In this document: piece after piece, positions 1 to 64,000 of the stretch | How the letters are laid out: the number at the start of each line of letters is the position of its first letter | Numbering within the stretch: position 1 is the stretch's first letter | Assembly: GCF_000722635.1 (NCBI RefSeq) | Contig: NZ_JOKH01000002.1 | Coordinates: forward strand, 688,756 to 752,755 | DNA length: 64,000 nt | Reading direction: 5' to 3' | From: Endozoicomonas numazuensis | Lineage (GTDB): Bacteria > Pseudomonadota > Gammaproteobacteria > Pseudomonadales > Endozoicomonadaceae | Made by a program: the position numbers and the translations under genes | Notes under the pieces: generated by a model | Seen by the model: the letters and a program-made list of their open reading frames with translations, nothing else | Databases searched by the model: none | What the model was told of the DNA's origin: nothing

Positions 1-51
1 TTAGCTTTAGGTTTGGCGCTAAACTCTTTTCCAGTAACGGTATTAAACTCG

Positions 52-633
52 TTACGACAGACGTTTTTTTATGGGGATCCTGAACAGCATCAAACCAGCG
101 ACCACAGAACCAAATATAACAACCTCTGTATAATCACTCTTTGAGAGCCAGACAAAGTGAAGGATGGCCAGTCCCGCAGCCAGATAAACCAGCTTGTGCA
201 GCTTCGCCCACTTTTTCCCCAGACGGCGCATCATACTTTTTGTGGACGTGACTCCCAGTACTGAGAGTATCAGGATCGCAATAGCTCCCACTATTATATA
301 GGGACGCTGATAGAGGTCTTCCAACAGCGTTTGCCACTGCCAGCCCAACATAAAGGCAAGGTAGGCAATAACATGAAGCACTGCATAAAAGAGAGAAAAG
401 AGCCCAATCATTCTCCGAAAACGAATCAACTTATTAATACCGGTGATTTTTCTTGCCGGAGTAACTGCCAGACTCATGCACAGGAAGATTAAAGCCCACT
501 CACCCAGATCCCGGGTCAGCGTGTTCGCTGGATCGGGCCCCAGTTGATTGGTGGTCACAGCATTGACCAGCCAGGCTAATGGCACCAGACAAAGGGGGAA
601 AACAACCAGCTTTAACTTTGCGATCCAGTCCAT
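52..633 (-). CDS. msrQ: MsrQ, heme-binding membrane subunit of the periplasmic methionine sulfoxide reductase
   Basis: A 193-residue polytopic membrane protein of the MsrQ/YedZ ferric-reductase-like family. It passes electrons from the quinone pool or a flavin reductase to MsrP, which repairs oxidised methionines in periplasmic proteins. Five to six hydrophobic spans are visible, with candidate heme-ligand histidines in the segments containing AVLHVIAY (near residue 87) and AILHFVW (near 160). The length is normal for the family. It starts 10 bases after the msrP stop, so the two form an msrPQ operon. The stop is at 52-54; the 51 bases beyond are too short to assign. Confidence 0.93.
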   Translation of the reverse strand: MDWIAKLKLVVFPLCLVPLAWLVNAVTTNQLGPDPANTLTRDLGEWALIFLCMSLAVTPARKITGINKLIRFRRMIGLFSLFYAVLHVIAYLAFMLGWQWQTLLEDLYQRPYIIVGAIAILILSVLGVTSTKSMMRRLGKKWAKLHKLVYLAAGLAILHFVWLSKSDYTEVVIFGSVVAGLMLFRIPIKKRLS

Positions 634-643
634 AACACCACCT

Positions 644-1687
644 TTAATAGAACTTCCTTAGGTCCATCCCTTTATAGAGATGAGCCACTTCTTCGCCATA
701 GCCATTAAACTTTTGAGTTTCGATTTGGTTAGGCTCCCAGATAGAATTAGGCAGTCTTCGCTCTTTCTTCTGGCTCCATCGCGGATGATCAACTTCAGGA
801 TTTACATTGGCATAAAAGCCATACTCACTGGGTCCCGACTTAACCCAGGTGGTTCGTGGCATGGTTTCAGTAAAACGGATCTTTACGATTGATTTAATAC
901 TCTTGAAGCCATACTTCCAGGGCACAATCAGCCTTAAAGGCGCACCATTCTGTGGTGGCAGTGTTTTTCCATAGACGCCTATCGCCATAAACGTCAGAGG
1001 ATTCATAGCCTCATCAATTCTCAGACCTTCAACATAAGGGTATTCAATGGCACTGAAGCTGGAACGCTGCCCTGGCATCTGCTCTGGTGCGTAAAGCGTC
1101 TCAAACTGAACATACTTTGCTTTTGAAGTAGGCTGGAAACGCTTCAACATATCTGCCAGTGAAATACCTACCCAGGGAATGACCATGGACCAGGCTTCAA
1201 CACAGCGAAGGCGATAGATGCGATCTTCTACATCATGAGGTTTGAGCATATCTTCCAGAGTGTATTTCCCGGGCTTCTCAACCTCTCCTTCAACCACCAC
1301 AGACCATGGATCTGTTTTCATATTTTTGGCGTTTTTGGCTGGATCGTCTTTCGAATAGCCAAATTCATAAAAGTTGTTATAGCCAGTTACATTGGCATAA
1401 GGCGTTAAGGCTTCGTCGGTTGTGAAACGACTGGGCTTAGAGCTGGCGACTTTCTGTTGCAGCCAATCCGGGGCAGACAATTGCGGAACATCTCCAGAAC
1501 CTGAACTCGCCATTTTTTTAGCTGACTGCGGGTCGGCTGCATCACTGCAACCCGCCAAAGCCAAACCCATTCCGGCAAAGGCAAACTGGCCACCCATTCT
1601 CAGAAAACGGCGACGATCCTGGTAGACACTTTCTGAGGTAATTTCACTACTGCGGACGTCTCCCGACTTTCTGGTTTTGATCAGCAT
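644..1687 (-). CDS. msrP: MsrP, molybdopterin-dependent periplasmic methionine sulfoxide reductase
   Basis: A 347-residue catalytic subunit of the MsrPQ system (sulfite-oxidase-like molybdopterin fold). A twin-arginine signal is visible near residues 26-48 (RRRFLRMGG followed by a hydrophobic stretch and AGC), as expected for Tat export of a cofactor-loaded enzyme. The conserved Mo-ligand Cys lies in RLRCVEAW at about residue 162. An AGGAGTG ribosome site sits just upstream of the ATG at 1687. It is followed by msrQ with a 10-base gap. In enterics this pair is induced by hypochlorous acid stress; a HypT-like regulator lies 8 kb away (9539-10453), but any link is speculative. Confidence 0.95.
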
Positions 1688-2203
1688 TGGTTCACTCCTG
1701 AGTCATTCTCTTATTTATCTATTACGCTCGTTTCAATTGAACAGTTTCAAATTTCACAAGCGGAAATGCTGTTCGCAAGAGTCTCGCAGCAAAGTCAATT
1801 ACCTGACAGCTACTGTGCCAGTGCCTCCAGACACTCTACACATTACTTAAAACGGCAGTACAAAATCTATACCTTTAATGACGTCATATCGGACAAATTT
1901 ATTCCATTTTCAACACATTTGATCAGGCAGCACAAAATCTATACACTGTAATCACTTAAAATACTTACAAGAGCCTTATGTTTTCGCAGTTTCTGCATTT
2001 TTCCCGAAATAATTCCCCTTCTACCCAAACTCTGCTGGCACTGTTTTTACAACATCATTTTCGACTTTCCTAAGCTACCTTCTATCTAAGCTAACGCTTG
2101 GCTTTGCTGCTTTATCTCATTTAAACGACGTTAATCCAGTGCACCTACTGTCAGTCCTCACGGGCTTTTTTATAGTCAGCACTGTTTAATATCTTCACGT
2201 CCA
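1688..2203. other. Gene-poor intergenic region between msrP and betB
   Basis: 516 bases between divergent msrP and betB. I see no convincing coding sequence. It is AT-rich in the middle and holds a near-perfect 19-base direct repeat (1854-1872 and 1926-1944). It presumably carries both divergent promoters. No betI repressor gene is present, so regulation of betBA here would need another regulator. Confidence 0.6.
1854..1944. repeat. Pair of 19-bp direct repeats upstream of betB
   Basis: GGCAGTACAAAATCTATAC at 1854-1872 recurs as GGCAGCACAAAATCTATAC at 1926-1944: 18 of 19 bases match and the starts are 72 bases apart, close to seven helical turns. Same-face spacing of direct repeats in a divergent promoter region is typical of regulator binding sites. 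The regulator is unknown. Confidence 0.55.
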
Positions 2204-3679
2204 ATGGAGCCACCTGTGTCACTACCCTGCTATCAGAATTTTGTCGATGGCCAGTATTTAGCCAATAAAACTGGCAATACCTTTCCAGTTATTAACCCGG
2301 CTACTCGTCAGGTTCTCTACACGGTTGAAATTGCAGACGAATCTATCCGTCAGGCAGCTGTTGACAGTGCCCAGAAAGGGTTTGAGACCTGGTCAAAAAT
2401 GACCGGCATGGAGCGCAGCCGAATTCTCAACCGCGCCGTCAGCCTATTGCGTGAACGTAACGATGAACTGGCTCGGATAGAAGTGCTGGATACTGGCAAG
2501 CCCTGGCAGGAAGCTTCAGTGGTTGACGTAGTGACAGGCGCTGACTCTATAGAGTTTTTTGCAGGACTGGCCCCTTCTATTGAAGGAAACCAACAGAGTC
2601 TGGGAGATGATTTCTATTACACTCGTCGTGAAGCCTTGGGTATCTGTGCAGGTATCGGTGCCTGGAACTACCCACTCCAAATTGCCTGTTGGAAAGCTGC
2701 CCCCGCTTTAGCTTGCGGTAACAGTATGATTTTCAAACCTTCAGAAGAAACGCCTCTGGGCGCATTGAAACTGGCTGAAATTTTTATTAAGGCAGGCATG
2801 CCTGCAGGCGTATTCAACGTCATTCAAGGGGATGGTGAGGTCGGTTCATGGCTGACCCACCATCCTGACATCGCCAAAGTTTCATTCACTGGCGAGGTCA
2901 GCACAGGTAAAAAAGTCATGGCAGCAGCAGCCTCTTCATTGAAAGAGGTCACCATGGAACTGGGTGGTAAATCACCACTGATTATCTTTGATGATGCAGA
3001 TCTTGAAAATGCCGTATCCGGAGCCATGCTCGGTAACTTCTACACTCAAGGCGAAGTGTGCACGAACGGTACACGGGTTTATGTCCACAAGAACATTTAC
3101 CCAGCCTTTATTGAAAGATTACAACAGCGTACCGAGAACAACATTGTGCTCGGTGACCCTATGGACCCTGATACCAACATGGGCGCTCTGATTTCAGAGA
3201 AGCACCATCAATTGGTTCTTGGCTATATCAATAAGGGTATAAAGGAAGGTGCTACCTTGCTGACCGGAGGCAAGGCAGCCTCACCCTCTTCAGCTCCTGA
3301 CGGATTCTTTGTCGAACCGACCATTTTTACAGACTGTCGTGATGATATGACCATTGCTCGTGAAGAGATTTTTGGACCGGTCATGGCGGTATTCACCTTC
3401 GAAGACGAAGCTGAAGTCATTGCCCGTGCCAACGATACTGAACTGGGTCTGGCAGCAGGCGTATTTACTCAGGATATCACCCGCGCACACCGTGTTATTC
3501 ATCAGCTTGAAGCAGGAATCTGCTGGATCAATAACTACGGTGCCTCACCCGCTGAAATGCCAGTGGGTGGTTATAAACAGTCTGGTATTGGTCGTGAAAA
3601 CGGTGTCGAAACTCTGAAAAACTATACCCAGATCAAAGCCGTGTATGTGGGTATGACCCCTCTGGACAGTCCGTTTTAA
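2204..3679 (+). CDS. betB: Betaine aldehyde dehydrogenase
   Basis: A 491-residue NAD(P)-dependent aldehyde dehydrogenase that oxidises betaine aldehyde to glycine betaine, the second step of osmoprotectant synthesis from choline. The active-site Glu lies in MELGGKSPL (about residue 252) and the nucleophile Cys in [10 protein letters not shown] (about 286). Length and sequence fit BetB. The ATG at 2204 lacks an obvious ribosome site; a GTG four codons on is an alternative. The next gene, betA, follows after 23 bases, so the two are co-transcribed in the enteric order betB-betA. Confidence 0.95.
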
Positions 3680-3702
3680 GGTTGCTCTCAGGAGGAGGTA
3701 CC

Positions 3703-5367
3703 ATGACAGAGAAAAAGTATGACTATGTCGTTGTTGGTGCCGGTTCTGCTGGATGCGTTCTGGCCAACCGTTTGACCGAAGACGGTAATAATCAGGTATT
3801 ACTGATTGAAACCGGTGGCAGTGACCGAAGCATTTTCATTCAAATGCCCACCGCACTGTCCATTCCCATGAATACGAAAAAGTATGCATGGCAGTTTGAA
3901 ACCCAACCAGAACCTTTTTTAGACGATCGTCGTATGCACTGCCCACGAGGCAAGGTATTAGGCGGCTCTTCTTCCATCAACGGTATGGTTTATGTCCGAG
4001 GCCATGCAAAAGACTTTGATGAATGGCATCAGCATGGTGCTACTGACTGGGATTATCGTCACTGTCTACCGTATTTCCGTAAAGCTGAAAGCTGGGCTTT
4101 TGGGGGTGATGAATATCGGGGAGATAACGGACCATTGGCCGTCAATAACGGCAATGAAATGAAAAACCCGCTCTACACTGCCTTTATCAAGGCCGGTGTC
4201 GAAGCGGGTTATATGGAAACTGCTGACTACAACGGCTGCCGACAGGAAGGTTTTGGCCCCATGCACATGACCGTGAAAAACGGTATTCGCTGGTCCACTG
4301 CCAACGCTTACCTGCGCCCGGCCATGAAACGCAACAATTTAACGGTTGTCACCCATGCCCAGGTTCATCGTGTCTTGCTGAAAGAAAAACAAGCGACGGG
4401 CGTTGAGTATAAACACAAAGGTCAGATCAAACAGGCTCTGGTGAATAAAGAAGTCATTCTTTCTGCCGGCTCCATTGGCTCACCCCATATTCTTCAGTTG
4501 TCAGGGATTGGCTCGAAAAGTGTACTGGACAGTGCCGGTATAACCGTACGCCATGAATTACCGGGAGTAGGTGAGAATTTACAGGACCACCTGGAATTCT
4601 ATTTCCAGTTCCGCTGTAAGCAACCCATAACGCTCAATGGCAAAATCGACCCACTCAGCAAACTGTTTATTGGCGCACGCTGGTTCTTCAAAAAAGACGG
4701 ACTGGGTGCAACCAACCACTTTGAATCCTGTGGCTTTATTCGCTCAAAAGCAGGGGTGGAATGGCCTGATATGCAGTATCACTTCCTGCCTGCTGCTATG
4801 CGATACGATGGAAGAAGCGCTTTTGACGGGCACGGCTTCCAGGTACATATCGGACACAACAAGCCCAAGAGTCGTGGTTGGGTGAGAGCCGTATCTGATA
4901 ATCCAGATGATCATCCTGATATTCAGTTTAACTACCTGGCTCACGAAGATGATCGCGAAGGTTTCAGACAGTGTGTTCGTCTGACTCGTGAAGTGATCAA
5001 CCAACCCGCCTTCGATGAATACCGGGGTTCCGAAATACAACCGGGTGAGAACGTTCAAACCGATGAAGAGATTGACGCCTTTGTTCGTGAATCAGTCGAA
5101 AGTGCATACCATCCATCCTGCTCCTGCAAGATGGGAGCCGACGACATGGCGGTTGTCGATCCACAAACACGGGTTAGAGGACTGAAAGGGTTACGGGTAG
5201 TGGACTCATCCATATTCCCTACCATTCCTAACGGTAACCTGAATGCCCCCACCATCATGGTGGCAGAGCGTGCAGCAGATCTGATTCTGGAGACAGATAG
5301 GCTGCCACCCTCGTCTGCAGAAGTAGACATGGATGCTCACTGGCAGGAAAAGCAGAGAACGGGATGA
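3703..5367 (+). CDS. betA: Choline dehydrogenase
   Basis: A 554-residue FAD-dependent GMC-family oxidoreductase that converts choline to betaine aldehyde at the inner membrane. The dinucleotide-binding motif VVVGAGSAG is near residue 8, the GMC signature [14 protein letters not shown] follows near residue 85, and the catalytic-region [10 protein letters not shown] is near 468. A strong AGGAGGAGGT ribosome site (3690-3699) sets the ATG at 3703; an in-frame TTG at 3682 lies upstream of that site and is unlikely. The size matches E. coli BetA. It is in an operon with betB, and a transporter gene follows after a repeat element. Confidence 0.96.
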
Positions 5368-5427
5368 GCTCTGCGCTGATATAGAAAATCAATATTCAAC
5401 TGAGCACTAAGGGTCACCACAGGTTTT

Positions 5428-5567
5428 ATACCACTTCCGTTTTCTAACCTGCGTTATGAGCATGGCTTTTCGGACGCAGAGACAAGGCGAAGTGACGAGT
5501 CATAGCTAGGCATGATCTGCGTTTGAAAAGTCAGCGCAATAGCAGCGTTAGAATGCGGAAATGGTAT
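5428..5567. repeat. 140-bp palindromic repeat, MITE-like
   Basis: The ends are imperfect inverted repeats: ATACCACTTCCG at 5428-5439 pairs with CGGAAATGGTAT at 5556-5567, and TTCTAAC with GTTAGAA just inside. A second nested inverted repeat pairs CTTTTCGGACGCAGA with TCTGCGTTTGAAAAG. The whole unit can fold into one long hairpin with a loop near 5483-5516, and it encodes nothing. This is the form of a non-autonomous mobile or REP-like element. No second copy was noticed in the window, so its mobility is inferred. Confidence 0.6.
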
Positions 5568-5571
5568 TAAC

Positions 5572-5610
5572 TATCACCAGCGTAAGCAGCATTGTTTTAA
5601 GCTGGTGATA
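5572..5610. other. Stem-loop after the palindromic repeat
   Basis: TATCACCAGC (5572-5581) pairs perfectly with GCTGGTGATA (5601-5610) around a 19-base loop. There is no T-run, so intrinsic termination is doubtful. It may be a processed mRNA structure between betA and the transporter gene. Confidence 0.4.
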
Positions 5611-5694
5611 CTTAAGCTCTGCCAAACTGGCATTTATTGTCATACCGGTGTGCCATTCTCTCAGCCATTTAAACGATAACGATTGGCACCACAT

Positions 5695-5736
5695 TATGAA
5701 TACAGTTCAGCACCATCACCGTTGGGAGAGCAAGTA
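5695..5736 (+). CDS. Possible 13-residue leader peptide before the BCCT gene
   Basis: An ATG at 5695 opens a 13-codon frame (peptide MNTVQHHHRWESK) whose TAA (5734-5736) directly abuts the ATG of the transporter at 5737. The ribosome site for the transporter lies inside this frame. This geometry would allow translational coupling. There is no other evidence that the peptide is made. The in-frame TTG at 5683 could instead start a longer transporter. Confidence 0.25.
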
Positions 5737-6951
5737 ATGACCGCTCTTCTCTGCGCTGGTATTTTATTGACCTTCACCGCCATTATTTTTGTCCTGATCA
5801 AATGGGGCAATATGCAACTGGTGGGTGTAACCCCTGTCCGCACCCTGACCTTTACCGCCATACTGTTCACATCAGGGCTAGATGTGGGACTTATTATGTT
5901 CCCGCTGACTGAATTTGCCGGATATGCTGATATAGCCACCAGTCCGGAATACGCCTTCAGCAACCCTCTTGCCATTGAGTTTGGGTTTTGGGGATTCCTG
6001 ATATGGGGCTTCTACTTTCTGACCTGCTTCTACTTCTGTGCCATTGAGCCTAAAGTGAAGTTCTTCGAAATACCTTTAATCAAATTTGTCAACAATGCCA
6101 TTATTATTGGTACTTGCGCCTTCACGGGTTTCCTGCTGCTCAGCAACCTGCCCTGGTACCTACCCCAGATAGGCGACGGCGAAACCATTATTGGCAGTTT
6201 TTATCTGATTGTTTTCGCTGTGATTGCGGCTGCCGTCTATTCCAGTACCAGTCTGCGTTTTGTACGCACTCTTAGTTTGACGTCTACCGGCATGTTTCTG
6301 GGACTGATCGTTTTGATGTGGCTGGGCGCTTTTACAGGCAAGAACGGAACACCGAGTGACTTTATCCAGACCATTTCACTGATTGGCAGCTATTTCGGCA
6401 ATATCCACCAATTTGCCCTGCCACTGAATGATTACCATGAATTCTACCTGTTCTGGTGGTTCGCATGGAGCATTATGATTGGTCAGTTTACTTCACGCTT
6501 TGTAGGAGGCCTGAAAACCTGGCAAGTGCTTGCAGCTATGCTGATATTCCCATCAATCCCTATCGCTACCTGGTTTGCAGTACTGTACTACTACCACCTA
6601 AACAGCCTGGACTCCGCTGGCTTCTACAGCCTGGCTATGGCTGCTGTCGGCATACTGTTTGTTGTAAATTCTCTTGATTCACTCATTCGCCTCTATACCG
6701 ATAATCTTAATCTCACGGTTCAACGCTTTGGTAAAGCTAAATATATCGCTGGCAACCTGACCGTTATGACTCTGCTAACACTGCTATTCCAGTTTAACTT
6801 CCTGCAAATCCAGTGGATTGGTGCGTTGGTTATTGTCCTGTTCTTTATCTGTCTTAGCTATATTCTGATCACCTGTTTTGCCAAAGTCAGAGCCATTGAC
6901 AGCTCACCTGAAGAAAATGAAATAGACTTCAAAAAAATAGATATGGCCTGA
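5737..6951 (+). CDS. Short BCCT-family transporter, probable choline/betaine uptake
   Basis: A 404-residue polytopic membrane protein. The segment FYLFWWFAWSIMIGQF (about residues 245-260) resembles the tryptophan-rich span of betaine/choline/carnitine transporters, and SGLDVGLIMF and VNSLDSLIRL match other BCCT landmarks in diverged form. BCCT proteins normally have about 500 residues or more, so this is a short, divergent member. The start at 5737 is chosen for the GGGAGAG site a few bases upstream and because the following residues form a membrane span directly. Its position after betBA suggests that it supplies choline. The exact substrate is not provable from sequence. Confidence 0.7.
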   Translation: MTALLCAGILLTFTAIIFVLIKWGNMQLVGVTPVRTLTFTAILFTSGLDVGLIMFPLTEFAGYADIATSPEYAFSNPLAIEFGFWGFLIWGFYFLTCFYFCAIEPKVKFFEIPLIKFVNNAIIIGTCAFTGFLLLSNLPWYLPQIGDGETIIGSFYLIVFAVIAAAVYSSTSLRFVRTLSLTSTGMFLGLIVLMWLGAFTGKNGTPSDFIQTISLIGSYFGNIHQFALPLNDYHEFYLFWWFAWSIMIGQFTSRFVGGLKTWQVLAAMLIFPSIPIATWFAVLYYYHLNSLDSAGFYSLAMAAVGILFVVNSLDSLIRLYTDNLNLTVQRFGKAKYIAGNLTVMTLLTLLFQFNFLQIQWIGALVIVLFFICLSYILITCFAKVRAIDSSPEENEIDFKKIDMA

Positions 6952-6980
6952 TAAGCCCACTATTTCCAGACCCAATAAAA

Positions 6981-7008
6981 AAGCCCCTGATCATACGAAA
7001 AGGGGCTT
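6981..7008 (-). terminator. Rho-independent terminator of pssA
   Basis: AAGCCCCT (6981-6988) pairs with AGGGGCTT (7001-7008). On the minus strand the stem is followed by a T-rich stretch, so it serves pssA. It may also stop read-through from the convergent BCCT gene. Confidence 0.8.
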
Positions 7009-7042
7009 CATCACTAACAAGCATGACAAAATTGTGAATCTG

Positions 7043-7870
7043 CTATTCGGCAGCGGGTTTCTTTCTTGTTTTTCCCATCAAATACATGAACGGGCCAGAA
7101 CAAGCATAACTGAGGAAAATCAGCATGAGGACCCTGGGCGGATCTGTAAAGATGATGGCAAATGCCAGAACCATCGCGATTAGAAAAACAAAAGGCACCC
7201 GACCTCTCAGGTCCAGTTTTTTGAAACTGTTGTACTGAAAATTACTGACCATCAGAACACCAGCCAAAGCTGTAATAACAGCGCCAAGCACAGCAATACC
7301 CAGCAAGTCTCCATCAATCCCAAAGTCACTCAAAGCCCAGACCATGCCTATCACCAGAGCGGCTGCCGCAGGGCTGGCCAAACCAGTAAAGTAGCGACTG
7401 TCAGTCACTTCCAGCTGGGTATTAAAACGGGCCAGTCGTAGAGCTGCACAGGCTGCATAGATAAAGGCCATCATCCAGCCTACTTTCCCCAGATCATGAA
7501 GAGCCCAGCTGTAAGCAACCATGCCCGGTGCAACACCAAACGTTACCATATCAGCCAGACTGTCATATTCAGCCCCAAACTTGCTCTGGGTATTAGTCAT
7601 GCGTGCAACACGACCATCCAACCCATCTAAAATCATGGCAACAAAGACTGAAATACAGGCTTGGGTAAAAAAACCTGCCTGAGCACTGATAATGGCGTAA
7701 AAGCCACAGAACAGGTTACCTGTTGTAAACAGGTTGGGCAGCACATAAATGCCTTTGTGGCGAACTGTCTCCCCACCTTCGACCACTTCTTCTTCAAAGT
7801 GCTCATCGACGGGAAACAAGCCGTCCACAGCATCTTGTTCATTTTCGGGTCGTTCCGGTTTATCGGTCAT
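7043..7870 (-). CDS. pssA: CDP-diacylglycerol-serine O-phosphatidyltransferase
   Basis: A 275-residue integral membrane enzyme that makes phosphatidylserine from CDP-diacylglycerol and serine, the precursor of phosphatidylethanolamine. The CDP-alcohol phosphatidyltransferase signature D-G-x2-A-R-x8-G-x3-D-x3-D is complete in the stretch from DGRVARM to YDSLAD (about residues 88-110). Several membrane spans follow. The acidic, soluble N-terminus of about 40 residues is typical of this PssA subtype. It is monocistronic, with its own terminator. Confidence 0.95.
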   Translation of the reverse strand: MTDKPERPENEQDAVDGLFPVDEHFEEEVVEGGETVRHKGIYVLPNLFTTGNLFCGFYAIISAQAGFFTQACISVFVAMILDGLDGRVARMTNTQSKFGAEYDSLADMVTFGVAPGMVAYSWALHDLGKVGWMMAFIYAACAALRLARFNTQLEVTDSRYFTGLASPAAAALVIGMVWALSDFGIDGDLLGIAVLGAVITALAGVLMVSNFQYNSFKKLDLRGRVPFVFLIAMVLAFAIIFTDPPRVLMLIFLSYACSGPFMYLMGKTRKKPAAE

Positions 7871-8096
7871 TTCAACATCTGCTCATCTACATAAAGGTGA
7901 AAAAAGCACACTCTATCATGAAAGGCTTAAGCACTGCATGACTGCAGAAGGCCTATCGACTGCTCATCAGTACAGCAGTACCTTTTTGAATTATCCAGCC
8001 CGTCCTGCATTTCTGCCTCCACTACCTATATTTATTTACTTCCAGGTAGCGATAGATATTTTCAAACGCTACCGTTTTAGTAAATACGGTCAGGCC

Positions 8097-9542
8097 ATGC
8101 AATCAAAAACACACCTTTATACCTTTTTCTGGCAACCAGCCATGATCCCACTGCTCACCGGCTTATTAACTTTCAGCGGCTTGCACTCAGCCAACATTAT
8201 GGCTTACTCCTCTTCCGTTATTATTCCTGCAGACTGGATCAACGCGAGAAACGCACAAAGACTATTTGGGAAGATTCAACCTGCCGTACAAGAAAAGAAA
8301 AAACAACTGATCAGCATCTCTATCAAAGATGCTTGCCAGAGCAACGATACCTATCCAGCAGAATTAGATTTGCACTTTGGCGCGCTGATCGATAGAGCTC
8401 ACTCGCCGGGTATCACAGTCAATTCCACCGCCATCAGTTCAGAAAACCAGAGTTGGTCTGTAGCGCTGTCTTCGCTGTCCGTTTTATCGCTTCAGAACGA
8501 TCCTTTCTCCTTCTTGTTTATCACCCCCAACAGCGGTTATCCATGCTTCCCTTTTGAACCCAATATACCCAGCGCCTTCTCACCTCAGCGACTGAACCTG
8601 ACTCAAACAGCGGCCAAAGCTCGCCAAAGTAACGCTGATCTTACAAGCAGCCCCCTTTCATCACCGGTAGCTTTGCCAATACTGGTCAATATTGATGACG
8701 ATGGATATATCACTCTGTTTATTGTCGAACTGACAGCCGAGGGGTATCAAATCAGAAAAATCAAAACAACTATCCATTTCAGCTCTAAGGATGCACAAGA
8801 ACTTGTGGACACACTCAAAAGACATAATAATGTGTGGCTGGTTATGAAAGAGGCTTGTGCAACGCTGGATCAAAACTTTCAGTTCCAGATAACGGATGAA
8901 CGTTGTGAAACGGAGGACTTTGTTCAAACTGACGATACTCTTGTCAGATTTGAGCGCTTCGACAATATTCGTTTTTTTCGGGGCCGAATAATGAGTCGCA
9001 TGCAGTGGAGCAATGAAACACCCGAAGCCTCTCTGGTCATCAATAAGACAGCACCCGCTCTCCCTCTTCTTATAGCTCCCCCAGTTTCTTTGCCTGTCGA
9101 CGCAAGACCCAGACAGGCACCCGGAAAAGCTTATCAAAAACCAACAAAAAGTAAGCCACTAAGAACTGCCACCCAAGATTCAGTCACTTTCATGTCAGAA
9201 GCAATACTCAAAGAGAAACTTCTCTCGGACCATAGAAATGGCTGGGATATCAGGGATAACTGGCGAAAAATAGTGGCCGAGCTTGAACAGGCAGGAAAGT
9301 ATAAAGAAGCTATTGCTTTTTTAGAGATACTGATCGAAACCTATCCCTTGGATTTCGAGCCCAAAAAAGCTTTGATCTGGGCTCTGGTGAAACTCAACAG
9401 AGTAGAAGAAGCTAAACAGTGGATTTCTGACTGGATACGTAACCCTGACAACACACCTGAAAAAATGAGTATATTGATGGACATGACCAAACCCGGCGGC
9501 ATAGAACGCATTCGGCAACGGGACTATAGCGTATTCCGTTAA
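8097..9542 (+). CDS. Hypothetical secreted protein with a TPR-like C-terminus
   Basis: A 481-residue protein that I do not recognise. The ATG at 8097 is preferred because it places a signal peptide at the N-terminus (hydrophobic run ending in SANIMA near residue 34). An in-frame ATG at 7938 would add 53 residues with no signal-like character. Residues from about 400 onward form helix pairs resembling tetratricopeptide repeats (KYKEAIAFLEILIETYP and the following helix). The middle contains short basic proline-rich runs. Its stop overlaps the stop of the convergent LysR gene. It is presumably periplasmic, and its function is unknown. Confidence 0.6.
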   Translation: MQSKTHLYTFFWQPAMIPLLTGLLTFSGLHSANIMAYSSSVIIPADWINARNAQRLFGKIQPAVQEKKKQLISISIKDACQSNDTYPAELDLHFGALIDRAHSPGITVNSTAISSENQSWSVALSSLSVLSLQNDPFSFLFITPNSGYPCFPFEPNIPSAFSPQRLNLTQTAAKARQSNADLTSSPLSSPVALPILVNIDDDGYITLFIVELTAEGYQIRKIKTTIHFSSKDAQELVDTLKRHNNVWLVMKEACATLDQNFQFQITDERCETEDFVQTDDTLVRFERFDNIRFFRGRIMSRMQWSNETPEASLVINKTAPALPLLIAPPVSLPVDARPRQAPGKAYQKPTKSKPLRTATQDSVTFMSEAILKEKLLSDHRNGWDIRDNWRKIVAELEQAGKYKEAIAFLEILIETYPLDFEPKKALIWALVKLNRVEEAKQWISDWIRNPDNTPEKMSILMDMTKPGGIERIRQRDYSVFR

Positions 9543-10453
9543 AGCTCGGTCAGCGACCAGCCAAGCTGGCATTTGAGCTTGAGTTCAGACCATAGATTCT
9601 CGGCACTGGCATGAAGCCTGACATTATTTCTATAGATAACGATTTCAACCTGACCTATCCAGTCAGCTTTATCCGTAAAAAGAACCAGCTGACCGGACTC
9701 CAGCTCTCGTCGAATCGAATAGTCAGGCAACCAGGCAACACCTTTTCCCTTTAACGTCATCACTTTCAGAAGGTTAGTCAGTGATGACTCCATAACCGTT
9801 TGAAAGCCGAAATCCGGTAAAGAGCTATGCAACAAACTATTGACTCTACGACCCATGAACGCATCAGGGCTATACCTCAGTAAAGGAATGGACTCTTCCT
9901 GCTCAGGAGAATACAAAGGCTTGCCTGCTTCGTCGGACAGGCAGACGGGGAACAGTCGGGAAATGCCCAGAGGCAAATACTCAAAAGGAGGCTGCATCAA
10001 AGCTTCCGCATTAAATGCCAGAAGAAAATCACAACTCCCTTCTTTAAGCGCTTCAATGGCGAGATCGACATCAATACTTTCTACACGCGTTCTCAGCGTT
10101 CGATGCTCAGGTTCCATTTGCTCAATAAGCTCAGGCAGCAACGTCACGGACAATGAATGTGCTGCAGCAAAATCTATTGCCTGAGTCTCGGCTTTACCCC
10201 GCAACTGTGTCAGCCCCTCTTCCATTTGCCTTAACAAATTTCTGGCTGTTGTTCTGAACAGCCGCCCTTCTGGCGTGAGGTCAATGGGCACAGTCCCCCG
10301 CTCCACCAGCTCAAAACCCACCATCTGTTCCAACGAACGTATTCTTCGGCCAAAAGCGGGTTGAGTAATGTTGCGAAATTCTGCTGCACGGGAAAAGTTT
10401 CTCAATTCTGCCAGAGCCAGAAAATCTTCCAGCCACTTGCTTTCCAGGTTCAT
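9539..10453 (-). CDS. LysR-type regulator resembling HypT (YjiE)
   Basis: A 304-residue LysR regulator with an N-terminal winged helix (residues 5-65, including NFSRAAEFRNITQPAFGRR) and a substrate-binding-like domain. It follows E. coli HypT, the hypochlorite-responsive regulator, over its whole length: TKWLYDFL/SKWLEDFL at the start, AAAHSLS in the hinge, YMGRLIN/FMGRRVN, and GIAWLPEYAI/GVAWLPDYSI. The start at 10453 is set by a GGAGAAGG ribosome site; an upstream ATG at 10540 gives an unlikely 29-residue extension. HypT senses methionine oxidation, which fits the nearby msrPQ thematically, but the family resemblance alone does not prove the signal. Confidence 0.8.
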   Translation of the reverse strand: MNLESKWLEDFLALAELRNFSRAAEFRNITQPAFGRRIRSLEQMVGFELVERGTVPIDLTPEGRLFRTTARNLLRQMEEGLTQLRGKAETQAIDFAAAHSLSVTLLPELIEQMEPEHRTLRTRVESIDVDLAIEALKEGSCDFLLAFNAEALMQPPFEYLPLGISRLFPVCLSDEAGKPLYSPEQEESIPLLRYSPDAFMGRRVNSLLHSSLPDFGFQTVMESSLTNLLKVMTLKGKGVAWLPDYSIRRELESGQLVLFTDKADWIGQVEIVIYRNNVRLHASAENLWSELKLKCQLGWSLTEL

Positions 10454-10556
10454 TCCACACCTTCTCCAAAACTTCGGTTTAACCTGATTGAGACATACTG
10501 CCGCAACGGATAACGTAAGAATCCACCTGAACTCCATCATACTTTTCGGTCTTATC

Positions 10557-11022
10557 TGTTCAAAGGAGCACGCTGAGGCCCAGCTGATGAAATATCGCTA
10601 CCGCCAGGGACAAGTTGCAGGATACGCCAGCCGCCTGCATTATTTCAGTGACTGGATGGTAGAGAATGAAAAAAGAAAGCAGCTTAACCTGGTAATGGAA
10701 ATATTGGGAGGAACAGCTCAATCCTCAAAGGTTCACTTTATGAGCTCAAATCATCAACAGTTCTTTAAACTGCAAGACAATCCGGAAAACCTGCAAGCCA
10801 TTTTTCAAACTGAGCAGCTAATCAGCAATATTTCAGGCTTGGACGTGATACACACAGGCATTGCTTACTGGAATAAGGAATAAGGGAGAACTGAAACTGA
10901 TTCACGCACCTGCAGAAAACAGTACGGTCCAGGTGAGCAAGAGACCTCTGCATGAACGGGTTCTGGATATTAAAAGCCAGAACGGCATTATGGTTGCAAA
11001 ACCTCGCGCCCCTTTGGCTTAA
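10557..11022 (+). pseudogene. Remnant of a DUF1460 (amidase-like) gene, truncated and frameshifted
   Basis: The reading begins around CSKEHAEAQLMKYRYRQGQ and continues through YFSDWM and SNISGLDVIHTGIAYW, the middle and C-terminal part of DUF1460 proteins (N-acetylmuramoyl-L-alanine amidase-like cysteine hydrolases). The N-terminal part with the catalytic Asp-Cys motif is missing, and the HypT-like gene begins there instead. A 7-base tandem duplication (AATAAGG at 10872-10878 and 10879-10885) shifts the frame to a stop at 10881. After it the reading resumes in another frame as GELKLIHAPAEN and runs to the TAA at 11020-11022, ending in the DUF1460-like GIMVAKPR. It is inactive. Confidence 0.7.
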
Positions 11023-11720
11023 GCAGCTACCCTTGCTTCTTTCTGGTTGTACCAGTCAACACAAGCGCTGGCTAACAGAGCAGTAGCATCAATGCACTGT
11101 TCAGGGCTTGTTTTGACAACTTCAGCAAGACCAATAGGAATTTCTGTACAACCCAGAACTACCGCTTCAGCGCCCTTATTCACAAGGTCATCAAATACGA
11201 CTTTCATACGCTGACTGCCCAGTTCAAGACGGCCAGCTTTGATGTCATAGATGGCCTGCATCATCAAAGTCTGCATATCCTGATCAGGGATCAGGCACTC
11301 ACGACCATCATTTTCAATCAACTCCTGATACATCACCGCTGAGACGGTAGCACTCGTCGCCATAACGCCCACTTTGCCAAGTCTGTGCTGCCTGATATGT
11401 TTCTGAACACAATCCAGAATACTGATCATTGGAATCTGGGCATGCTTTTGCAGTTTCTCAAACCAGAAGTGCGCTGTATTGCAGGGAATCACAACACATT
11501 CTGCACCACCACGTTCAAGACTTCTCAAGCCTCTCAGTAATGCAGGGAAAGGGTCTTCAGACCCTTCCAGAATGCAGGCGCTGCGGTCAGGAATCTGAGG
11601 GACGTTATGCACCAGCATAGGCAGGTGTTCCTGATCCTTGCTGGCTGCTGTTAAAGCAATGATTTTCTGCATAAAGTCCACGGTAGCCAAAGGCCCCATT
11701 CCACCCAGTACTCCTAACAC
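11019..11720 (-). CDS. Aspartate/glutamate racemase family protein (RacX/YgeA-like)
   Basis: A 233-residue cofactor-independent amino acid racemase. The two catalytic cysteines are present: CNTAHFWF (about residue 80) and GCTEIPIG (about 191), together with the N-terminal GVLGGMGPLAT. It would interconvert D- and L-amino acids in the cytoplasm; YgeA-type enzymes have broad specificity. The start is GTG at 11720 with GGGGTG upstream. Its stop overlaps the end of the DUF1460 remnant on the other strand. Confidence 0.88.
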   Translation of the reverse strand: MLGVLGGMGPLATVDFMQKIIALTAASKDQEHLPMLVHNVPQIPDRSACILEGSEDPFPALLRGLRSLERGGAECVVIPCNTAHFWFEKLQKHAQIPMISILDCVQKHIRQHRLGKVGVMATSATVSAVMYQELIENDGRECLIPDQDMQTLMMQAIYDIKAGRLELGSQRMKVVFDDLVNKGAEAVVLGCTEIPIGLAEVVKTSPEQCIDATALLASACVDWYNQKEARVAA

Positions 11721-12076
11721 GACACACCCCGTTTAATTCGTGACTGCAAAGTTAAAACTATGGTTCTATCATTGCGATTCACGCGGGGCTTGTGAAATGC
11801 CTAAAGCGAAGGCTTAATGCCGAAACGGCACTGAAAAGGGGCGCAAAGCTTACGCCCAGAAACCCATAAAAAACAATGTGAGTAACACTTAAGATGGATA
11901 CGAATCATGGGGAGTAGTGCAGTCTATTGCGTCTTCCCCTCTCTTCCATAAAGATCCCATTCAAGCAAAAACATCAGACTGCAATGTTCAGACATAAATA
12001 TAAGGATTTACTTATTGGAATCACCTGCTTATAGCGGGAAACTATATACCTCCCATTACCAACCGAATTGATCCCT
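11721..12076. other. Intergenic region before the nucleosidase gene
   Basis: About 356 bases without a gene. A short hairpin (GGGCG at 11839-11843 with CGCCC at 11853-11857) is visible. I looked for a SAH riboswitch because the next gene is a nucleosidase and saw no match to the motif I know. The divergent promoters are presumably here. Confidence 0.5.
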
Positions 12077-12808
12077 ATGAAAAAAATTACAATGATTGTG
12101 GCCATGAAACAGGAAGCAGTGCCACTCATTGAGAAACTGGGCCTGGCTCAAACAAGCGACACCAATCCGCTACTGCCTTGCAAAGCCTTTTCGGGTGAGT
12201 ACAAGAATCTAAGCATCAATTTGGTTACCAACGGTTCCGACTCTGTTCACGGTGTAGAAAATGTAGGTACCCAACCTGCGACTCTGGCAACGTATGAAGC
12301 CCTTCGCCTCTTTTCACCCGACCTGATCATCAATGCCGGAACCTGTGGTGGTTTTTCCGATCACGGCTGCAAAATTGGTGACGTCTATATGGGTGAACGC
12401 ATCCGCTTCTTTGACCGTCGTATTCCTATGGGTGATCACTATGAAGCTTATGGCGATAGTAATTATCCGTGCGAACTGGCGGTTGAACTGGCTCAGAAAC
12501 TGGATTTGCCCACTTCTATTGTTTGTACCGGTAACTCTCTCGATATGAGTCCGACCGATGAAGCCATTCTGCGTCAGGAACCCCTGGTCAATAAAGAAAT
12601 GGAAGCCGCAGCTATTGCCTGGGTAGCATCCCATTACCAAATGCCGCTGGTTGCAGTAAAATCAGTAACAGACCTGATGGACAGTGAACACGGTACGGCA
12701 GATGAGTTTTCTTCTAACCTTGCCCTGGCCTCTAAAAACCTTCAGGTAGAAGTGCTAAGACTGCTTGACTTACTTGCCCAGCAATCTCTTACTCAAGATG
12801 CAGCATAG
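12077..12808 (+). CDS. 5-methylthioadenosine/S-adenosylhomocysteine nucleosidase family protein
   Basis: A 243-residue purine-nucleoside phosphorylase-fold hydrolase that cleaves adenine from methylthioadenosine and possibly S-adenosylhomocysteine. INAGTCGGF (about residue 88), the substrate-binding Glu in NKEMEAAAIAW (about 176) and the catalytic Asp in KSVTDLMDSE (about 200) are present. The C-terminal VKSVTDLMD and TADEFSSNL are closer to plant-type MTA nucleosidases than to E. coli MtnN, so it may favour methylthioadenosine. ATG at 12077 is taken over the in-frame TTG at 12068. It stands alone; an ERIC-like repeat follows. Confidence 0.85.
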   Translation: MKKITMIVAMKQEAVPLIEKLGLAQTSDTNPLLPCKAFSGEYKNLSINLVTNGSDSVHGVENVGTQPATLATYEALRLFSPDLIINAGTCGGFSDHGCKIGDVYMGERIRFFDRRIPMGDHYEAYGDSNYPCELAVELAQKLDLPTSIVCTGNSLDMSPTDEAILRQEPLVNKEMEAAAIAWVASHYQMPLVAVKSVTDLMDSEHGTADEFSSNLALASKNLQVEVLRLLDLLAQQSLTQDAA

Positions 12809-12848
12809 TGCGGTCAAAGCCTTTAGAAAAACAATATGACTAACACTG

Positions 12849-12973
12849 TACCCAAAGGATTTGGAGTTGCGACAAGGCAACAGGCTAACGAAATTCCAGA
12901 CGCCTGCCAATAGCAGGTGACTGGGGTGAATAAATGCAGGCAATGAAGCAGCAACTCCAAAGGCGATGGGAAT
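12849..12973. repeat. ERIC-like (IRU) intergenic repeat
   Basis: About 125 bases. The terminal inverted repeats include a perfect 11-base pair, TTTGGAGTTGC (12860-12870) and GCAACTCCAAA (12951-12961). An internal stem CCTGC-caata-GCAGG is followed by GGTGACTGGGGTGAA. ERIC elements of enterobacteria share the length of about 127 bp, the GTGACTGGGGTGAGCG core and the GCAACTTGAAG-type ends. The match to the core is clear, although the organism is not an enterobacterium. It lies between mtn and pmp3 and is probably transcribed. Confidence 0.75.
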
Positions 12974-13033
12974 ACATGGATGAAACCTTTCTAATCCGAA
13001 GGGCTTCAGCTAATGCAAGCAAAGGGAGACAAC

Positions 13034-13234
13034 ATGCGTTATTTTCTGGCTATTCTGCTACCACCAATCGCAGTGATTTTATGTGGCAAACCAGGGCAAA
13101 TGATTCTAAATATTATTCTGACTCTGCTGGGATGGATTCCTGGAATTATTCATGCGCTGTTTGTTGTCAACAGTCACCTGGCAGACAAGCGCAACAACGA
13201 AGTGATCAAAGCCATTAAAAGTCAGGAAGATTGA
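13034..13234 (+). CDS. Pmp3/YqaE-family small membrane protein
   Basis: A 66-residue hydrophobic peptide with two membrane spans. The Pmp3 family pattern is visible in YFLAILLPPIAVIL, then a polar turn (GKPGQ), then LNIILTLLGWIPGIIHAL. A GGGAGA site precedes the ATG at 13034; 21 extra in-frame bases upstream are not needed. Proteins of this family affect membrane potential and are often induced by salt or cold, but their molecular role is poorly defined. It is followed after 4 bases by a DUF2959 gene, so the two are co-translated. Confidence 0.9.
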   Translation: MRYFLAILLPPIAVILCGKPGQMILNIILTLLGWIPGIIHALFVVNSHLADKRNNEVIKAIKSQED

Positions 13235-13238
13235 CACC

Positions 13239-13898
13239 ATGCCTTCAGTATTCCGAATAGGGGTTCCAGCCTTGTTACTGATGCTGTCTGTCTTTCTGAC
13301 GGGCTGCCAGAGCACCTATTACAGCGCGATGGAAAAGGTCGGTATCCATAAGCGCGATATTATGGTCGATCGAATCGAAAGCTCTCAGGCAGCTCAGGAA
13401 GATGCTCAGGAACAATTCAGCTCAGCGCTGGAACAGTTTCGCAGTGTCGTCAATTTCAATGGCGGCGACCTGGAAGCACTCTATGATCAGTTGAATTCAG
13501 AATACGAAAATAGCGTGACGTCTGCAGAAGAGGTTCGTGGTCGTATACAGGGTGTCAAAGATGTTTCAGAAGCTTTGTTTGAAGAGTGGGAAGACGAACT
13601 GGAACTCTATTCCAGCGCCAGCCTTCGCCGTTCAAGCCAACAGAAGCTGAATGATACTCGCCGCCAGTACAAAAGAATGCTGACCAGCATGGAACAATCA
13701 GAAAAACGTATGCAACCGGTACTGGATGCCTTCCAGGATCAGGTGCTCTATCTGAAACATAACCTCAATGCACGGGCTATCTCCGCGCTAAAGGGAGAGT
13801 TTGGTTCCATTAAATCGGATATTGATCGCCTGCTCCATGATATGCAGCGATCCATTGATGAGTCACGAAAATTTGTTGCTACGTTGAAACAGCAATAA
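13239..13898 (+). CDS. DUF2959 family lipoprotein
   Basis: A 219-residue predicted lipoprotein. The signal peptide ends in a lipobox LTGC (Cys near residue 23), followed by QSTYYSAMEKVGIHKRDIMVDR, the hallmark of DUF2959. The rest is almost entirely helical with heptad-like spacing, consistent with a coiled coil in the periplasm. The function of the family is unknown. It is in an operon with the Pmp3-type gene four bases upstream. Confidence 0.88.
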   Translation: MPSVFRIGVPALLLMLSVFLTGCQSTYYSAMEKVGIHKRDIMVDRIESSQAAQEDAQEQFSSALEQFRSVVNFNGGDLEALYDQLNSEYENSVTSAEEVRGRIQGVKDVSEALFEEWEDELELYSSASLRRSSQQKLNDTRRQYKRMLTSMEQSEKRMQPVLDAFQDQVLYLKHNLNARAISALKGEFGSIKSDIDRLLHDMQRSIDESRKFVATLKQQ

Positions 13899-13906
13899 AA
13901 AATCAG

Positions 13907-13942
13907 AGCTGCCTGAGCTAGATATGACTGATTCGGGCAGCT
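13907..13942 (+). terminator. Possible terminator after the DUF2959 gene
   Basis: AGCTGCC (13907-13913) pairs with GGCAGCT (13936-13942), followed by a pyrimidine-rich but not T-only run. The loop is long, so this is a weak call. Confidence 0.4.
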
Positions 13943-14052
13943 TCTTCCTTCGCTGATAAGTATGCCTAACCAACTCTCTTGATCCTTATATTTAATGGGA
14001 CAGACTTGCTCCGTGAATGCCCAATTCAACAGTATTTCAATAAAAACTGTAA

Positions 14053-14268
14053 CCCCTGCTAGCAGTTATATTCCGTTCCACACTTACATCCAGCGTTTAC
14101 GCAGAGAACAAAAGTGTCACTACCAGCCGCACAGAAGCTATCTATCAGTTGGGCTACGCTGTCGGCGCCTACGAATATGCCTACCCATATTATGTTGTCA
14201 TTCGAAATGCATATGACCTGACGAAGAAAGTTTATGAATACAACAAGCTGTCGAACCAGCCTGAGGTT
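14053..14268 (+). pseudogene. N-terminal remnant, possibly of a DUF1254 protein
   Basis: One frame is open for about 72 codons and reads like a signal-peptide end (LLAVIF ... SVYAEN) followed by TEAIYQLGYAVGAYEYAYP and NAYDLTKKVYEYN. That resembles the start of DUF1254 proteins (the EAYxxGYP-type opening). There is no start codon: a TAA at 14050 precedes the open stretch. The reading is cut at 14256-14280 by a perfect hairpin that also holds the end of the MaoC gene. The rest of the family domain is absent. The family call rests on a short match and is tentative. Confidence 0.4.
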
Positions 14269-14284
14269 ATCTCAGGCTGGTTTT
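14256..14284 (+). terminator. Perfect 10-bp stem followed by TTTT
   Basis: CCAGCCTGAG (14256-14265) pairs exactly with CTCAGGCTGG (14271-14280) across a 5-base loop, then TTTTC. It is strongest as a plus-strand terminator. The stop codon of the minus-strand MaoC gene (14272-14274) lies within the stem, so it may limit transcription in both directions. Confidence 0.65.
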
Positions 14285-14718
14285 CTAAAGACCATATTGG
14301 TGAACTTATAAGTGGCCACCACTTCTTCATTTTGATTGGTGACTGTCATCTGGGTCACAACAATGCCTCTATCCGGCTTACTGTTTGACACTCGCTTATC
14401 GACAATTTCACTTTTACAGCGCAGAACATCACCCACCATAACCGGCTTGGGGAAACGTAACTCATCCCAACCAAGTCCGGCTAACATGGCAATTTCACCA
14501 TTAATCATACTGTGCCCAAGGCGGGTGCCAATAGCCACAGTATGAAGACTGGAAGCAAACAGTCCTCCCATGGGCGATGCCTTGGCAATGTCCTCATCCA
14601 GATGAAACGGCACAGGATCCCATTGCCCAGCAAACTCTTTGATTTCTTCTGCTGTTACTTCATGAGTCTGTTCACTGATTTTGCTCTGATTCAGTTCCAG
14701 ATCTTCGTAATACATCAT
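14272..14718 (-). CDS. MaoC-like hydratase (hot-dog fold)
   Basis: A 148-residue single hot-dog domain protein of the MaoC/(R)-specific enoyl-CoA hydratase family. The hydratase motif region reads EFAGQWDPVPFHLDED near residues 28-43, with Asp and His in the usual positions, followed by a SSLHTVAIGTRL helix. It probably hydrates enoyl-CoA thioesters in fatty acid or polyester metabolism. Two adjacent ATG codons compete for the start. It stands alone between the DUF1254 remnant and an unknown gene. Confidence 0.85.
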   Translation of the reverse strand: MMYYEDLELNQSKISEQTHEVTAEEIKEFAGQWDPVPFHLDEDIAKASPMGGLFASSLHTVAIGTRLGHSMINGEIAMLAGLGWDELRFPKPVMVGDVLRCKSEIVDKRVSNSKPDRGIVVTQMTVTNQNEEVVATYKFTNMVFRKPA

Positions 14719-14855
14719 TTTTATTATTCCTTGTTCACTGCATACGAGTCTGCATTACAGCAAGCTCACAACCATTCTTGTACTTCTATTTTCCCATTGG
14801 AACAAATTCAGGTATTGCATGTCTAACACCATTCGATGTAAAGGATTACAAGAAT

Positions 14856-17039
14856 ATGGGGACTTCTCTATCAAAAGGTATCAATAGCACACCCACAACA
14901 CAAAAGTGTCGATATCAACCAGAAGCCACTATTAAGACAGGCTTGTGGGATGATATAAAAAGCGTTTCCTGTACTGAGTTTGAGACTAGCCAGGTCAACC
15001 AAACTGCACTCCCTCTAGCCATTGTTAAAGCAGGACAATACCTGGAAGATCACGGATTCCATCCGGATTCAGGCCTGACACCAGAACTGTTAAAGAATTG
15101 GAACAAAGGATCCACCTGGTTTCAGAGTTTGATGCACCTCCATTTCAAAGGGCTACCCGTCGAGCAATTCTCTGATGAACAACTGGGCCTGACACAACCC
15201 GGTGGTATGGATGAGATCACGGTCTATAGAGGCATAATCAAAAAGCTAAAGGAACATAGCGGTGCCCGAACCCCTGAAGACTATCTGGCCTTCATGTCCT
15301 GGCTGGCCACTGTAAATATGCTGGAGGAATTTCCTTACCCCCCTCTCGTCAACGCTCTTGAGGATTGGGAAAAAAGTATGAGGGCGGAACTTTGCTCACA
15401 AGTTACAACCGATGCAAGAGATCAAAGACTTCCCTTTGATGGCAACCCTTTCCACCAACCTAATAAAAGTAAGCTGCACTTCTATCTTGAACGCTTTGAA
15501 GGTATGAAATATGACCTCCTGAAATCTCTTTTATCTGAAGCCCCTTCCGAGCTGACAACGCCTTTGATGAGCGACTGGCTTCAACCTGAAGACTCGGCCC
15601 CCAGAAAAGCACTGTTCAAACAACAGTTTTACCCTCTGAATACTTTGCAACTGGAACGCTATCAATGGAATCACTGCATCAATACTTTGGTACAAAAGCT
15701 TCCAGAAACGGCAGATACACCTTTTTATGTGTCCATGAAAGCTGACAGTATAGAGCTGCCCATGAGCCCTCCTCACGAAGCCACACATTGCCATCAAACC
15801 TGTGGAAGAACACTGATTGAGAAACTGCCGGATGGCAGTCACCGCTACATCAAGATTCAATCTGAAAATGAATCCGCCAGTGATTTTCAAAAGTGTTTTT
15901 ACCGACTACAAAAAATCGAAAAACATAAGGAAGAACTCGAGCTGGAAAGTACTGCCGTCTGTACAGAGAAGGTTTTCAAAATTGATGATGTTTCTGCCTA
16001 TCTGGAAGCTTCTTCCATTCCCCCTGCTCACCAACGACAGGTCCTGTCTATAACTGGAGACTCTCCCCGTTTGGCCATGAGTTTTACCACTCCACCCGGA
16101 GTGCAATACGAAGAGTATTTTTACGACGTAGAAACCCCTTCAGAAGCTTTTGAAGGACTGGCCATCTATGGAAGAGATTACGGCAGATTATGGAGACAAA
16201 AACTCATCCCTCCTTCTCTGATTACCGCAGACCATGATGTGACATCGGCCAGGAAGCATCTGGTCTTTGCTTCTCTTCTCCACTGTTTTTCTGAGGGGTG
16301 TATTGATAGGTGGCATACGGAAGCCTCCAATTACCCCAATTCAGGAGGCAGTAAGATGGGTATGAGAGATAAAGGTGATACGTGTCTTCCTTCTGAAGCG
16401 GTTCCTTATTACAAGACAACGTTCAAACATATGGGGATTGGCTGCTCCAAAGAATCAACCCAATCCCTCAACTCAATACGTGTGAATGAATTGGGCAGAG
16501 CGGCGCAAGGTATGATTCTTCAATACGCTCGCCGCTTCAATCAGTCCTTTAACCCTATGGATTCTGAAAAGTGCAATGACATAGCCAAAGACATTGAATA
16601 TTTATTGGCTGGCTTATTCAGCCAAGCTTTTGCCTTAAGTAAAGAGCAGTGTCAATTACTGATGCGTGAAGCTGATTTGCTCAATCAGTGTGCCAGAGAG
16701 GTAAACTATTGGCTGGCTTCGGGGTCACCTTATGTTGAAGACATTCGATCAGCGGTCATTAATAGAAAAGTGTACCCACACCTCCCGGAAAACATGCAGG
16801 CCTGTATTTTAACAGAAGGTGCAGCGGAGCAATTAAGGGACACTGGTTTCTTCCGCCCACCAACCTATATGAAAGGCGATATAAAGCTGGGCTCCCCAAA
16901 TGGAAAAAACCCACTCATCGCTCTCAATGCCTTAATGACCAAACTGACCAGCGCCGGTATTGTGGCCATGCTGGATGAACAAAAAAGAGAGAAGCAAAGT
17001 GCTGCACAGAAAGTAGCTTCGGCTCAATACTGTGCCTAA
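14856..17039 (+). CDS. Large protein of unknown function with an N-myristoylation-like start
   Basis: A 727-residue soluble-looking protein with no signal peptide or membrane span. I do not recognise the family. The ATG at 14856 (AAGGA about 11 bases upstream) gives the N-terminus MGTSLSKG, which fits the eukaryotic N-myristoylation pattern of Gly2, Ser6 and Lys7. An in-frame TTG at 14778 would hide this start. Visible landmarks are LIEKLPDGSHRYIKIQSE near 350, HKEELELESTAV near 375 and GMRDKGDTCLPSE near 530. Cys and His are frequent. Genes on both sides are unrelated. A secreted effector acting inside a eukaryotic host cell is a possibility, not a conclusion. Confidence 0.6.
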   Translation: MGTSLSKGINSTPTTQKCRYQPEATIKTGLWDDIKSVSCTEFETSQVNQTALPLAIVKAGQYLEDHGFHPDSGLTPELLKNWNKGSTWFQSLMHLHFKGLPVEQFSDEQLGLTQPGGMDEITVYRGIIKKLKEHSGARTPEDYLAFMSWLATVNMLEEFPYPPLVNALEDWEKSMRAELCSQVTTDARDQRLPFDGNPFHQPNKSKLHFYLERFEGMKYDLLKSLLSEAPSELTTPLMSDWLQPEDSAPRKALFKQQFYPLNTLQLERYQWNHCINTLVQKLPETADTPFYVSMKADSIELPMSPPHEATHCHQTCGRTLIEKLPDGSHRYIKIQSENESASDFQKCFYRLQKIEKHKEELELESTAVCTEKVFKIDDVSAYLEASSIPPAHQRQVLSITGDSPRLAMSFTTPPGVQYEEYFYDVETPSEAFEGLAIYGRDYGRLWRQKLIPPSLITADHDVTSARKHLVFASLLHCFSEGCIDRWHTEASNYPNSGGSKMGMRDKGDTCLPSEAVPYYKTTFKHMGIGCSKESTQSLNSIRVNELGRAAQGMILQYARRFNQSFNPMDSEKCNDIAKDIEYLLAGLFSQAFALSKEQCQLLMREADLLNQCAREVNYWLASGSPYVEDIRSAVINRKVYPHLPENMQACILTEGAAEQLRDTGFFRPPTYMKGDIKLGSPNGKNPLIALNALMTKLTSAGIVAMLDEQKREKQSAAQKVASAQYCA

Positions 17040-17050
17040 CCCAAACCCTC

Positions 17051-17968
17051 TTATGAAGAGTACCTTCTGTTAGCGATCCAAAGCCCTGTAAAAATAAGAC
17101 CGGCTGCTAACAGGTGGTATTGATGAAGTGTCTCACCAAGAATAGGGATAGCAAACATCGCGGAAAAAACCGGAATCAAAAAATTGAACATGGCCGCAGT
17201 GTTAGCCCCTAGAACCGAAACACCAAAATTCCAGGATATATAGGCCACCAGGGAAGCAAACAGTATCACGTAACCAATCAGATAAATCGCTTTCATATTG
17301 ACACTGAAGCCGCCCCTGACCGAGAACTCCCAAAGGTAAAATGGAAATAGAAGCGTTACACCAACTCCTACCAGAGTCGTCAGTAACTGAGCGCCCGATA
17401 TGGGCAGCTCAAAGCGCTTGAGTAAAACCGTATAACAACCCCAACAGCAAGTTGCTACAAACATGATCATGTCGCCCCGGCCAAAATTAAGGCTGGCCAG
17501 TATTGACCATTCCCCTTTACTGAAAATCGTCAATAAGCCCGGAATAGCGATCCCCATTCCCACCAGCTGTCTTTTTTTAGGGAAAATATTCAACAGAGGA
17601 ACAGCCAGAATCATGGTAATGACGGGTAAAGCGATCTGAATAAGAGCCAGATTCACTGCCTGTGTAGATTGTGCTGCGATATAAAGCAGTGTGTTAAAAC
17701 ACGCAATACTGAAAAAACCCAGAGCCAGTAGCTTGTAGCGACTTTGGAAAATCACTTTTCTCTGTCGGATCAAGTTCTTGCCAGTGAACGAAAACAGGAT
17801 CAGGAAAGCCAGTGTCCATCGCCAAAATGACAACGCAACGGGCGGTATGTCTCCCACACTCATCCGGCCTGCAACACTGTTCCCACCCCAACAGAGGGTG
17901 GCAAGCAACAACCCCATTATTGCGAGAATGTGAGGCTGGGCCTTAAGGCGGGCGATCTTCTTTCTCAA
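17051..17968 (-). CDS. EamA/DMT-superfamily exporter
   Basis: A 305-residue protein with ten predicted membrane spans in two EamA repeats. The N-terminal LLLATLCWGGNSVAGRM is the typical opening of drug/metabolite transporters, and the second repeat has MFVATCCWGCYTVLLKR. Such proteins usually export amino acids or other metabolites; the substrate cannot be read from the sequence. It converges with the unknown gene at 14856-17039 and is separated from ilvC by a terminator. Confidence 0.88.
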   Translation of the reverse strand: MRKKIARLKAQPHILAIMGLLLATLCWGGNSVAGRMSVGDIPPVALSFWRWTLAFLILFSFTGKNLIRQRKVIFQSRYKLLALGFFSIACFNTLLYIAAQSTQAVNLALIQIALPVITMILAVPLLNIFPKKRQLVGMGIAIPGLLTIFSKGEWSILASLNFGRGDMIMFVATCCWGCYTVLLKRFELPISGAQLLTTLVGVGVTLLFPFYLWEFSVRGGFSVNMKAIYLIGYVILFASLVAYISWNFGVSVLGANTAAMFNFLIPVFSAMFAIPILGETLHQYHLLAAGLIFTGLWIANRRYSS

Positions 17969-18025
17969 AATAAGGCTCCAGAGGAATAGAAAAAAAGGAC
18001 ATCAATTAATATTCACAAAAACAAA

Positions 18026-18051
18026 AAAGGCGCACAAGGCGCCTTTTTTTT
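18026..18051 (-). terminator. Bidirectional terminator of ilvC
   Basis: AAAGGCGC (18026-18033) pairs with GCGCCTTT (18039-18046). T-runs follow on both strands (plus strand 18044-18051; on the minus strand the complement of the A-run at 18023-18028). It ends ilvC transcription. Confidence 0.85.
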
Positions 18052-18068
18052 AACCGATCGTTTAACAA

Positions 18069-19166
<1,098 letters not shown>

Positions 19167-19200
19167 TTATTGCGTAAAATGATATATTTGCAACATTACG
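19167..19200. promoter_or_regulatory. Candidate IlvY operator region
   Basis: In the 139-base gap between ilvC and ilvY, TTATTGCGTAA (19167-19177) and TTGCAACATTACG (19188-19200) are partly symmetrical TTGC-containing half sites. IlvY is known to bind tandem operators in the ilvY-ilvC intergenic region. The match is only approximate. Confidence 0.35.
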
Positions 19201-19224
19201 TTTCACTATATGAAATGATCAATT

Positions 19225-20088
19225 ATGGACCTAAAACCCCTGCAGCACTTCCTGAGCCTGGCTGAAACACTTCATTTTGGCCGCGCCAGCGCTGCTTGCC
19301 ATATCAGCCCCTCAACACTGAGTCGCAGCATTCAACAATTAGAAGATAAGCTGGGCGTCAGCCTGTTTAAGCGTGACAATCGTAGTGTTAATCTGACGTC
19401 TGAAGGGATCAAGTTTGAGAAATATGCCCGGGAAGCCCTGGTCCAGTGGTCAGCCATTCGCAATGAGTTGATGGCCGAATCCAAAGAGCTGAAAGGAGAA
19501 ATCAGTGTTTACTGCTCCGTCACTGCCAGCTACAGCTTTCTGTACGATATCCTCAGACGATTCAGACACCGCTACCCAAGCATTGAAATTAAACTTCATA
19601 CTGGCGACCCTGACTCAGCAATCGATCTGGTGACCTCAGGAAAAGAAGACATCGCTATTTCCGCACGACCGGATCAGTTACCCACCGAAATTAGATTCCA
19701 CAGTATTGGGCTCTCTCCTCTGGTCTTCATAGGCCCCGCTTCCGGGGAGATAGAAACCCCTCAGAGTTTGAATGACTGGAGTCGTACACCCATGATTCTT
19801 TCTGAGAAAGGTATTGGTCGAAAACGGGTGGATCGATGGTTTACAGCAAAAAGTGTAAAACCCAGAATCTATGCTCAGGTTGCCGGTAACGAAGCAATCG
19901 TCAGCATGGTCAGCCTTGGTTTAGGCATTGGGGTGGTGCCACAGATCGTTCTCGACAACAGTCCACTGTCTGACAAAGTACAGATCCTTGATATCAAACC
20001 CTGGCTGGCTGCCTATGATGTTGGTTTATGTGTGCTTGAAAAAAAATTAAAAAGCCCGTTGATTCAGGCTTTCTGGGAGCTGCTGTAA
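19225..20088 (+). CDS. ilvY: LysR-type activator IlvY
   Basis: A 287-residue LysR protein. The N-terminal helix-turn-helix includes LHFGRASAACHISPSTLSRS, followed by the IlvY-like QQLEDKLGVSLFKRDNR. The effector domain contains IEIKLHTGDP and ISARPDQLP, characteristic of IlvY, which binds acetolactate or acetohydroxybutyrate and activates ilvC. Its divergent position next to ilvC supports the assignment. It is of full length. Confidence 0.94.
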   Translation: MDLKPLQHFLSLAETLHFGRASAACHISPSTLSRSIQQLEDKLGVSLFKRDNRSVNLTSEGIKFEKYAREALVQWSAIRNELMAESKELKGEISVYCSVTASYSFLYDILRRFRHRYPSIEIKLHTGDPDSAIDLVTSGKEDIAISARPDQLPTEIRFHSIGLSPLVFIGPASGEIETPQSLNDWSRTPMILSEKGIGRKRVDRWFTAKSVKPRIYAQVAGNEAIVSMVSLGLGIGVVPQIVLDNSPLSDKVQILDIKPWLAAYDVGLCVLEKKLKSPLIQAFWELL

Positions 20089-20202
20089 ACCGCACGATAT
20101 AATCGATATTTAACTCTGATAAGGTGAATATTATTTTGATTACATCCGGCTATCCTGAAGACCATTAGCCCATACCCCTTGTTCATTTAAGGGCAATCAG
20201 AA

Positions 20203-20749
20203 GTGTTTCTCAAACCTGCTTTTTATACGGCATTTGTGCTTTTTACATTTGCTGCTTTACCTGTCCGGGCCGATCTGGAAAGCCTTATCACCTATATTGA
20301 CAGCATGCTGATGACCCGCCCAAAATGCTTCTTGCTGTATTGGAAGAGATGGCAAAAAACAATTCAAACGTTTTTATTATCGAAATCTGGTTCAGACTAC
20401 TGAACCGGAAAATTCGGAAGACTTTGTCAATATTCATTCGGCAGATGAATATCTTGCCTGGATTGATGGCGATTTAACCAACCTGTTACACCTCCATGAT
20501 TTGAACAATGTTGCCATTATTGGATACGACTCAGAAGGCGCCGTAAAACAACTGGCAGAATCAGCAGCAATGGAAAATAGAAGAGTTATTGTGGATCCGG
20601 ACCTGAATGTATTATCACCCAGACTTATGAGCCAAATCCGTGAATCCGTCCGTCAAAAAAATCTGGATAGCTGGGATAAACTCATTGAAAAGTATCCGGA
20701 GAATATCGTGCGTATTAAGGAAGGGGATGATCCGATATGCAGCTTTTAG
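20203..20749 (+). pseudogene. Secreted hypothetical protein gene broken by a 1-base insertion
   Basis: A GTG at 20203 with AAGGG upstream opens a signal peptide (AFVLFTFAALPVRAD) and then DLESLITYIDSMLMTRP. At CCCAAAATGC (A-run 20322-20325) one extra A shifts the frame, which closes at 20403. Dropping one A restores a continuous reading (NASCCIGRDGKKQFKRFYYR, then DGDLTNLLHLHDLNNVA) through to the TAG at 20747-20749, giving about 181 residues. The family is not recognised. The gene sits between ilvY and ilvH. A sequencing error in the A-run could give the same picture. Confidence 0.65.
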
Positions 20750-20855
20750 TAGCTTAAATAGTAGCTTAAAGCCATGAGAAGGTATTCATGACATCCCCTT
20801 TTAAAAGAGGATGCCATGGTACGGCTCCACAGATTTTTTGTAGAGCAGTTAGCGG

Positions 20856-21347
20856 TTAAAGGCTAAGCACCTTTTCACCACGGGCAATACCCGTAATCCC
20901 GCTACGAACCACTTCCAGTACCTGAGCCTGGCCGATGGATTCGATAAAACCATCCAGCTTGTCCTGGGTACCGGTCAGCTGAATGGTGTAAACCGTACTG
21001 GTTACATCCACTATCTGACCACGAAAGATATCCGCTGTGCGTTTAACTTCAGCTCTCAGTGGACCGCTTGCACGAACCTTGATCAGCATCAGCTCACGTT
21101 CAACATGATGCCCTTCCGTCAGATCCACCAGCTTGACCACATCGATCAGTTTATTCAGCTGTTTGGTGATTTGTTCAATCACCTGTGGATTACCGGAAGT
21201 GGTCACAGTCAGGCGGGACAGTGTTTCGTCTTCCGTAGGTGCAACGGTCAGGGTTTCAATGTTGTAGTTACGCTGGGAAAACAATCCAACAATGCGTGAC
21301 AAAGCACCCGGTTCGTTTTCTACCAGTACAGAGATAATCCGTCTCAT
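20856..21347 (-). CDS. ilvH: Acetolactate synthase small (regulatory) subunit
   Basis: A 163-residue ACT-domain regulatory subunit that confers valine feedback on the catalytic subunit. The N-terminal RRIISVLVENEPGALSRI and LTVAPTEDETLSRLT are diagnostic. The ATG at 21347 overlaps the ilvI stop by one base (TGATG), showing coupled translation; an in-frame start at 21374 would lie inside ilvI. It is the second gene of the ilvIH operon. Confidence 0.97.
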   Translation of the reverse strand: MRRIISVLVENEPGALSRIVGLFSQRNYNIETLTVAPTEDETLSRLTVTTSGNPQVIEQITKQLNKLIDVVKLVDLTEGHHVERELMLIKVRASGPLRAEVKRTADIFRGQIVDVTSTVYTIQLTGTQDKLDGFIESIGQAQVLEVVRSGITGIARGEKVLSL

Positions 21348-23068
21348 CAGGTTCTCTCCGTCTTGCTGAGCCACAGGTCACACATGTTGCCATCCTTGAT
21401 TTGCATCGGATAGACATGCTCATTGGGGTCCACCTGAATATCCATGAAGACCAGACGATCTTTCAGAGAAAAGGCTTCTTCCATTGCCGGTAGCAGTTCT
21501 TCAGGACGAGTCACTCTTATTCCAACATGGCCATAAGACTCTGCCAGTTTGACGAAGTCAGGCAGAGATTCCATGTAGGAATGCGAATAGCGGCTGTCAT
21601 ACTGCATATCCTGCCACTGTCGTACCATCCCCAGAGCCTGGTTATTGATATTGATCACCTTAAGGTGCAAATCATATTGCAGGCAGGTGGACAGCTCCTG
21701 AATGTTCATCTGGATACTGCCTTCACCCGTTACACAAGCAACCTGCTCTTCAGGGAAGGACAGTTTGATACCCATGGCCGCTGGCAGGCCAAAGCCCATG
21801 GTTCCAAGACCACCGGAGCTGATCCAGCGATTAGGCTTGTTAAAGCGATAATACTGGGCAGCAAACATCTGATGCTGACCTACGTCAGAGGTCACAAAGG
21901 CATCACCCTGGGTTACCTGATACAGGGACTCAATCACCTGTTGTGGCTTGAGAATATTGCCGTCACCTTTTTCATAAGGGAACAGACCTTTTTCTCTCCA
22001 GGAATCAATGCTTGTCCACCACTCAGCCAGAGCTGCATCATCCTGAGAATCAGTTGTCTCACTGAGCTGGCGGAGCATGTTTTCCAGAACGGTATCCACA
22101 GGGCCCACAATAGGAATGTCTGCGGTTACTGTTTTGGAAATACTGGCCGGATCAATATCAATGTGGATGATCTTGGCGTCCGGGCAGAATTTTTCAGTAT
22201 TGTTGGTCACCCGATCATCAAAACGGGCACCTATTGCCAGAATCAGATCGGAGTGATGCATGGTTTTGTTGGCACAGTAACTGCCATGCATACCCAGCAT
22301 TCCAACGAACTGTCGGTCAGACCCCGGAAAACCACCCAGACCATTCAGGGTGTTGGTCACCGGTACATTCAACTTTCTGGCCAATTCGATCAGCAATTCA
22401 GAAGCATGTCCCAGAATAACTCCACCACCGGCATAGATAACCGGTCTGCGAGCCTTCATCAGCAGATCAACCGCTTTGCGAATCTGTCCATTATGACCCT
22501 TAGCTGGCGGGTTATAAGAACGAATCTTGACCTTATCCGGATAGTGATATTCGTATTTCTTGCTCAGGTCGGTGATATCTTTTGGAATATCCACCACGAC
22601 CGGCCCGGGTCGTCCGGTTTGGGCGATATGAAACGCCTTTCGGATAACCTCAGGAATATCTTCAGCTTTCTTGACCAGGAAACTGTGTTTTACGATAGGT
22701 CTGGAAATACCCACCATATCTACTTCCTGGAACATGTCAGTCCCGATAAAACCGGAAGGCACCTGGCCTGAGATCACCACCATAGGAATAGAATCCAGAT
22801 AGGCGGTAGCAATACCGGTAATCGTATTGGTAGCGCCTGGTCCTGATGTAACCAGTGCTACACCGGGCTTACCCGTAGCCCGAGCATAACCATCAGCCAT
22901 ATGGGTTGCCGCCTGTTCATGGCGTACCAGAATATGGGTGACGGCTTTTTGTCTGAAGATCGCATCGTAGACGTGCAACAGGGCTCCACCAGGATACCCG
23001 TAGATGTACTCTACCCCTTCATCAGCCAGTGAACGGACCACCATGTCCGCGCCGGATAAAAGCTCCAC
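21347..23068 (-). CDS. ilvI: Acetolactate synthase large (catalytic) subunit
   Basis: A 573-residue thiamine-diphosphate enzyme, the first common step of branched-chain amino acid synthesis. The activating Glu is in [15 protein letters not shown] (near residue 50), the FAD-site region reads [10 protein letters not shown], and the ThDP motif [12 protein letters not shown] is near 445, continuing to [11 protein letters not shown]. It is of full length. It is followed by the overlapping ilvH. Unusually, ilvC is not in the operon; ilvY and a broken gene separate them. Confidence 0.97.
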
Positions 23069-23547
23069 GTGTGCTTACCCTCGGCAGTACTAATTATTAG
23101 AAATGAATCGGCTTGGCGCCGCTGAGTTAATGCTCAAGACCAGCTCATGCTGTCTGAGCGGTTAGGGACTCCGGCCTCTCTTTTTTCCACAGCTTACAAC
23201 TACCAGTAGCAGTGCACGCTGTATTCAAGGCCTCAACATTCCTGTGTGGGTAGGGTCAGGAATCTGGCAAACGATACCTGGCAAGGCTCATCTGTCAGTA
23301 TTCCAAGGAATGCTCTCATCGGAGGGTATGGATACGTCCCCCGGATTGTCGCATAAACCCCGAAGTCACCTGATTGGGCAGCGCCGGGAGGTGACATTCT
23401 TTACCGTCACTGAAGCAGAGTCAATAGCCCGACGAAGCAGAATCGCGGAAATTGCATACATTTAGAGTAATAACCACAAAAAATATGTGCAGTCCGGACT
23501 GTTCGAAAAAATTCGCTCAATCTGGCTAACACTCAGGAATGATCGAT
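23069..23547. other. ilvI upstream region
   Basis: About 480 bases between divergent ilvI and the DUF4124 gene. An ilv leader would be expected to carry branched-chain codons if it worked by attenuation; short frames on the minus strand (for example one near 23320) show only a few Leu, Ile and Val codons and are not convincing. An open frame at 23244-23465 on the plus strand has no family features and is not called. Confidence 0.5.
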
Positions 23548-23979
23548 ATGAAATCAATACACGCCTTGATACTGATGCTGCTGACGACTAGCCTCAACTT
23601 TCCCGTCCAGGCAGACAGAATCTTCAAATGGGTTGATACAAACGGCACCACCCATTACTCCTCCAAGCCGCCACTGCCCAATATTGATACGGAGATTATT
23701 ACGTCTCTGGATGAACCTGATGAAAGCTCTGAAAACAAACTCCCGGTCGGAGTCCCCTCGGCTGATTCTGAATCAACCTCTCAAGATCCTTCTCAACCGG
23801 ACCAGAACCCGGAAGTTCTCGCCTATTGTAAAAAGCTGACCGAGCACCTTGAGACACTCGATAGTGAAGATCAGGTGCGCCTGAACAAGACGGATGGCAG
23901 CTTTGAAATTCTTGGTGATGAAGGACGAGGAAGAGAAAGGGATCGCATTCGTCAGCAGATGAAAAAATTCTGCCTATAA
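23548..23979 (+). CDS. DUF4124 domain secreted protein
   Basis: A 143-residue exported protein: a signal peptide with cleavage near VQA-DRI, then the DUF4124 motif RIFKWVDTNGTTHYSSKPP. The remainder is acidic and low-complexity (Ser/Asp/Gln/Pro-rich around 60-95), ending in a helical basic tail. The ATG at 23548 is favoured because AGGA at 23535 is at the right distance; the ATG at 23539 is too close. The role of DUF4124 is unknown. A terminator follows. Confidence 0.85.
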   Translation: MKSIHALILMLLTTSLNFPVQADRIFKWVDTNGTTHYSSKPPLPNIDTEIITSLDEPDESSENKLPVGVPSADSESTSQDPSQPDQNPEVLAYCKKLTEHLETLDSEDQVRLNKTDGSFEILGDEGRGRERDRIRQQMKKFCL

Positions 23980-24003
23980 CCATCAAACGCTCTGTACGAA
24001 ATT

Positions 24004-24046
24004 AAGGGCTACTCAACTGACCATGCTCATGAAGTCAGCCCTTTTT
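24004..24046 (+). terminator. Terminator after the DUF4124 gene
   Basis: AAGGGCT (24004-24010) pairs with AGCCCTT (24037-24043), followed by TTT (24044-24046). The loop is 26 bases with partial inner pairing. Confidence 0.6.
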
Positions 24047-24242
24047 AGATGACTCTATTCCCCCAAAAACCTGGTTAACTCCCAGAATGAAAAACTCTAT
24101 TCACGAATGCAGTAATAAGCGATTCAAATAGTTAACAAATGCAACAACAGGCACAAACCCTACCACCTTATAACACCCATAAAGATAAATGATTTCATTC
24201 AGAGGGTGATTCCTCTTTAAAGTTAAACCGGGTACTTCGAGC

Positions 24243-24289
24243 ACTCCTGTTAATATGGACTAGACTTTTTCCAGTCAGGTATCAGGAGT
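24243..24289. other. Nested inverted repeat upstream of the SDR gene
   Basis: ACTCCTG (24243-24249) pairs with CAGGAGT (24283-24289), and inside it GACT pairs with AGTC around a TTTTT-containing loop. It could be an operator or a mRNA structure; nothing more can be said. Confidence 0.35.
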
Positions 24290-24405
24290 AGTTCATCAGA
24301 GTTATTTCTTCTACGCAGTAACACCTATATAATGGCACTGCCTGAGCAACTGTTGCGTTAACAGCAAAATAACAATAAATCAGTCGTCGCAATAAGGTAT
24401 ACACA

Positions 24406-25134
24406 ATGCAAGTTAAAGGTTTAACCGCAGTCGTAACCGGTGGCGCAACCGGTTTGGGGAAAGCCACAGTAAAAGCCTTCCTCGAAGCAGGTGCTAATGT
24501 CGCCATTCTGGATATAAACGACGAAGCAGGTCTTGAACTGGCCCAACGCTATGGCCAGAAAGCTATTTTCCAACACGCTGATGTCACAGACGAAAAGTCT
24601 ATTGATGCTGCTCTGGATGAAGCCCAGAAAGTATTTGGTTGCGTGAACGTAGTGGTTAATGCTGGCTGTCCAAGCCTTGCTGCTGCCAACGATGAAAATG
24701 AAAGCTTTAAAAAGCTATCCAGTCGCTACCACAAGATACTCGAAACCAACCTGATGGGCACTTTCAATATTCTTCAGGTTGCTGCCAAGAAAATGAAATG
24801 CAATCAGCGTAATTCCAGTGGCGAAAGCGGAGTCATCATCAATACTGCTTGCGTTGCGGAAAGCGAAGGTAAAATTGGTCAGGATGCCTGTCGTGCGTCC
24901 AAAGACGCCGTTGCAAGAATGGGGCTGCCTCTGGCCAAGGAATTTGACGCTTATGGCATCAGAGTGAATACCATTGAACCGGCTTCGGGTGATTCTATTC
25001 GCCTGGGACTGAATGGCATGGCTGAAATCATCCCGGCCAGTAAACGTACCACATCACCCAAAGCATTTGCCGAAAAAGCCCTGTCAGTGGTTGAAGACAG
25101 TTATTTGAATGCAAAGACTATCAGCCTGAACTAA
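24406..25134 (+). CDS. Short-chain dehydrogenase/reductase homologue with Cys at both catalytic positions
   Basis: A 242-residue Rossmann protein most like type-2 3-hydroxyacyl-CoA dehydrogenase (HSD17B10). The cofactor motif TGGATGLG (residues 11-18) and the structural VNAG are intact. In the active site, relatives read NTASVA and later AYSASK; here NTACVAESEG carries Cys149 and DACRASK carries Cys162 with Lys166 kept. The spacing of 13 is conserved, so Ser and Tyr have both been replaced by Cys. The usual PG loop after the last strand is also changed (IEPASGDS). The frame is open throughout. It may be a pseudoenzyme or have altered chemistry. AAGG precedes the ATG. Confidence 0.85.
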   Translation: MQVKGLTAVVTGGATGLGKATVKAFLEAGANVAILDINDEAGLELAQRYGQKAIFQHADVTDEKSIDAALDEAQKVFGCVNVVVNAGCPSLAAANDENESFKKLSSRYHKILETNLMGTFNILQVAAKKMKCNQRNSSGESGVIINTACVAESEGKIGQDACRASKDAVARMGLPLAKEFDAYGIRVNTIEPASGDSIRLGLNGMAEIIPASKRTTSPKAFAEKALSVVEDSYLNAKTISLN

Positions 25135-25192
25135 CCCGCTTCAGTTAAAACTCAATAACAGCCGGGCAGGTTTATCTGTCCGGCTTCATTAA

Positions 25193-25417
25193 TCAACCCT
25201 GACGCTTTTTACCCGCATTAATTTTTTTATAAATACGATAGGAAAAGCAGGCCAGAGCGCCGGTGATACCGATAAACATCATATGGTCTGGCTGGGTCAG
25301 AAAGTGAGTCAGCATGGAGAAAACACTGCCTTCCGAATGATCTCCCGGATGAGCCAGAACCTGAGATGAAATCATTGCTGTCGTAAAGGCTGTAATAGCT
25401 GCGCCCCGTTTTTTCAT
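25193..25417 (-). CDS. Small membrane protein, possibly related to HupE/UreJ
   Basis: A 74-residue protein with a signal peptide (MKKRGAAITAFTTAMISSQV) cleaved before AHPGDHSEG, then THFLTQPDHMMFIGITGALA as one span and a basic tail. The AHPG start and the P-DH-within-a-span pattern recall the first part of HupE/UreJ nickel-transport proteins, but the protein is far too short. It originally lay just downstream of ureG, before the IS200/IS605 element landed between them. That position supports a urease-linked role, perhaps metal related. It is a tentative assignment. Confidence 0.55.
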   Translation of the reverse strand: MKKRGAAITAFTTAMISSQVLAHPGDHSEGSVFSMLTHFLTQPDHMMFIGITGALACFSYRIYKKINAGKKRQG

Positions 25418-25457
25418 GTCGTACTACCCCTGTTTTTATTTGCCATAAACTACTGAA

Positions 25458-26079
25458 AGTTAACTGACCTCCGGCAGAGCCGGAGGCTTATTAGATGACG
25501 CCCTCAAAGGGCTTTTATTGCGCCCAAGGGCGCGGTTCAAAACCAAACCTTAGCTGGTCACGTGATTCATCATTCTTTTCTTGATTCCGAATATATTCTC
25601 TGACCATATCCTCATCAAGACCAACTGTACTGACGAAATATCCTCTTGCCCAAAAATGCTCACCAGAAAAATTCCGCTGCTTACCTTTGAAGTGCCTCGC
25701 AATAGCTATTGCACACTTCCCTTTCAGATAACCTACGACGTAAGAAACAGAGTATTTTGGTGGAATACTGATGCAAATATGTACGTGAACTCGCATCAAA
25801 TGCCCTTCTATAATTTCACACTCTTTTCGCTTGGCGAGTTCATGAAATATCGCTCCCAAAAACTTTCTCAAACTGCCATAAATGACCTTCTGCCTCTTTT
25901 TGGGAATAAAAACTACGTGATACTTACAATCCCATCGAGTATGGGTCAGACTTTTGTAGTCTGGCATAAGTTAAACCTCTTGGTTCTTGGCGGAACCATC
26001 GAGGTTAGCTACCGAAGGCTCGGTATAACCTATGCGAGTCTCCCCGGCATAGCCGGGGGTTTACCTAATGATTAATTAA
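25458..26079 (-). mobile_element. IS200/IS605-type element, copy 1
   Basis: 622 bases shared with a second copy at 45876-47788. Subterminal hairpins are visible at both ends: CCTCCGGC-aga-GCCGGAGG on the left and CCCCGGC-ata-GCCGGGG on the right, as in single-stranded-transposing IS200/IS605 elements. There are no terminal inverted repeats or target duplication. It encodes only TnpA. It inserted between ureG and the small HPGD protein gene. Confidence 0.9.
25515..25967 (-). CDS. tnpA: TnpA, Y1 HUH transposase of the IS200/IS605 family
   Basis: A 150-residue Y1 transposase. HUH is seen as HVHICISIPPK (near residue 60) and the nucleophile Tyr in REYIRNQEK (near 127). In this copy the residue before HVH is Val (MRVHVH), whereas the second copy has Asp (MRDHVH), the usual family residue; a single A/T difference explains it. 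The change next to the metal-binding motif may weaken activity. Confidence 0.92.
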   Translation of the reverse strand: MPDYKSLTHTRWDCKYHVVFIPKKRQKVIYGSLRKFLGAIFHELAKRKECEIIEGHLMRVHVHICISIPPKYSVSYVVGYLKGKCAIAIARHFKGKQRNFSGEHFWARGYFVSTVGLDEDMVREYIRNQEKNDESRDQLRFGFEPRPWAQ

Positions 26080-26082
26080 ACA

Positions 26083-26703
26083 TTACACACTGACGGAGGT
26101 CGGTTTGCGATCTTGCTTTTCAGGCATTTTCGCTTCCAGCATGCCTTTGTCAACTATAAAGTCGATCACGTCCCGAACACCCTGCTCAGCCTTCAGGTTT
26201 GTGAACAGAAAGGGTCGATCACCACGCATCTTTCTGGCATCTCTATCCATGACTTCAAGAGAAGCGCCCACCATAGGCGCCAAATCGATCTTATTGATGA
26301 TTAACAAATCAGAACGAGTAATGCCCGGGCCACCCTTGCGAGGAATTTTATCTCCGGCAGAGACGTCAATGACATAGATAGTGAGATCTGACAGCTCCGG
26401 ACTAAACGTTGCGCTGAGGTTATCACCACCGGATTCAACCAATACCATTTCCAGACCAGGGTGCCGCTGACAAAGCTCATCCACTGCTGCCAGATTCATG
26501 GAGGCATCTTCACGAATCGCTGTGTGAGGGCAGCCACCGGTTTCTACACCGATGATTCGATCCTCTTCCAACGCTTCATGACGAATCAGAAACTGAGCGT
26601 CTTCTTTCGTATAAATATCATTGGTCACTACTGCCAGATTGTAGTTCTGACGCATTGAGGCACAGAGTTTGGTGAGCAATGCAGTCTTGCCTGACCCTAC
26701 CGG
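26083..26703 (-). pseudogene. ureG: Urease accessory GTPase gene ureG, N-terminus lost
   Basis: The frame reads [10 protein letters not shown] (rest of the P-loop), then [34 protein letters not shown] and [18 protein letters not shown], which is UreG over about 205 residues. UreG delivers nickel to urease. The first 10 or so residues are missing: upstream of the P-loop the sequence changes at about 26702 to the middle of urtC on the opposite strand. A TTG at 26679 is the only internal start, after the P-loop, so a functional product is unlikely. No other urease gene is in the window. Confidence 0.9.
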
Positions 26704-27032
26704 TTTTGCCCTGGGCGGCTATGCCATGGGAATGTACCTGATGCGCCAGATCGGTGATCGCGGCGTCTATGGCAACCCAGAACTCCCTGACTTCATGGTG
26801 TTTCTGAACTGGCAGGAATTGCCCTGGTACTGGCAGGGATTTGACTCGCTCTGGTTTGCCATGTTGATGGTAGCCCTGATTCCTGGTCTTTTGGCCTTTC
26901 TGTTTGGCTGGCTGGCTTTCCGATCCAGGGTCACTGGCGTATACCTGTCCATCATCACTCAAGCTCTGACTTATGCCCTGATGCTGATGTTCTTCCAGAA
27001 CGACTTCGGCTTTGGAGGCAACAATGGTCTAA

Positions 27033-28753
27033 CCCGGATAATTCATAAAATAAGCAAAATTTGCCCTCAGCCCTTGATATAAATGACATTGCCACCAGAG
27101 TATTCCGGACACACCAGTTCGGAACTTGTGATGGATCAACCTGCTCAAGAAATACTCAAATTTCATCCGGTCAACGGCAAAACACTGAGAGCTGATTTTC
27201 AGGGTGGCGAGTTATCATCTGATTTTGGGACCATTTTACTGCGCGAAACCATGCTGCATAGCGGTCTCATTTCCAAGCTGTCCAACGCGATTGATGATAA
27301 ACGCCACCAATCCTACATCGACCATCCCTTGCAAGACCTCCTGACCCAGAGAGTTTTGCAGATGGCCTGTGGTTATGAGGACGCCAACGACAGCAACTAT
27401 TTGCGCAAAGATCCTATGTTCAAGCTTGCCGTTGGACGAAACCCGCTGAGCGAAGAGGGTCATTTAGCGTCAGCTCCGACGTACACCAGGCTTGGGCAGT
27501 CAATGACCAAAAAGGACATCTACAAGATGGCCAAGGCTCTTGCTGAGCATTTCATCAGCAGTTACGAGCTACCACCGATGGCAGCCATAATTGATCTGGA
27601 TCACACGCCGACCATTACCCATGGTGGTCAACAAATGAACCTGTTCAATGCTAAATATAATGACTACTGTTACCTGCCATTACTGATATTTGAAGGACTC
27701 AGCGGCAAGTTGATTACTGCTGTCTTGCGTCCGGGTAAAACACCTACAGGCAAAGAGAACGCCGCCATTCTTAAGCGCGTCATTCAGCTGATCCGACGGA
27801 GGTGGCCGAAAACGTATTTGCTGGTTCGGGGTGATAGCCATTTTGCCCAGCCTGAGCTAATGCGGGTTGTTCAGGATGATCCGCATTCCGACTATGTGCT
27901 GGGCAAAGGGGCAGGCCATAAAACAGCTCTACGACCCAAAGCCAAAGAGTTACTGGATGAGGCTCGACAAGCACTCAAGGTCAAGACCGGCCTGGCCAGA
28001 TTAAACAATATGCCAATACCCGAGCGGCTCAGGCTTTACGGAGAAGCAGAGTATCAGGCCAAAAGCTGGAAAGGCCTGGATACACGAATCATCTACAAGG
28101 CAGAGGTCAACCAGAAAGGCGACAATCCTCGTTTTATTGTGACATCGATAAAAGAGGCTTCTCCTGAGGTCATTTATGAAGAGCTTTACTGCCCAAGAGG
28201 CCAGGATGAGAACTTCATCAAGCATCTGAAAAGCGACCTGTCTGGTGACAGGCTATCAGACCAGGGCTTTCTGGCTAACCATCTGAGGATGTTTTACGCC
28301 TGTGCTGCTTACGTTATCCACCATGAGTTAAGAACCAAGGCCCTGAAAGGCACAGAACTGGAAAAAGCTCAGCCCTCAACAGTGATTGCGAAGCTCTGCA
28401 AAATTGCAGTGAAAGTGGTCGAATACAAAGATCGGATCAAGTTACATCTGCCTCGTAGCTGTCCATTCAGGGGGCTTTTGCGGCATGTGACAGAAGTGTT
28501 TTATTCGATGCCGCCACCCCGACCGGGATAAATGACTCTGCAGGCACTCAATTGAGTCAAAAAGCGACCAGATGAAAGAGCTCTGGGGGGGGGCGTTTAT
28601 TTGGAATTGGAGGTTTAGCGATAAATCTATCAGCCAAGCGTGCGTCTTGCTTGAAAAGTTGGTGCAGGAGGTCAATTGAAAAGTAGTCCGGCCAAAAAAC
28701 TCAGATCCAAGCCCCTTGGCAAAGGCTCGAACCTTGTTTATGAAATATCCGGG
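27033..28753 (+). mobile_element. IS1380-family insertion sequence in urtC
   Basis: 1721 bases. The terminal inverted repeats begin CCCGGATAATTCATAAA on the left, matched by TTTATGAAATATCCGGG on the right. The flanking target duplication is CTAA (27029-27032 and 28754-28757), as expected for this family. It contains one transposase gene. About 220 bases after that gene hold a G-run near 28586 and no second gene. Confidence 0.93.
27131..28531 (+). CDS. IS1380-family DDE transposase
   Basis: About 466 residues from the ATG at 27131 (MDQPAQEI); an earlier in-frame ATG at 27083 has no ribosome site. The DDE catalytic regions are visible as AAIIDLDHTPT, LLVRGDSHFA and the Glu in QDENFIKHLKSDLSGDRL. 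The gene is complete, so the element may be active. Confidence 0.9.
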   Translation: MDQPAQEILKFHPVNGKTLRADFQGGELSSDFGTILLRETMLHSGLISKLSNAIDDKRHQSYIDHPLQDLLTQRVLQMACGYEDANDSNYLRKDPMFKLAVGRNPLSEEGHLASAPTYTRLGQSMTKKDIYKMAKALAEHFISSYELPPMAAIIDLDHTPTITHGGQQMNLFNAKYNDYCYLPLLIFEGLSGKLITAVLRPGKTPTGKENAAILKRVIQLIRRRWPKTYLLVRGDSHFAQPELMRVVQDDPHSDYVLGKGAGHKTALRPKAKELLDEARQALKVKTGLARLNNMPIPERLRLYGEAEYQAKSWKGLDTRIIYKAEVNQKGDNPRFIVTSIKEASPEVIYEELYCPRGQDENFIKHLKSDLSGDRLSDQGFLANHLRMFYACAAYVIHHELRTKALKGTELEKAQPSTVIAKLCKIAVKVVEYKDRIKLHLPRSCPFRGLLRHVTEVFYSMPPPRPG

Positions 28754-29318
28754 CTAACCGACTTTAAGGATATTCTCGGTTTCAGTCTGCAAAGTGATAT
28801 AACCAGAGTCGTACTTCTGATGTTGTCAGCACTGGCTCTTGGGCTAGGTTATTTGATTTGTCGATGGCTGGTGAGTTCTCGCTATGGACGGGTTTTAATG
28901 GCCGTGAGAGATGCAGAAAGCCGGACACGCTTTATTGGCTACCGAGTGGAACATTACAAACTGGTAGCCTTTGTAGTTTCTGCTGTATTAGCTGGCATTG
29001 CCGGAGCACTTTATGTTCCTCAGGTTGGCATTATTAATCCGGGAGAATTCTCTCCCATCAATTCCATTGAACTGGTTATCTGGGTGGCCGTTGGCGGACG
29101 AGGCACGCTGTACGGTGCCATTATTGGCGCACTGATCGTTAACTATGCCAAAACCTGGTTTACCGGAGCGATGCCTGACGCCTGGCTGTTTGCCCTGGGT
29201 GCACTGTTTGTTATCTCTACGCTGTGGTTACCCAAAGGGGTTGTGGGTCTGTATGAACAGATCAGGCAAAGACTCGCTAAACCTTCAGCCCGGACTCAGG
29301 AAAAAGAGGTCGCTGATC

Positions 29319-30140
29319 ATGGTTGATAAGCACATACCGGATGATACGTTGCTGTACCTTAACAATGTCACGGTCAGTTTTGATGGCTTCAAAGCTCTCA
29401 ACAACCTTTCTTTCTTAATCAACAATCGGGAGCTTAGAGCCATTATCGGTCCTAACGGAGCGGGTAAAAGCACCATGATGGATGTCATCACCGGTAAAAC
29501 AAGACCGGATACCGGCGATGTGCTGTTTAACATGAGCAAGATTGCATCCCCGGGAGAAACGAAAAACCTTTTCGGACGCTCAAGACTGAACAAAGGCTCT
29601 ATTGACCTCACTCAATATGATGAAGCCGAAGTAGCCAACCTGGGTATTGGTCGAAAGTTTCAGAAACCATCGGTGATCGAGAGTCTGACGGTCTGGGAAA
29701 ATCTGGAACTCGCTCTTAAAGGTCGTCGATCTCCTTTTGAATCCATGTTTAAAGGCCTTTCTTCAACAGGTTCCAAAAAAATTGACGAAACTCTTGAAAA
29801 AATACGCCTCAAGGATCGCCGGGACCTGACGGGAGCTTCCTTATCTCATGGGCAAAAACAGTGGCTCGAAATTGGTATGTTATTACTCCAGGATCCCAAG
29901 CTCCTTCTGATTGATGAGCCTGCTGCCGGAATGACGGATGAAGAAACGTTCAGAACCGCTGACCTGCTCAGGGAACTGTCAGAAGAGCGAAGTCTTGTGG
30001 TAGTCGAGCATGACATGGCATTTATCAAAGCACTTAACTGTAAAGTTATGGTACTGCATGAAGGCAGTGTGCTGGCAGAAGGGTCGCTGGATCATGTTCA
30101 GCAGGATCAACAAGTCATCGACGTCTATCTGGGAAGATAG
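29319..30140 (+). CDS. urtD: Urea ABC transporter ATP-binding protein UrtD
   Basis: A 273-residue ATPase of the urea ABC importer. Walker A reads GPNGAGKST (near residue 44), the signature is LSHGQKQWLEIG and Walker B LLLIDEPAAGMTDEE. The ATG at 29319 overlaps the urtC stop (29324-29326). Upstream in-frame codons lie inside urtC and are not used. It is intact, but without a working UrtC and with no urtA or urtB in sight it is an orphan. Confidence 0.92.
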   Translation: MVDKHIPDDTLLYLNNVTVSFDGFKALNNLSFLINNRELRAIIGPNGAGKSTMMDVITGKTRPDTGDVLFNMSKIASPGETKNLFGRSRLNKGSIDLTQYDEAEVANLGIGRKFQKPSVIESLTVWENLELALKGRRSPFESMFKGLSSTGSKKIDETLEKIRLKDRRDLTGASLSHGQKQWLEIGMLLLQDPKLLLIDEPAAGMTDEETFRTADLLRELSEERSLVVVEHDMAFIKALNCKVMVLHEGSVLAEGSLDHVQQDQQVIDVYLGR

Positions 30141-30197
30141 CCTTAAGCCAGGAAAAAAACCACAAGCCAGATAAACAGCCCTGAGCTGGAGAAAAGC

Positions 30198-30893
30198 ATG
30201 CTTGAAGTTCAGAACATTGATGTATTTTATGGTGCCAGCCAGGCACTTAAATCTGTATCGCTGACGGCCCATAAAGGTCAGGTCACCAGCATTATGGGGC
30301 GAAACGGTGTAGGGAAAACCACACTGATTAATACGGTTGCCGGACGTGTCTTAGCCACTTCCGGGCAGATTCTCTGGAAAGGGCAATCAATAAACAGTCA
30401 ACCTTCTCATCAAAGAGCCCGACAAGGGATTGCCTACGCTCCCCAGGGTCGACAGATATTTCCTCTGCTCACGGTACAAGAAAATCTTGAAACCGGTTTT
30501 GCCTGTCTGCCACGGTCAAAACAGAAAATTGACCGGGAAATATACGACTTATTTCCAGTACTGTTAGATATGAGACATCGCCGTGGAGGCGACCTCTCTG
30601 GAGGACAGCAACAACAGCTGGCCATTGCCAGGGCGCTGATCACCAAACCAGAGCTTTTAATTCTTGATGAGCCCACCGAAGGTATTCAGCCTTCCATCAT
30701 CAAGGATATTCAATCCTTCATCGGGATGCTCAGAGATCGAGGAGAAATGGCCATCCTGCTGGTCGAACAATACTTTGAATTTGCCCGGGATTTAGCCGAT
30801 CAATATGCTGTATTGGATCGTGGAGAGCTGGTTCTGTCAGGTGCAGGCAATGAGATGAACGAAGATGAAGTCAGACGACTGATGACTGTATAA
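30198..30893 (+). CDS. urtE: Urea ABC transporter ATP-binding protein UrtE
   Basis: A 231-residue second ATPase of the urea importer. Walker A is GRNGVGKTT (residues 34-42), the signature is LSGGQQQQLAIARAL and Walker B LLILDEPTEGIQPS. It follows urtD in the usual urtABCDE order after 57 bases. It is intact but, like urtD, likely non-functional because the permease gene is broken. Confidence 0.93.
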   Translation: MLEVQNIDVFYGASQALKSVSLTAHKGQVTSIMGRNGVGKTTLINTVAGRVLATSGQILWKGQSINSQPSHQRARQGIAYAPQGRQIFPLLTVQENLETGFACLPRSKQKIDREIYDLFPVLLDMRHRRGGDLSGGQQQQLAIARALITKPELLILDEPTEGIQPSIIKDIQSFIGMLRDRGEMAILLVEQYFEFARDLADQYAVLDRGELVLSGAGNEMNEDEVRRLMTV

Positions 30894-31094
30894 AACGATT
30901 CAGATGAGTACAGACAGACTATCTGCCTGTACTCATCGAAAACCGAGTGGCTTTCATAGTACTGAGAGCTTAAATCATGCATTCTCCTGTCTGAACAAAA
31001 AGTAAGATCAACAGAATGAATGGTTCAGCTGCCATTCTTTAATACTCTTAATTCTCTTAAGTAGTTCTTCCCATTCAGAAAAACATGAGAGACT

Positions 31095-31310
31095 TTAGCT
31101 ATATAATCGATCAACTATCGACCATCTAATCACAAACAAAGCACATAGCATAATCAGATACCCTATCAATATCTCAAAATATTTTTTCTTATTGTCATAG
31201 TACTCATACCACTTCCTTAGAGCATATACTCTTTTCTTCCATACCCCATAGGTCAGCATAACAGCATAAAGCAGTATGCCTATATCAATTACAAGTAGAA
31301 CTGGATCCAT
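31095..31310 (-). CDS. Small membrane protein, candidate immunity protein of the third tail cassette
   Basis: A 71-residue protein with two hydrophobic spans (VLLVIDIGILLYAVMLTYGV and LIGYLIMLCALFVIRW) separated by a charged Lys/Tyr-rich loop. It aligns end to end with the split gene at 31584-33206 (KKRVYALRKWYEYYDN against KGRIYAFGEWFYKEN; IGYLIMLCALFVIR against IGYILLGIFALYIR), so the two are paralogues. AGAGGTG precedes the ATG at 31310. It starts 7 bases after the stop of a toxin-tail remnant, the same relation as in the other two cassettes. The immunity role is inferred from this layout. Confidence 0.6.
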   Translation of the reverse strand: MDPVLLVIDIGILLYAVMLTYGVWKKRVYALRKWYEYYDNKKKYFEILIGYLIMLCALFVIRWSIVDRLYS

Positions 31311-31317
31311 TAAGCAT

Positions 31318-31410
31318 TCACCTCTTGCATACCTCACTGCCAGCTGCCGGGATTACAGCACCTCCAGCCAAGAATGAAATATACGAAAACAGCAAAGCAG
31401 CACAGAGCTC
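31318..31410 (-). pseudogene. Remnant of a third membrane tail (C-terminus only)
   Basis: The last 26 codons before the TGA at 31318-31320 read ALLFSYISFLAGGAVIPAAG then SEVCKR. They match the end of the orphan tail at 33213-34082 (LMYAGLLASKAAVVVAESKICKG) in spacing and in the terminal Cys-Lys. Upstream the frame contains a second LLFSY from a local duplication and no start codon. It is a decayed 3-prime end of a third cassette. Confidence 0.5.
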
Positions 31411-31771
31411 GGGGTCAGGGCGATTCATGATGCCGGATCCACTCCGGTCATACGAAAACAGCAGAGAGATTATGGCCGAGAGCTCTACACGATACGAAAG
31501 ATTAGGTCGCAATTATCTGGGTATGATTCATTTAGCAGCTTCAGTTCTTTGGCTGACTTAATTGTCAACACCCTCTAGCATCTCTACAGGTACTTATAAA
31601 TTTCATCAGGAAATACTACATACCGTATATACAGCGCAAATATACCTAAGAGGATATAGCCTATGACATATTGATAAAACATCGACCTATTTTCTTTATA
31701 AAACCATTCCCCAAATGCATAGATCCTCCCTTTGATTAAGGCATAGATAACCATACTAAAATAAAGCCTCG

Positions 31772-33025
31772 TCAGTAAAATCTGTGGGTCATTTCCGGTT
31801 CAGGCAGCTTGCCGAGTGCATGATATAAAGCGATTTCTGCGCATTTATAGGTTCTGAATCCGTATGATTTTCTCGTAGTGAGTTTTATCTTGGTATTCAG
31901 ACCCTCAACAATACCGCTGGAATACGCCTTTTTTGCCCGGAACCAGTTCAGGATGAGAGGCTTGTGTCGTCGAACAGTTTTAGCAACTTTTTTCATCGGC
32001 TCTATCTTTGATCGCATGACTCTTGTACACCAACGATCCAGATATTTTTCCGCCCAATGTGGTGAAATGTACTCCCAGAATGCCTGAAATTCTTCTCTGA
32101 GCAGGTAGGCTCTGACGCTTTTCAGGTTGTACTGAAGCACGGTGTTCAGCTTTATCTCTTCTTTCTCTGTGAGGTTTTCTTTGCGCTTGAGTAGGCACCA
32201 GCGTGTTTTTTTCAAAACAGGCTCATAACCATCGGCCTGTAGCTGCTTATGTTCAGATGCCCGGACTTCATCAATAGCCTTGTTCAACATGGCCACGATG
32301 TGGAAGCGATCCAGGATGTGCAGTGCCTGACTGGCACATTCCGCGATGGCTTTTACGTAGGGCTTCCACATATCAGAGCAGACATACTCCAATCGCTGAC
32401 TACGCTCCGTACCAAAGAAAGCGAAGAAGCTTCGAATCGTAGCCTCTGTACGCTCCTGACTAACCCACAATAATCGTGTGCAACCGCGATCAATCTGGTA
32501 AACGACAGTCAGGTATTTATGGCCTGTCTGGTAGGCAACCTCATCAACGCCAATAGCCCTGACGTTATCGAGTGTACGGTGGGCCTTTCCCCATTCAACA
32601 ACGTACTCAACAGCATGAAAGACTTTCTCCCATGAAGTACTGAAACTACTGGCAACCTCTTTCCACGATAACTTTTTTGCCCAATGTGCGAGGAACTGCA
32701 TGTAAACTTTGGTCAGCTCCTTCTTGCCATCAGCCCATGGAACCTGTTCAACCTTTACACCACATGAATTGCATTCCACCCGTCGCATTATGTAGAGCAG
32801 GAAAACCCTGATGCCCCAGAGAGGGATAAACTCGAAGCGACGTTCAGCAAGATGATCATAGCCAGGAGCAGGCTTCTGGCATCCTGAGCAGATAGCGTGA
32901 CTGTTCTTTCGTGGAACAACGGTTACATTGAATACTTCAGAACCTTGATAGAAGCCGAGCTTTACATCTTGATAAACAAATGACTTGAGTTTATGAACTT
33001 TATTGAGGATAGTTTTAATCAGCAT
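31772..33025 (-). CDS. ISL3-family transposase
   Basis: A 417-residue transposase with an N-terminal zinc-finger region (CSGCQKPAPGYDHL and CNSCGVKVEQVPW), then the DDE domain with IGVDEVAYQTGHKYLTVV and LHILDRFHIV, and the C-terminal SGIVEGLNTKIKL. It is complete. Its ATG (33023-33025) lies inside the base of a long hairpin (33022-33090), which could restrain translation. Confidence 0.92.
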   Translation of the reverse strand: MLIKTILNKVHKLKSFVYQDVKLGFYQGSEVFNVTVVPRKNSHAICSGCQKPAPGYDHLAERRFEFIPLWGIRVFLLYIMRRVECNSCGVKVEQVPWADGKKELTKVYMQFLAHWAKKLSWKEVASSFSTSWEKVFHAVEYVVEWGKAHRTLDNVRAIGVDEVAYQTGHKYLTVVYQIDRGCTRLLWVSQERTEATIRSFFAFFGTERSQRLEYVCSDMWKPYVKAIAECASQALHILDRFHIVAMLNKAIDEVRASEHKQLQADGYEPVLKKTRWCLLKRKENLTEKEEIKLNTVLQYNLKSVRAYLLREEFQAFWEYISPHWAEKYLDRWCTRVMRSKIEPMKKVAKTVRRHKPLILNWFRAKKAYSSGIVEGLNTKIKLTTRKSYGFRTYKCAEIALYHALGKLPEPEMTHRFY

Positions 33026-33090
33026 CAGTGGTCACTTTTGTTGTTTTTTTGTCCATCAACAAAAAACTATCAAAAGTTTGCTACTGATGC
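33022..33090 (-). promoter_or_regulatory. 69-base hairpin covering the ISL3 transposase start
   Basis: GCATCAGTGGTCACTTTTG (33022-33040) pairs with CAAAAGTTTGCTACTGATGC (33071-33090) with few mismatches, and an inner TTGTTG/CAACAA pair extends it. The start codon is part of the left arm, so transcripts entering from outside would fold it away. Confidence 0.5.
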
Positions 33091-33212
33091 TTTTATCTCA
33101 AAATCTGTTCATTTTTACCCACAGTTATCCCTGAAGAGCCAAAATAAAGAACAATGGCAACATCAAATATTATCAATAGGAAATAAGCCAGCTGAGTTTT
33201 ACTCATAACATA

Positions 33213-34082
33213 TCACCCTTTACAGATTTTACTTTCAGCTACAACTACAGCAGCTTTCGAAGCTAAAAGCCCTGCATACATAAGGGCAATACCTATCAAG
33301 GGACCAGTTAAGAAAAATATCCCAAGCAAACTCACAAATACGGATAAAGCTATAAGGGCTCCAAGCCCATTACATTTATGATCAATCGCCAAATAATCAA
33401 GAACAGTCTTTACGTTCAAAAATGCGGCTATGCCTACTGAAAGTACTCCAATAAGACCTTTTCCAATTACCCCAAAAACAAAACCAATACACCCAAGAAT
33501 ATCGAGAGCATCATCACTGAGGAAACCACCATTAGCCCCACCACTGATCTTATAAGCCCCGGCTCCCGTTTCAGGATCAATAATCAGGTAGCCTGCACCA
33601 TTCCAACCATTCAAGGTAATATTACGCTCGTGGGCTGTTACGGTCTTTCCAGCCAAGACACCCTGTCGGATTTCCTGCTCAACTTCAGTCGCCAAGGTTA
33701 TGCTGGCAAGTGCCTGATCAAGATTATCCCGAGTAATGGTAAATACTTTCTGGCCTTCAGCTACCGCCAGAGTTAGCGCTTTTACAGCACTCACGCCTTC
33801 TGCCGGAGAGTCTTCCGTTGAAAATATCTGTTCAGGTACCAGATGCTCCATCGCGGAGCTATTGGTTCCAGTTCGCTGGTTGTAGTCTGCCCAAAGCTTT
33901 TTATCATTCTGCTTATGAACAGCCATTGTCATATAGTTATCCACATCCATGGCCAGTCCACCCATTTTTACATCCCTGGGCATACCAAACCAGTATAAAG
34001 GGGTGACGCTGGTCATAAACAGACCAAAACTGGGGGCACGGTATGGTATCAGTCCCAAGTACTCTAACTTCGTAACCACCAC
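33213..34082 (-). CDS. Orphan C-terminal cassette of the transglutaminase-fold protein (second membrane tail)
   Basis: A 289-residue frame with no signal peptide and only a GTG start inside the preceding gene. From RAPSFGLFMTSVTP (residue 15) to AYKISGGANGGF (about 183) it closely matches residues of about 740-905 of the large protein at 34294-37395. It then diverges into its own tail with three or four hydrophobic spans (GFVFGVIGKGLIGVLSVGIA, then ALIALSVFVSLLGIFFL, then GPLIGIALMYAGLLAS) and ends in SKICKG. This is the structure of an orphan toxin module: a silent alternative end that could recombine with the main gene. Its partner gene follows 6 bases downstream. Confidence 0.7.
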   Translation of the reverse strand: MVVTKLEYLGLIPYRAPSFGLFMTSVTPLYWFGMPRDVKMGGLAMDVDNYMTMAVHKQNDKKLWADYNQRTGTNSSAMEHLVPEQIFSTEDSPAEGVSAVKALTLAVAEGQKVFTITRDNLDQALASITLATEVEQEIRQGVLAGKTVTAHERNITLNGWNGAGYLIIDPETGAGAYKISGGANGGFLSDDALDILGCIGFVFGVIGKGLIGVLSVGIAAFLNVKTVLDYLAIDHKCNGLGALIALSVFVSLLGIFFLTGPLIGIALMYAGLLASKAAVVVAESKICKG

Positions 34083-34297
34083 TCAGCAAAAGCAAGAACA
34101 AAACTAATTGCCATCCAAGCAATTCCAAAACGACTGACAGGCTTTTTCACTTCCAAGCTAATAACTATTAAGAGAAGTCCACATATTGCACCGATTATAA
34201 TCGGCCAAGATATTTGTAATGCATAAAGTGCCACAATATATAGTGAAAGAGTAGTTTGTATTACGACTCTTTTAGGCCTGAATAACATATGGTTCAT
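34064..34297 (-). CDS. Small membrane protein, candidate immunity protein of the main tail
   Basis: A 77-residue protein with three hydrophobic segments (VVIQTTLSLYIVALYALQIS, WPIIIGAICGLLLIVISLEV and FGIAWMAISFVLAFAEWWL). Its ATG overlaps the stop of the large gene upstream as ATGA, and its end overlaps the start of the orphan cassette. The tight coupling to a gene ending in a pore-like membrane tail suggests that it protects the producer. It does not resemble the two other small proteins of the locus, as expected if each matches its own tail. The role is inferred. Confidence 0.6.
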   Translation of the reverse strand: MNHMLFRPKRVVIQTTLSLYIVALYALQISWPIIIGAICGLLLIVISLEVKKPVSRFGIAWMAISFVLAFAEWWLRS

Positions 34298-37200
34298 TTT
34301 TTATCACCAGCACACAACGGAGTATTCAAAATCCAGTCCTTCAGATATACACCACCGTAGCCTAAAATGAAAAGCCCTATAGCTGCACCAATAGGTCCAG
34401 CAACTAATGCCAAAAGACCAATAACTAACACATTAACAACTGTATATAGGATGGAAAAAATAACTGCTGCTGTTGCATCTCTACACTTCATAGATAAATC
34501 GTAAATGTTCATTGCAAATGCAAGAAAAAATAAAACACCTCCTATACTTGAAAAAACAGCTGCCACACCTAATGACCCGGCAATGATTGCAAGAAGCTCT
34601 TTAATAAAGAAACCTATACCAAGCCACTCAAACACTTTAGAAACAAGCTCAACAAAACCACCATTCTGACCACCACTTATTTTATAAGCTCCTGCCCCAG
34701 TATCTGGATCAATGATTAAATACCCAGCTCCAACCCAGCCCTTATAAGCTATATTTTTCTCATGAGCAGTAATGACCTTCCCAGAATTCACCCCCTGCTT
34801 AATTTCTCTCTCTACATCGTCTGACAGCTTTAGAATTTGCATTGCTTCTTCTAAGTTTTCACGAGTAATAGAAAGAATGCGCTGCCCTTCTTGAGCAGCT
34901 ATAAGCAGAGCTTTCATTGCGCTTACTCCATATGCAGAGCTCTCACTTGTCGAAAGCATTTGTTCAGGAACAATGTGCTCCATCACAGAGCTTCTTTTAC
35001 CTATTGAAAAGTTATAATTACTCCACAGCTTTCTTTCATTACTTTTGTGCACTGAAATTACGCTGTAATTATCTACATCCATTGCAAGGCCGCCAAACCT
35101 CACATCTCTCGGCATTCCAAACCAATATTGAGGTGTAACATTAGTCATAAACAAACCAAAACTCGGAGCCCGAAATTGAATGACATCACTATTTTTTGAT
35201 GACACTTGGTCGTGTACATCATTCTGAGCAAAATAGCTCAAAATAGTTGCGTATAAAAGGTCACCGACTACGCTATGTTGTGATAGAGCATCAAATTCAG
35301 CATTTGATAATTTATCTTTGGTTAAACTCACATTTTTTTGCAGCTTGCTTGCCTCCGATTCAGACACCCCCTGTAAATCCAACCCAATAGCCCGATACTC
35401 ACCCGCTACCGGTTTGTTATTCGCTGTCGTCCAGCCATGCGTTGGTGAATACAGGCCCAGTGTACTGTACAACTCTGTACCCATTTTCCCTGCCCCGGCG
35501 GTGAGTTCTACTTCACCGTCCAGAGTGAATTCAGCCGTCATATCGATCAGGTAACCGGGAAGGGTATCCGGCAATTGTGATGGATCTATCGGACTGCCAT
35601 CGTCATTTGCCTGGGGAAGATATTTCTCGATAATGGCTTCGTCTTCTTCTGTACTGGGTCGGAAGGACAGGGCCAGTTTTTTACCGGCCAGCTTGACGGT
35701 AGGCTGCTCAAAGTTAAACAGGCTTACATCCGGGTTGCCATAAAGCTGGGTCTGGAGCTGGTACTTGAATTTGTGGCGCAGTTTTTCTGGTACTTCTGCA
35801 AAGCGTTCGCTGGTGACCAGCACTTTGTAGGGCAGGCCTGCTGCCAGAGGAGCCGGTGGTTTTACCTTGACTTCCTGTAGGCCCAACACTTGACCGACGG
35901 TGGCATCGGGATTCTGATTGGTGATGTAGTCCTGCAGTTTTTGCTGGTAGTCCTGCAACTGCTGTTCTATAGCCATCTGGGGCAGGTTCTGTACAAAACC
36001 CTGCTCTTCATTAATGGTTGAATTGGCTTGAATTTCATCAACCAGAGCCTGGGCATCAAAAGGCACCTGCTCTTGAAGGTCCATGCCTTTAGTAAATTCA
36101 TACTGTTTAAAGCTGGCATCCATAGGAATCCAGTGATCGCCCTGTCGATTCTTCACACCCCGACTGGGTTCAAAATCGACCCAGGCTTCTACCCAGGTGT
36201 GTTCCATACGAATGTCGGTGACCTTGCCACCGCGCAACAAACCTGTATTGGGAATACCGCCCTGTCCCATAAGGTTCTGGGCAGCGGCGGGCACTTCGAC
36301 TCCACCCACCCAGTTCATCACTTTATCCGCTGGCACTTCAATGGTGCCGTAGGCATAGCGAGCCGGAATGTTTGCAGCACGCAGCAGGCCAATCAGCAAA
36401 CTGGCAATATCAGTGGCATTGCCCCGGCGGGTTTCCAGAGTCATGGCCCCGCCCTGAATCGAGCCGTAACTGGGAATAAAGCGGATATTGTTGTGTACCC
36501 AGGCGTAAATTTCAGTCGGGTTATTGTTCAGATCAACCGCCAGTTGTCGTATTTCATCATTAATCTGGATATCCATAGTATCAGACAGGTGTTCTTCTGA
36601 TACCTGATTTCTGGCCTCCAGTGCTTTCTGAACCGAATCGGGCAGTATACCGGCTGACACGACCATAAGCCCTGCTACAGGACTCATACCCAGCACATTT
36701 TCCAGTTCGCTAAGGGTGACCGCTGGCTCGCGCACTTCACTGTCCGGTGTGCCGAAAGGCAGTTTATTTGGATCGAAAGGCGCATAGCTTTTCTGGAACT
36801 GTTGCTGATTCAGAAAACGCCCCAGCTCTTCCCAGCCAGACTGCAACTCCACATCATTATTGGTGTTCTCCAGCTGCTGATAATATCCGGAGAACTGGCG
36901 GTACTGCTCTTTGAATTGTTCCATAGCCTCCTGATGACGCTCCAGAGCAATTGCAGGCAGGTCGCGGTTTTTCAATTCAGTTTCGAGGTTCTGCCATTCC
37001 GACCATGCTTCTGTGTAAGCTTCATCAACTCCTGAGTAGAGAGTCGTCAGTTTATTTTTATCTGAAGTCATGAGGAATTTATCCCCCAACCCAATGGATC
37101 GGGTAATAGTGGCCAATAAACCTTCATTCGCTCGTTCCCTGAAACGAATACCTGGCTCATCATCGGCGACCCACTCTTTCAGCTTTTGCAGCCTGTGGGC

Positions 37201-37395
37201 GAGCTTCTTCTCAGGGGTGCTTTCCATCATGGCGGTCAGGCGTCGTTCATACTCCGCCTCTTTTTCTATATTGTCCGCCATTGCCTTGCCTGTGGGAGAC
37301 AGGAAGAAAACAAAGACGAAGAGCGACGAAAGCAACAACGACACGCCTTTGCCCAGTAGGCCCTGGCGAAACGACTCCATTACCTGAACAGACAT
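34294..37395 (-). CDS. Large secreted transglutaminase-fold protein with a membrane-span C-terminal tail (candidate polymorphic toxin)
   Basis: A 1033-residue protein with a signal peptide (SLLLSSLFVFVFFLSPTG, cleavage after AMA). Residues 45-220 are helical and charged. A transglutaminase-like core follows: RRGNATDIASLLIGLLRA (about 320), EHTWVEAWVDF (about 398) and DHWIPMDASF (about 418). The His and Asp are present, but the usual Cys is Ala (N-A-T-D). A conserved joint RAPSFGLFMTNV to KISGGQNGGF (about 740-905) precedes a tail of four to five hydrophobic spans with a Cys pair (SMKCRD and PLCAGDKK). The DNA becomes clearly AT-richer from about 35335 downward. GGAG before the ATG sets the start. 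It is the third gene of the operon, coupled to the small gene by ATGA. Confidence 0.75.
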   Translation of the reverse strand: MSVQVMESFRQGLLGKGVSLLLSSLFVFVFFLSPTGKAMADNIEKEAEYERRLTAMMESTPEKKLAHRLQKLKEWVADDEPGIRFRERANEGLLATITRSIGLGDKFLMTSDKNKLTTLYSGVDEAYTEAWSEWQNLETELKNRDLPAIALERHQEAMEQFKEQYRQFSGYYQQLENTNNDVELQSGWEELGRFLNQQQFQKSYAPFDPNKLPFGTPDSEVREPAVTLSELENVLGMSPVAGLMVVSAGILPDSVQKALEARNQVSEEHLSDTMDIQINDEIRQLAVDLNNNPTEIYAWVHNNIRFIPSYGSIQGGAMTLETRRGNATDIASLLIGLLRAANIPARYAYGTIEVPADKVMNWVGGVEVPAAAQNLMGQGGIPNTGLLRGGKVTDIRMEHTWVEAWVDFEPSRGVKNRQGDHWIPMDASFKQYEFTKGMDLQEQVPFDAQALVDEIQANSTINEEQGFVQNLPQMAIEQQLQDYQQKLQDYITNQNPDATVGQVLGLQEVKVKPPAPLAAGLPYKVLVTSERFAEVPEKLRHKFKYQLQTQLYGNPDVSLFNFEQPTVKLAGKKLALSFRPSTEEDEAIIEKYLPQANDDGSPIDPSQLPDTLPGYLIDMTAEFTLDGEVELTAGAGKMGTELYSTLGLYSPTHGWTTANNKPVAGEYRAIGLDLQGVSESEASKLQKNVSLTKDKLSNAEFDALSQHSVVGDLLYATILSYFAQNDVHDQVSSKNSDVIQFRAPSFGLFMTNVTPQYWFGMPRDVRFGGLAMDVDNYSVISVHKSNERKLWSNYNFSIGKRSSVMEHIVPEQMLSTSESSAYGVSAMKALLIAAQEGQRILSITRENLEEAMQILKLSDDVEREIKQGVNSGKVITAHEKNIAYKGWVGAGYLIIDPDTGAGAYKISGGQNGGFVELVSKVFEWLGIGFFIKELLAIIAGSLGVAAVFSSIGGVLFFLAFAMNIYDLSMKCRDATAAVIFSILYTVVNVLVIGLLALVAGPIGAAIGLFILGYGGVYLKDWILNTPLCAGDKK

Positions 37396-37544
37396 TCTTT
37401 ACTCCATGTAATTTTTATAAGTCTGAGTATGTTTAAAATTAACCGTACTTCCACGCTACCGCTGAAGGTTGATGCCACCATAATTATCTGGCCAACCCAG
37501 CGATGCTTCTATTATTTTTCGACCTGCTTATCAGGCAGTCCCTT

Positions 37545-40500
37545 TCAGCGACACTGTAAAGGAGGCTCAACCTTCAAAGTAAAGTACTGAATAGCAGTAT
37601 CCCCGCAACCATCTGATACCCGTACAATCACAGGGTATTCGCCTGGTATGGGATGTTCCCAGTTGATCACGCCTTCTACACTGATACTCATACCTTCAGG
37701 ATACTGATCCAACTCAAAAATAGGCGCGTTCCTGTCCTGGGTGACCGCAACCTTGTACCTATAGGGTTCAATTTCCAGAACATGGGTCATGGGCTCAGAG
37801 GTAATGGTTAACTTAACGGGGTTCCTGACCAGACTGACTTTATCAATCAACCCACCCAGACTGTCTGAAAGGCCGGTGGCCTTAAAAACCAGCTCGGCAC
37901 TATCGTTGGAGGCAACCACCTCATAGCGCTTGGTGATCCAGCCTGTATCACTGCCATCCAATGTATCCAGCCGTTTTCCATCCCACCAGACTTCCACCTG
38001 GTTGGTATCACCCGGTGAAACCTCCCTGGTTTCACATTGAAACCAGGTACACTCTTTCTCGTTATAAGTAGACACTCTGGGTGTATAACTGAATTCGAGG
38101 GTATAACTGTCTCCGGCGCTCGTTCTGACGACTTGTGTCGCTTCAGCGTTTTCGTGGGCATCCAGTTCCAGTCTGGATCGGCCTTCCTTAGCACGAATGC
38201 CTGCAACTTTACCAAACTGGATTTCGAAGGGTTTCTGACCATCGCCCTGCCAGCCAGGAATGGCATCAAAGAACCCGGAGCGGCCATAGTGAATAGAGGG
38301 ATGATCTTCAAACGAACCATTGGTCATCTGATTCTTAAAAGCACTATCATCAAATGGGCAACTCAGGCTCACATTATCAATAAGCCCGCCCACACCGTCT
38401 GATGTACCGGTAGCTTTCAAAGTCAGTGCTGTTTTCGATTCACTGGCGGTTACCTCATAATGTTTACTCGTCCAGTGACGATGTTCAGCCGAGATCGTAT
38501 CGATTTGTTCATCGCCCCACCAAACTTCAATATCATTGGTATCTTTTGGCCAGTGAATACTGGGCACGTAGCCCAGGGTCAGATTGTACTTCTGCCCTAC
38601 CCGGGTCGTTATATCCTGGCGAATCGCACTGTTTTCATAACCGTCCAGCTTCAGAGCTGCATCACCATGAACGACCCAACTCTTGTCATAGAAGGTTCTA
38701 AAGGCGTAGTCCTTACCCCAGATATAATGCTTGAGGTATCTGGCTACATGCGTATCTCTCCAGTGGTCATCATCTATCTGGTGGTTTTGCCCATGGATCC
38801 AGTCTCTATGCTTCCAGAATTTATAGTCATTCTCCGCAAGCCATCCTTTGCGCTTCCAGGCGTTGTATCTCCAACCTGTTCGGCTTTCAAGAATTTTGAA
38901 CGGTTCAGCACCTGTGGCTCTCCAGCCAGGTATATTAGAAAAGAGCCCCCAATAAAACTGGTCCAGGGCACCGTGTTGCTCAAAGGAGCTATTTTGTACA
39001 AGATTATCAAAACGACATGAAGTGCACTTTAACTGAACATTATCAATCAACCCGCCAACACTGTCGTTTTCACCCACTGCATGGAAAGCCAGCTTCGTCA
39101 GGTTGTATTGTGCCGCCACTTTAAATTGCAGAGTCTTCCAACCTGCCCTATTGCCTTCAAGGGTCGTGACTTTTTCATGTCCCCAATACACATCAATGTT
39201 ATTTGTGGTTGAGTCACTGTCGCCTTCCACACGTGGAGAGTAATCAAGACTCAACAAGTACTGATCACCGGGCGCTGTTTCAACCCATTGCGCAATCAAC
39301 GCATTACGGTGCGCATCCAGCTCCAATATCGCTTTACCATCCGTAGCGGTCTGGGAAACTCCGTTGGTTTGAATTTCAAATCGGTTTTTCAGAGCCACCC
39401 AGCCAGGTATATATCTGAAGACTCCCCAGTCGCCGTAGTTCAGATATCCGTGACGCTCAAACGATCCATTAACCAATAAGTTAGAGCTGTAATGAGAATT
39501 TTTTACTTCCGCAACGGGTACTTCTGCAGGACAGACAAGTGTATAACCTGCATTGGCTAATGTTACTTGCTCACCGTCTATCACCGTTTGCAATACACAG
39601 GCATGTCCACCAGGATTTAGAGTGTCGGTAGCTATCGGATGCGTATATTCAGCTGTCACACCAGAGTTTAGAATGACTGAAGATTCGCCCAACACGTTAG
39701 AGCTTTGTCCTCCGATATCCACCATTAAACGACTCATAGACAACTCAGTAGAGGTTTTAGTGCCACTGTTTTCAACAGTGAAATAACAGACTTGAGGTTC
39801 ACCTATGATCAGTTGACTCTGGTCAGCCGTCACCTTTCCTCTTAGAGCAGTCAGCATGCTTTCCTGCACCCTGAACTCTGCCTGGGACATGACAATTTCA
39901 TTCCCGCCCTTTTCTATCAGTCTGGCGACCACCTGATAGGAGCCTTCCACAACCCCCTTGAGCTCGATAGCACTGAACCTCTGTTGTACTCCGCCCGATG
40001 CCAGTTCAAGCATATCCATGACTTCACTGAAAATAATATCCCCATCCGGTGAAATAACATTGATATGGAGCTCTGAGGCTTGGGCTACCGCATTGACAGA
40101 CAGGTTCTGAATCAGATTTTCAGCGTTAACCCTGTCGGTTGTGTGGTAGACCTGCTTGTCGGTTGTCGTTCGGATGTTGATAATCGTAACCTCTTCCCCT
40201 CCTGAACCAGAGGCCCGGATGGTGAAGGGTTTGCTGGCAGTAGCCACTTGACCCGTAAGATCATCTTTCACATGGATACGGGCAATATATTGACCATTAG
40301 CCGTATCTGACGTATTCCATAGGCTTTGAAAACTGACCGAGTTTCCTGAACCTATTCCGGGTAGATTATTTCCAGAAACTTCCGCAACTTTATTGCCTTC
40401 AGTATCAAAAATTGAAATATTCGCTACTGCAGAACCCGTCGTTGTGCCTGTATTCTGAACGACAGCGGTGAGCATGACATTAGTATCTGCAGGATACTGG

Positions 40501-42560
40501 TTACTGTTCGTACCGATGGATGGCAGGTAACGTGATGACAGTACATCGATCACTTGTTGTCCCAGAGACTGATAGACATCATTACCGTTGATATCCCGGT
40601 AATATAAATCAAGAGCTTGTGTCACCACTCTTGTCTCACCTGGCACAGGGTTCTTGAAAGTAATGTCGTAACTCAGGTCTTCAATCTGATCAATGGTGAT
40701 ATCGTCAAATCGCCACTCAATAAGCGTGCTTCCATCCTTTTGGCTGACGCTATCGGGTTTAATTGAAAAAGAGCTACTGACAAGGTCGATGTCTGCCCCT
40801 GACAATTGACTGATGACCTGAACATTGGTCAGTCGTTTTTTATCACTAAGGACGATCTCCCTTTTAACCTTGTTTCCAGCCCCATCGCTGATCACCAGTA
40901 TCCCGCTGGCCGGTAAGTCTTTATTAATGGCATTAAGAGTGAACTGCACCTTTAACGCACCAGGAATAAAGTTCTTTGTATCAAGAGCCAGGTTTTCTGA
41001 ACCTTCTTCAAGCTCAACCCTGAAAATACCCGTATCACGATCAATCACACCATCGTCATTCAGGTCCTCACCTTCATCCAGCTCATCGTTTCCATTGATG
41101 TCTTCAGTCCGACGATCAAGCGTATTGTTTTTATTCAGGTCTTCACCGGCATCAATGAGTGAGTTGAGGTTCAGATCTTCAAAATCACCTGCAATACCTT
41201 CAATGCTTCCATCAAGTTCAATGAGTTTAACGAAAGGAGCAAAACTGTCACCCGTGGAGTTAATCAGATCAAAATTCATTCCTCCCGGGTATCCGTACGA
41301 GTCATAACTGCCAAAACCGTAGACATAGATACCAAAGGGGTTCGGACTGGAAATAGTATGAGAACCTTCAGACACCTTGATTTGTGCTCCACTGAATCCA
41401 CTATTACCAATATCCTCAAACTTGTCTGGCGCAATAGCCTCGCCATCAAGAACAATCGAATTAGTATTATCTTTTGGAACAACGACATTGACATAGTTAT
41501 TAACAAAACCCAGTTTCTCTTCGAGAGACGCAAAGGTATAACTTTTTAAAAATTGCTCAGCAGGAGGTACCAGCATCATAAAAGGGTCGGATATAACTCC
41601 GTCACTGCTCTGCCCTTGTGAATATTGAGCAACAAGAACAGGCTCACTGCTTTCTATGACAGAGCGGGTGCTTAATACTTTCTCAACAAACTTCCCTTTG
41701 GCCAGGGTTTCAATCACCTCTCCGTTAATTTTAACTTCTGTATTATCAGAAGAAGCTAATATACGGAAAACATCACCACTTCTCCGGGTTGCCAGAGGGA
41801 CGGTCAAAAAAGATTTACCCCATGTTGATACAGGGGGAAGCATTTCCACCAGGTGATCGCAGGCTGATTTTGTCACGGGTACGTATGCACATTCAGCGCC
41901 ACTAAAAACAGCAACAGGAGTAGAAGATTTGATTAATGTTCCTGTCAGATCACCATTACCAGGATCATTGAATAAAAAAACTTCATTAGCGTCCAGCGTC
42001 ATCGTAAAAGGCTCACCGGCTAGCCTGCCATGCGCGCTGAGTATGGGAGTAATGGTCACTACCGTGCCATCGTAAATCCCGGTGACTGAAAATTCTGATG
42101 GTGCGTTTCCACTGTAACCCCTATAACTAAGAATTGAGTATTCAGTACCCAAAGTATCTATAGATAGCCCATAAAAAGCATCTGTAGTATATCTTCGCTG
42201 GTTTAAACCATACACAGCGACTTTGACATCACTTGTTACACGTACTCCAAGATTTGATATACCGTTAACGCTTGGTTCATCGACTTTGGAGGGGAGCTCT
42301 ATGCGAATGATAGTGTTGGGTTCAATCGAAAAGTCTTTAACAAAGTTGAGCCCGGGAATGTGAACTGCGCCATTAGCCCTCTCTTCACTGGAGATAATGA
42401 CAGACAGGCGAGCACTACCATCAATATTCGGCATAAATGACAAAACATAATTTTTGCCATTATTATTGCTCGCATGAGCACTAATACCTACCAAAACACT
42501 AAACAATACAAAACCGAAAGCTATCGCCAACGTCGGGATGAAATATTCCTTAATTCTCAT
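37545..42560 (-). CDS. Giant secreted adhesin: IgGFc-binding-like domain plus three DUF642-like repeats
   Basis: 1671 residues with a signal peptide (ending ISAHAS). Residues of about 35-440 match the IgGFc-binding N-terminal domain (VAVFSGAECAYVPVTKSACD, then HLVEMLPPVSTWGKSF, FRILASSDNTEV). Asp-rich dockerin/EF-hand-like segments follow (about 460-520: DLNLNSLIDAGEDLNKNN, DINGNDELDEGEDLNDDG), then CARDB-like beta domains. Three copies of a lectin-like unit begin at NGSFERHG (about 1027), NSSFEQHG (about 1185) and NGSFEDHP (about 1411), each with GLIDNV or GLIDKV near its end. An Ig-like domain ends the chain. Its start overlaps the upstream stop by 4 bases. It is probably surface-bound or released and binds glycans or host proteins. 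Confidence 0.75.
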   Translation of the reverse strand: MRIKEYFIPTLAIAFGFVLFSVLVGISAHASNNNGKNYVLSFMPNIDGSARLSVIISSEERANGAVHIPGLNFVKDFSIEPNTIIRIELPSKVDEPSVNGISNLGVRVTSDVKVAVYGLNQRRYTTDAFYGLSIDTLGTEYSILSYRGYSGNAPSEFSVTGIYDGTVVTITPILSAHGRLAGEPFTMTLDANEVFLFNDPGNGDLTGTLIKSSTPVAVFSGAECAYVPVTKSACDHLVEMLPPVSTWGKSFLTVPLATRRSGDVFRILASSDNTEVKINGEVIETLAKGKFVEKVLSTRSVIESSEPVLVAQYSQGQSSDGVISDPFMMLVPPAEQFLKSYTFASLEEKLGFVNNYVNVVVPKDNTNSIVLDGEAIAPDKFEDIGNSGFSGAQIKVSEGSHTISSPNPFGIYVYGFGSYDSYGYPGGMNFDLINSTGDSFAPFVKLIELDGSIEGIAGDFEDLNLNSLIDAGEDLNKNNTLDRRTEDINGNDELDEGEDLNDDGVIDRDTGIFRVELEEGSENLALDTKNFIPGALKVQFTLNAINKDLPASGILVISDGAGNKVKREIVLSDKKRLTNVQVISQLSGADIDLVSSSFSIKPDSVSQKDGSTLIEWRFDDITIDQIEDLSYDITFKNPVPGETRVVTQALDLYYRDINGNDVYQSLGQQVIDVLSSRYLPSIGTNSNQYPADTNVMLTAVVQNTGTTTGSAVANISIFDTEGNKVAEVSGNNLPGIGSGNSVSFQSLWNTSDTANGQYIARIHVKDDLTGQVATASKPFTIRASGSGGEEVTIINIRTTTDKQVYHTTDRVNAENLIQNLSVNAVAQASELHINVISPDGDIIFSEVMDMLELASGGVQQRFSAIELKGVVEGSYQVVARLIEKGGNEIVMSQAEFRVQESMLTALRGKVTADQSQLIIGEPQVCYFTVENSGTKTSTELSMSRLMVDIGGQSSNVLGESSVILNSGVTAEYTHPIATDTLNPGGHACVLQTVIDGEQVTLANAGYTLVCPAEVPVAEVKNSHYSSNLLVNGSFERHGYLNYGDWGVFRYIPGWVALKNRFEIQTNGVSQTATDGKAILELDAHRNALIAQWVETAPGDQYLLSLDYSPRVEGDSDSTTNNIDVYWGHEKVTTLEGNRAGWKTLQFKVAAQYNLTKLAFHAVGENDSVGGLIDNVQLKCTSCRFDNLVQNSSFEQHGALDQFYWGLFSNIPGWRATGAEPFKILESRTGWRYNAWKRKGWLAENDYKFWKHRDWIHGQNHQIDDDHWRDTHVARYLKHYIWGKDYAFRTFYDKSWVVHGDAALKLDGYENSAIRQDITTRVGQKYNLTLGYVPSIHWPKDTNDIEVWWGDEQIDTISAEHRHWTSKHYEVTASESKTALTLKATGTSDGVGGLIDNVSLSCPFDDSAFKNQMTNGSFEDHPSIHYGRSGFFDAIPGWQGDGQKPFEIQFGKVAGIRAKEGRSRLELDAHENAEATQVVRTSAGDSYTLEFSYTPRVSTYNEKECTWFQCETREVSPGDTNQVEVWWDGKRLDTLDGSDTGWITKRYEVVASNDSAELVFKATGLSDSLGGLIDKVSLVRNPVKLTITSEPMTHVLEIEPYRYKVAVTQDRNAPIFELDQYPEGMSISVEGVINWEHPIPGEYPVIVRVSDGCGDTAIQYFTLKVEPPLQCR

Positions 42561-45274
42561 TGTTCAACTCCCTTGATTTTGACGCCAATGGTTATTGTTC
42601 TATCTCCATCAGGAGTAATCACCTTCTCGGATATACTTTGTTCGGCCTCAACTCGAACAGAAGGAGCCACCTCTACACTGATTCCCTTAATATCTGGAGA
42701 TGATAGTGAGCTACTCAACTCAACAGTAAACGGATAGCGTCCGCTCTCTTTAAAGAGGTGCTCCATATCCAACAAAACAATCGACTTTTCTGTATCGTTC
42801 CCCGTCAAACTCAGTACTTTATCTACCTCTTTAATAATGTCTGAGTCAGTGTCACGCCAAATTGTTTTAAAAGTGAAATCAGATGATTTATTTGAGCGAT
42901 TAACAACATTAGCCGTTAATATCAGTCGTTCAGTAGCACCAACATGAGAAAATGCTTTGTTCAACCTGAGATTGACCTGAGCTAATGCACTGGTCTCAAC
43001 AATCGTAATACTGGTGTATTTCTCAGTGAGCAGCTGCTTTGTAAATTGGTCATATGCAGACAGCTTGATACGATACCTGCCCGCAGGTTTATTCGCAGTA
43101 AACCAGTTTGCATCTATAGATACCGTTTTCTCAGGCAGAATGACTATGGGGTCGCCAGGGCCAACACCACCTGTCATACTTCCTACAGGTGTCGCAAAAA
43201 GAATCCTGTCCGCGCTGTCCAGCACTTCGATATACATTTGCGCTGTCTTCGGTACATCCCCAGCATTATTGACAGTCGCTGTAATTGAAACAGGCTCATA
43301 CGCTGAAAAATGAGCGCTTCCTGCTCCCAGTTCAGTAATGGCAAGCCCTCCCGAATCAGAAGGAGCTAAAGAAACATTGAGCTGCAGTTTTCCATATTCT
43401 TCCATGTCTACTTCTGGCAGTTGACTCCAATACCCGGAAGCACTGACCAATAGTTTAAATTTCAGGTCCTTTATGTCATCAAGAGTGTATGACCCGTCAG
43501 AAAGCGTTCTTGTTGTTTGATTTAAACCATCAATAGCTACAGCAGCATCCTGAATCGGAAGCCCTGTAACAACATCGAACACTTTTCCAAACAAGGTACT
43601 GCGCTCGTCTTCTCCTTCAGGTTTTTTAACAAGCTGCACACTGCCTACATTCACCTTATTCCCTGCGTTTGCTATAAATTCAAGCGACCTGGACTCATAA
43701 CCCTCCTTTGCAACAGTCAGGGTAATCTTTCCAGCTTCCAGATCATCAAGAACAAAAAGGCCACTCACTCCGGTTAAAACAGAGACAGCAGAACTTTGTG
43801 CGTTAACATTGGCATCCGAAATTGCTTGACCCGTATCTGAATCAACCACCACGCCATTAGCAGAAAGCTTAATGTTGTCAGGTTCCCCTTGCCCTACAAG
43901 AGAAGGTGAAAAGATCACTCTCTTTCCCGCTTCCATAACAGCATTCGCAGAAACTTCACGATACCCGGCTGCAGTCACCTTGATCTTGTATTTGCCCGGC
44001 TTCAATTCAGCCTGGTATCGCCCTGAACTGTCACTGATAATTGTGAATGTATTGTCACCACTCTCGTCTGCCAACGACAGGCTTGCACCACTTATGGCTT
44101 TATCAGACTTTGCGTTGAGAATTGTGCCTTCGATGACTGCTATATCGGGCACAGTTTGAAGCCTTACCAAACCAAGGTTTACTATCTGGCCCTTTGCCAC
44201 TTCTGCTGTCTGCTGCACTGTCTGGTAACCAGCAACTGAATAGGCTATTTCATGATTCCCGGGGTCAATGTTTTTAATAACAAAATAGCCCTGGTCACCT
44301 GTTTTGGACTGCTTATCCTCTTGCCCTTTGACGGTAACAACAACACCACTCAATGGAAGGTTTGGACTGACAGAGAATACTCTTCCACTGAATGTCCCCA
44401 TCGTTGGTTCTTCAGGGAAGGTGATATTGCTCGCGAGGTAGAGGGCACGAAGAGACAAGGCTGTTACAAAAACATCGCCTTCCCAGGACCCATCAGGCAA
44501 TTGATTAGCTTTCAGCTCATCAACCTGGGTTTTATAAAGACGAGAGTCACGAATTTCGGGAATAATTGCGAGCAAGGCAATGGCTTTTTGCCAAGATTCG
44601 TTCAAACCGGAAGCAGTAGAAGGATTTTCTAACAGGTACTGCCCCATTTTTTCCAGAGCATCGGGAACATTGGTGTATTTAAACCTATATGGCTGAAGCG
44701 CTTTATAGACAAAAGAAGTGGCAGATATGGAAGGTTCATTAGAATCATAGACAGAATAGGCCCCATTACTAACTTGCTTCTCTAACAAGTATTGTATGGC
44801 AGCTACTTCCGCTGTTTGAACTTGCGCATCTTGTGAAAGTACATAAAGCGCAACAGCTGTGTCGAGAACGCTACTGCTGTATCCCTTATTACTACCAAAT
44901 CCACCATCCTGATTTTGACGACTCAGGATTTCTTCCAGTTCTGCTACAACAGAAACACCCTGCCTGATCTTATGGGATGTAATAGCTGATAGAGATTCAG
45001 TATCAAGACTCTCCGAATCAAAACTCTCCAGGTATTTTAGTGCATTAGCCTGGATAGAAGAGTCTGTATTACCTAAAAGACTCAGTGTAATAACAGCTTC
45101 AACCGTAGACCTTGAAACACTGGTTAGATCAGACTCTGAATAAATACTTCCATTGTCTGCTATACTCTGTTTAAGAAACTTCGCATCAAGAGCCCACAGA
45201 CTTCCAATATTAAGAAGAAAAAGAAGATTGATAGCAAAACTCAAAAAACATGAATACTTGCTTCTCTTATACAC
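42557..45274 (-). CDS. Secreted alpha/alpha-toroid protein with carboxypeptidase-regulatory-like repeats
   Basis: 905 residues with a signal peptide. Residues of about 30-290 contain repeats with RQNQDGGFGSN and NQLPDGSWEGD, the pattern of prenyltransferase or terpenoid-cyclase-like (alpha/alpha toroid) domains. At least four carboxypeptidase-regulatory-like Ig modules follow (GTFSGRVFSVSPNLPLSGV near 293, IEGTILNAKSDKAISGA, GVVVDSDTGQAISDANV, GKVFDVVTGLPIQDAAV), then two CARDB-like domains. It looks extracellular and structural rather than enzymatic. It is the first gene of the operon; its TGA overlaps the start of the adhesin gene by ATGA. Confidence 0.72.
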   Translation of the reverse strand: MYKRSKYSCFLSFAINLLFLLNIGSLWALDAKFLKQSIADNGSIYSESDLTSVSRSTVEAVITLSLLGNTDSSIQANALKYLESFDSESLDTESLSAITSHKIRQGVSVVAELEEILSRQNQDGGFGSNKGYSSSVLDTAVALYVLSQDAQVQTAEVAAIQYLLEKQVSNGAYSVYDSNEPSISATSFVYKALQPYRFKYTNVPDALEKMGQYLLENPSTASGLNESWQKAIALLAIIPEIRDSRLYKTQVDELKANQLPDGSWEGDVFVTALSLRALYLASNITFPEEPTMGTFSGRVFSVSPNLPLSGVVVTVKGQEDKQSKTGDQGYFVIKNIDPGNHEIAYSVAGYQTVQQTAEVAKGQIVNLGLVRLQTVPDIAVIEGTILNAKSDKAISGASLSLADESGDNTFTIISDSSGRYQAELKPGKYKIKVTAAGYREVSANAVMEAGKRVIFSPSLVGQGEPDNIKLSANGVVVDSDTGQAISDANVNAQSSAVSVLTGVSGLFVLDDLEAGKITLTVAKEGYESRSLEFIANAGNKVNVGSVQLVKKPEGEDERSTLFGKVFDVVTGLPIQDAAVAIDGLNQTTRTLSDGSYTLDDIKDLKFKLLVSASGYWSQLPEVDMEEYGKLQLNVSLAPSDSGGLAITELGAGSAHFSAYEPVSITATVNNAGDVPKTAQMYIEVLDSADRILFATPVGSMTGGVGPGDPIVILPEKTVSIDANWFTANKPAGRYRIKLSAYDQFTKQLLTEKYTSITIVETSALAQVNLRLNKAFSHVGATERLILTANVVNRSNKSSDFTFKTIWRDTDSDIIKEVDKVLSLTGNDTEKSIVLLDMEHLFKESGRYPFTVELSSSLSSPDIKGISVEVAPSVRVEAEQSISEKVITPDGDRTITIGVKIKGVEQ

Positions 45275-45544
45275 GCCGCTATCCCTTGCATATTTTTATT
45301 ATGTTGAATGAGTCGAGCTTCGCTTCAACTTAATCCAATTCACTATTATTAGTTCATGTTGCGTAATCCATAATCACAACAAGGTATATTGGCGCAAAAT
45401 TATACGACAATATTATTACGAAGATATTAAAATAGAAAAATTTCGGGCAAGGGTATAACACTCGCTTTGAGATCTCAAGCAAGTCACATTCTTGATAATC
45501 TCCCTACGGTGTGCCTGCTCAGCATATAAGCAGGCACACATCCA
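45275..45544. other. AT-rich upstream region of the giant-protein operon
   Basis: 270 bases, strongly AT-rich, with no gene. It should hold the operon promoter and the end of yqcC transcription. A strong hairpin lies at 45509-45539. Confidence 0.5.
45509..45539. terminator. Perfect 11-bp hairpin between yqcC and the operon
   Basis: GTGTGCCTGCT (45509-45519) pairs exactly with AGCAGGCACAC (45529-45539) around a 9-base loop, 5 bases past the yqcC stop. There is no T-run on either strand, so it may act as an RNA 3-prime end stabiliser or a weak terminator. Confidence 0.45.
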
Positions 45545-45856
45545 TCAATTCATTAACTGATCAAAACGCTCAACCAACACTAATAACTGAGTGGCTTCTA
45601 CTTTCTCAACCACCAAAGCTTCTTCTGCATAAGGCTTGATATTGGCACCTTTTGGCAGAGCAGCGCCCTGATCCAGAATGGCACTAACCCTGGGAATAAA
45701 TAGCCACTGCAACCACTGGGTAAACCCCATGGTATCCATACAAAAAGGGGTTGTACTGGCCATAGCCTCTGCTGACGGCGGCATACTCTGCCAGCAGTTC
45801 AACCTTTTCAACTCTTCTTCCAGAGATACCAGTAATGCTCTAACTTCTGTACTCAT
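45545..45856 (-). CDS. YqcC family protein (DUF446)
   Basis: A 103-residue protein with the YqcC pattern: an N-terminal helix with LEEELKRLNCWQSMPPS, then FCMDTMGFTQWLQWLFIPR and a C-terminal helix. The family is a small helical cytoplasmic protein of unknown function, common in gammaproteobacteria near pseudouridine synthase genes. Here its upstream neighbour has been replaced by an IS200/IS605 insertion starting 20 bases before the start codon, so its native promoter may be lost. Confidence 0.88.
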   Translation of the reverse strand: MSTEVRALLVSLEEELKRLNCWQSMPPSAEAMASTTPFCMDTMGFTQWLQWLFIPRVSAILDQGAALPKGANIKPYAEEALVVEKVEATQLLVLVERFDQLMN

Positions 45857-46313
45857 GACTTGCCGTATATCATTTAGTTAACTGACCTCCGGCAGAGCCG
45901 GAGGCTTATTAGATGACGTCCTCAAAGGGCTTTTATTGCGCCCAAGGGCGCGGTTCAAAACCAAACCTTAGCTGGTCACGTGATTCATCATTCTTTTCTT
46001 GATTCCGAATATATTCTCTGACCATATCCTCATCAAGACCAACTGTACTGACGAAATATCCTCTTGCCCAAAAATGCTCACCAGAAAAATTCCGCTGCTT
46101 ACCTTTGAAGTGCCTCGCAATAGCTATTGCACACTTCCCTTTCAGATAACCTACGACGTAAGAAACAGAGTATTTTGGTGGAATACTGATGCAAATATGT
46201 ACGTGATCTCGCATCAAATGCCCTTCTATAATTTCACACTCTTTTCGCTTGGCGAGTTCATGAAATATCGCTCCCAAAAACTTTCTCAAACTGCCATAAA
46301 TGACCTTCTGCCT

Positions 46314-47595
46314 CACTGCTGTCCGGTTAAACATATCCAAGCTCCAGCTTTCCCTGATTCTGGAGCAAGCTGCCCCCGCTTTTCTCCGGAGGATCACTGA
46401 ATAACTCCAGAAGAGAACGACGACCGGTCAGATTAAGACTGATTCTCCTGGCTATTTGCTGTAACGACAGCTGGCAGCGTGTTGTGATCTGGGCCAGGCG
46501 TAGTAGAAGGTAGGCAATCATTGCTGTCAGAACCTGAATTTTCACTGCGTTCTCACTTCTGCCAATGAACCGCTTAATCTTCAGATTCTGTTTAATCCAC
46601 TTGAAGAACAGTTCAATCTGCCAGCGAGATTTGTACAGGGCAGCAATTTCAACCGCTGTTCTCTTCAGGTCATTACTGATAAATACCAGTACTTTGCCGT
46701 CTTCCTCACGGTGAATTTTGACTCGTCTCAGGTAGGTTGGACAGTCTTTACGGCCTTTGTCAGAAGAAAGCCTGATGATTTGATCTTCAAGGATAAAGTT
46801 TTCCTTCGTTGCACGAGTTTCAATGACTTCGTAGACCGCAGAGCTCTTCATTCTGCCAACGAAAAGAGTACCCTGGCAGGTCATCTCGTAATACCAGCTG
46901 TAGTCATCATAGGCCCGGTCAAAAACATAGGTAACACCCGCCATAATGGGCAGGTTCTGAGCGGCTTTACGATCATTCACTTTGGCGCTGGTCAGTTCGA
47001 AGAAGGTCGGTGTATCTGCCTCCGGGTCATAAACCGTGTGCAGCTTTATGCCGCCCTTGGTTTTCCTGAAATGAGCCCATTCAAACTGGTTTACATTCAA
47101 GTCGATGGTTGTGGAGTCAATCAGACGTACCATGTCACTGGCCGCTCCCCGTGGCAGATGGCTTTTGACCTTTTGCAGCAGAAAGAAAAAAGTCTCTGAG
47201 AAAATGCTGGCGGACCGATGACTGTTGGCGTCCGACAGTGAAGAGCGCTTTATGCGAGAGACGCCCAAATGGTAATGGTGGCTGTGGCAGGTGTTGAAGT
47301 TCTCAACTAAATCCCGAATCGAGACCCGACTGGCCAGTTGAGCAAACATCATGGCGACCAGCTGAGTCCAGCATGACAGAGTTCTGATCCGATGATCACC
47401 ATTGTGACGGTCAACCACCTTCTGGAATTGGTGGCGGGGAATGACTTTGAGCAACTGTTGGAAAACGCTGTTATGATGCTTCATGCCTGTCTCTCTTGGT
47501 CTGTGAAATAGCTGTCTCGACAACTTCTATTTTACTGTAAACCAACAGGGACAGGCACTTCCCAGTTATTCCGGATTTTTAACCGGACAGCAGTG
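46314..47595 (-). mobile_element. IS4-family insertion sequence inside the IS200/IS605 copy
   Basis: 1282 bases with 18-base terminal inverted repeats CACTGCTGTCCGGTTAAA, present at both ends. The target duplication is CTTCTGCCT (46305-46313 and 47596-47604). It carries one transposase gene. Confidence 0.93.
46327..47484 (-). CDS. IS4-family DDE transposase
   Basis: About 385 residues from MKHHNSVFQQLLKVIPRH; a 13-residue longer frame begins at 47523. The DDE motifs are LIDSTTIDLNVNQ, YVFDRAYDDYSWY and the YREK-like YKSRWQIELFFKWIKQNLKI. It is complete and probably functional, so this is a recent insertion. Confidence 0.9.
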   Translation of the reverse strand: MKHHNSVFQQLLKVIPRHQFQKVVDRHNGDHRIRTLSCWTQLVAMMFAQLASRVSIRDLVENFNTCHSHHYHLGVSRIKRSSLSDANSHRSASIFSETFFFLLQKVKSHLPRGAASDMVRLIDSTTIDLNVNQFEWAHFRKTKGGIKLHTVYDPEADTPTFFELTSAKVNDRKAAQNLPIMAGVTYVFDRAYDDYSWYYEMTCQGTLFVGRMKSSAVYEVIETRATKENFILEDQIIRLSSDKGRKDCPTYLRRVKIHREEDGKVLVFISNDLKRTAVEIAALYKSRWQIELFFKWIKQNLKIKRFIGRSENAVKIQVLTAMIAYLLLRLAQITTRCQLSLQQIARRISLNLTGRRSLLELFSDPPEKSGGSLLQNQGKLELGYV

Positions 47596-47818
47596 CTTCT
47601 GCCTCTTTTTGGGAATAAAAACTACGTGATACTTACAATCCCATCGAGTATGGGTCAGACTTTTGTAGTCTGGCATAAGTTAAACCTCTTGGTTCTTGGC
47701 GGAACCATCGAGGTTAGCTACCGAAGGCTCGGTATAACCTATGCGAGTCTCCCCGGCATAGCCGGGGGTTTACCTAATGATTAATTAACGCTATTGTATC
47801 CCAATGATCAATATCTGA

Positions 47819-48193
47819 TCACCCAAGGTTGGCCAAAAATGCATTCAATTGTCGTTTCAAACCATGGTTGGGACCCAGACTGAGAGCTCTTCCTGCCAGC
47901 TCCCGAGCCTGATCATATTGCCCTTGTTCTTTTCTCAGTTGAGCCATCAGGTAGTAAACGGATGGATCGGTCGGGCTGATCCTCATCGCTCTGGATAAGG
48001 CACTTCCGGCCCTGCTCAGTTCATCTTCAGCCATTGCATTCCATGCCTGATCCAGAAGAGTACCCACGGCATCCGAACGATCAGAATAAGGAGAGCCCCC
48101 GCCCAAAATAGATGGCGATATGTAAGCTATCTGACCGCTACCGGCACACCCTGTTAAAAGAACGGCAAATAGCAGAGGTATTAATCGTTTCAT
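47819..48193 (-). CDS. TPR lipoprotein, LpoP-like activator of PBP1b
   Basis: A 124-residue lipoprotein with lipobox LTGC (Cys at 16) followed by two to three tetratricopeptide helices pairs (AWNAMAEDELSRAGSALSRA, then DPSVYYLMAQLRKEQGQYDQ). It starts 20 bases after mrcB on the same strand. In Pseudomonas a TPR lipoprotein encoded beside ponB, LpoP, activates PBP1b from the outer membrane. The same position and domain make that role likely here. The family identity is inferred from context rather than from a long match. Confidence 0.7.
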   Translation of the reverse strand: MKRLIPLLFAVLLTGCAGSGQIAYISPSILGGGSPYSDRSDAVGTLLDQAWNAMAEDELSRAGSALSRAMRISPTDPSVYYLMAQLRKEQGQYDQARELAGRALSLGPNHGLKRQLNAFLANLG

Positions 48194-48213
48194 TTTTGTC
48201 TCGCTATGGGCAT

Positions 48214-50556
48214 TTATTCAAACCATGACTTTATGGAATCAAACAGGGTTTTGACCGGTTCGCTCACGGCTCGACTACACCCCTGATACCCTTCAGGCTC
48301 TGAACCCTTAATGTAAGGAACTTTGACAGCACCTTCACAGCGTTTGCCTGTTCTCACATTGGCTGCGGGCTTTGTCCAGACATATTCGATCTGCTCACTG
48401 TTCAAAGACTGTACTGACTTAATAGGCACCTGTTGCATAAACCGCGTCCAGACTCTGAGTGCACCACTACTACCCGTCAGATTTGTCGGACTGTTATCGT
48501 CATTTCCCAGCCAGGTAACCGCCATCAGGTTTCCTGTAAAACCGGCAAACCAGCTGTCTCTGGAATCATTGGTGGTGCCACTTTTTCCTGCCAGCTGTAT
48601 ATCCTGACTGATACTCCAGTATGCCCTGCGCCCCGTACCTTCTCTCATGACCTCGCCCATGGCATGGCGCAAGAGCTCCATAGGAGCAGAATTAAATGCC
48701 CTCTCTACAGAAATACTGTAACGCCTTAATGGTTGGCCCCGAGCATCAACAACAGCATCAATAGCACGCAACGGCATCTTGAAACCACCACTGGCAATGG
48801 TCTGATACATCGAAGCAATATCCATTGGAGAAAGGGATGCAGCGCCCAGCATGACTGAAGGATACGCCGGCAGTTTTTTGTCCACTCCCAGACGCTCAAC
48901 CGTATTCAGAACATTATCCAGACCTAACGCCATACCTGTCTGGATCGCAGCCTGGTTATAGGACTTGGCCAGAGCTTCTTGCAAAGGCACCATCCCTCTG
49001 GATTTACCATCGTAATTGGAAGGCTCCCAAAGTCCTCCCTGTCCGTCGTCTACCTGAATGAGCTTATCTTTGACAGGTGTCGTTAAAGTAAATCTTGCTG
49101 GTTGCTCCAAAGCAGTGAGATATATTGCTGGCTTCAGCAAGGATCCCACGGGACGTCGTGCATCCAATGCCCGGTTAAAGCCAACATAACCCGGATTCCT
49201 GTCACCTACGACTGCCAGCAGGTCTCCGGTCTGAGCCGAAGTCACTACCATTGCGCCTTGAAGATCAGGACTGTCTTTATCCAGCTGACCAACTGTTTCG
49301 GTCATACTTTTCTGGGCATAGCGCTGAATAATAGGGTCCATATTCGTGAAGATTCTCAGGCCCTCCGAGGTCAGATCACGTTCATCGTAATCCTCTCTTA
49401 GCTGCTTCTTCACCATATCAATGTACGCAGGGTAGGCACTGGTATTGAGTTGCTCCCGTGTGACAACGCCCAGAGGCAGTTTCTTGGATCGCTCAGCTTC
49501 GGATTGAGGCACAATACCTTCTTCTGCCATTACATCCAGAATCAGATTTCTTCGCTCTTTTGCTCTTTCGGGAAAACGCCTTGGATCGTAATAGGATGGA
49601 CCTTTCACCAAGGCTACCAGTAGAGCTACTCGAGCAAGGCTTAATTCCTGAATAGGCTGGGCAAAATAGAAATGACTGGCCAGCCCAAAACCATGAATAG
49701 CCCTTCGGCCATGTTGCCCCAGATAAACCTCGTTGAGATAAGTCTCCAGAATTTCATCTTTGGAGTAATGAAAATCCAACAGTACCGACATAATGGCTTC
49801 GTTAATCTTGCGACTCAGCGTTCTGTCATTACTCAGATAAAAGTTTTTTACCAGCTGTTGGGTCAGGGTACTTCCGCCCTGAACAACTCCACCAGCTCTC
49901 AGATTGACCAGAAAGGCTCTGGCAATAGAGCTTGGAGAAATGCCCCAATGATCGTAGAAATTTTTGTCTTCTATCGCTAAAAGAGCTTTGATCAGAGGCT
50001 TGGGAGCCTGTGACTCACGTATGAGAATACGATCTTCAAAGGTTGAAGGATAAATACCACCAACGGGTTGAGGATCCAACCTCAATAATGGGATATTTTC
50101 AGCAGCCTTCCCTTTCAGACTGACTACTTCGTTGCCAGAAAATGCGACATTGGCATACCTCGAAGCCTCAGCCCCGTCTGGAAAATGAAACCCCCGACTG
50201 TAAATTGTGAAGCGGCTGCCGGTGCGGGCAAAAGTACCCGGTCGCCTGACATCTCTAACGGCCTGATAGCCCTGACGACGAAGTTGAGCCTGAAGCTCAT
50301 TCGGATTGAGAAGCTGCCCTTCATAGAGTTCCAGTGGGCGTGCGTAGACCTGAGCAGGAATCGCCCATTTCTTACCTTCAAACTTTTTAGTAACCACTGC
50401 ATCCAGATAAACCGAGTAGGCAGCCAGCAGAATCAGCCCCACCACTCCCAGTTTTATAAGAACTGAGAGCCCGCGCCTTAGCTTCCCCATTTTGGGAGCC
50501 TTTTTTCTGCGTCTTGAGGATTTTCCTCTGGACGGTGCTTTTCTATTTGTGACCAT
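48214..50556 (-). CDS. mrcB: Bifunctional penicillin-binding protein 1b
   Basis: A 780-residue inner-membrane cell wall synthase. A basic cytoplasmic tail and one membrane span (about residues 28-50) precede a UB2H-like region, the glycosyltransferase 51 domain (AIEDKNFYDHWGISPSSIAR with GGSTLTQQLVKN, near 190-245) and the transpeptidase with RPVGSLLKPAI (SxxK), the SYN motif and GKSGTTND (KTG). All catalytic motifs are intact. It polymerises and crosslinks peptidoglycan and is probably co-transcribed with the LpoP-like gene downstream. Confidence 0.96.
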   Translation of the reverse strand: MVTNRKAPSRGKSSRRRKKAPKMGKLRRGLSVLIKLGVVGLILLAAYSVYLDAVVTKKFEGKKWAIPAQVYARPLELYEGQLLNPNELQAQLRRQGYQAVRDVRRPGTFARTGSRFTIYSRGFHFPDGAEASRYANVAFSGNEVVSLKGKAAENIPLLRLDPQPVGGIYPSTFEDRILIRESQAPKPLIKALLAIEDKNFYDHWGISPSSIARAFLVNLRAGGVVQGGSTLTQQLVKNFYLSNDRTLSRKINEAIMSVLLDFHYSKDEILETYLNEVYLGQHGRRAIHGFGLASHFYFAQPIQELSLARVALLVALVKGPSYYDPRRFPERAKERRNLILDVMAEEGIVPQSEAERSKKLPLGVVTREQLNTSAYPAYIDMVKKQLREDYDERDLTSEGLRIFTNMDPIIQRYAQKSMTETVGQLDKDSPDLQGAMVVTSAQTGDLLAVVGDRNPGYVGFNRALDARRPVGSLLKPAIYLTALEQPARFTLTTPVKDKLIQVDDGQGGLWEPSNYDGKSRGMVPLQEALAKSYNQAAIQTGMALGLDNVLNTVERLGVDKKLPAYPSVMLGAASLSPMDIASMYQTIASGGFKMPLRAIDAVVDARGQPLRRYSISVERAFNSAPMELLRHAMGEVMREGTGRRAYWSISQDIQLAGKSGTTNDSRDSWFAGFTGNLMAVTWLGNDDNSPTNLTGSSGALRVWTRFMQQVPIKSVQSLNSEQIEYVWTKPAANVRTGKRCEGAVKVPYIKGSEPEGYQGCSRAVSEPVKTLFDSIKSWFE

Positions 50557-50706
50557 AGTGCGAGATTATACGCGATAGTTTTCCGTAATAGCTCTATGGT
50601 TTGCCGTGTTTTTGCCTCAAATTACTGACGGGTCGGGAAACTTCATCACGTGTCGAGCTTATTGCTCTTTAATTGCAACGTCCGTATGTCAATCTCCTCC
50701 ATTGAG

Positions 50707-50739
50707 AGGATAAGTAAATTATCCTATGGCGGGTATAAT
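50707..50739. promoter_or_regulatory. Palindrome next to a TATAAT box in the mrcB/kinase divergent region
   Basis: AGGATAA (50707-50713) and TTATCCT (50719-50725) form a 7-base inverted repeat just upstream of TATAAT (50734-50739), which faces the gene at 50795. A repressor bound here would cover the -35 region. There is no good -35 box at standard spacing. Confidence 0.4.
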
Positions 50740-50794
50740 CACCCACTCAAATTAGGGAAGAGCCAAAAATAATAATCAACAATGGATCAAAACA

Positions 50795-52354
50795 TTGAGC
50801 ACGGAACTCATCGAGGCTTTACTGAAGCCCTCTGCCTATCCTCATCCCGTTGAGAAGATAGAGCTTCTGGAAACTCATATATCCTGGGTTATTCTGACAG
50901 GAGAAAGAGTCTACAAGATCAAAAAACCTATGGATTTTGGTTTCCTGAACTTCACCAAGCTGGAAGACCGAAAGACATTTTGTGAACTGGAGATGAAGCT
51001 GAATCAGCGTCTTGCTCCACGACTCTACGACTCGGTCATTCCCATCAGCGGTTCTCCGGACAACCCTATACTCAATGACAACACTAACCCCATCGAATAC
51101 GCCATTGTGATGCACCAGTTTCCACAAGAGAATATGCTGGATGCTATCAGCTCATCAGGTAAATTGACTCTGGAGCCTTTACTGGATGTAGCCGAGCAAC
51201 TGGCTGACTTTCATCAGAACATTGAAGTCAGCACTTCAGAACAACACTACGGTTCCGCAGAACACGTCTGGTTTCCGGTTAAACAAAACTTTGATCAAAT
51301 CAGGCCTTTGCTGAGTCAGAAACAAGACCTGCTCCAACTCGATAAACTTGAACAATGGGCTTCTGAAAGTTATCAGAGCCTTCTCCCTCTGATCAGAGAG
51401 CGAAAGGCTGAAGGTTTTATTAAAGCCTGCCATGGCGATGTCCATCTGGGCAATATCACCTTGTTTGAAGACAAAGTAACCCTGTTCGACTGCATTGAAT
51501 TCAACGAAGACTTCCGTTGGACTGATACCATGGCAGACCTCGGTTTTCTATGCATGGACCTGGACTCCAGAGGCCTTTCACACCTGTCGTCTTCAGTCGT
51601 TAATAGGTATATGGAAATCAATGGTGACTTCCGGGGACTGGGCCTATTAAATTTCTACAAAGCCTACCGGGCAGTGGTAAGAGCCAAAGTCGTCCTGTTC
51701 CGATTACACGGAGACGATATTACCGACCCATTGCGGTCAGAGGTACTGGCAGAGTACCGCCAATATACAGATCTTGCAGAAAGCTACTGCACCCTGGAAA
51801 AGCCGTTTCTTGCCATGATGCAGGGTCTGTCTGGTTCAGGAAAAACGACTGCAGGCAGAGAGCTGGTAGAACATTCCAACTGCGTGATGCTCAGAACGGA
51901 TATCGAGCGTAAAAGACTTTTTGGTCTCAAACCAGAAGCTTCCAGCCATGATGCCAAGCTGGATATCTATACACAGGAAGCCACTGATAAAACCTATTTG
52001 CAGATTCAGTCAACCGCTCGCTTTCTGTTAAGTCAGGGAATCTCTGTTGTTATTGATGGAGCGTCGCTCAAACTTCAGGAAAGATCACTCTGCTGTCAGC
52101 CTGCCATTGAGCTGAAAATCCCTTATTTTATTGTCAAATGTATGGCACCAGACAATGTTCTGAAGAGCCGTATTATTAAACGTCAATTCAATAACTCAGA
52201 CGCCTCTGAAGCGACGACAGACCTCATTCAACAACAACACCAATGGGAAGAACCACTCTCAGATCACGAAGAAAAGCACACCATAGTGCTAAATACCGCA
52301 GATAAAGGTTGGCGTAAAAAACTGCTAAGCGACCTGACTGATCAATTGAATTGA
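50795..52354 (+). CDS. Aminoglycoside-phosphotransferase-like/P-loop kinase fusion protein
   Basis: 519 residues with two domains. The first half is an APH/choline-kinase-like fold with the catalytic loop CHGDVHLGNITLF (near residue 212) and metal-binding FDCIEFNEDFRW. The second half has a zeta-toxin or gluconate-kinase-like P-loop, MMQGLSGSGKTTAGREL (near 345). This fusion is widespread and uncharacterised in proteobacteria. The TTG start at 50795 is assumed; no strong ribosome site is seen, and a nearby ATG at 50782 is in another frame. Confidence 0.82.
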   Translation: MSTELIEALLKPSAYPHPVEKIELLETHISWVILTGERVYKIKKPMDFGFLNFTKLEDRKTFCELEMKLNQRLAPRLYDSVIPISGSPDNPILNDNTNPIEYAIVMHQFPQENMLDAISSSGKLTLEPLLDVAEQLADFHQNIEVSTSEQHYGSAEHVWFPVKQNFDQIRPLLSQKQDLLQLDKLEQWASESYQSLLPLIRERKAEGFIKACHGDVHLGNITLFEDKVTLFDCIEFNEDFRWTDTMADLGFLCMDLDSRGLSHLSSSVVNRYMEINGDFRGLGLLNFYKAYRAVVRAKVVLFRLHGDDITDPLRSEVLAEYRQYTDLAESYCTLEKPFLAMMQGLSGSGKTTAGRELVEHSNCVMLRTDIERKRLFGLKPEASSHDAKLDIYTQEATDKTYLQIQSTARFLLSQGISVVIDGASLKLQERSLCCQPAIELKIPYFIVKCMAPDNVLKSRIIKRQFNNSDASEATTDLIQQQHQWEEPLSDHEEKHTIVLNTADKGWRKKLLSDLTDQLN

Positions 52355-52498
52355 TCTATTTTTCCTTCTTCGGCTGTCCATTTCTGGGCAGCTGTGAAGA
52401 CTCGTCTATCATTAACTCATTAAAAGAAATTTCCTTCTGACATTCAGAAATATCAAGCAACCCTTTCATGGACGCTTGGGACGATTTGGAAAACCGGT

Positions 52499-52759
52499 AT
52501 GGCAACTAACCTGATCGAATTAAAAAATCTGGGTAAAACTTCAGTGCAGTGGCTTAACGCTGTAGGTATTCGCACTCTCGAACAACTTCATGATGTAGGT
52601 GCTGTAGCCGCCTACTGCAAAGTTAGAGACAGAGGTTTCAAGGTATCCAAAGTATTGCTCTATGCAATGGAAGGCGCTCTGATAGGTGCTCACTGGAATG
52701 AGTTAGACAGTGATCACAAAGAACGCCTGCTGAGCGAAGTTAAAAACTTTCAGGGCTGA
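52499..52759 (+). CDS. TfoX C-terminal domain protein
   Basis: An 86-residue protein matching the C-terminal (helix-hairpin-helix-like) domain of TfoX/Sxy: LKNLGKTSVQWLNAVGIRTL and EQLHDVGAVAAYCKV, then LYAMEGALIGAHWNEL. The N-terminal domain of full-length competence regulators is absent, as in many stand-alone relatives. Its function is unknown. It converges with moeB one base away. Confidence 0.88.
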   Translation: MATNLIELKNLGKTSVQWLNAVGIRTLEQLHDVGAVAAYCKVRDRGFKVSKVLLYAMEGALIGAHWNELDSDHKERLLSEVKNFQG

Positions 52760-52760
52760 A

Positions 52761-53516
52761 TCAGGCGTTATCCTGATGTCCGCAGACAGGACATTCAGGA
52801 TCAGCGGCCAGTGATAGACTCTGCCACTGCATAGTGGCAGCATCGAACATCAACAGTCGGCCATTCAATGACTCTCCTGCCCCCGTCAACAGTTTGATGG
52901 CCTCAAGTGCCTGCATGGTACCTATAGTCCCGACTACGGGTCCCAATATTCCCGATTCCGAGCAACTCAGTTCTTCAGCGATTTCCTCTGAATAGAGGCA
53001 GCGATAACAGGGAGCATTCTCCTGCCATCGATCAAACACAGTGAGCTGACCACTGAGGCGGATAGCAGCTCCCGTCACCAATGGCACACCGGAATGAACA
53101 CTGCAACGATTGACCATAAATCGGCTGTCAAAGTTATCGGTAGCATCCAGAACCAGATCACTGTTCTCTACCAAAGCTAACAATTCCTGCTCTCCCAGTT
53201 TCCTGGGAATGGGCTCAATCTCAATTCCAGGATTCATGGCGCTGATTCTTGCAGCCACTGCATGTACTTTAAATTGTCCTATGTCATCAGTGGAAAAGGC
53301 TATCTGTCTTTGCAGGTTGGTGGTATCCACAACATCCGGATCAATAATGGTCAGCCTGCCAACACCTGCGGCCGCCAGATACATCGCTGCCGGACAACCC
53401 AGCCCTCCCATGCCAACAATCACAATATGGGCATTGAGCAGTCGCTCCTGCCCCTCAATGTCTACCTGAGGCAAAAGTATTTGTCGGCTGTAACGCAGCA
53501 GCTGATCGTCATTCAT
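52761..53516 (-). CDS. moeB: MoeB/ThiF-type sulfur-carrier adenylyltransferase
   Basis: A 251-residue E1-like enzyme that adenylates the C-terminus of the sulfur carrier MoaD (or ThiS). The nucleotide-binding loop VIVGMGGLGCPAAMYLA (near residue 32), the conserved DVVDTTNLQRQ and two CxxC zinc pairs (CYRC and CPVC) are present. MoeB is favoured by its length and lack of a rhodanese domain; ThiF is the alternative, since no moa or thi genes adjoin. Confidence 0.88.
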   Translation of the reverse strand: MNDDQLLRYSRQILLPQVDIEGQERLLNAHIVIVGMGGLGCPAAMYLAAAGVGRLTIIDPDVVDTTNLQRQIAFSTDDIGQFKVHAVAARISAMNPGIEIEPIPRKLGEQELLALVENSDLVLDATDNFDSRFMVNRCSVHSGVPLVTGAAIRLSGQLTVFDRWQENAPCYRCLYSEEIAEELSCSESGILGPVVGTIGTMQALEAIKLLTGAGESLNGRLLMFDAATMQWQSLSLAADPECPVCGHQDNA

Positions 53517-53607
53517 GTTGAAACGTCATGTTCACTGGGAAGGGAATGCTGCAGTATACCGCCCAGAACAGAGGCAGCAAGACCCCAGAGCAGCCAATAA
53601 AACACAA

Positions 53608-53633
53608 AAAAGCCCTGACAGAGCAGGGCTTTT
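53608..53633 (-). terminator. Rho-independent terminator of gcvH
   Basis: AAAAGCCCTG (53608-53617) pairs with CAGGGCTTTT (53624-53633); on the minus strand a T-run follows. It lies 23 bases past the gcvH stop. Confidence 0.88.
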
Positions 53634-53656
53634 CATGGATTGTCAGATTTCCCTTA

Positions 53657-54049
53657 TCAGGCTTCTGACTCTACGAATTCTGCGTAGCCTTCGGCATCCA
53701 TCAGTTCGCTCAACTGGCCTTCATCGGTAATCTTGATCTTGAAGAACCAGCCTTCATCATAAGGAGCACCATTGACGGTTTCCGGGGTTTCTTCGAGAGC
53801 TTCGTTGATAGCAACCACTTCACCAGAGATAGGCGCGTAGATGTCAGAAGCGGCTTTTACGGACTCAACCACACCCGCTTCATCTTCAGCAGCCAGAATA
53901 GAGCCCACTTCTGGCAGTTCAACGAAAACGACATCACCCAGAGCTTCCTGGGCATGATCGGTAATACCAATGGTGGCAGTACCGTCTTCTTCGATTCGGA
54001 TCCACTCATGGGAACGAACATAACGCAGTTCGGATGGGATGCTACTCAT
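53657..54049 (-). CDS. gcvH: Glycine cleavage system H protein
   Basis: A 130-residue lipoyl carrier protein that shuttles the aminomethyl group between P, T and L proteins. The lipoylation site is the Lys in [14 protein letters not shown] (near residue 67). [10 protein letters not shown] and [20 protein letters not shown] are typical. The gene stands alone here; gcvT and gcvP are not in the window. No glycine riboswitch is visible upstream. Confidence 0.97.
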
Positions 54050-54620
54050 CGAAAATTCCTCTGGTCACTTAACAATTTCATTCTTTTCAGTGGCTGTCAG
54101 TCGGAAGGCAGCCTACTGACGGCACCGCACATTTATCTAGAAGGTAGTCGAAAAGGCTGTACTTGTAATTTCAGTATTTACCCTGATCCAGATCACCGGG
54201 AAGCAGGCACTAAAAAGATATATAAAAACAGGACAGCCTGTCCTTTTACTAGTGATATTCCCCCGCTTCATCGCACTGATGAAGGTGACTTTCTATACCA
54301 CTATCAGCATTTATATATGTCGATTAGTCAGCTACTAAACCTCAGCAGCTGTGCTGAAAACCATCTTCTGGAAACAGTACTTTCAGGGCCCCGTCGAGCT
54401 TATGCTTTCCAGCATTTAATGCTTTAGAGCGCTTCAGGCTACTGACACCCGCTATTCAGACAGGCATTCTAACCAGAATCCATGACTCCGCCAATATTTC
54501 ATTCAAGACGAATGCACTCTGTTGACATTCATTGGCATGACTCAGATTCCGCACCTATACAAAAAGCCTTCCTCTGTGACAGACTGATTAAATCAGGGAT
54601 AAAAATAATCCGGGAACAGC
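54050..54620. other. Gene-free region between gcvH and the DinB-like gene
   Basis: 571 bases. Open frames here (for example 54482-54697) have no ribosome site or family features. The region holds a hairpin near 54230 and presumably the gcvH promoter. Nothing else was recognised. Confidence 0.5.
54228..54248. terminator. Possible bidirectional terminator
   Basis: AGGACA (54230-54235) pairs with TGTCCT (54239-54244) across a tight loop. TTTT follows on the plus strand and a longer T-run on the minus strand. There is no clear gene for it to serve. Confidence 0.4.
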
Positions 54621-55145
54621 ATGACTCTGACCGACGCCCGCCAATTCAATATCAGCACGCTCTCAGAACTGGAATCAGTACTCCTTCACTTGTCTGAAAA
54701 ACAATATAAGAAGACATCATCTCTTTTATCGAGCTCAGTAGGCACTCATGTCAGACACATCATTGAGTTCTATCATTGTTTTTTCAAAGGACTGGATTAT
54801 GGCGCTATAGATTACGACAACCGTCCCCGTAACCCGGTGCTGGAAGAGTCTGTGGATCAGGCCTTGGAATACCTGAAAAATGTTCATTTATTGCTTAGTG
54901 GGCAAGATATGTCCCACTACCCTGAAACGGTTTCAGTAGTGGCATTGACAGGTTCCGGAAGCCCTGTTCAAACCAGCAGCAGTATTATCAGAGAACTGCT
55001 TTTTCTGCAGAGTCACACGACCCACCACCTCGCCCTCATTGCCCTGATGCTGGAGCAGGAAGGCATCAAACTACCCCTCGACTTTGGTGTAGCCACTTCT
55101 ACCAGACGGCATCGCCAGGCCGCCGAAGAGCCTGCCCAGGAATAG
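54621..55145 (+). CDS. DinB-like four-helix protein
   Basis: A 174-residue helical protein. The three metal-ligand histidines of DinB/YfiT-type proteins appear as HVRHIIEFYH (near residues 44-53) and QSHTTHHLALI (near 134-142). Such proteins are often thiol-dependent transferases or hydrolases; the substrate is unknown. It converges with olsF. Confidence 0.78.
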   Translation: MTLTDARQFNISTLSELESVLLHLSEKQYKKTSSLLSSSVGTHVRHIIEFYHCFFKGLDYGAIDYDNRPRNPVLEESVDQALEYLKNVHLLLSGQDMSHYPETVSVVALTGSGSPVQTSSSIIRELLFLQSHTTHHLALIALMLEQEGIKLPLDFGVATSTRRHRQAAEEPAQE

Positions 55146-55168
55146 GTTGGCTCTCATATAATAAAGTC

Positions 55169-56947
55169 TTATGCTGCAGGCCGGTTATATTCGAGGAAGG
55201 CTCTGGCTCCGGCTGCCCCCATATATTTATTGAGCGTTCTTTCGTCTACTTTCTGAAGATCAACAATAATCAATCCATCCAACGCATTGTTAAAATCCGG
55301 GTCAACATTAAAAGCGGCCAGCTCACCACGCAGTTTTAAGTACTGCTTCAGTAAGATGGGAATCCCTTTATTATCTTTCTCTATCTGTTGCACCAGGGAA
55401 GAGAGCTTTTCAAAGTCTGTCAGCCCCAATAAGTCGGTCTGGTTCCAGAAACGACCTTTGCCTGGCTTTAAAGGCGTTGTGGGCTGCACCAAATCACGAA
55501 GTACACTGTCTGAATTATTCATAGACAGACAGCCTGCCATCAGTTGACGTGAAACCTCGCTGTAATCACTGCTAATGCTGACTGGACCAAACAATACTTT
55601 GTACCATGGGTTCGCCGCTACATACGCACCAATACCTTTCCACAACATCATCAGAGCACTCAGACTTCTCTGATACTCAGGCACTACAAAGGATCTCCCC
55701 ATTTCGAGGCAATTGCCCAGCTTGTGGATAAACTCTGCGTGATAACGGAATAAGCTGCGGGAGTATATGCCATGCACACCTTTAGAACGGAGGATTTGGT
55801 CGACCTGCCCGATCCGATAAGCACCCATGATTTTTTCTTCTTTATGATTCCAGAGAAACAGATGAAGGTAATATTCATCATACTCATCCAGATCTCTGGG
55901 TTTACCTGTACCTTCACCCACCCCCCGAAAAGTGACTTCCCTGAGGCGGCCAATTTCGGGCAGTACTTGAGACAGCTGCTCTGATCGTGCGCAATAAACA
56001 CTCATTTCTCCCTTTTCCAGCAGCAGGCACTCCTCTGGCAGCTGTTCAACATTGGCTTTCAGTGCTTCAGGAGAAACAGGGGCTGCAACTGGCTGTTCTT
56101 TTCTCTCTTTACGAGGTAGAGAAACCAATTTGGTTCTAACTGGTTTATGCGTGGATAATAGATAGGTATTCAAGCGAAGGTAGTTGGTTAAAGCAGCATC
56201 AGAGCTCATCGACTGATAATCTGACTCATCTAATGTGCGGCCTATTCGAAAGCTCAGGGTTGAACCTCTTTTATTAAGCAGTTCCCTGATCAACCTGACT
56301 GTTCTTAAACGGGGATGAATCAGCCCCATGACCTGAAATAGCCAGCCATTTCTACCTTCTATAAAAACAGGTGTGACTTTAGCCTGTGTTTGTCTGATGA
56401 TTCGAGCGGCTGTATTTCTCCATTTTGGATCTGTAACCTGCCTTAACGAGAGGTCAAGGCTGGAGACTTCACCTGCAGGAAAAATAAGCAGCTGATGACC
56501 ATCAGCCACCCACTTCCTGGCCTCTTCAATCGCATTTACATTCTTCTTTCTGTTATTGGCATTAATAATATCAACGCCAATAAAAAGCTCTTTTAATTCG
56601 TGAATACGACAAAGTAACTCATTAGTCAGCACCTTTACATCAGGACGTACCTGCAACAAAAGATCGGCAAGCGCTACACCTTCAATACCACCAAACGGGT
56701 GATTTGCCACAATAACCGAAGGGCCTGTTTCAGGGATTGAATCCAGATCCCCCGAGGCTACCTGGTGTTGAACATTAAAAATCTTCAGCACCAGTTTAAT
56801 AAAATCATCTGAAGGGTATTCTTCATTGACTTCTTTTTTATAGAGCTGATCCATAGTTTTTAAACCTAAAAACCACTCAGCAGCAGCCTCAGGTAAACCA
56901 GACCGTGTTTTTTTTGGAAGCCTGAATGGAGAACTGTCAGGAGTCAT
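55169..56947 (-). CDS. olsF: OlsF-type bifunctional acyltransferase for ornithine lipids
   Basis: 592 residues. The N-terminal half is a PlsC-type O-acyltransferase (VANHPFGGIEGVALADLL near 85, LLIFPAGEVSSLD near 155); the C-terminal half is an OlsB-type N-acyltransferase (YCARSEQLSQVLPEIGRLRE, then YDEYYLHLFLWNHKEEKIMG and CLEMGRSFVVPEYQRS). This order matches OlsF, which makes phosphorus-free ornithine lipids from ornithine in two acylation steps. It is full length and monocistronic. Confidence 0.85.
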   Translation of the reverse strand: MTPDSSPFRLPKKTRSGLPEAAAEWFLGLKTMDQLYKKEVNEEYPSDDFIKLVLKIFNVQHQVASGDLDSIPETGPSVIVANHPFGGIEGVALADLLLQVRPDVKVLTNELLCRIHELKELFIGVDIINANNRKKNVNAIEEARKWVADGHQLLIFPAGEVSSLDLSLRQVTDPKWRNTAARIIRQTQAKVTPVFIEGRNGWLFQVMGLIHPRLRTVRLIRELLNKRGSTLSFRIGRTLDESDYQSMSSDAALTNYLRLNTYLLSTHKPVRTKLVSLPRKERKEQPVAAPVSPEALKANVEQLPEECLLLEKGEMSVYCARSEQLSQVLPEIGRLREVTFRGVGEGTGKPRDLDEYDEYYLHLFLWNHKEEKIMGAYRIGQVDQILRSKGVHGIYSRSLFRYHAEFIHKLGNCLEMGRSFVVPEYQRSLSALMMLWKGIGAYVAANPWYKVLFGPVSISSDYSEVSRQLMAGCLSMNNSDSVLRDLVQPTTPLKPGKGRFWNQTDLLGLTDFEKLSSLVQQIEKDNKGIPILLKQYLKLRGELAAFNVDPDFNNALDGLIIVDLQKVDERTLNKYMGAAGARAFLEYNRPAA

Positions 56948-57128
56948 CCGTTTTTCCCTTTCTCTTTGATGTGAAAAGCCTTGTTGTCTGGCCGCTAAAC
57001 ATCAGTAATAGCAACAATGCTTTTCTACCTCTATAGGCATTGTTTTCAGTCCAGCTCAGGAGACCGGCCAACTTCCTATCTTTTATAATGAACAAGCTGA
57101 CCTTTATGAACAAGACTAGGAAGGAGAA

Positions 57129-57323
57129 ATGACAAACCCATTAACAGATTGTGAAAACACTGTGACGATATTCATTGGGAGAATGGGCGGGATACTCCTA
57201 TCCCGCTCAAAGAAGCGTGCATTAGAAAAGAATACGCTTGATCGCATTATCGGTATCAAAAAACTCCATAATAGCGACAACTACTGCAGCCACCAGCATG
57301 CCAGAAGCATTGTAAAAGAGTAG
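57129..57323 (+). CDS. Possible small protein with a strong ribosome site
   Basis: A 64-codon frame whose ATG is preceded by AAGGAGAA at ideal spacing. The product is basic in its middle (LLSRSKKRALEKN) with no family match that I recognise. Its second half lies antisense to the DoxX gene, which argues against it. Low confidence. Confidence 0.25.
   Translation: MTNPLTDCENTVTIFIGRMGGILLSRSKKRALEKNTLDRIIGIKKLHNSDNYCSHQHARSIVKE
57187..57206. terminator. Palindromic hairpin beyond the DoxX gene
   Basis: GCGGGATA (57187-57194) pairs with TATCCCGC (57199-57206), 16 bases past the minus-strand DoxX stop. No T-run follows. Confidence 0.35.
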
Positions 57324-57668
57324 TCCTCCGTCATCTCCGATAATATTTCCCGTATTATCGAACTCGGGCATATTGATACCCAGTGGTGTAAACAGATGGA
57401 AGAAGACAGCCCCTGCCATAACACCTGCAGAAAGAATGGCTCCGTATAGTCTGCAGGCAGGAATCATCAAAAGTATCGCAGCAATCAGCTCTGTAATACC
57501 CACACCATAAGCACCATACTCAGCAAACCAGTCCAGACCTGACCAGTTCCCCAGAACACTGAAAATGTATACGGTCTCGTAAGCATCCGTGAATTTGAAA
57601 AACAGGGATTGTACAAATACAAAAGCAATGTATATACACAATATCCACTTAAAGCCTTCCTTGAACAT
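57222..57668 (-). CDS. DoxX-like membrane protein
   Basis: A 148-residue protein with four membrane spans and the DoxX pattern (FVFVQSLFFKFTDA at the first span, VGITELIAAILLMIP in the second, LSAGVMAGAVFFHLF in the third). Family members may act in redox or membrane integrity; the role is unknown. It follows the YHS gene by 15 bases, so the two form an operon. Confidence 0.8.
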   Translation of the reverse strand: MFKEGFKWILCIYIAFVFVQSLFFKFTDAYETVYIFSVLGNWSGLDWFAEYGAYGVGITELIAAILLMIPACRLYGAILSAGVMAGAVFFHLFTPLGINMPEFDNTGNIIGDDGGLLFYNASGMLVAAVVVAIMEFFDTDNAIKRILF

Positions 57669-57683
57669 AATGCTCTCCTTGCA

Positions 57684-58124
57684 TTAATTAGCCATCATTT
57701 TTGGCCAGTTCGTATCACCCAGCTTGATGAAGCCCGGTATATCTTTCTGCCACTTTCCCTGAATATCTGCGTCGTAATTCAGATAAAGTTTCTTGTCTAC
57801 AATTTTCCAGTAATTGGGATCACCTGGCGCTCTTTGTTTTTTTTCAGCCACAGCCCAAGCGCAATAACCACCGTACTGAGGACGATATTTATCAGGTTCT
57901 CTCTTGAACATATCAAGGTGTTTTTCAGAGGAGAAGTACCATTCTACATCCAGATACTTGTACTTGAATCGGGCGTTACCCTTAACGGCTTTACCTTGAG
58001 TAAAATAAGCCACCGTGTCATACCCACTGACTGCTTTATTACTGAACCAGCCGGTATAAATATTCTTGGCAGCAAAAGCATTGCTGCTGAACAGCAACAC
58101 CAGAGCCAAAATAGCGCGGATCAT
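57684..58124 (-). CDS. Periplasmic YHS-domain protein
   Basis: A 146-residue secreted protein with a signal peptide ending SNAFAAK, then a YHS-type metal-binding fold (VSGYDTVAYFTQGKAVKGNA, then EVEWYFSSEKHLDMF-like LDVEWYFSSEKHLDMFKR, and YGGYCAWAVAEKK). The single Cys and the following residues may bind copper or another metal. A GGAGGCGAGG site sets the ATG at 58124; a longer frame to 58193 would overlap the ATP-grasp gene. It is in an operon with DoxX. Confidence 0.85.
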   Translation of the reverse strand: MIRAILALVLLFSSNAFAAKNIYTGWFSNKAVSGYDTVAYFTQGKAVKGNARFKYKYLDVEWYFSSEKHLDMFKREPDKYRPQYGGYCAWAVAEKKQRAPGDPNYWKIVDKKLYLNYDADIQGKWQKDIPGFIKLGDTNWPKMMAN

Positions 58125-58144
58125 CCTCGCCTCCCTGCGGACAA

Positions 58145-59296
58145 TTACTCCGTATCCGGATATTGTCTGACAAGCTCTCGCTCCTGCTTCCATTGTTTAT
58201 ACAACGCAAAAATGGAAGGTGGGCGAAATCCCCGGCGCCGATTGAGCCACCCCAGTCGAAAGAGCGTGCGATACTGATAAAACAGAACTCGATAGACTTC
58301 TCTCAGAGAATTTCTGCAATCCCAGATATGGGCTGCTTCGCTACTGGCACCATTCACTTCAAGTATATAGTAATTTTCGCCATTCATTATAGAATTTATA
58401 TCTCTAAATCGAATATCAATGCGTCCGTAGAAGTAGTCTGGCAAGCCTTCAGCCACTTTATCAAAGGCTTCTTCAAGCTTCGGGGTTATATATTCCCTGC
58501 CATCTCGGAAGATAGCGCCTCTGGAATGACTGCCTGCAAATGCCAATCGAAATGGAACGTCTCTGGGAATAACCTGCTCCAACTTTTGAAAATGACGCCT
58601 GAAATACAGCTGGCTGACTTTACTGGCCCTTGGATCTTTTTCGATTAACTGCCGCAAAGTATCCACGCCATTTCCAATCACATAAGGAGGGTATTTCAGT
58701 GTCATTGAAAATATCCGTCCTCGTTCTTCCCCCGGGTAACGAATGTAAAATACACCGGCCTCTGCTTCATACGGTATGACTTTCTGAAGCATAATCTGAC
58801 CCGAACTGGGAAAGTTATTGATATAAGCTTTAAGCTCCAGAGTATCTCTGACAATTTGAACCCCTGCCCCCCGGCAGCCGACATCAGGCTTGGCAATAAC
58901 TGGAAACTCCAGCTCAATAGACCCCATAAGCTGGCGAGCTTGCCAGACAGCATCTTCTGTTGAACTCCAATCCGAAATAAGGCACCAGGGCGCAATTTTT
59001 TCTCTGGCCTCTCCAGAAGCGGATGAAAAAATTTCTGACTTTGATTCCCCTACCATTCCACTAAGGCTGATTCCGGGGTTACTGATTAAAGGTAAGCTGA
59101 CTCCCCTATATCGAATCGATAACCAAAGCCATTGCACAGCGACGGGAAGATAAAAAATATAACTGGGCCAGAATTCAAAATAGGAAATGGTTTTATCCGA
59201 CATATCCAGTGGTGGCATTCCCTGATGAACCACCTTGTCTTTTCCGTCAGGGCGTACAAATGTTTCAACCAGACGTTCCGTGTCGGTTATTTCCAT
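58145..59296 (-). CDS. ATP-grasp domain protein
   Basis: A 383-residue protein with an ATP-grasp fold: ELEFPVIAKPDVGCRGAGVQ (near residue 125), QKVIPYEAEAGVFYIRYPGE, and the metal-binding end RIDIRFRD with YYILEVNGASSEAAH (near 330). It resembles D-Ala-D-Ala ligase-like enzymes that join an acid to an amine, substrate unknown. ATG at 59296 is favoured; it begins 2 bases after the DedA stop, so the two are coupled, hinting at a membrane-lipid or envelope role. Confidence 0.82.
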   Translation of the reverse strand: MEITDTERLVETFVRPDGKDKVVHQGMPPLDMSDKTISYFEFWPSYIFYLPVAVQWLWLSIRYRGVSLPLISNPGISLSGMVGESKSEIFSSASGEAREKIAPWCLISDWSSTEDAVWQARQLMGSIELEFPVIAKPDVGCRGAGVQIVRDTLELKAYINNFPSSGQIMLQKVIPYEAEAGVFYIRYPGEERGRIFSMTLKYPPYVIGNGVDTLRQLIEKDPRASKVSQLYFRRHFQKLEQVIPRDVPFRLAFAGSHSRGAIFRDGREYITPKLEEAFDKVAEGLPDYFYGRIDIRFRDINSIMNGENYYILEVNGASSEAAHIWDCRNSLREVYRVLFYQYRTLFRLGWLNRRRGFRPPSIFALYKQWKQERELVRQYPDTE

Positions 59297-59298
59297 GG

Positions 59299-59862
59299 TT
59301 ATTTCAACACTCCATATGTGCGATAAATCAATCGATGTCCATACATGATTAAAATCACGACAACAGGTAACAAAATCCACTTCCAAAGGCCTAATTCAGA
59401 CCAGAACATAACTCCAACCGCATAAAAGCCCGAAAATAAAAACGCAGTCCAGACAATAGAAGCAATAAAAACCAACATAAAAAACTTTAAGAAAGAGAGC
59501 TTAAAGAATCCACAGGCTGTATAAACAGGAAATCTCAGTCCCGGTATAATCCGCACAGATAGCACGGTCGTCGACATTCGATTTTCCAGCCAAACTCCAG
59601 AACGTTCAACAGATGAAAGGTCAAGAAAACGACTTAGTCTGTTTACTTTTCTGGCAAGAACGCCTAATCCATAAAGCCCAAGATCACCTGTAAAGATACC
59701 AATAAACAGTGCCCAAAATGCCAATTGACTGCTGATGGCTCCGTCTGCACTTAATAAAGCCGCGAATACGATAGCAGCATCTTCCAATATATAGCTGCCC
59801 AAAAGAATGAGTAATGCCAGCAACCAGGGATGCTGAATAGAACTCAACCAGTACTCAAGCAT
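59299..59862 (-). CDS. DedA-family membrane protein
   Basis: A 187-residue polytopic protein of the DedA/SNARE-associated family. The motif region FTGDLGLYGLGVLARK (near residue 57), then RIIPGLRFPVYTACGF (near 103), carries the conserved acidic and Arg residues of undecaprenyl-phosphate or lipid flippases. It is coupled to the downstream ATP-grasp gene by a 2-base gap. Confidence 0.87.
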   Translation of the reverse strand: MLEYWLSSIQHPWLLALLILLGSYILEDAAIVFAALLSADGAISSQLAFWALFIGIFTGDLGLYGLGVLARKVNRLSRFLDLSSVERSGVWLENRMSTTVLSVRIIPGLRFPVYTACGFFKLSFLKFFMLVFIASIVWTAFLFSGFYAVGVMFWSELGLWKWILLPVVVILIMYGHRLIYRTYGVLK

Positions 59863-60116
59863 ATCTCAACTGCCATTTTTTTGTCATTTGATTCAGGTTA
59901 TAACGTTGAAACATGGTAATTCAATCATAAACAGCAGAAATTACAGATCTGATATGACACATCAGGTGGATTATTACTTGGTTCAAACTCTTAATACAAG
60001 GCACCCCCTGTACAGGAAAAACGACACCTCTTCGAAGATGCAGTGTCGTCCTGTTTAACATCAACCATACTATTTTGAATCGCTTTTCTAAGAACCAGAG
60101 ATAAGGATATCTCGCC

Positions 60117-61502
60117 ATGAAAGCAAGGATTGCTTTATTACTGTTTTTTCTTGGATTCATTCCTCAAAGTGCTACCCCCCAGGAAATGGAGAATGAAACA
60201 GCTCCCCGTCAGGTAACCGACCGAATCATCGTCAAGTACCACCCCAAGCCCACCCAGGGTAATGCCATGGCTTTCATCAAACAGGGCGTCAGCTATGGTT
60301 CTTTTGGTGTTGCTGCTGGCAAGGATAAAGAAATTCTTGAGATTGGCAGCAGCCTGAATATTAATGATGTTCAGACACTGGCAGACAGCCTGGAGGACGA
60401 CCCTCAAATTGCCTTTGCTGAGCCTGACTTTATTATGCAGATCATGCGGACTCCCAATGATTCACGCTACAACGAACAATGGCATTACTTTGAATCAACA
60501 GCAGGTAGCAACCTGCCTGCCGCCTGGGACATTTCAACAGGCCACAATGTCATTGTTGGCGTTATCGATACAGGCATCGTTTATCACAAGGATATTGATG
60601 GTAACGTAGTTTCAGGCCATGACTTCATATCACACTCATGGATAGCCAATGATGGTGGAGGCCGTGACAGTAATGCAACTGATTCAGGCGATGCTGTGAC
60701 TTCAGCAGGAGCCTGTGGTTACACTAATGGCCAGCCCATTCCTTCTTTACCCACTGAAAGCAGCTGGCATGGAACCCATGTTTCCGGCACCATCGCCGCA
60801 GAATCCAATAACAGCACAGGCGTTGCTGGCGTTGCCTGGAATGCCAAAGTCATGCCTTTACGCGCTCTGGGACGATGCGGTGGTTATACCTCGGATATTA
60901 TTGATGCCATGCGCTGGGCAGCAGGACTGGACGTTTATGGTATGGCTCGCAACAGCAACCCGGTCAAAGTAATCAATATGAGCCTGGGAGGTTTTTCCTA
61001 CGGCTGTCCCCAGAGTTATCAGAATGCAATCAATGAAGTCGTCAGTGCCGGGGTAACCGTTGTTGTTGCTGCAGGGAATGAAAACACTAACGCAGCTTAT
61101 GCCACGCCTGCAAACTGTCATAATGTCATCACTGTTGGCGCTGTTGATCGAGGCGGTGACCGCAGCTGGTATTCAAACTATGGAAGCCATGTGGATATTT
61201 CAGCTCCCGGCGGAGAGACTCGCTATTATGGAAATGGTGTCCTGTCTACCGCCAATGCGGGAGCCACTTCTGCCACTCAGGATAATTATGAGTATTATCA
61301 GGGTACCAGCATGGCCACGCCCCATGTTGCCGGAGTTGCCGCTCTCATGTATTCCATCAACCCTGATCTGACACCAGCCAGATTAGAAGAAATCATCAAA
61401 TTCAATGCTCGCCCCTTCTCCGGCGGTACATGCAATACCCGTCTTTGCGGCGCAGGCATTCTTGATGCGGGTGCCGCAGTATTAGATGCCAGCGACGAAT
61501 AA
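60117..61502 (+). CDS. Secreted subtilisin-like serine protease (S8)
   Basis: A 461-residue preproenzyme: signal peptide (LLLFFLGFIPQSATP), an inhibitor-I9-like propeptide (DRIIVKYHPKPTQ through FAEPDFIM), and the S8 catalytic domain with Asp in VGVIDTGIVYHKD (about 149), His in SWHGTHVSGTIA and Ser in GTSMATPHVAGVAALM (about 400). Several Cys suggest disulfides in the mature enzyme. It has no C-terminal sorting domain. It is likely an extracellular nutrient or virulence protease. Confidence 0.94.
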   Translation: MKARIALLLFFLGFIPQSATPQEMENETAPRQVTDRIIVKYHPKPTQGNAMAFIKQGVSYGSFGVAAGKDKEILEIGSSLNINDVQTLADSLEDDPQIAFAEPDFIMQIMRTPNDSRYNEQWHYFESTAGSNLPAAWDISTGHNVIVGVIDTGIVYHKDIDGNVVSGHDFISHSWIANDGGGRDSNATDSGDAVTSAGACGYTNGQPIPSLPTESSWHGTHVSGTIAAESNNSTGVAGVAWNAKVMPLRALGRCGGYTSDIIDAMRWAAGLDVYGMARNSNPVKVINMSLGGFSYGCPQSYQNAINEVVSAGVTVVVAAGNENTNAAYATPANCHNVITVGAVDRGGDRSWYSNYGSHVDISAPGGETRYYGNGVLSTANAGATSATQDNYEYYQGTSMATPHVAGVAALMYSINPDLTPARLEEIIKFNARPFSGGTCNTRLCGAGILDAGAAVLDASDE

Positions 61503-61720
61503 ATCATAAAAAGCAGGTTCAAAGCCCATGCAGGACCTGCTCCCTTTATTACCCACCCTTTATCACATAGAAAGCACCTTTATCAGTCAGACAGGACAAA
61601 TTCAGTTTTTCCAATTCACACTCCTCTAAATCAGCTAGGTTTTAAAGAGGACCTTTTAGTTTTTTTGAATCTTCAACTTCAGCAGTGTTGGGATTAAATC
61701 AAGATCCATGGAGCGGAACC

Positions 61721-63805
61721 TTGAAAACCAAATTTCTACCCACACTGCTGGCCACGTGTATTTTCGCAAGCAGCCAATCTATCGCAGAACCCCAGGAAGA
61801 AGAGGATCTTTTTGATCTCAGCCTTGAAGAGCTGATTTCCATGGAGATTCCTGACGTTACTTCTGTATCCCGAAAAAAGCAGCGTTTAATGGATTCCGCC
61901 GCCGCTATTTATGTCATTACCAATGAAGACCTTCAACGCACCGGGGTCACTTCAATACCCGAAGCATTAAGAATGGTTCCGGGTATGCAGGTAGCAAAAC
62001 TGAATGCTAACACCTGGTCTATTAGTACACGGGGATTTAACTACATCTTTGCCAACAAGTTGTTGGTACTGATTGATGGCAGAACCGTTTACTCCCCTCT
62101 CTTTTCGGGTGTCAATTGGGACGTTCAGGACACCATGATGGAAGACATAGACCGGATTGAAGTAATCCGGGGACCCGGTGCGGCACTCTGGGGAGCCAAT
62201 GCCGTCAACGGTGTTATTAACATCATTACAAAAAAAGCAGCCGACACCCAGGGCAATCTACTCTCAGTCGGAGCTGGCACCGAGGAAAAAGCCTTTGGAG
62301 CCTTCCGTCATGGTGGCGAGTTTGGCGAAACAGGTTTCTACCGAGTTTATGTCAAAGCCTTCGAGCGGGATGGCCAGGTCAATGCAGAGGGTCAAGACAC
62401 TGCTGATGACTGGAAGATGCGCAGGGCTGGCTTCAAATCAGAATGGAAAACAACACCTGACTCAGAAATGACGGTTCAGGGTGAACTATACGAAGGCACT
62501 ACCCGACCACCATTAAGGTTACTCGATAAGTCGCAGCCAACCAATCCACAACTCTTAAATGGCTTTATCGTTAATGGACTCAGTCGGGATCAACGTGGCG
62601 GTAACATTGGGGCTAATTGGAAAAGAACCCTTAGTGACACACACGATTACTCCTTCAGAGCCATCTACGATAACTACCAGAACTTTGATTACCGGATCGC
62701 TGAAAAACGTGACACGGTTGATTTTGAGTTTCAGCATTACTCCCAACTTTGGGGTAAACATGATCTGGTATGGGGGCTGGGTTATCGAGCCACATGGTAC
62801 GAAGTCAAAAACACGTCCTACATGTATTTGCTGGAAGGCAAGGATTCAAAACAAACAGAACTGTTCAGTGCTTTCATACAGGATGACATCACCCTGAATG
62901 ATCAATGGACGTTTACTCTAAGCTCCCGATTTGAACACAACAGCTTCACGGGTAATGAAGTTCAACCCAACGCAAGACTGACCTGGAAACCCACTGAAAA
63001 CAGGACATTCTGGGCTGCTCTTTCAAGAGCTTTAAAAACGCCTTCTATCAGTGAAACAGCATTACAAACGGATGGCATCACTATCGAAAGTAGCGGTGAT
63101 GTCGCCTACGTGATCCCCATCATGGGCAACCCTGATCTGGAATCAGAAAAGCTAACCGCTCTTGAAATAGGCTACAGAGAGCAGTTTGGCAACAGTTTCC
63201 GGTTAGATATCACTACATTCTATAGCCAGTATGAAGATATTATTGCCTATGTTGATATCAACCGGTGTCCTAACGGCAATCCCACAATGTCATTTGGGCA
63301 ATTGCAGAACTTTTGCCCCTATCCTGGCCTTGTTCAAATACCCACCACTCTAATCAATGGTCTGGATGTAAAAACATACGGACTCGAAGTAATTGCAGAC
63401 TGGCAAGCAAAAGACTGGTGGAAACTGCAGTTTACCTATAGCTGGCTGCAAACAGATGCCATTCCCAACAGGTCAAGCACAAGCTTCCTTAAAAGTAATG
63501 AAAGAATTGTTGAAGAACTGAGCGCCCCCCATACCGCCAATATCAGATCCACAATGAACTTACCTAATCAGTGGTACTTTGATTTCTGGGTCCGTTACAT
63601 GGACGAGCTCAAGAACGCAAAAATTGGTGCCCACACATCACTGGATATTCGACTGGCTAAAAAATATAGCGAAAACCTTGAGTTTTCTTTGGTCGGACAA
63701 AACCTCTTCAGGAATCATCACCGGGAGTTTTATGAATCTCTGAGTGGTATGGCCCCAACTGAGACCCAGGAATCATGGTACGCCCAGATTCGCTGGCAAT
63801 TTTAA
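61721..63805 (+). CDS. TonB-dependent outer-membrane receptor
   Basis: About 694 residues from a TTG at 61721, which is preceded by GGAGCGGA and gives a good signal peptide (LPTLLATCIFASSQSIAEP); an in-frame GTG at 61685 is the alternative. The plug domain follows (IPEALRMVPGMQVAKLNANT, IDRIEVIRGPGAALWGANAV, NGVINIITKKA) and then a 22-strand-type barrel ending in aromatic WQF. The substrate is unknown. It is followed by a YfiR-family gene after 22 bases, an arrangement often seen with signalling proteins. Confidence 0.9.
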   Translation: MKTKFLPTLLATCIFASSQSIAEPQEEEDLFDLSLEELISMEIPDVTSVSRKKQRLMDSAAAIYVITNEDLQRTGVTSIPEALRMVPGMQVAKLNANTWSISTRGFNYIFANKLLVLIDGRTVYSPLFSGVNWDVQDTMMEDIDRIEVIRGPGAALWGANAVNGVINIITKKAADTQGNLLSVGAGTEEKAFGAFRHGGEFGETGFYRVYVKAFERDGQVNAEGQDTADDWKMRRAGFKSEWKTTPDSEMTVQGELYEGTTRPPLRLLDKSQPTNPQLLNGFIVNGLSRDQRGGNIGANWKRTLSDTHDYSFRAIYDNYQNFDYRIAEKRDTVDFEFQHYSQLWGKHDLVWGLGYRATWYEVKNTSYMYLLEGKDSKQTELFSAFIQDDITLNDQWTFTLSSRFEHNSFTGNEVQPNARLTWKPTENRTFWAALSRALKTPSISETALQTDGITIESSGDVAYVIPIMGNPDLESEKLTALEIGYREQFGNSFRLDITTFYSQYEDIIAYVDINRCPNGNPTMSFGQLQNFCPYPGLVQIPTTLINGLDVKTYGLEVIADWQAKDWWKLQFTYSWLQTDAIPNRSSTSFLKSNERIVEELSAPHTANIRSTMNLPNQWYFDFWVRYMDELKNAKIGAHTSLDIRLAKKYSENLEFSLVGQNLFRNHHREFYESLSGMAPTETQESWYAQIRWQF

Positions 63806-63827
63806 TCGGATGGAGGAGGATAACTTC

Positions 63828-64000
63828 ATGCCGATGCCAATGAACATGATTAAATCAAACATCAGTCTGTTGTTGATTACTGTCAGTTTATCAGGACTGT
63901 TCTTTGCCCCTGCTGCAAAAGCCGGCACACCGGAAGATAGGGTTAAAACAGCTATTGTCTATAAGATCACCAAGTTCGTCACCTGGCCCAAGAAAAAGCA
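63828..64000 (+). CDS. YfiR-family (DUF4154) periplasmic protein, cut by the window end
   Basis: The first 57 codons are visible: a signal peptide (LLLITVSLSGLFFAPAAKAG) and then VKTAIVYKITKFVTWPKK, the start of the YfiR/DUF4154 fold. YfiR proteins hold back membrane diguanylate cyclases in the periplasm. A strong AGGAGGA site precedes the ATG at 63828. The remainder lies beyond the window. Confidence 0.75.
   Translation, partial: MPMPMNMIKSNISLLLITVSLSGLFFAPAAKAGTPEDRVKTAIVYKITKFVTWPKKK

Follow-up and report, generated by a model that had tools for sequence, protein, structure and literature searches.

A probable RHS-less polymorphic toxin locus with predicted membrane-acting tails and orphan cassettes in Endozoicomonas numazuensis

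The window analyzed here, a stretch of 64,000 nucleotides (contig C2:688756-752755 of genome G000), lies in the 6.34-Mb genome of Endozoicomonas numazuensis and carries a minus-strand operon in the order P0001, P0002, P0003, P0004, orphan P0005, a small gene split by an ISL3-family insertion, a tail remnant, and P0007; every feature described below is on the minus strand. The large genes, small membrane genes, and orphan tail copy on which a preliminary description of this DNA was built were all recovered in place. That description also had the large genes joined by ATGA overlaps, which is accurate for P0001/P0002 and for P0003/P0004 (4 bases each) but not for P0002 and P0003, which are separated by a gap of 149 bases.

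The main protein, P0003 (34294-37395; 1033 aa), consists of a hydrophobic leader, a Cys-less transglutaminase (TGase) domain, a module named TLM here, and a membrane tail. The transglutaminase core spans residues 279-427 (PF01841, 2.6e-16) and has Ala in the column that we take to hold the catalytic Cys, in agreement with the earlier proposal of an inactive transglutaminase scaffold; the same position is occupied by a residue other than Cys in 31 of 31 alignable proteins (33 were compared, 2 rows being unalignable there). Pfam detected neither RHS repeats nor DUF6531 in P0003. The TLM comprises 173 residues (741-913; 34657-35175) ending in GAYKISGGQNGG, and closes with a GAYKISGGxNGG-like motif that the hydrophobic tail directly follows. 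This tail (tail 1; 34294-34656; 120 aa) contains three hydrophobic segments, with Cys at positions 58 and 115, and is a predicted membrane toxin, while P0004 (34064-34297; 77 aa) is the predicted membrane immunity protein for it. In PDB sequence searches, P0003 returned weak transglutaminase matches only, and the TLM gave no useful match (best E 0.2).

Upstream lie two large genes for putative secreted partners. P0001 (42557-45274; 905 aa) has an N-terminal hydrophobic leader, four CarboxypepD_reg stretches (Pfam PF13620, 4e-46), and a weak indication of an alpha-alpha toroid of the squalene-cyclase/TED-like type (PF13249, 1.2e-4; PF07678, 0.0032; below the curated cut-off). P0002 (37545-42560; 1671 aa) contains an IgGFc_binding domain (PF17517, 1.8e-79), three DUF642 domains (PF04862, 5.8e-19), and a weak MG2 match below its cut-off (PF01835, 5.1e-5). 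PDB sequence searches yielded weak cyclase matches for P0001 and no useful match for P0002. Among the RHS-less full-length TGase loci for which 4 kb or more of upstream sequence is available (n = 19, window included), a P0001 homologue is present in 15, a P0002 homologue in 16, and both in 14. At L094, partner-like genes are found on the downstream side.

Downstream of P0004, the leaderless orphan P0005 (33213-34082; 289 aa) begins at the TLM and ends in a second tail (tail 2). Overall it is 55% identical to residues 738-991 of P0003 (E 6.6e-80), with 65% identity in the TLM and 28% in the tail (z 2.1). At the DNA level, the two TLM copies of the window are 63% identical. Conservation is highest at their two ends, with 74% identity across the initial 100 nt and 74-79% at the far end, against 54-62% in between. 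Small membrane gene 2 follows in two pieces: a 5' piece (33100-33206), which begins MSKTQLAYF from a checked ATG ahead of the insertion, and a 3' piece (31584-31776), recognized by similarity to a gene in L091. Between them is an ISL3 transposase (31772-33025; PF01610, 2.1e-77). The sequence CAGATTTT flanks the insertion on both sides (33100-33107 and 31777-31784) and resembles a target duplication of 8 bases, from which the element was taken to extend over 31785-33099; a scripted search found no terminal inverted repeat. A third tail, described previously as a remnant, is indeed present, although its recognizable part amounts to just ~24 residues (31327-31398, within a remnant end at 31318-31398); it best matches the L091:7475 tail (z 7.5), followed by the orphan tail of the window (z 4.1). 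The stretch before it (31325-31610) matched only itself when searched in its own genome. Small membrane gene 3, P0007 (31095-31337, with an ATG at 31310 giving a gene of 31095-31310), encodes a predicted immunity protein. Both it and the 3' piece of small gene 2 resemble the L091 gene that follows a homologue of tail 2 (31% identity, z 12.7, and 44% identity, z 13.4, respectively), and they resemble one another (27%, z 7.7).

P0003 was matched in 8 of the 58 genomes searched, its own included, and in 2 of 10 other genomes of the genus, one of them (G003) in fragments only. An 8-row TLM alignment (E of at most 1e-5) found matches in 24 of 391 genomes drawn from the order, 24 of 369 from the class, and 8 of 398 from the phylum, where the own genome is in each count and a few genomes recur between draws. 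Apart from the own genome, stretches were taken from 22 of 23 matched genomes in the order draw, from 12 of 23 in the class draw, and from 2 of 4 that were newly matched in the phylum draw, and these together with the window gave 70 tabulated modules, among which the RHS form is under-represented because the omitted matches were mostly weaker and in long frames. The 33 full-length genes comprise 22 with membrane-only tails, 5 with a membrane part and a further stretch, 5 with RHS-length C-termini, and 1 ending at the TLM. Another 27 of the 70 modules carry a tail of 61-179 aa without a full body, some merely as a result of contig ends; in the window, such orphan cassettes are present downstream of the main gene. 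The last 33 residues of the TLM average 85% identity between modules of the same genome (51 pairs), compared to 28% for their tails; between genomes (1174 pairs), the corresponding values are 47% and 27%. Three modules of L061 illustrate this pattern: their final 99 TLM nucleotides are 95-97% identical, their tails 26-38%.

Many of the tails share a cysteine arrangement. A Cys at positions 41-96 combined with a Cys at most 15 residues from the end occurs in 37 of the 50 tails of 61-179 aa, as compared to 6.9 expected from shuffled sequences (maximum 15 in 500 rounds). With near-duplicates (18 and 58) and doubtful tails (52 and 62) removed beforehand, leave-one-genome-out profiles scored 31 of 46 tails above all of their 40 shuffles, versus 4 of 46 for reversed tails, and both intact tails of the window are among the 31 that join this common profile. 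The idea of a single family for all tails was rejected, 15 of 46 falling outside the profile; these 15, of which 6 lack any Cys, may represent a second kind or may be too diverged. As for the alternative tails envisaged in the preliminary description, most (31/46) belong to a single, diverged membrane family and are not unrelated to each other. GxxxG motifs are slightly enriched over all tails (53 versus 41, SD 6), and Gxxx[GAS]xxxG occurs in neither tail of the window.

The gene directly downstream of the tail was identified as the longest ORF starting near the tail end, without preference for membrane ORFs. By this choice, an ORF was found after 44 of 49 membrane-only tails and was predicted to be a membrane protein in 38 of the 44, whereas an ORF was found after 4 of 5 tails with an added stretch and was membrane-predicted in 0 of the 4; the background is 30% of 530 ORFs. 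The procedure misses some true neighbors, including the IS-split gene of the window orphan and that of L061:1233, whose frame opens farther upstream, and no suitable ORF lies right downstream of the full-length proteins of L023 and L011. At L100, one of the 38 membrane neighbors is really a HINT-bearing ORF. Of the 820 pairs that 41 modules give, 5 are similar in both tail and neighbor (each at z of at least 6), when permutations give 0.29 and 0 of 2000 reach 5; for this comparison, the neighbor choice favored membrane ORFs and, for the orphan, gene 2 was represented by its 3' piece. Of these five, L065/L067 is a pair within one genus and L097/L098 a pair within one genome. Similar tails without similar neighbors were seen in 21 pairs and similar neighbors without similar tails in 4, so that tails co-vary with the downstream gene incompletely, as judged from sequence comparison. 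The candidate immunity gene directly 3' of the tail is marked by its position, its mostly predicted membrane nature, and partial covariation. P0004 itself has weak profile similarity to the genes behind related tails (6.7 bits, a score reached by 8 of 1000 shuffles) and no clear pairwise similarity to those behind the closest tails, of L065 and L067 (z -0.6 to 2.1).

Comparison within the genus points to the C terminus as the exchangeable part. In the named genome collection, E. arenosclerae was the sole relative (1 of 15 candidate stretches). The preliminary description named invariance of the tails among strains as an outcome that would speak against it, and this was not what was found: identity to E. 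arenosclerae is 76% in the body, 47% in the TLM, and 25% in the tail. In steps of 50 residues, identity ranges from 54% to 98% through residue 650 and is then 58% at 651-700, 38-48% at 701-950, and 18-20% beyond. The DNA match extends over 35369-37405 (77%) and resumes only at the TLM end (34655-34772; 70%), and P0004 is unrelated to the gene behind the E. arenosclerae tail (z -1.4). In a third Endozoicomonas genome, G003, the main gene copy is decayed and IS-broken. The TLM DNA that its body-end frame enters shares, over 122 nt, 93.4% identity with the window orphan, 68.9% with the window main gene, and 50.8% with E. arenosclerae; because this frame runs from the body into a TLM closest to the orphan, an orphan-type TLM sits on the main gene there. 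The G003 tail is out of sight since the frame breaks ~41 residues into the TLM, and no whole-tail exchange within the genus with both states intact was caught among the compared genomes. Farther afield, tail 1 is closest to the tails of L065 and L067 (G126 and G363, from another family of the order; 46-47%, body 58-60%), and tail 2 with small gene 2 is closest to a pair in G426, whose genome belongs to a different order within the class (43% identity and z 18.9 for the tail, 44% and z 13.4 for the gene); the body of the homologue there is just 37% identical to that of the window. These comparisons show a scaffold that is conserved while TLM and tail change, an exchangeable C-terminal part, and an exchange that involves the TLM.

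Several relatives connect the scaffold to known toxin parts. A single protein of L090 combines Transglut_core, TLM, a hydrophobic part, and a NucA/NucB DNase, without RHS, and is followed by a SUKH-1 gene (5.9e-9); SUKH is a common immunity protein family of polymorphic toxins. L025 joins TGase, TLM, DUF6531, and RHS repeats in one protein, and a pretoxin HINT domain lies just downstream of L100 (1.7e-8). The scaffold is assigned to the polymorphic toxin kind because TGase and TLM precede DUF6531/RHS in L025 and carry NucA/NucB, followed by SUKH-1, in L090, which bears out the previously drawn analogy to such systems. Rhs effectors exchange C-terminal toxin/immunity pairs, and L025 is a TGase-RHS relative of the locus, while P0003 itself is without RHS repeats. 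The signature domains of Rhs systems and the MafB N-terminal domain (DUF1020) are absent by Pfam, and neither two-partner secretion, CdiB, nor VENN was matched in P0001-P0005 (Pfam; genes outside these were scanned in part), so that membership in the Rhs, MafB, and CDI systems was rejected.

Inactive TGase domains followed by an RHS repeat array were described in polymorphic toxins in 2012 (Zhang et al. 2012, PMC3482391). Because of this publication, the kind is already known, and the preliminary claim of a new system is narrowed to a variant, the RHS-less form. Like the toxins in the passages concerned, P0003 has a leader, a Cys-less TGase, and a variable C terminus (a predicted toxin), and a homologous TLM stands before DUF6531/RHS in L025; unlike them, P0003 has no RHS repeats, and its tail comes directly after the TLM. 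The passages of that paper on inactive-TGase toxins mention neither orphan TLM arrays nor two large partners. The nearest worked-out case known to us, likened by description and not by sequence, is the CDI ionophore family, whose toxins are reported to be polymorphic, highly diverged, helical membrane toxins with small (72-100 aa), hydrophobic, two-helix immunity proteins (Halvorsen et al. 2024, PMC11630599). As presented there, these differ in having a CdiA/CdiB scaffold, VENN, a five-helix bundle, and a putative glycine zipper, in place of which the tails described here have a recurrent Cys pair. The TLM arrays also recall orphan cdiA-CT/cdiI modules, downstream toxin fragments without initiation signals that are accompanied by immunity genes, are IS-disrupted in places, are common to main genes of other strains, and break in identity at VENN, as reported by Poole et al. 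2011 (PMC3150448). The break-point pattern is similar, although here the break is at the TLM and not at VENN, and there is no CdiB. What is new is the RHS-less form with orphan arrays and with mostly one two-cysteine membrane tail family.

We consider it quite probable that the locus is an RHS-less polymorphic toxin system with a delivery assembly, a membrane-depolarizing tail, immunity provided by P0004, and stored cassettes. P0003 would be exported by Sec, as its leader suggests, and its Cys-less TGase together with the two large secreted partners may assemble for delivery at the cell surface or outside the cell. The last ~120 residues of P0003 would insert in the inner membrane of a competitor and probably depolarize it, P0004 in the membrane of the producer would block tail 1, and the orphan module, IS-split gene, and remnant would be displaced or stored tail/immunity cassettes. 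The hydrophobic tail could instead be a translocation or anchor hairpin and not a poison, relatives carrying a nuclease and the window having lost the enzymatic domain. Five RHS-less proteins do have a stretch beyond the hydrophobic part (L066, L090, L092:12723, L096, and L101), namely one NucA/NucB DNase, one DUF6310, and three without clear Pfam match. However, membrane-only tails make up the majority among the full-length genes examined (22/33) and have persisted and diversified in arrays, their neighbors are mostly predicted membrane proteins (38/44, versus 0/4 for soluble-domain tails), and a changing membrane partner counts against the tail as a mere anchor because an anchor would need none. 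A hairpin without toxicity is thus judged unlikely.

Two further readings give the tails another role or another target. The adhesin-like domains of P0001 and P0002 would suit an adhesion complex in which P0001-P0003 form the adhesin, held in the membrane by variable tails, and the small genes encode the chaperones of these anchors, with no poison involved; anchor/chaperone pairs could likewise co-vary. This is very improbable given that the TGase scaffold accompanies a DNase with SUKH-1, RHS repeats, and HINT in relatives, that orphan modules are leaderless, and that modules of one genome combine near-identical TLM ends with unrelated tails. Endozoicomonas lives with marine animals, and the target of the module could be the animal host or host cells and not bacteria, but a small gene that is linked to an effector and co-varies with it is to be expected where the effector would poison relatives of the producer, and the related modules recur across the order and class draws (24/391 and 24/369 genomes); a host target is the least probable of these explanations. 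With a polymorphic toxin system as the preferred reading, the inactive-TGase toxin class would gain a compact RHS-less form of ~1,000 residues with recurrent partners, cassette arrays, and predicted membrane-acting effectors. More tentatively, and with doubt prevailing, a three-protein, Sec-exported apparatus might deliver polymorphic toxins without CdiB, a T6SS, or an RHS cage, the two-cysteine hairpin serving both as a depolarizing toxin and as a route for nucleases across the inner membrane. If the scaffold truly delivers without an RHS cage, then TGase, TLM, and partners would be the minimal parts of an uncharacterized delivery route in Gammaproteobacteria.

Other assignments were tried and rejected: PADLOC had no match among 6 proteins for anti-phage defense, the NCBIfam 'ProA' match of P0001 reached 14.7 bits versus a cut-off of 1500, and for carriage by phage, 52 pattern matches in viral contigs gave 0 confirmed relatives. 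The literature searched, from which subscription journals are mostly absent, contained no recognizable description of RHS-less TGase toxins. PHROG gave no match for P0001, P0003-P0005, or P0007, and the two PHROGs that P0002 matched have no known function. The plasmid search returned 17 records, none covering 80% of P0003, and 8 of the 15 listed are annotated as RHS repeat-associated.

One transglutaminase (TGase) protein of the form that lacks RHS repeats, that of module L096:3013, ends in DUF6310 (PF19829, 6.9e-14), suggesting a toxin role for this domain. A hydrophobic stretch is also found at the end of the TGase-RHS relative L025, with a four-span membrane gene lying directly 3′ of the TGase-RHS gene (L025:14675-15100). 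In G426, a genome from another order of the same class, four consecutive modules with a TLM, the unit that directly precedes the variable tail and has 173 residues in the window's main protein, are each followed by a membrane-predicted ORF (L091:7475-17915); for two of the four, the open frame before the TLM spans only 412 residues.

The decayed TGase gene of G003, a third Endozoicomonas, is split by an IS605 OrfB/TnpB-like gene (L024:12547-13755; PF01385, 1.2e-23; PF07282, 3.2e-18), and G048 carries two tandem TGase copies, both of which have an in-frame stop codon where the body meets the TLM (L021:2492-6752). Transposases flank the operon in the window, IS200-like and DDE/DUF4372 upstream (45933-47523) and a further DDE transposase downstream (27083-28531). 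The G003 stretch additionally encodes five similar multi-span proteins in tandem (L024:1-6643), the single copy tested yielding no Pfam match. One is truncated by the stretch end; the four complete proteins (404-451 aa) share the C terminus GFSETGW.QWKKFY.PLDYLSTLF.
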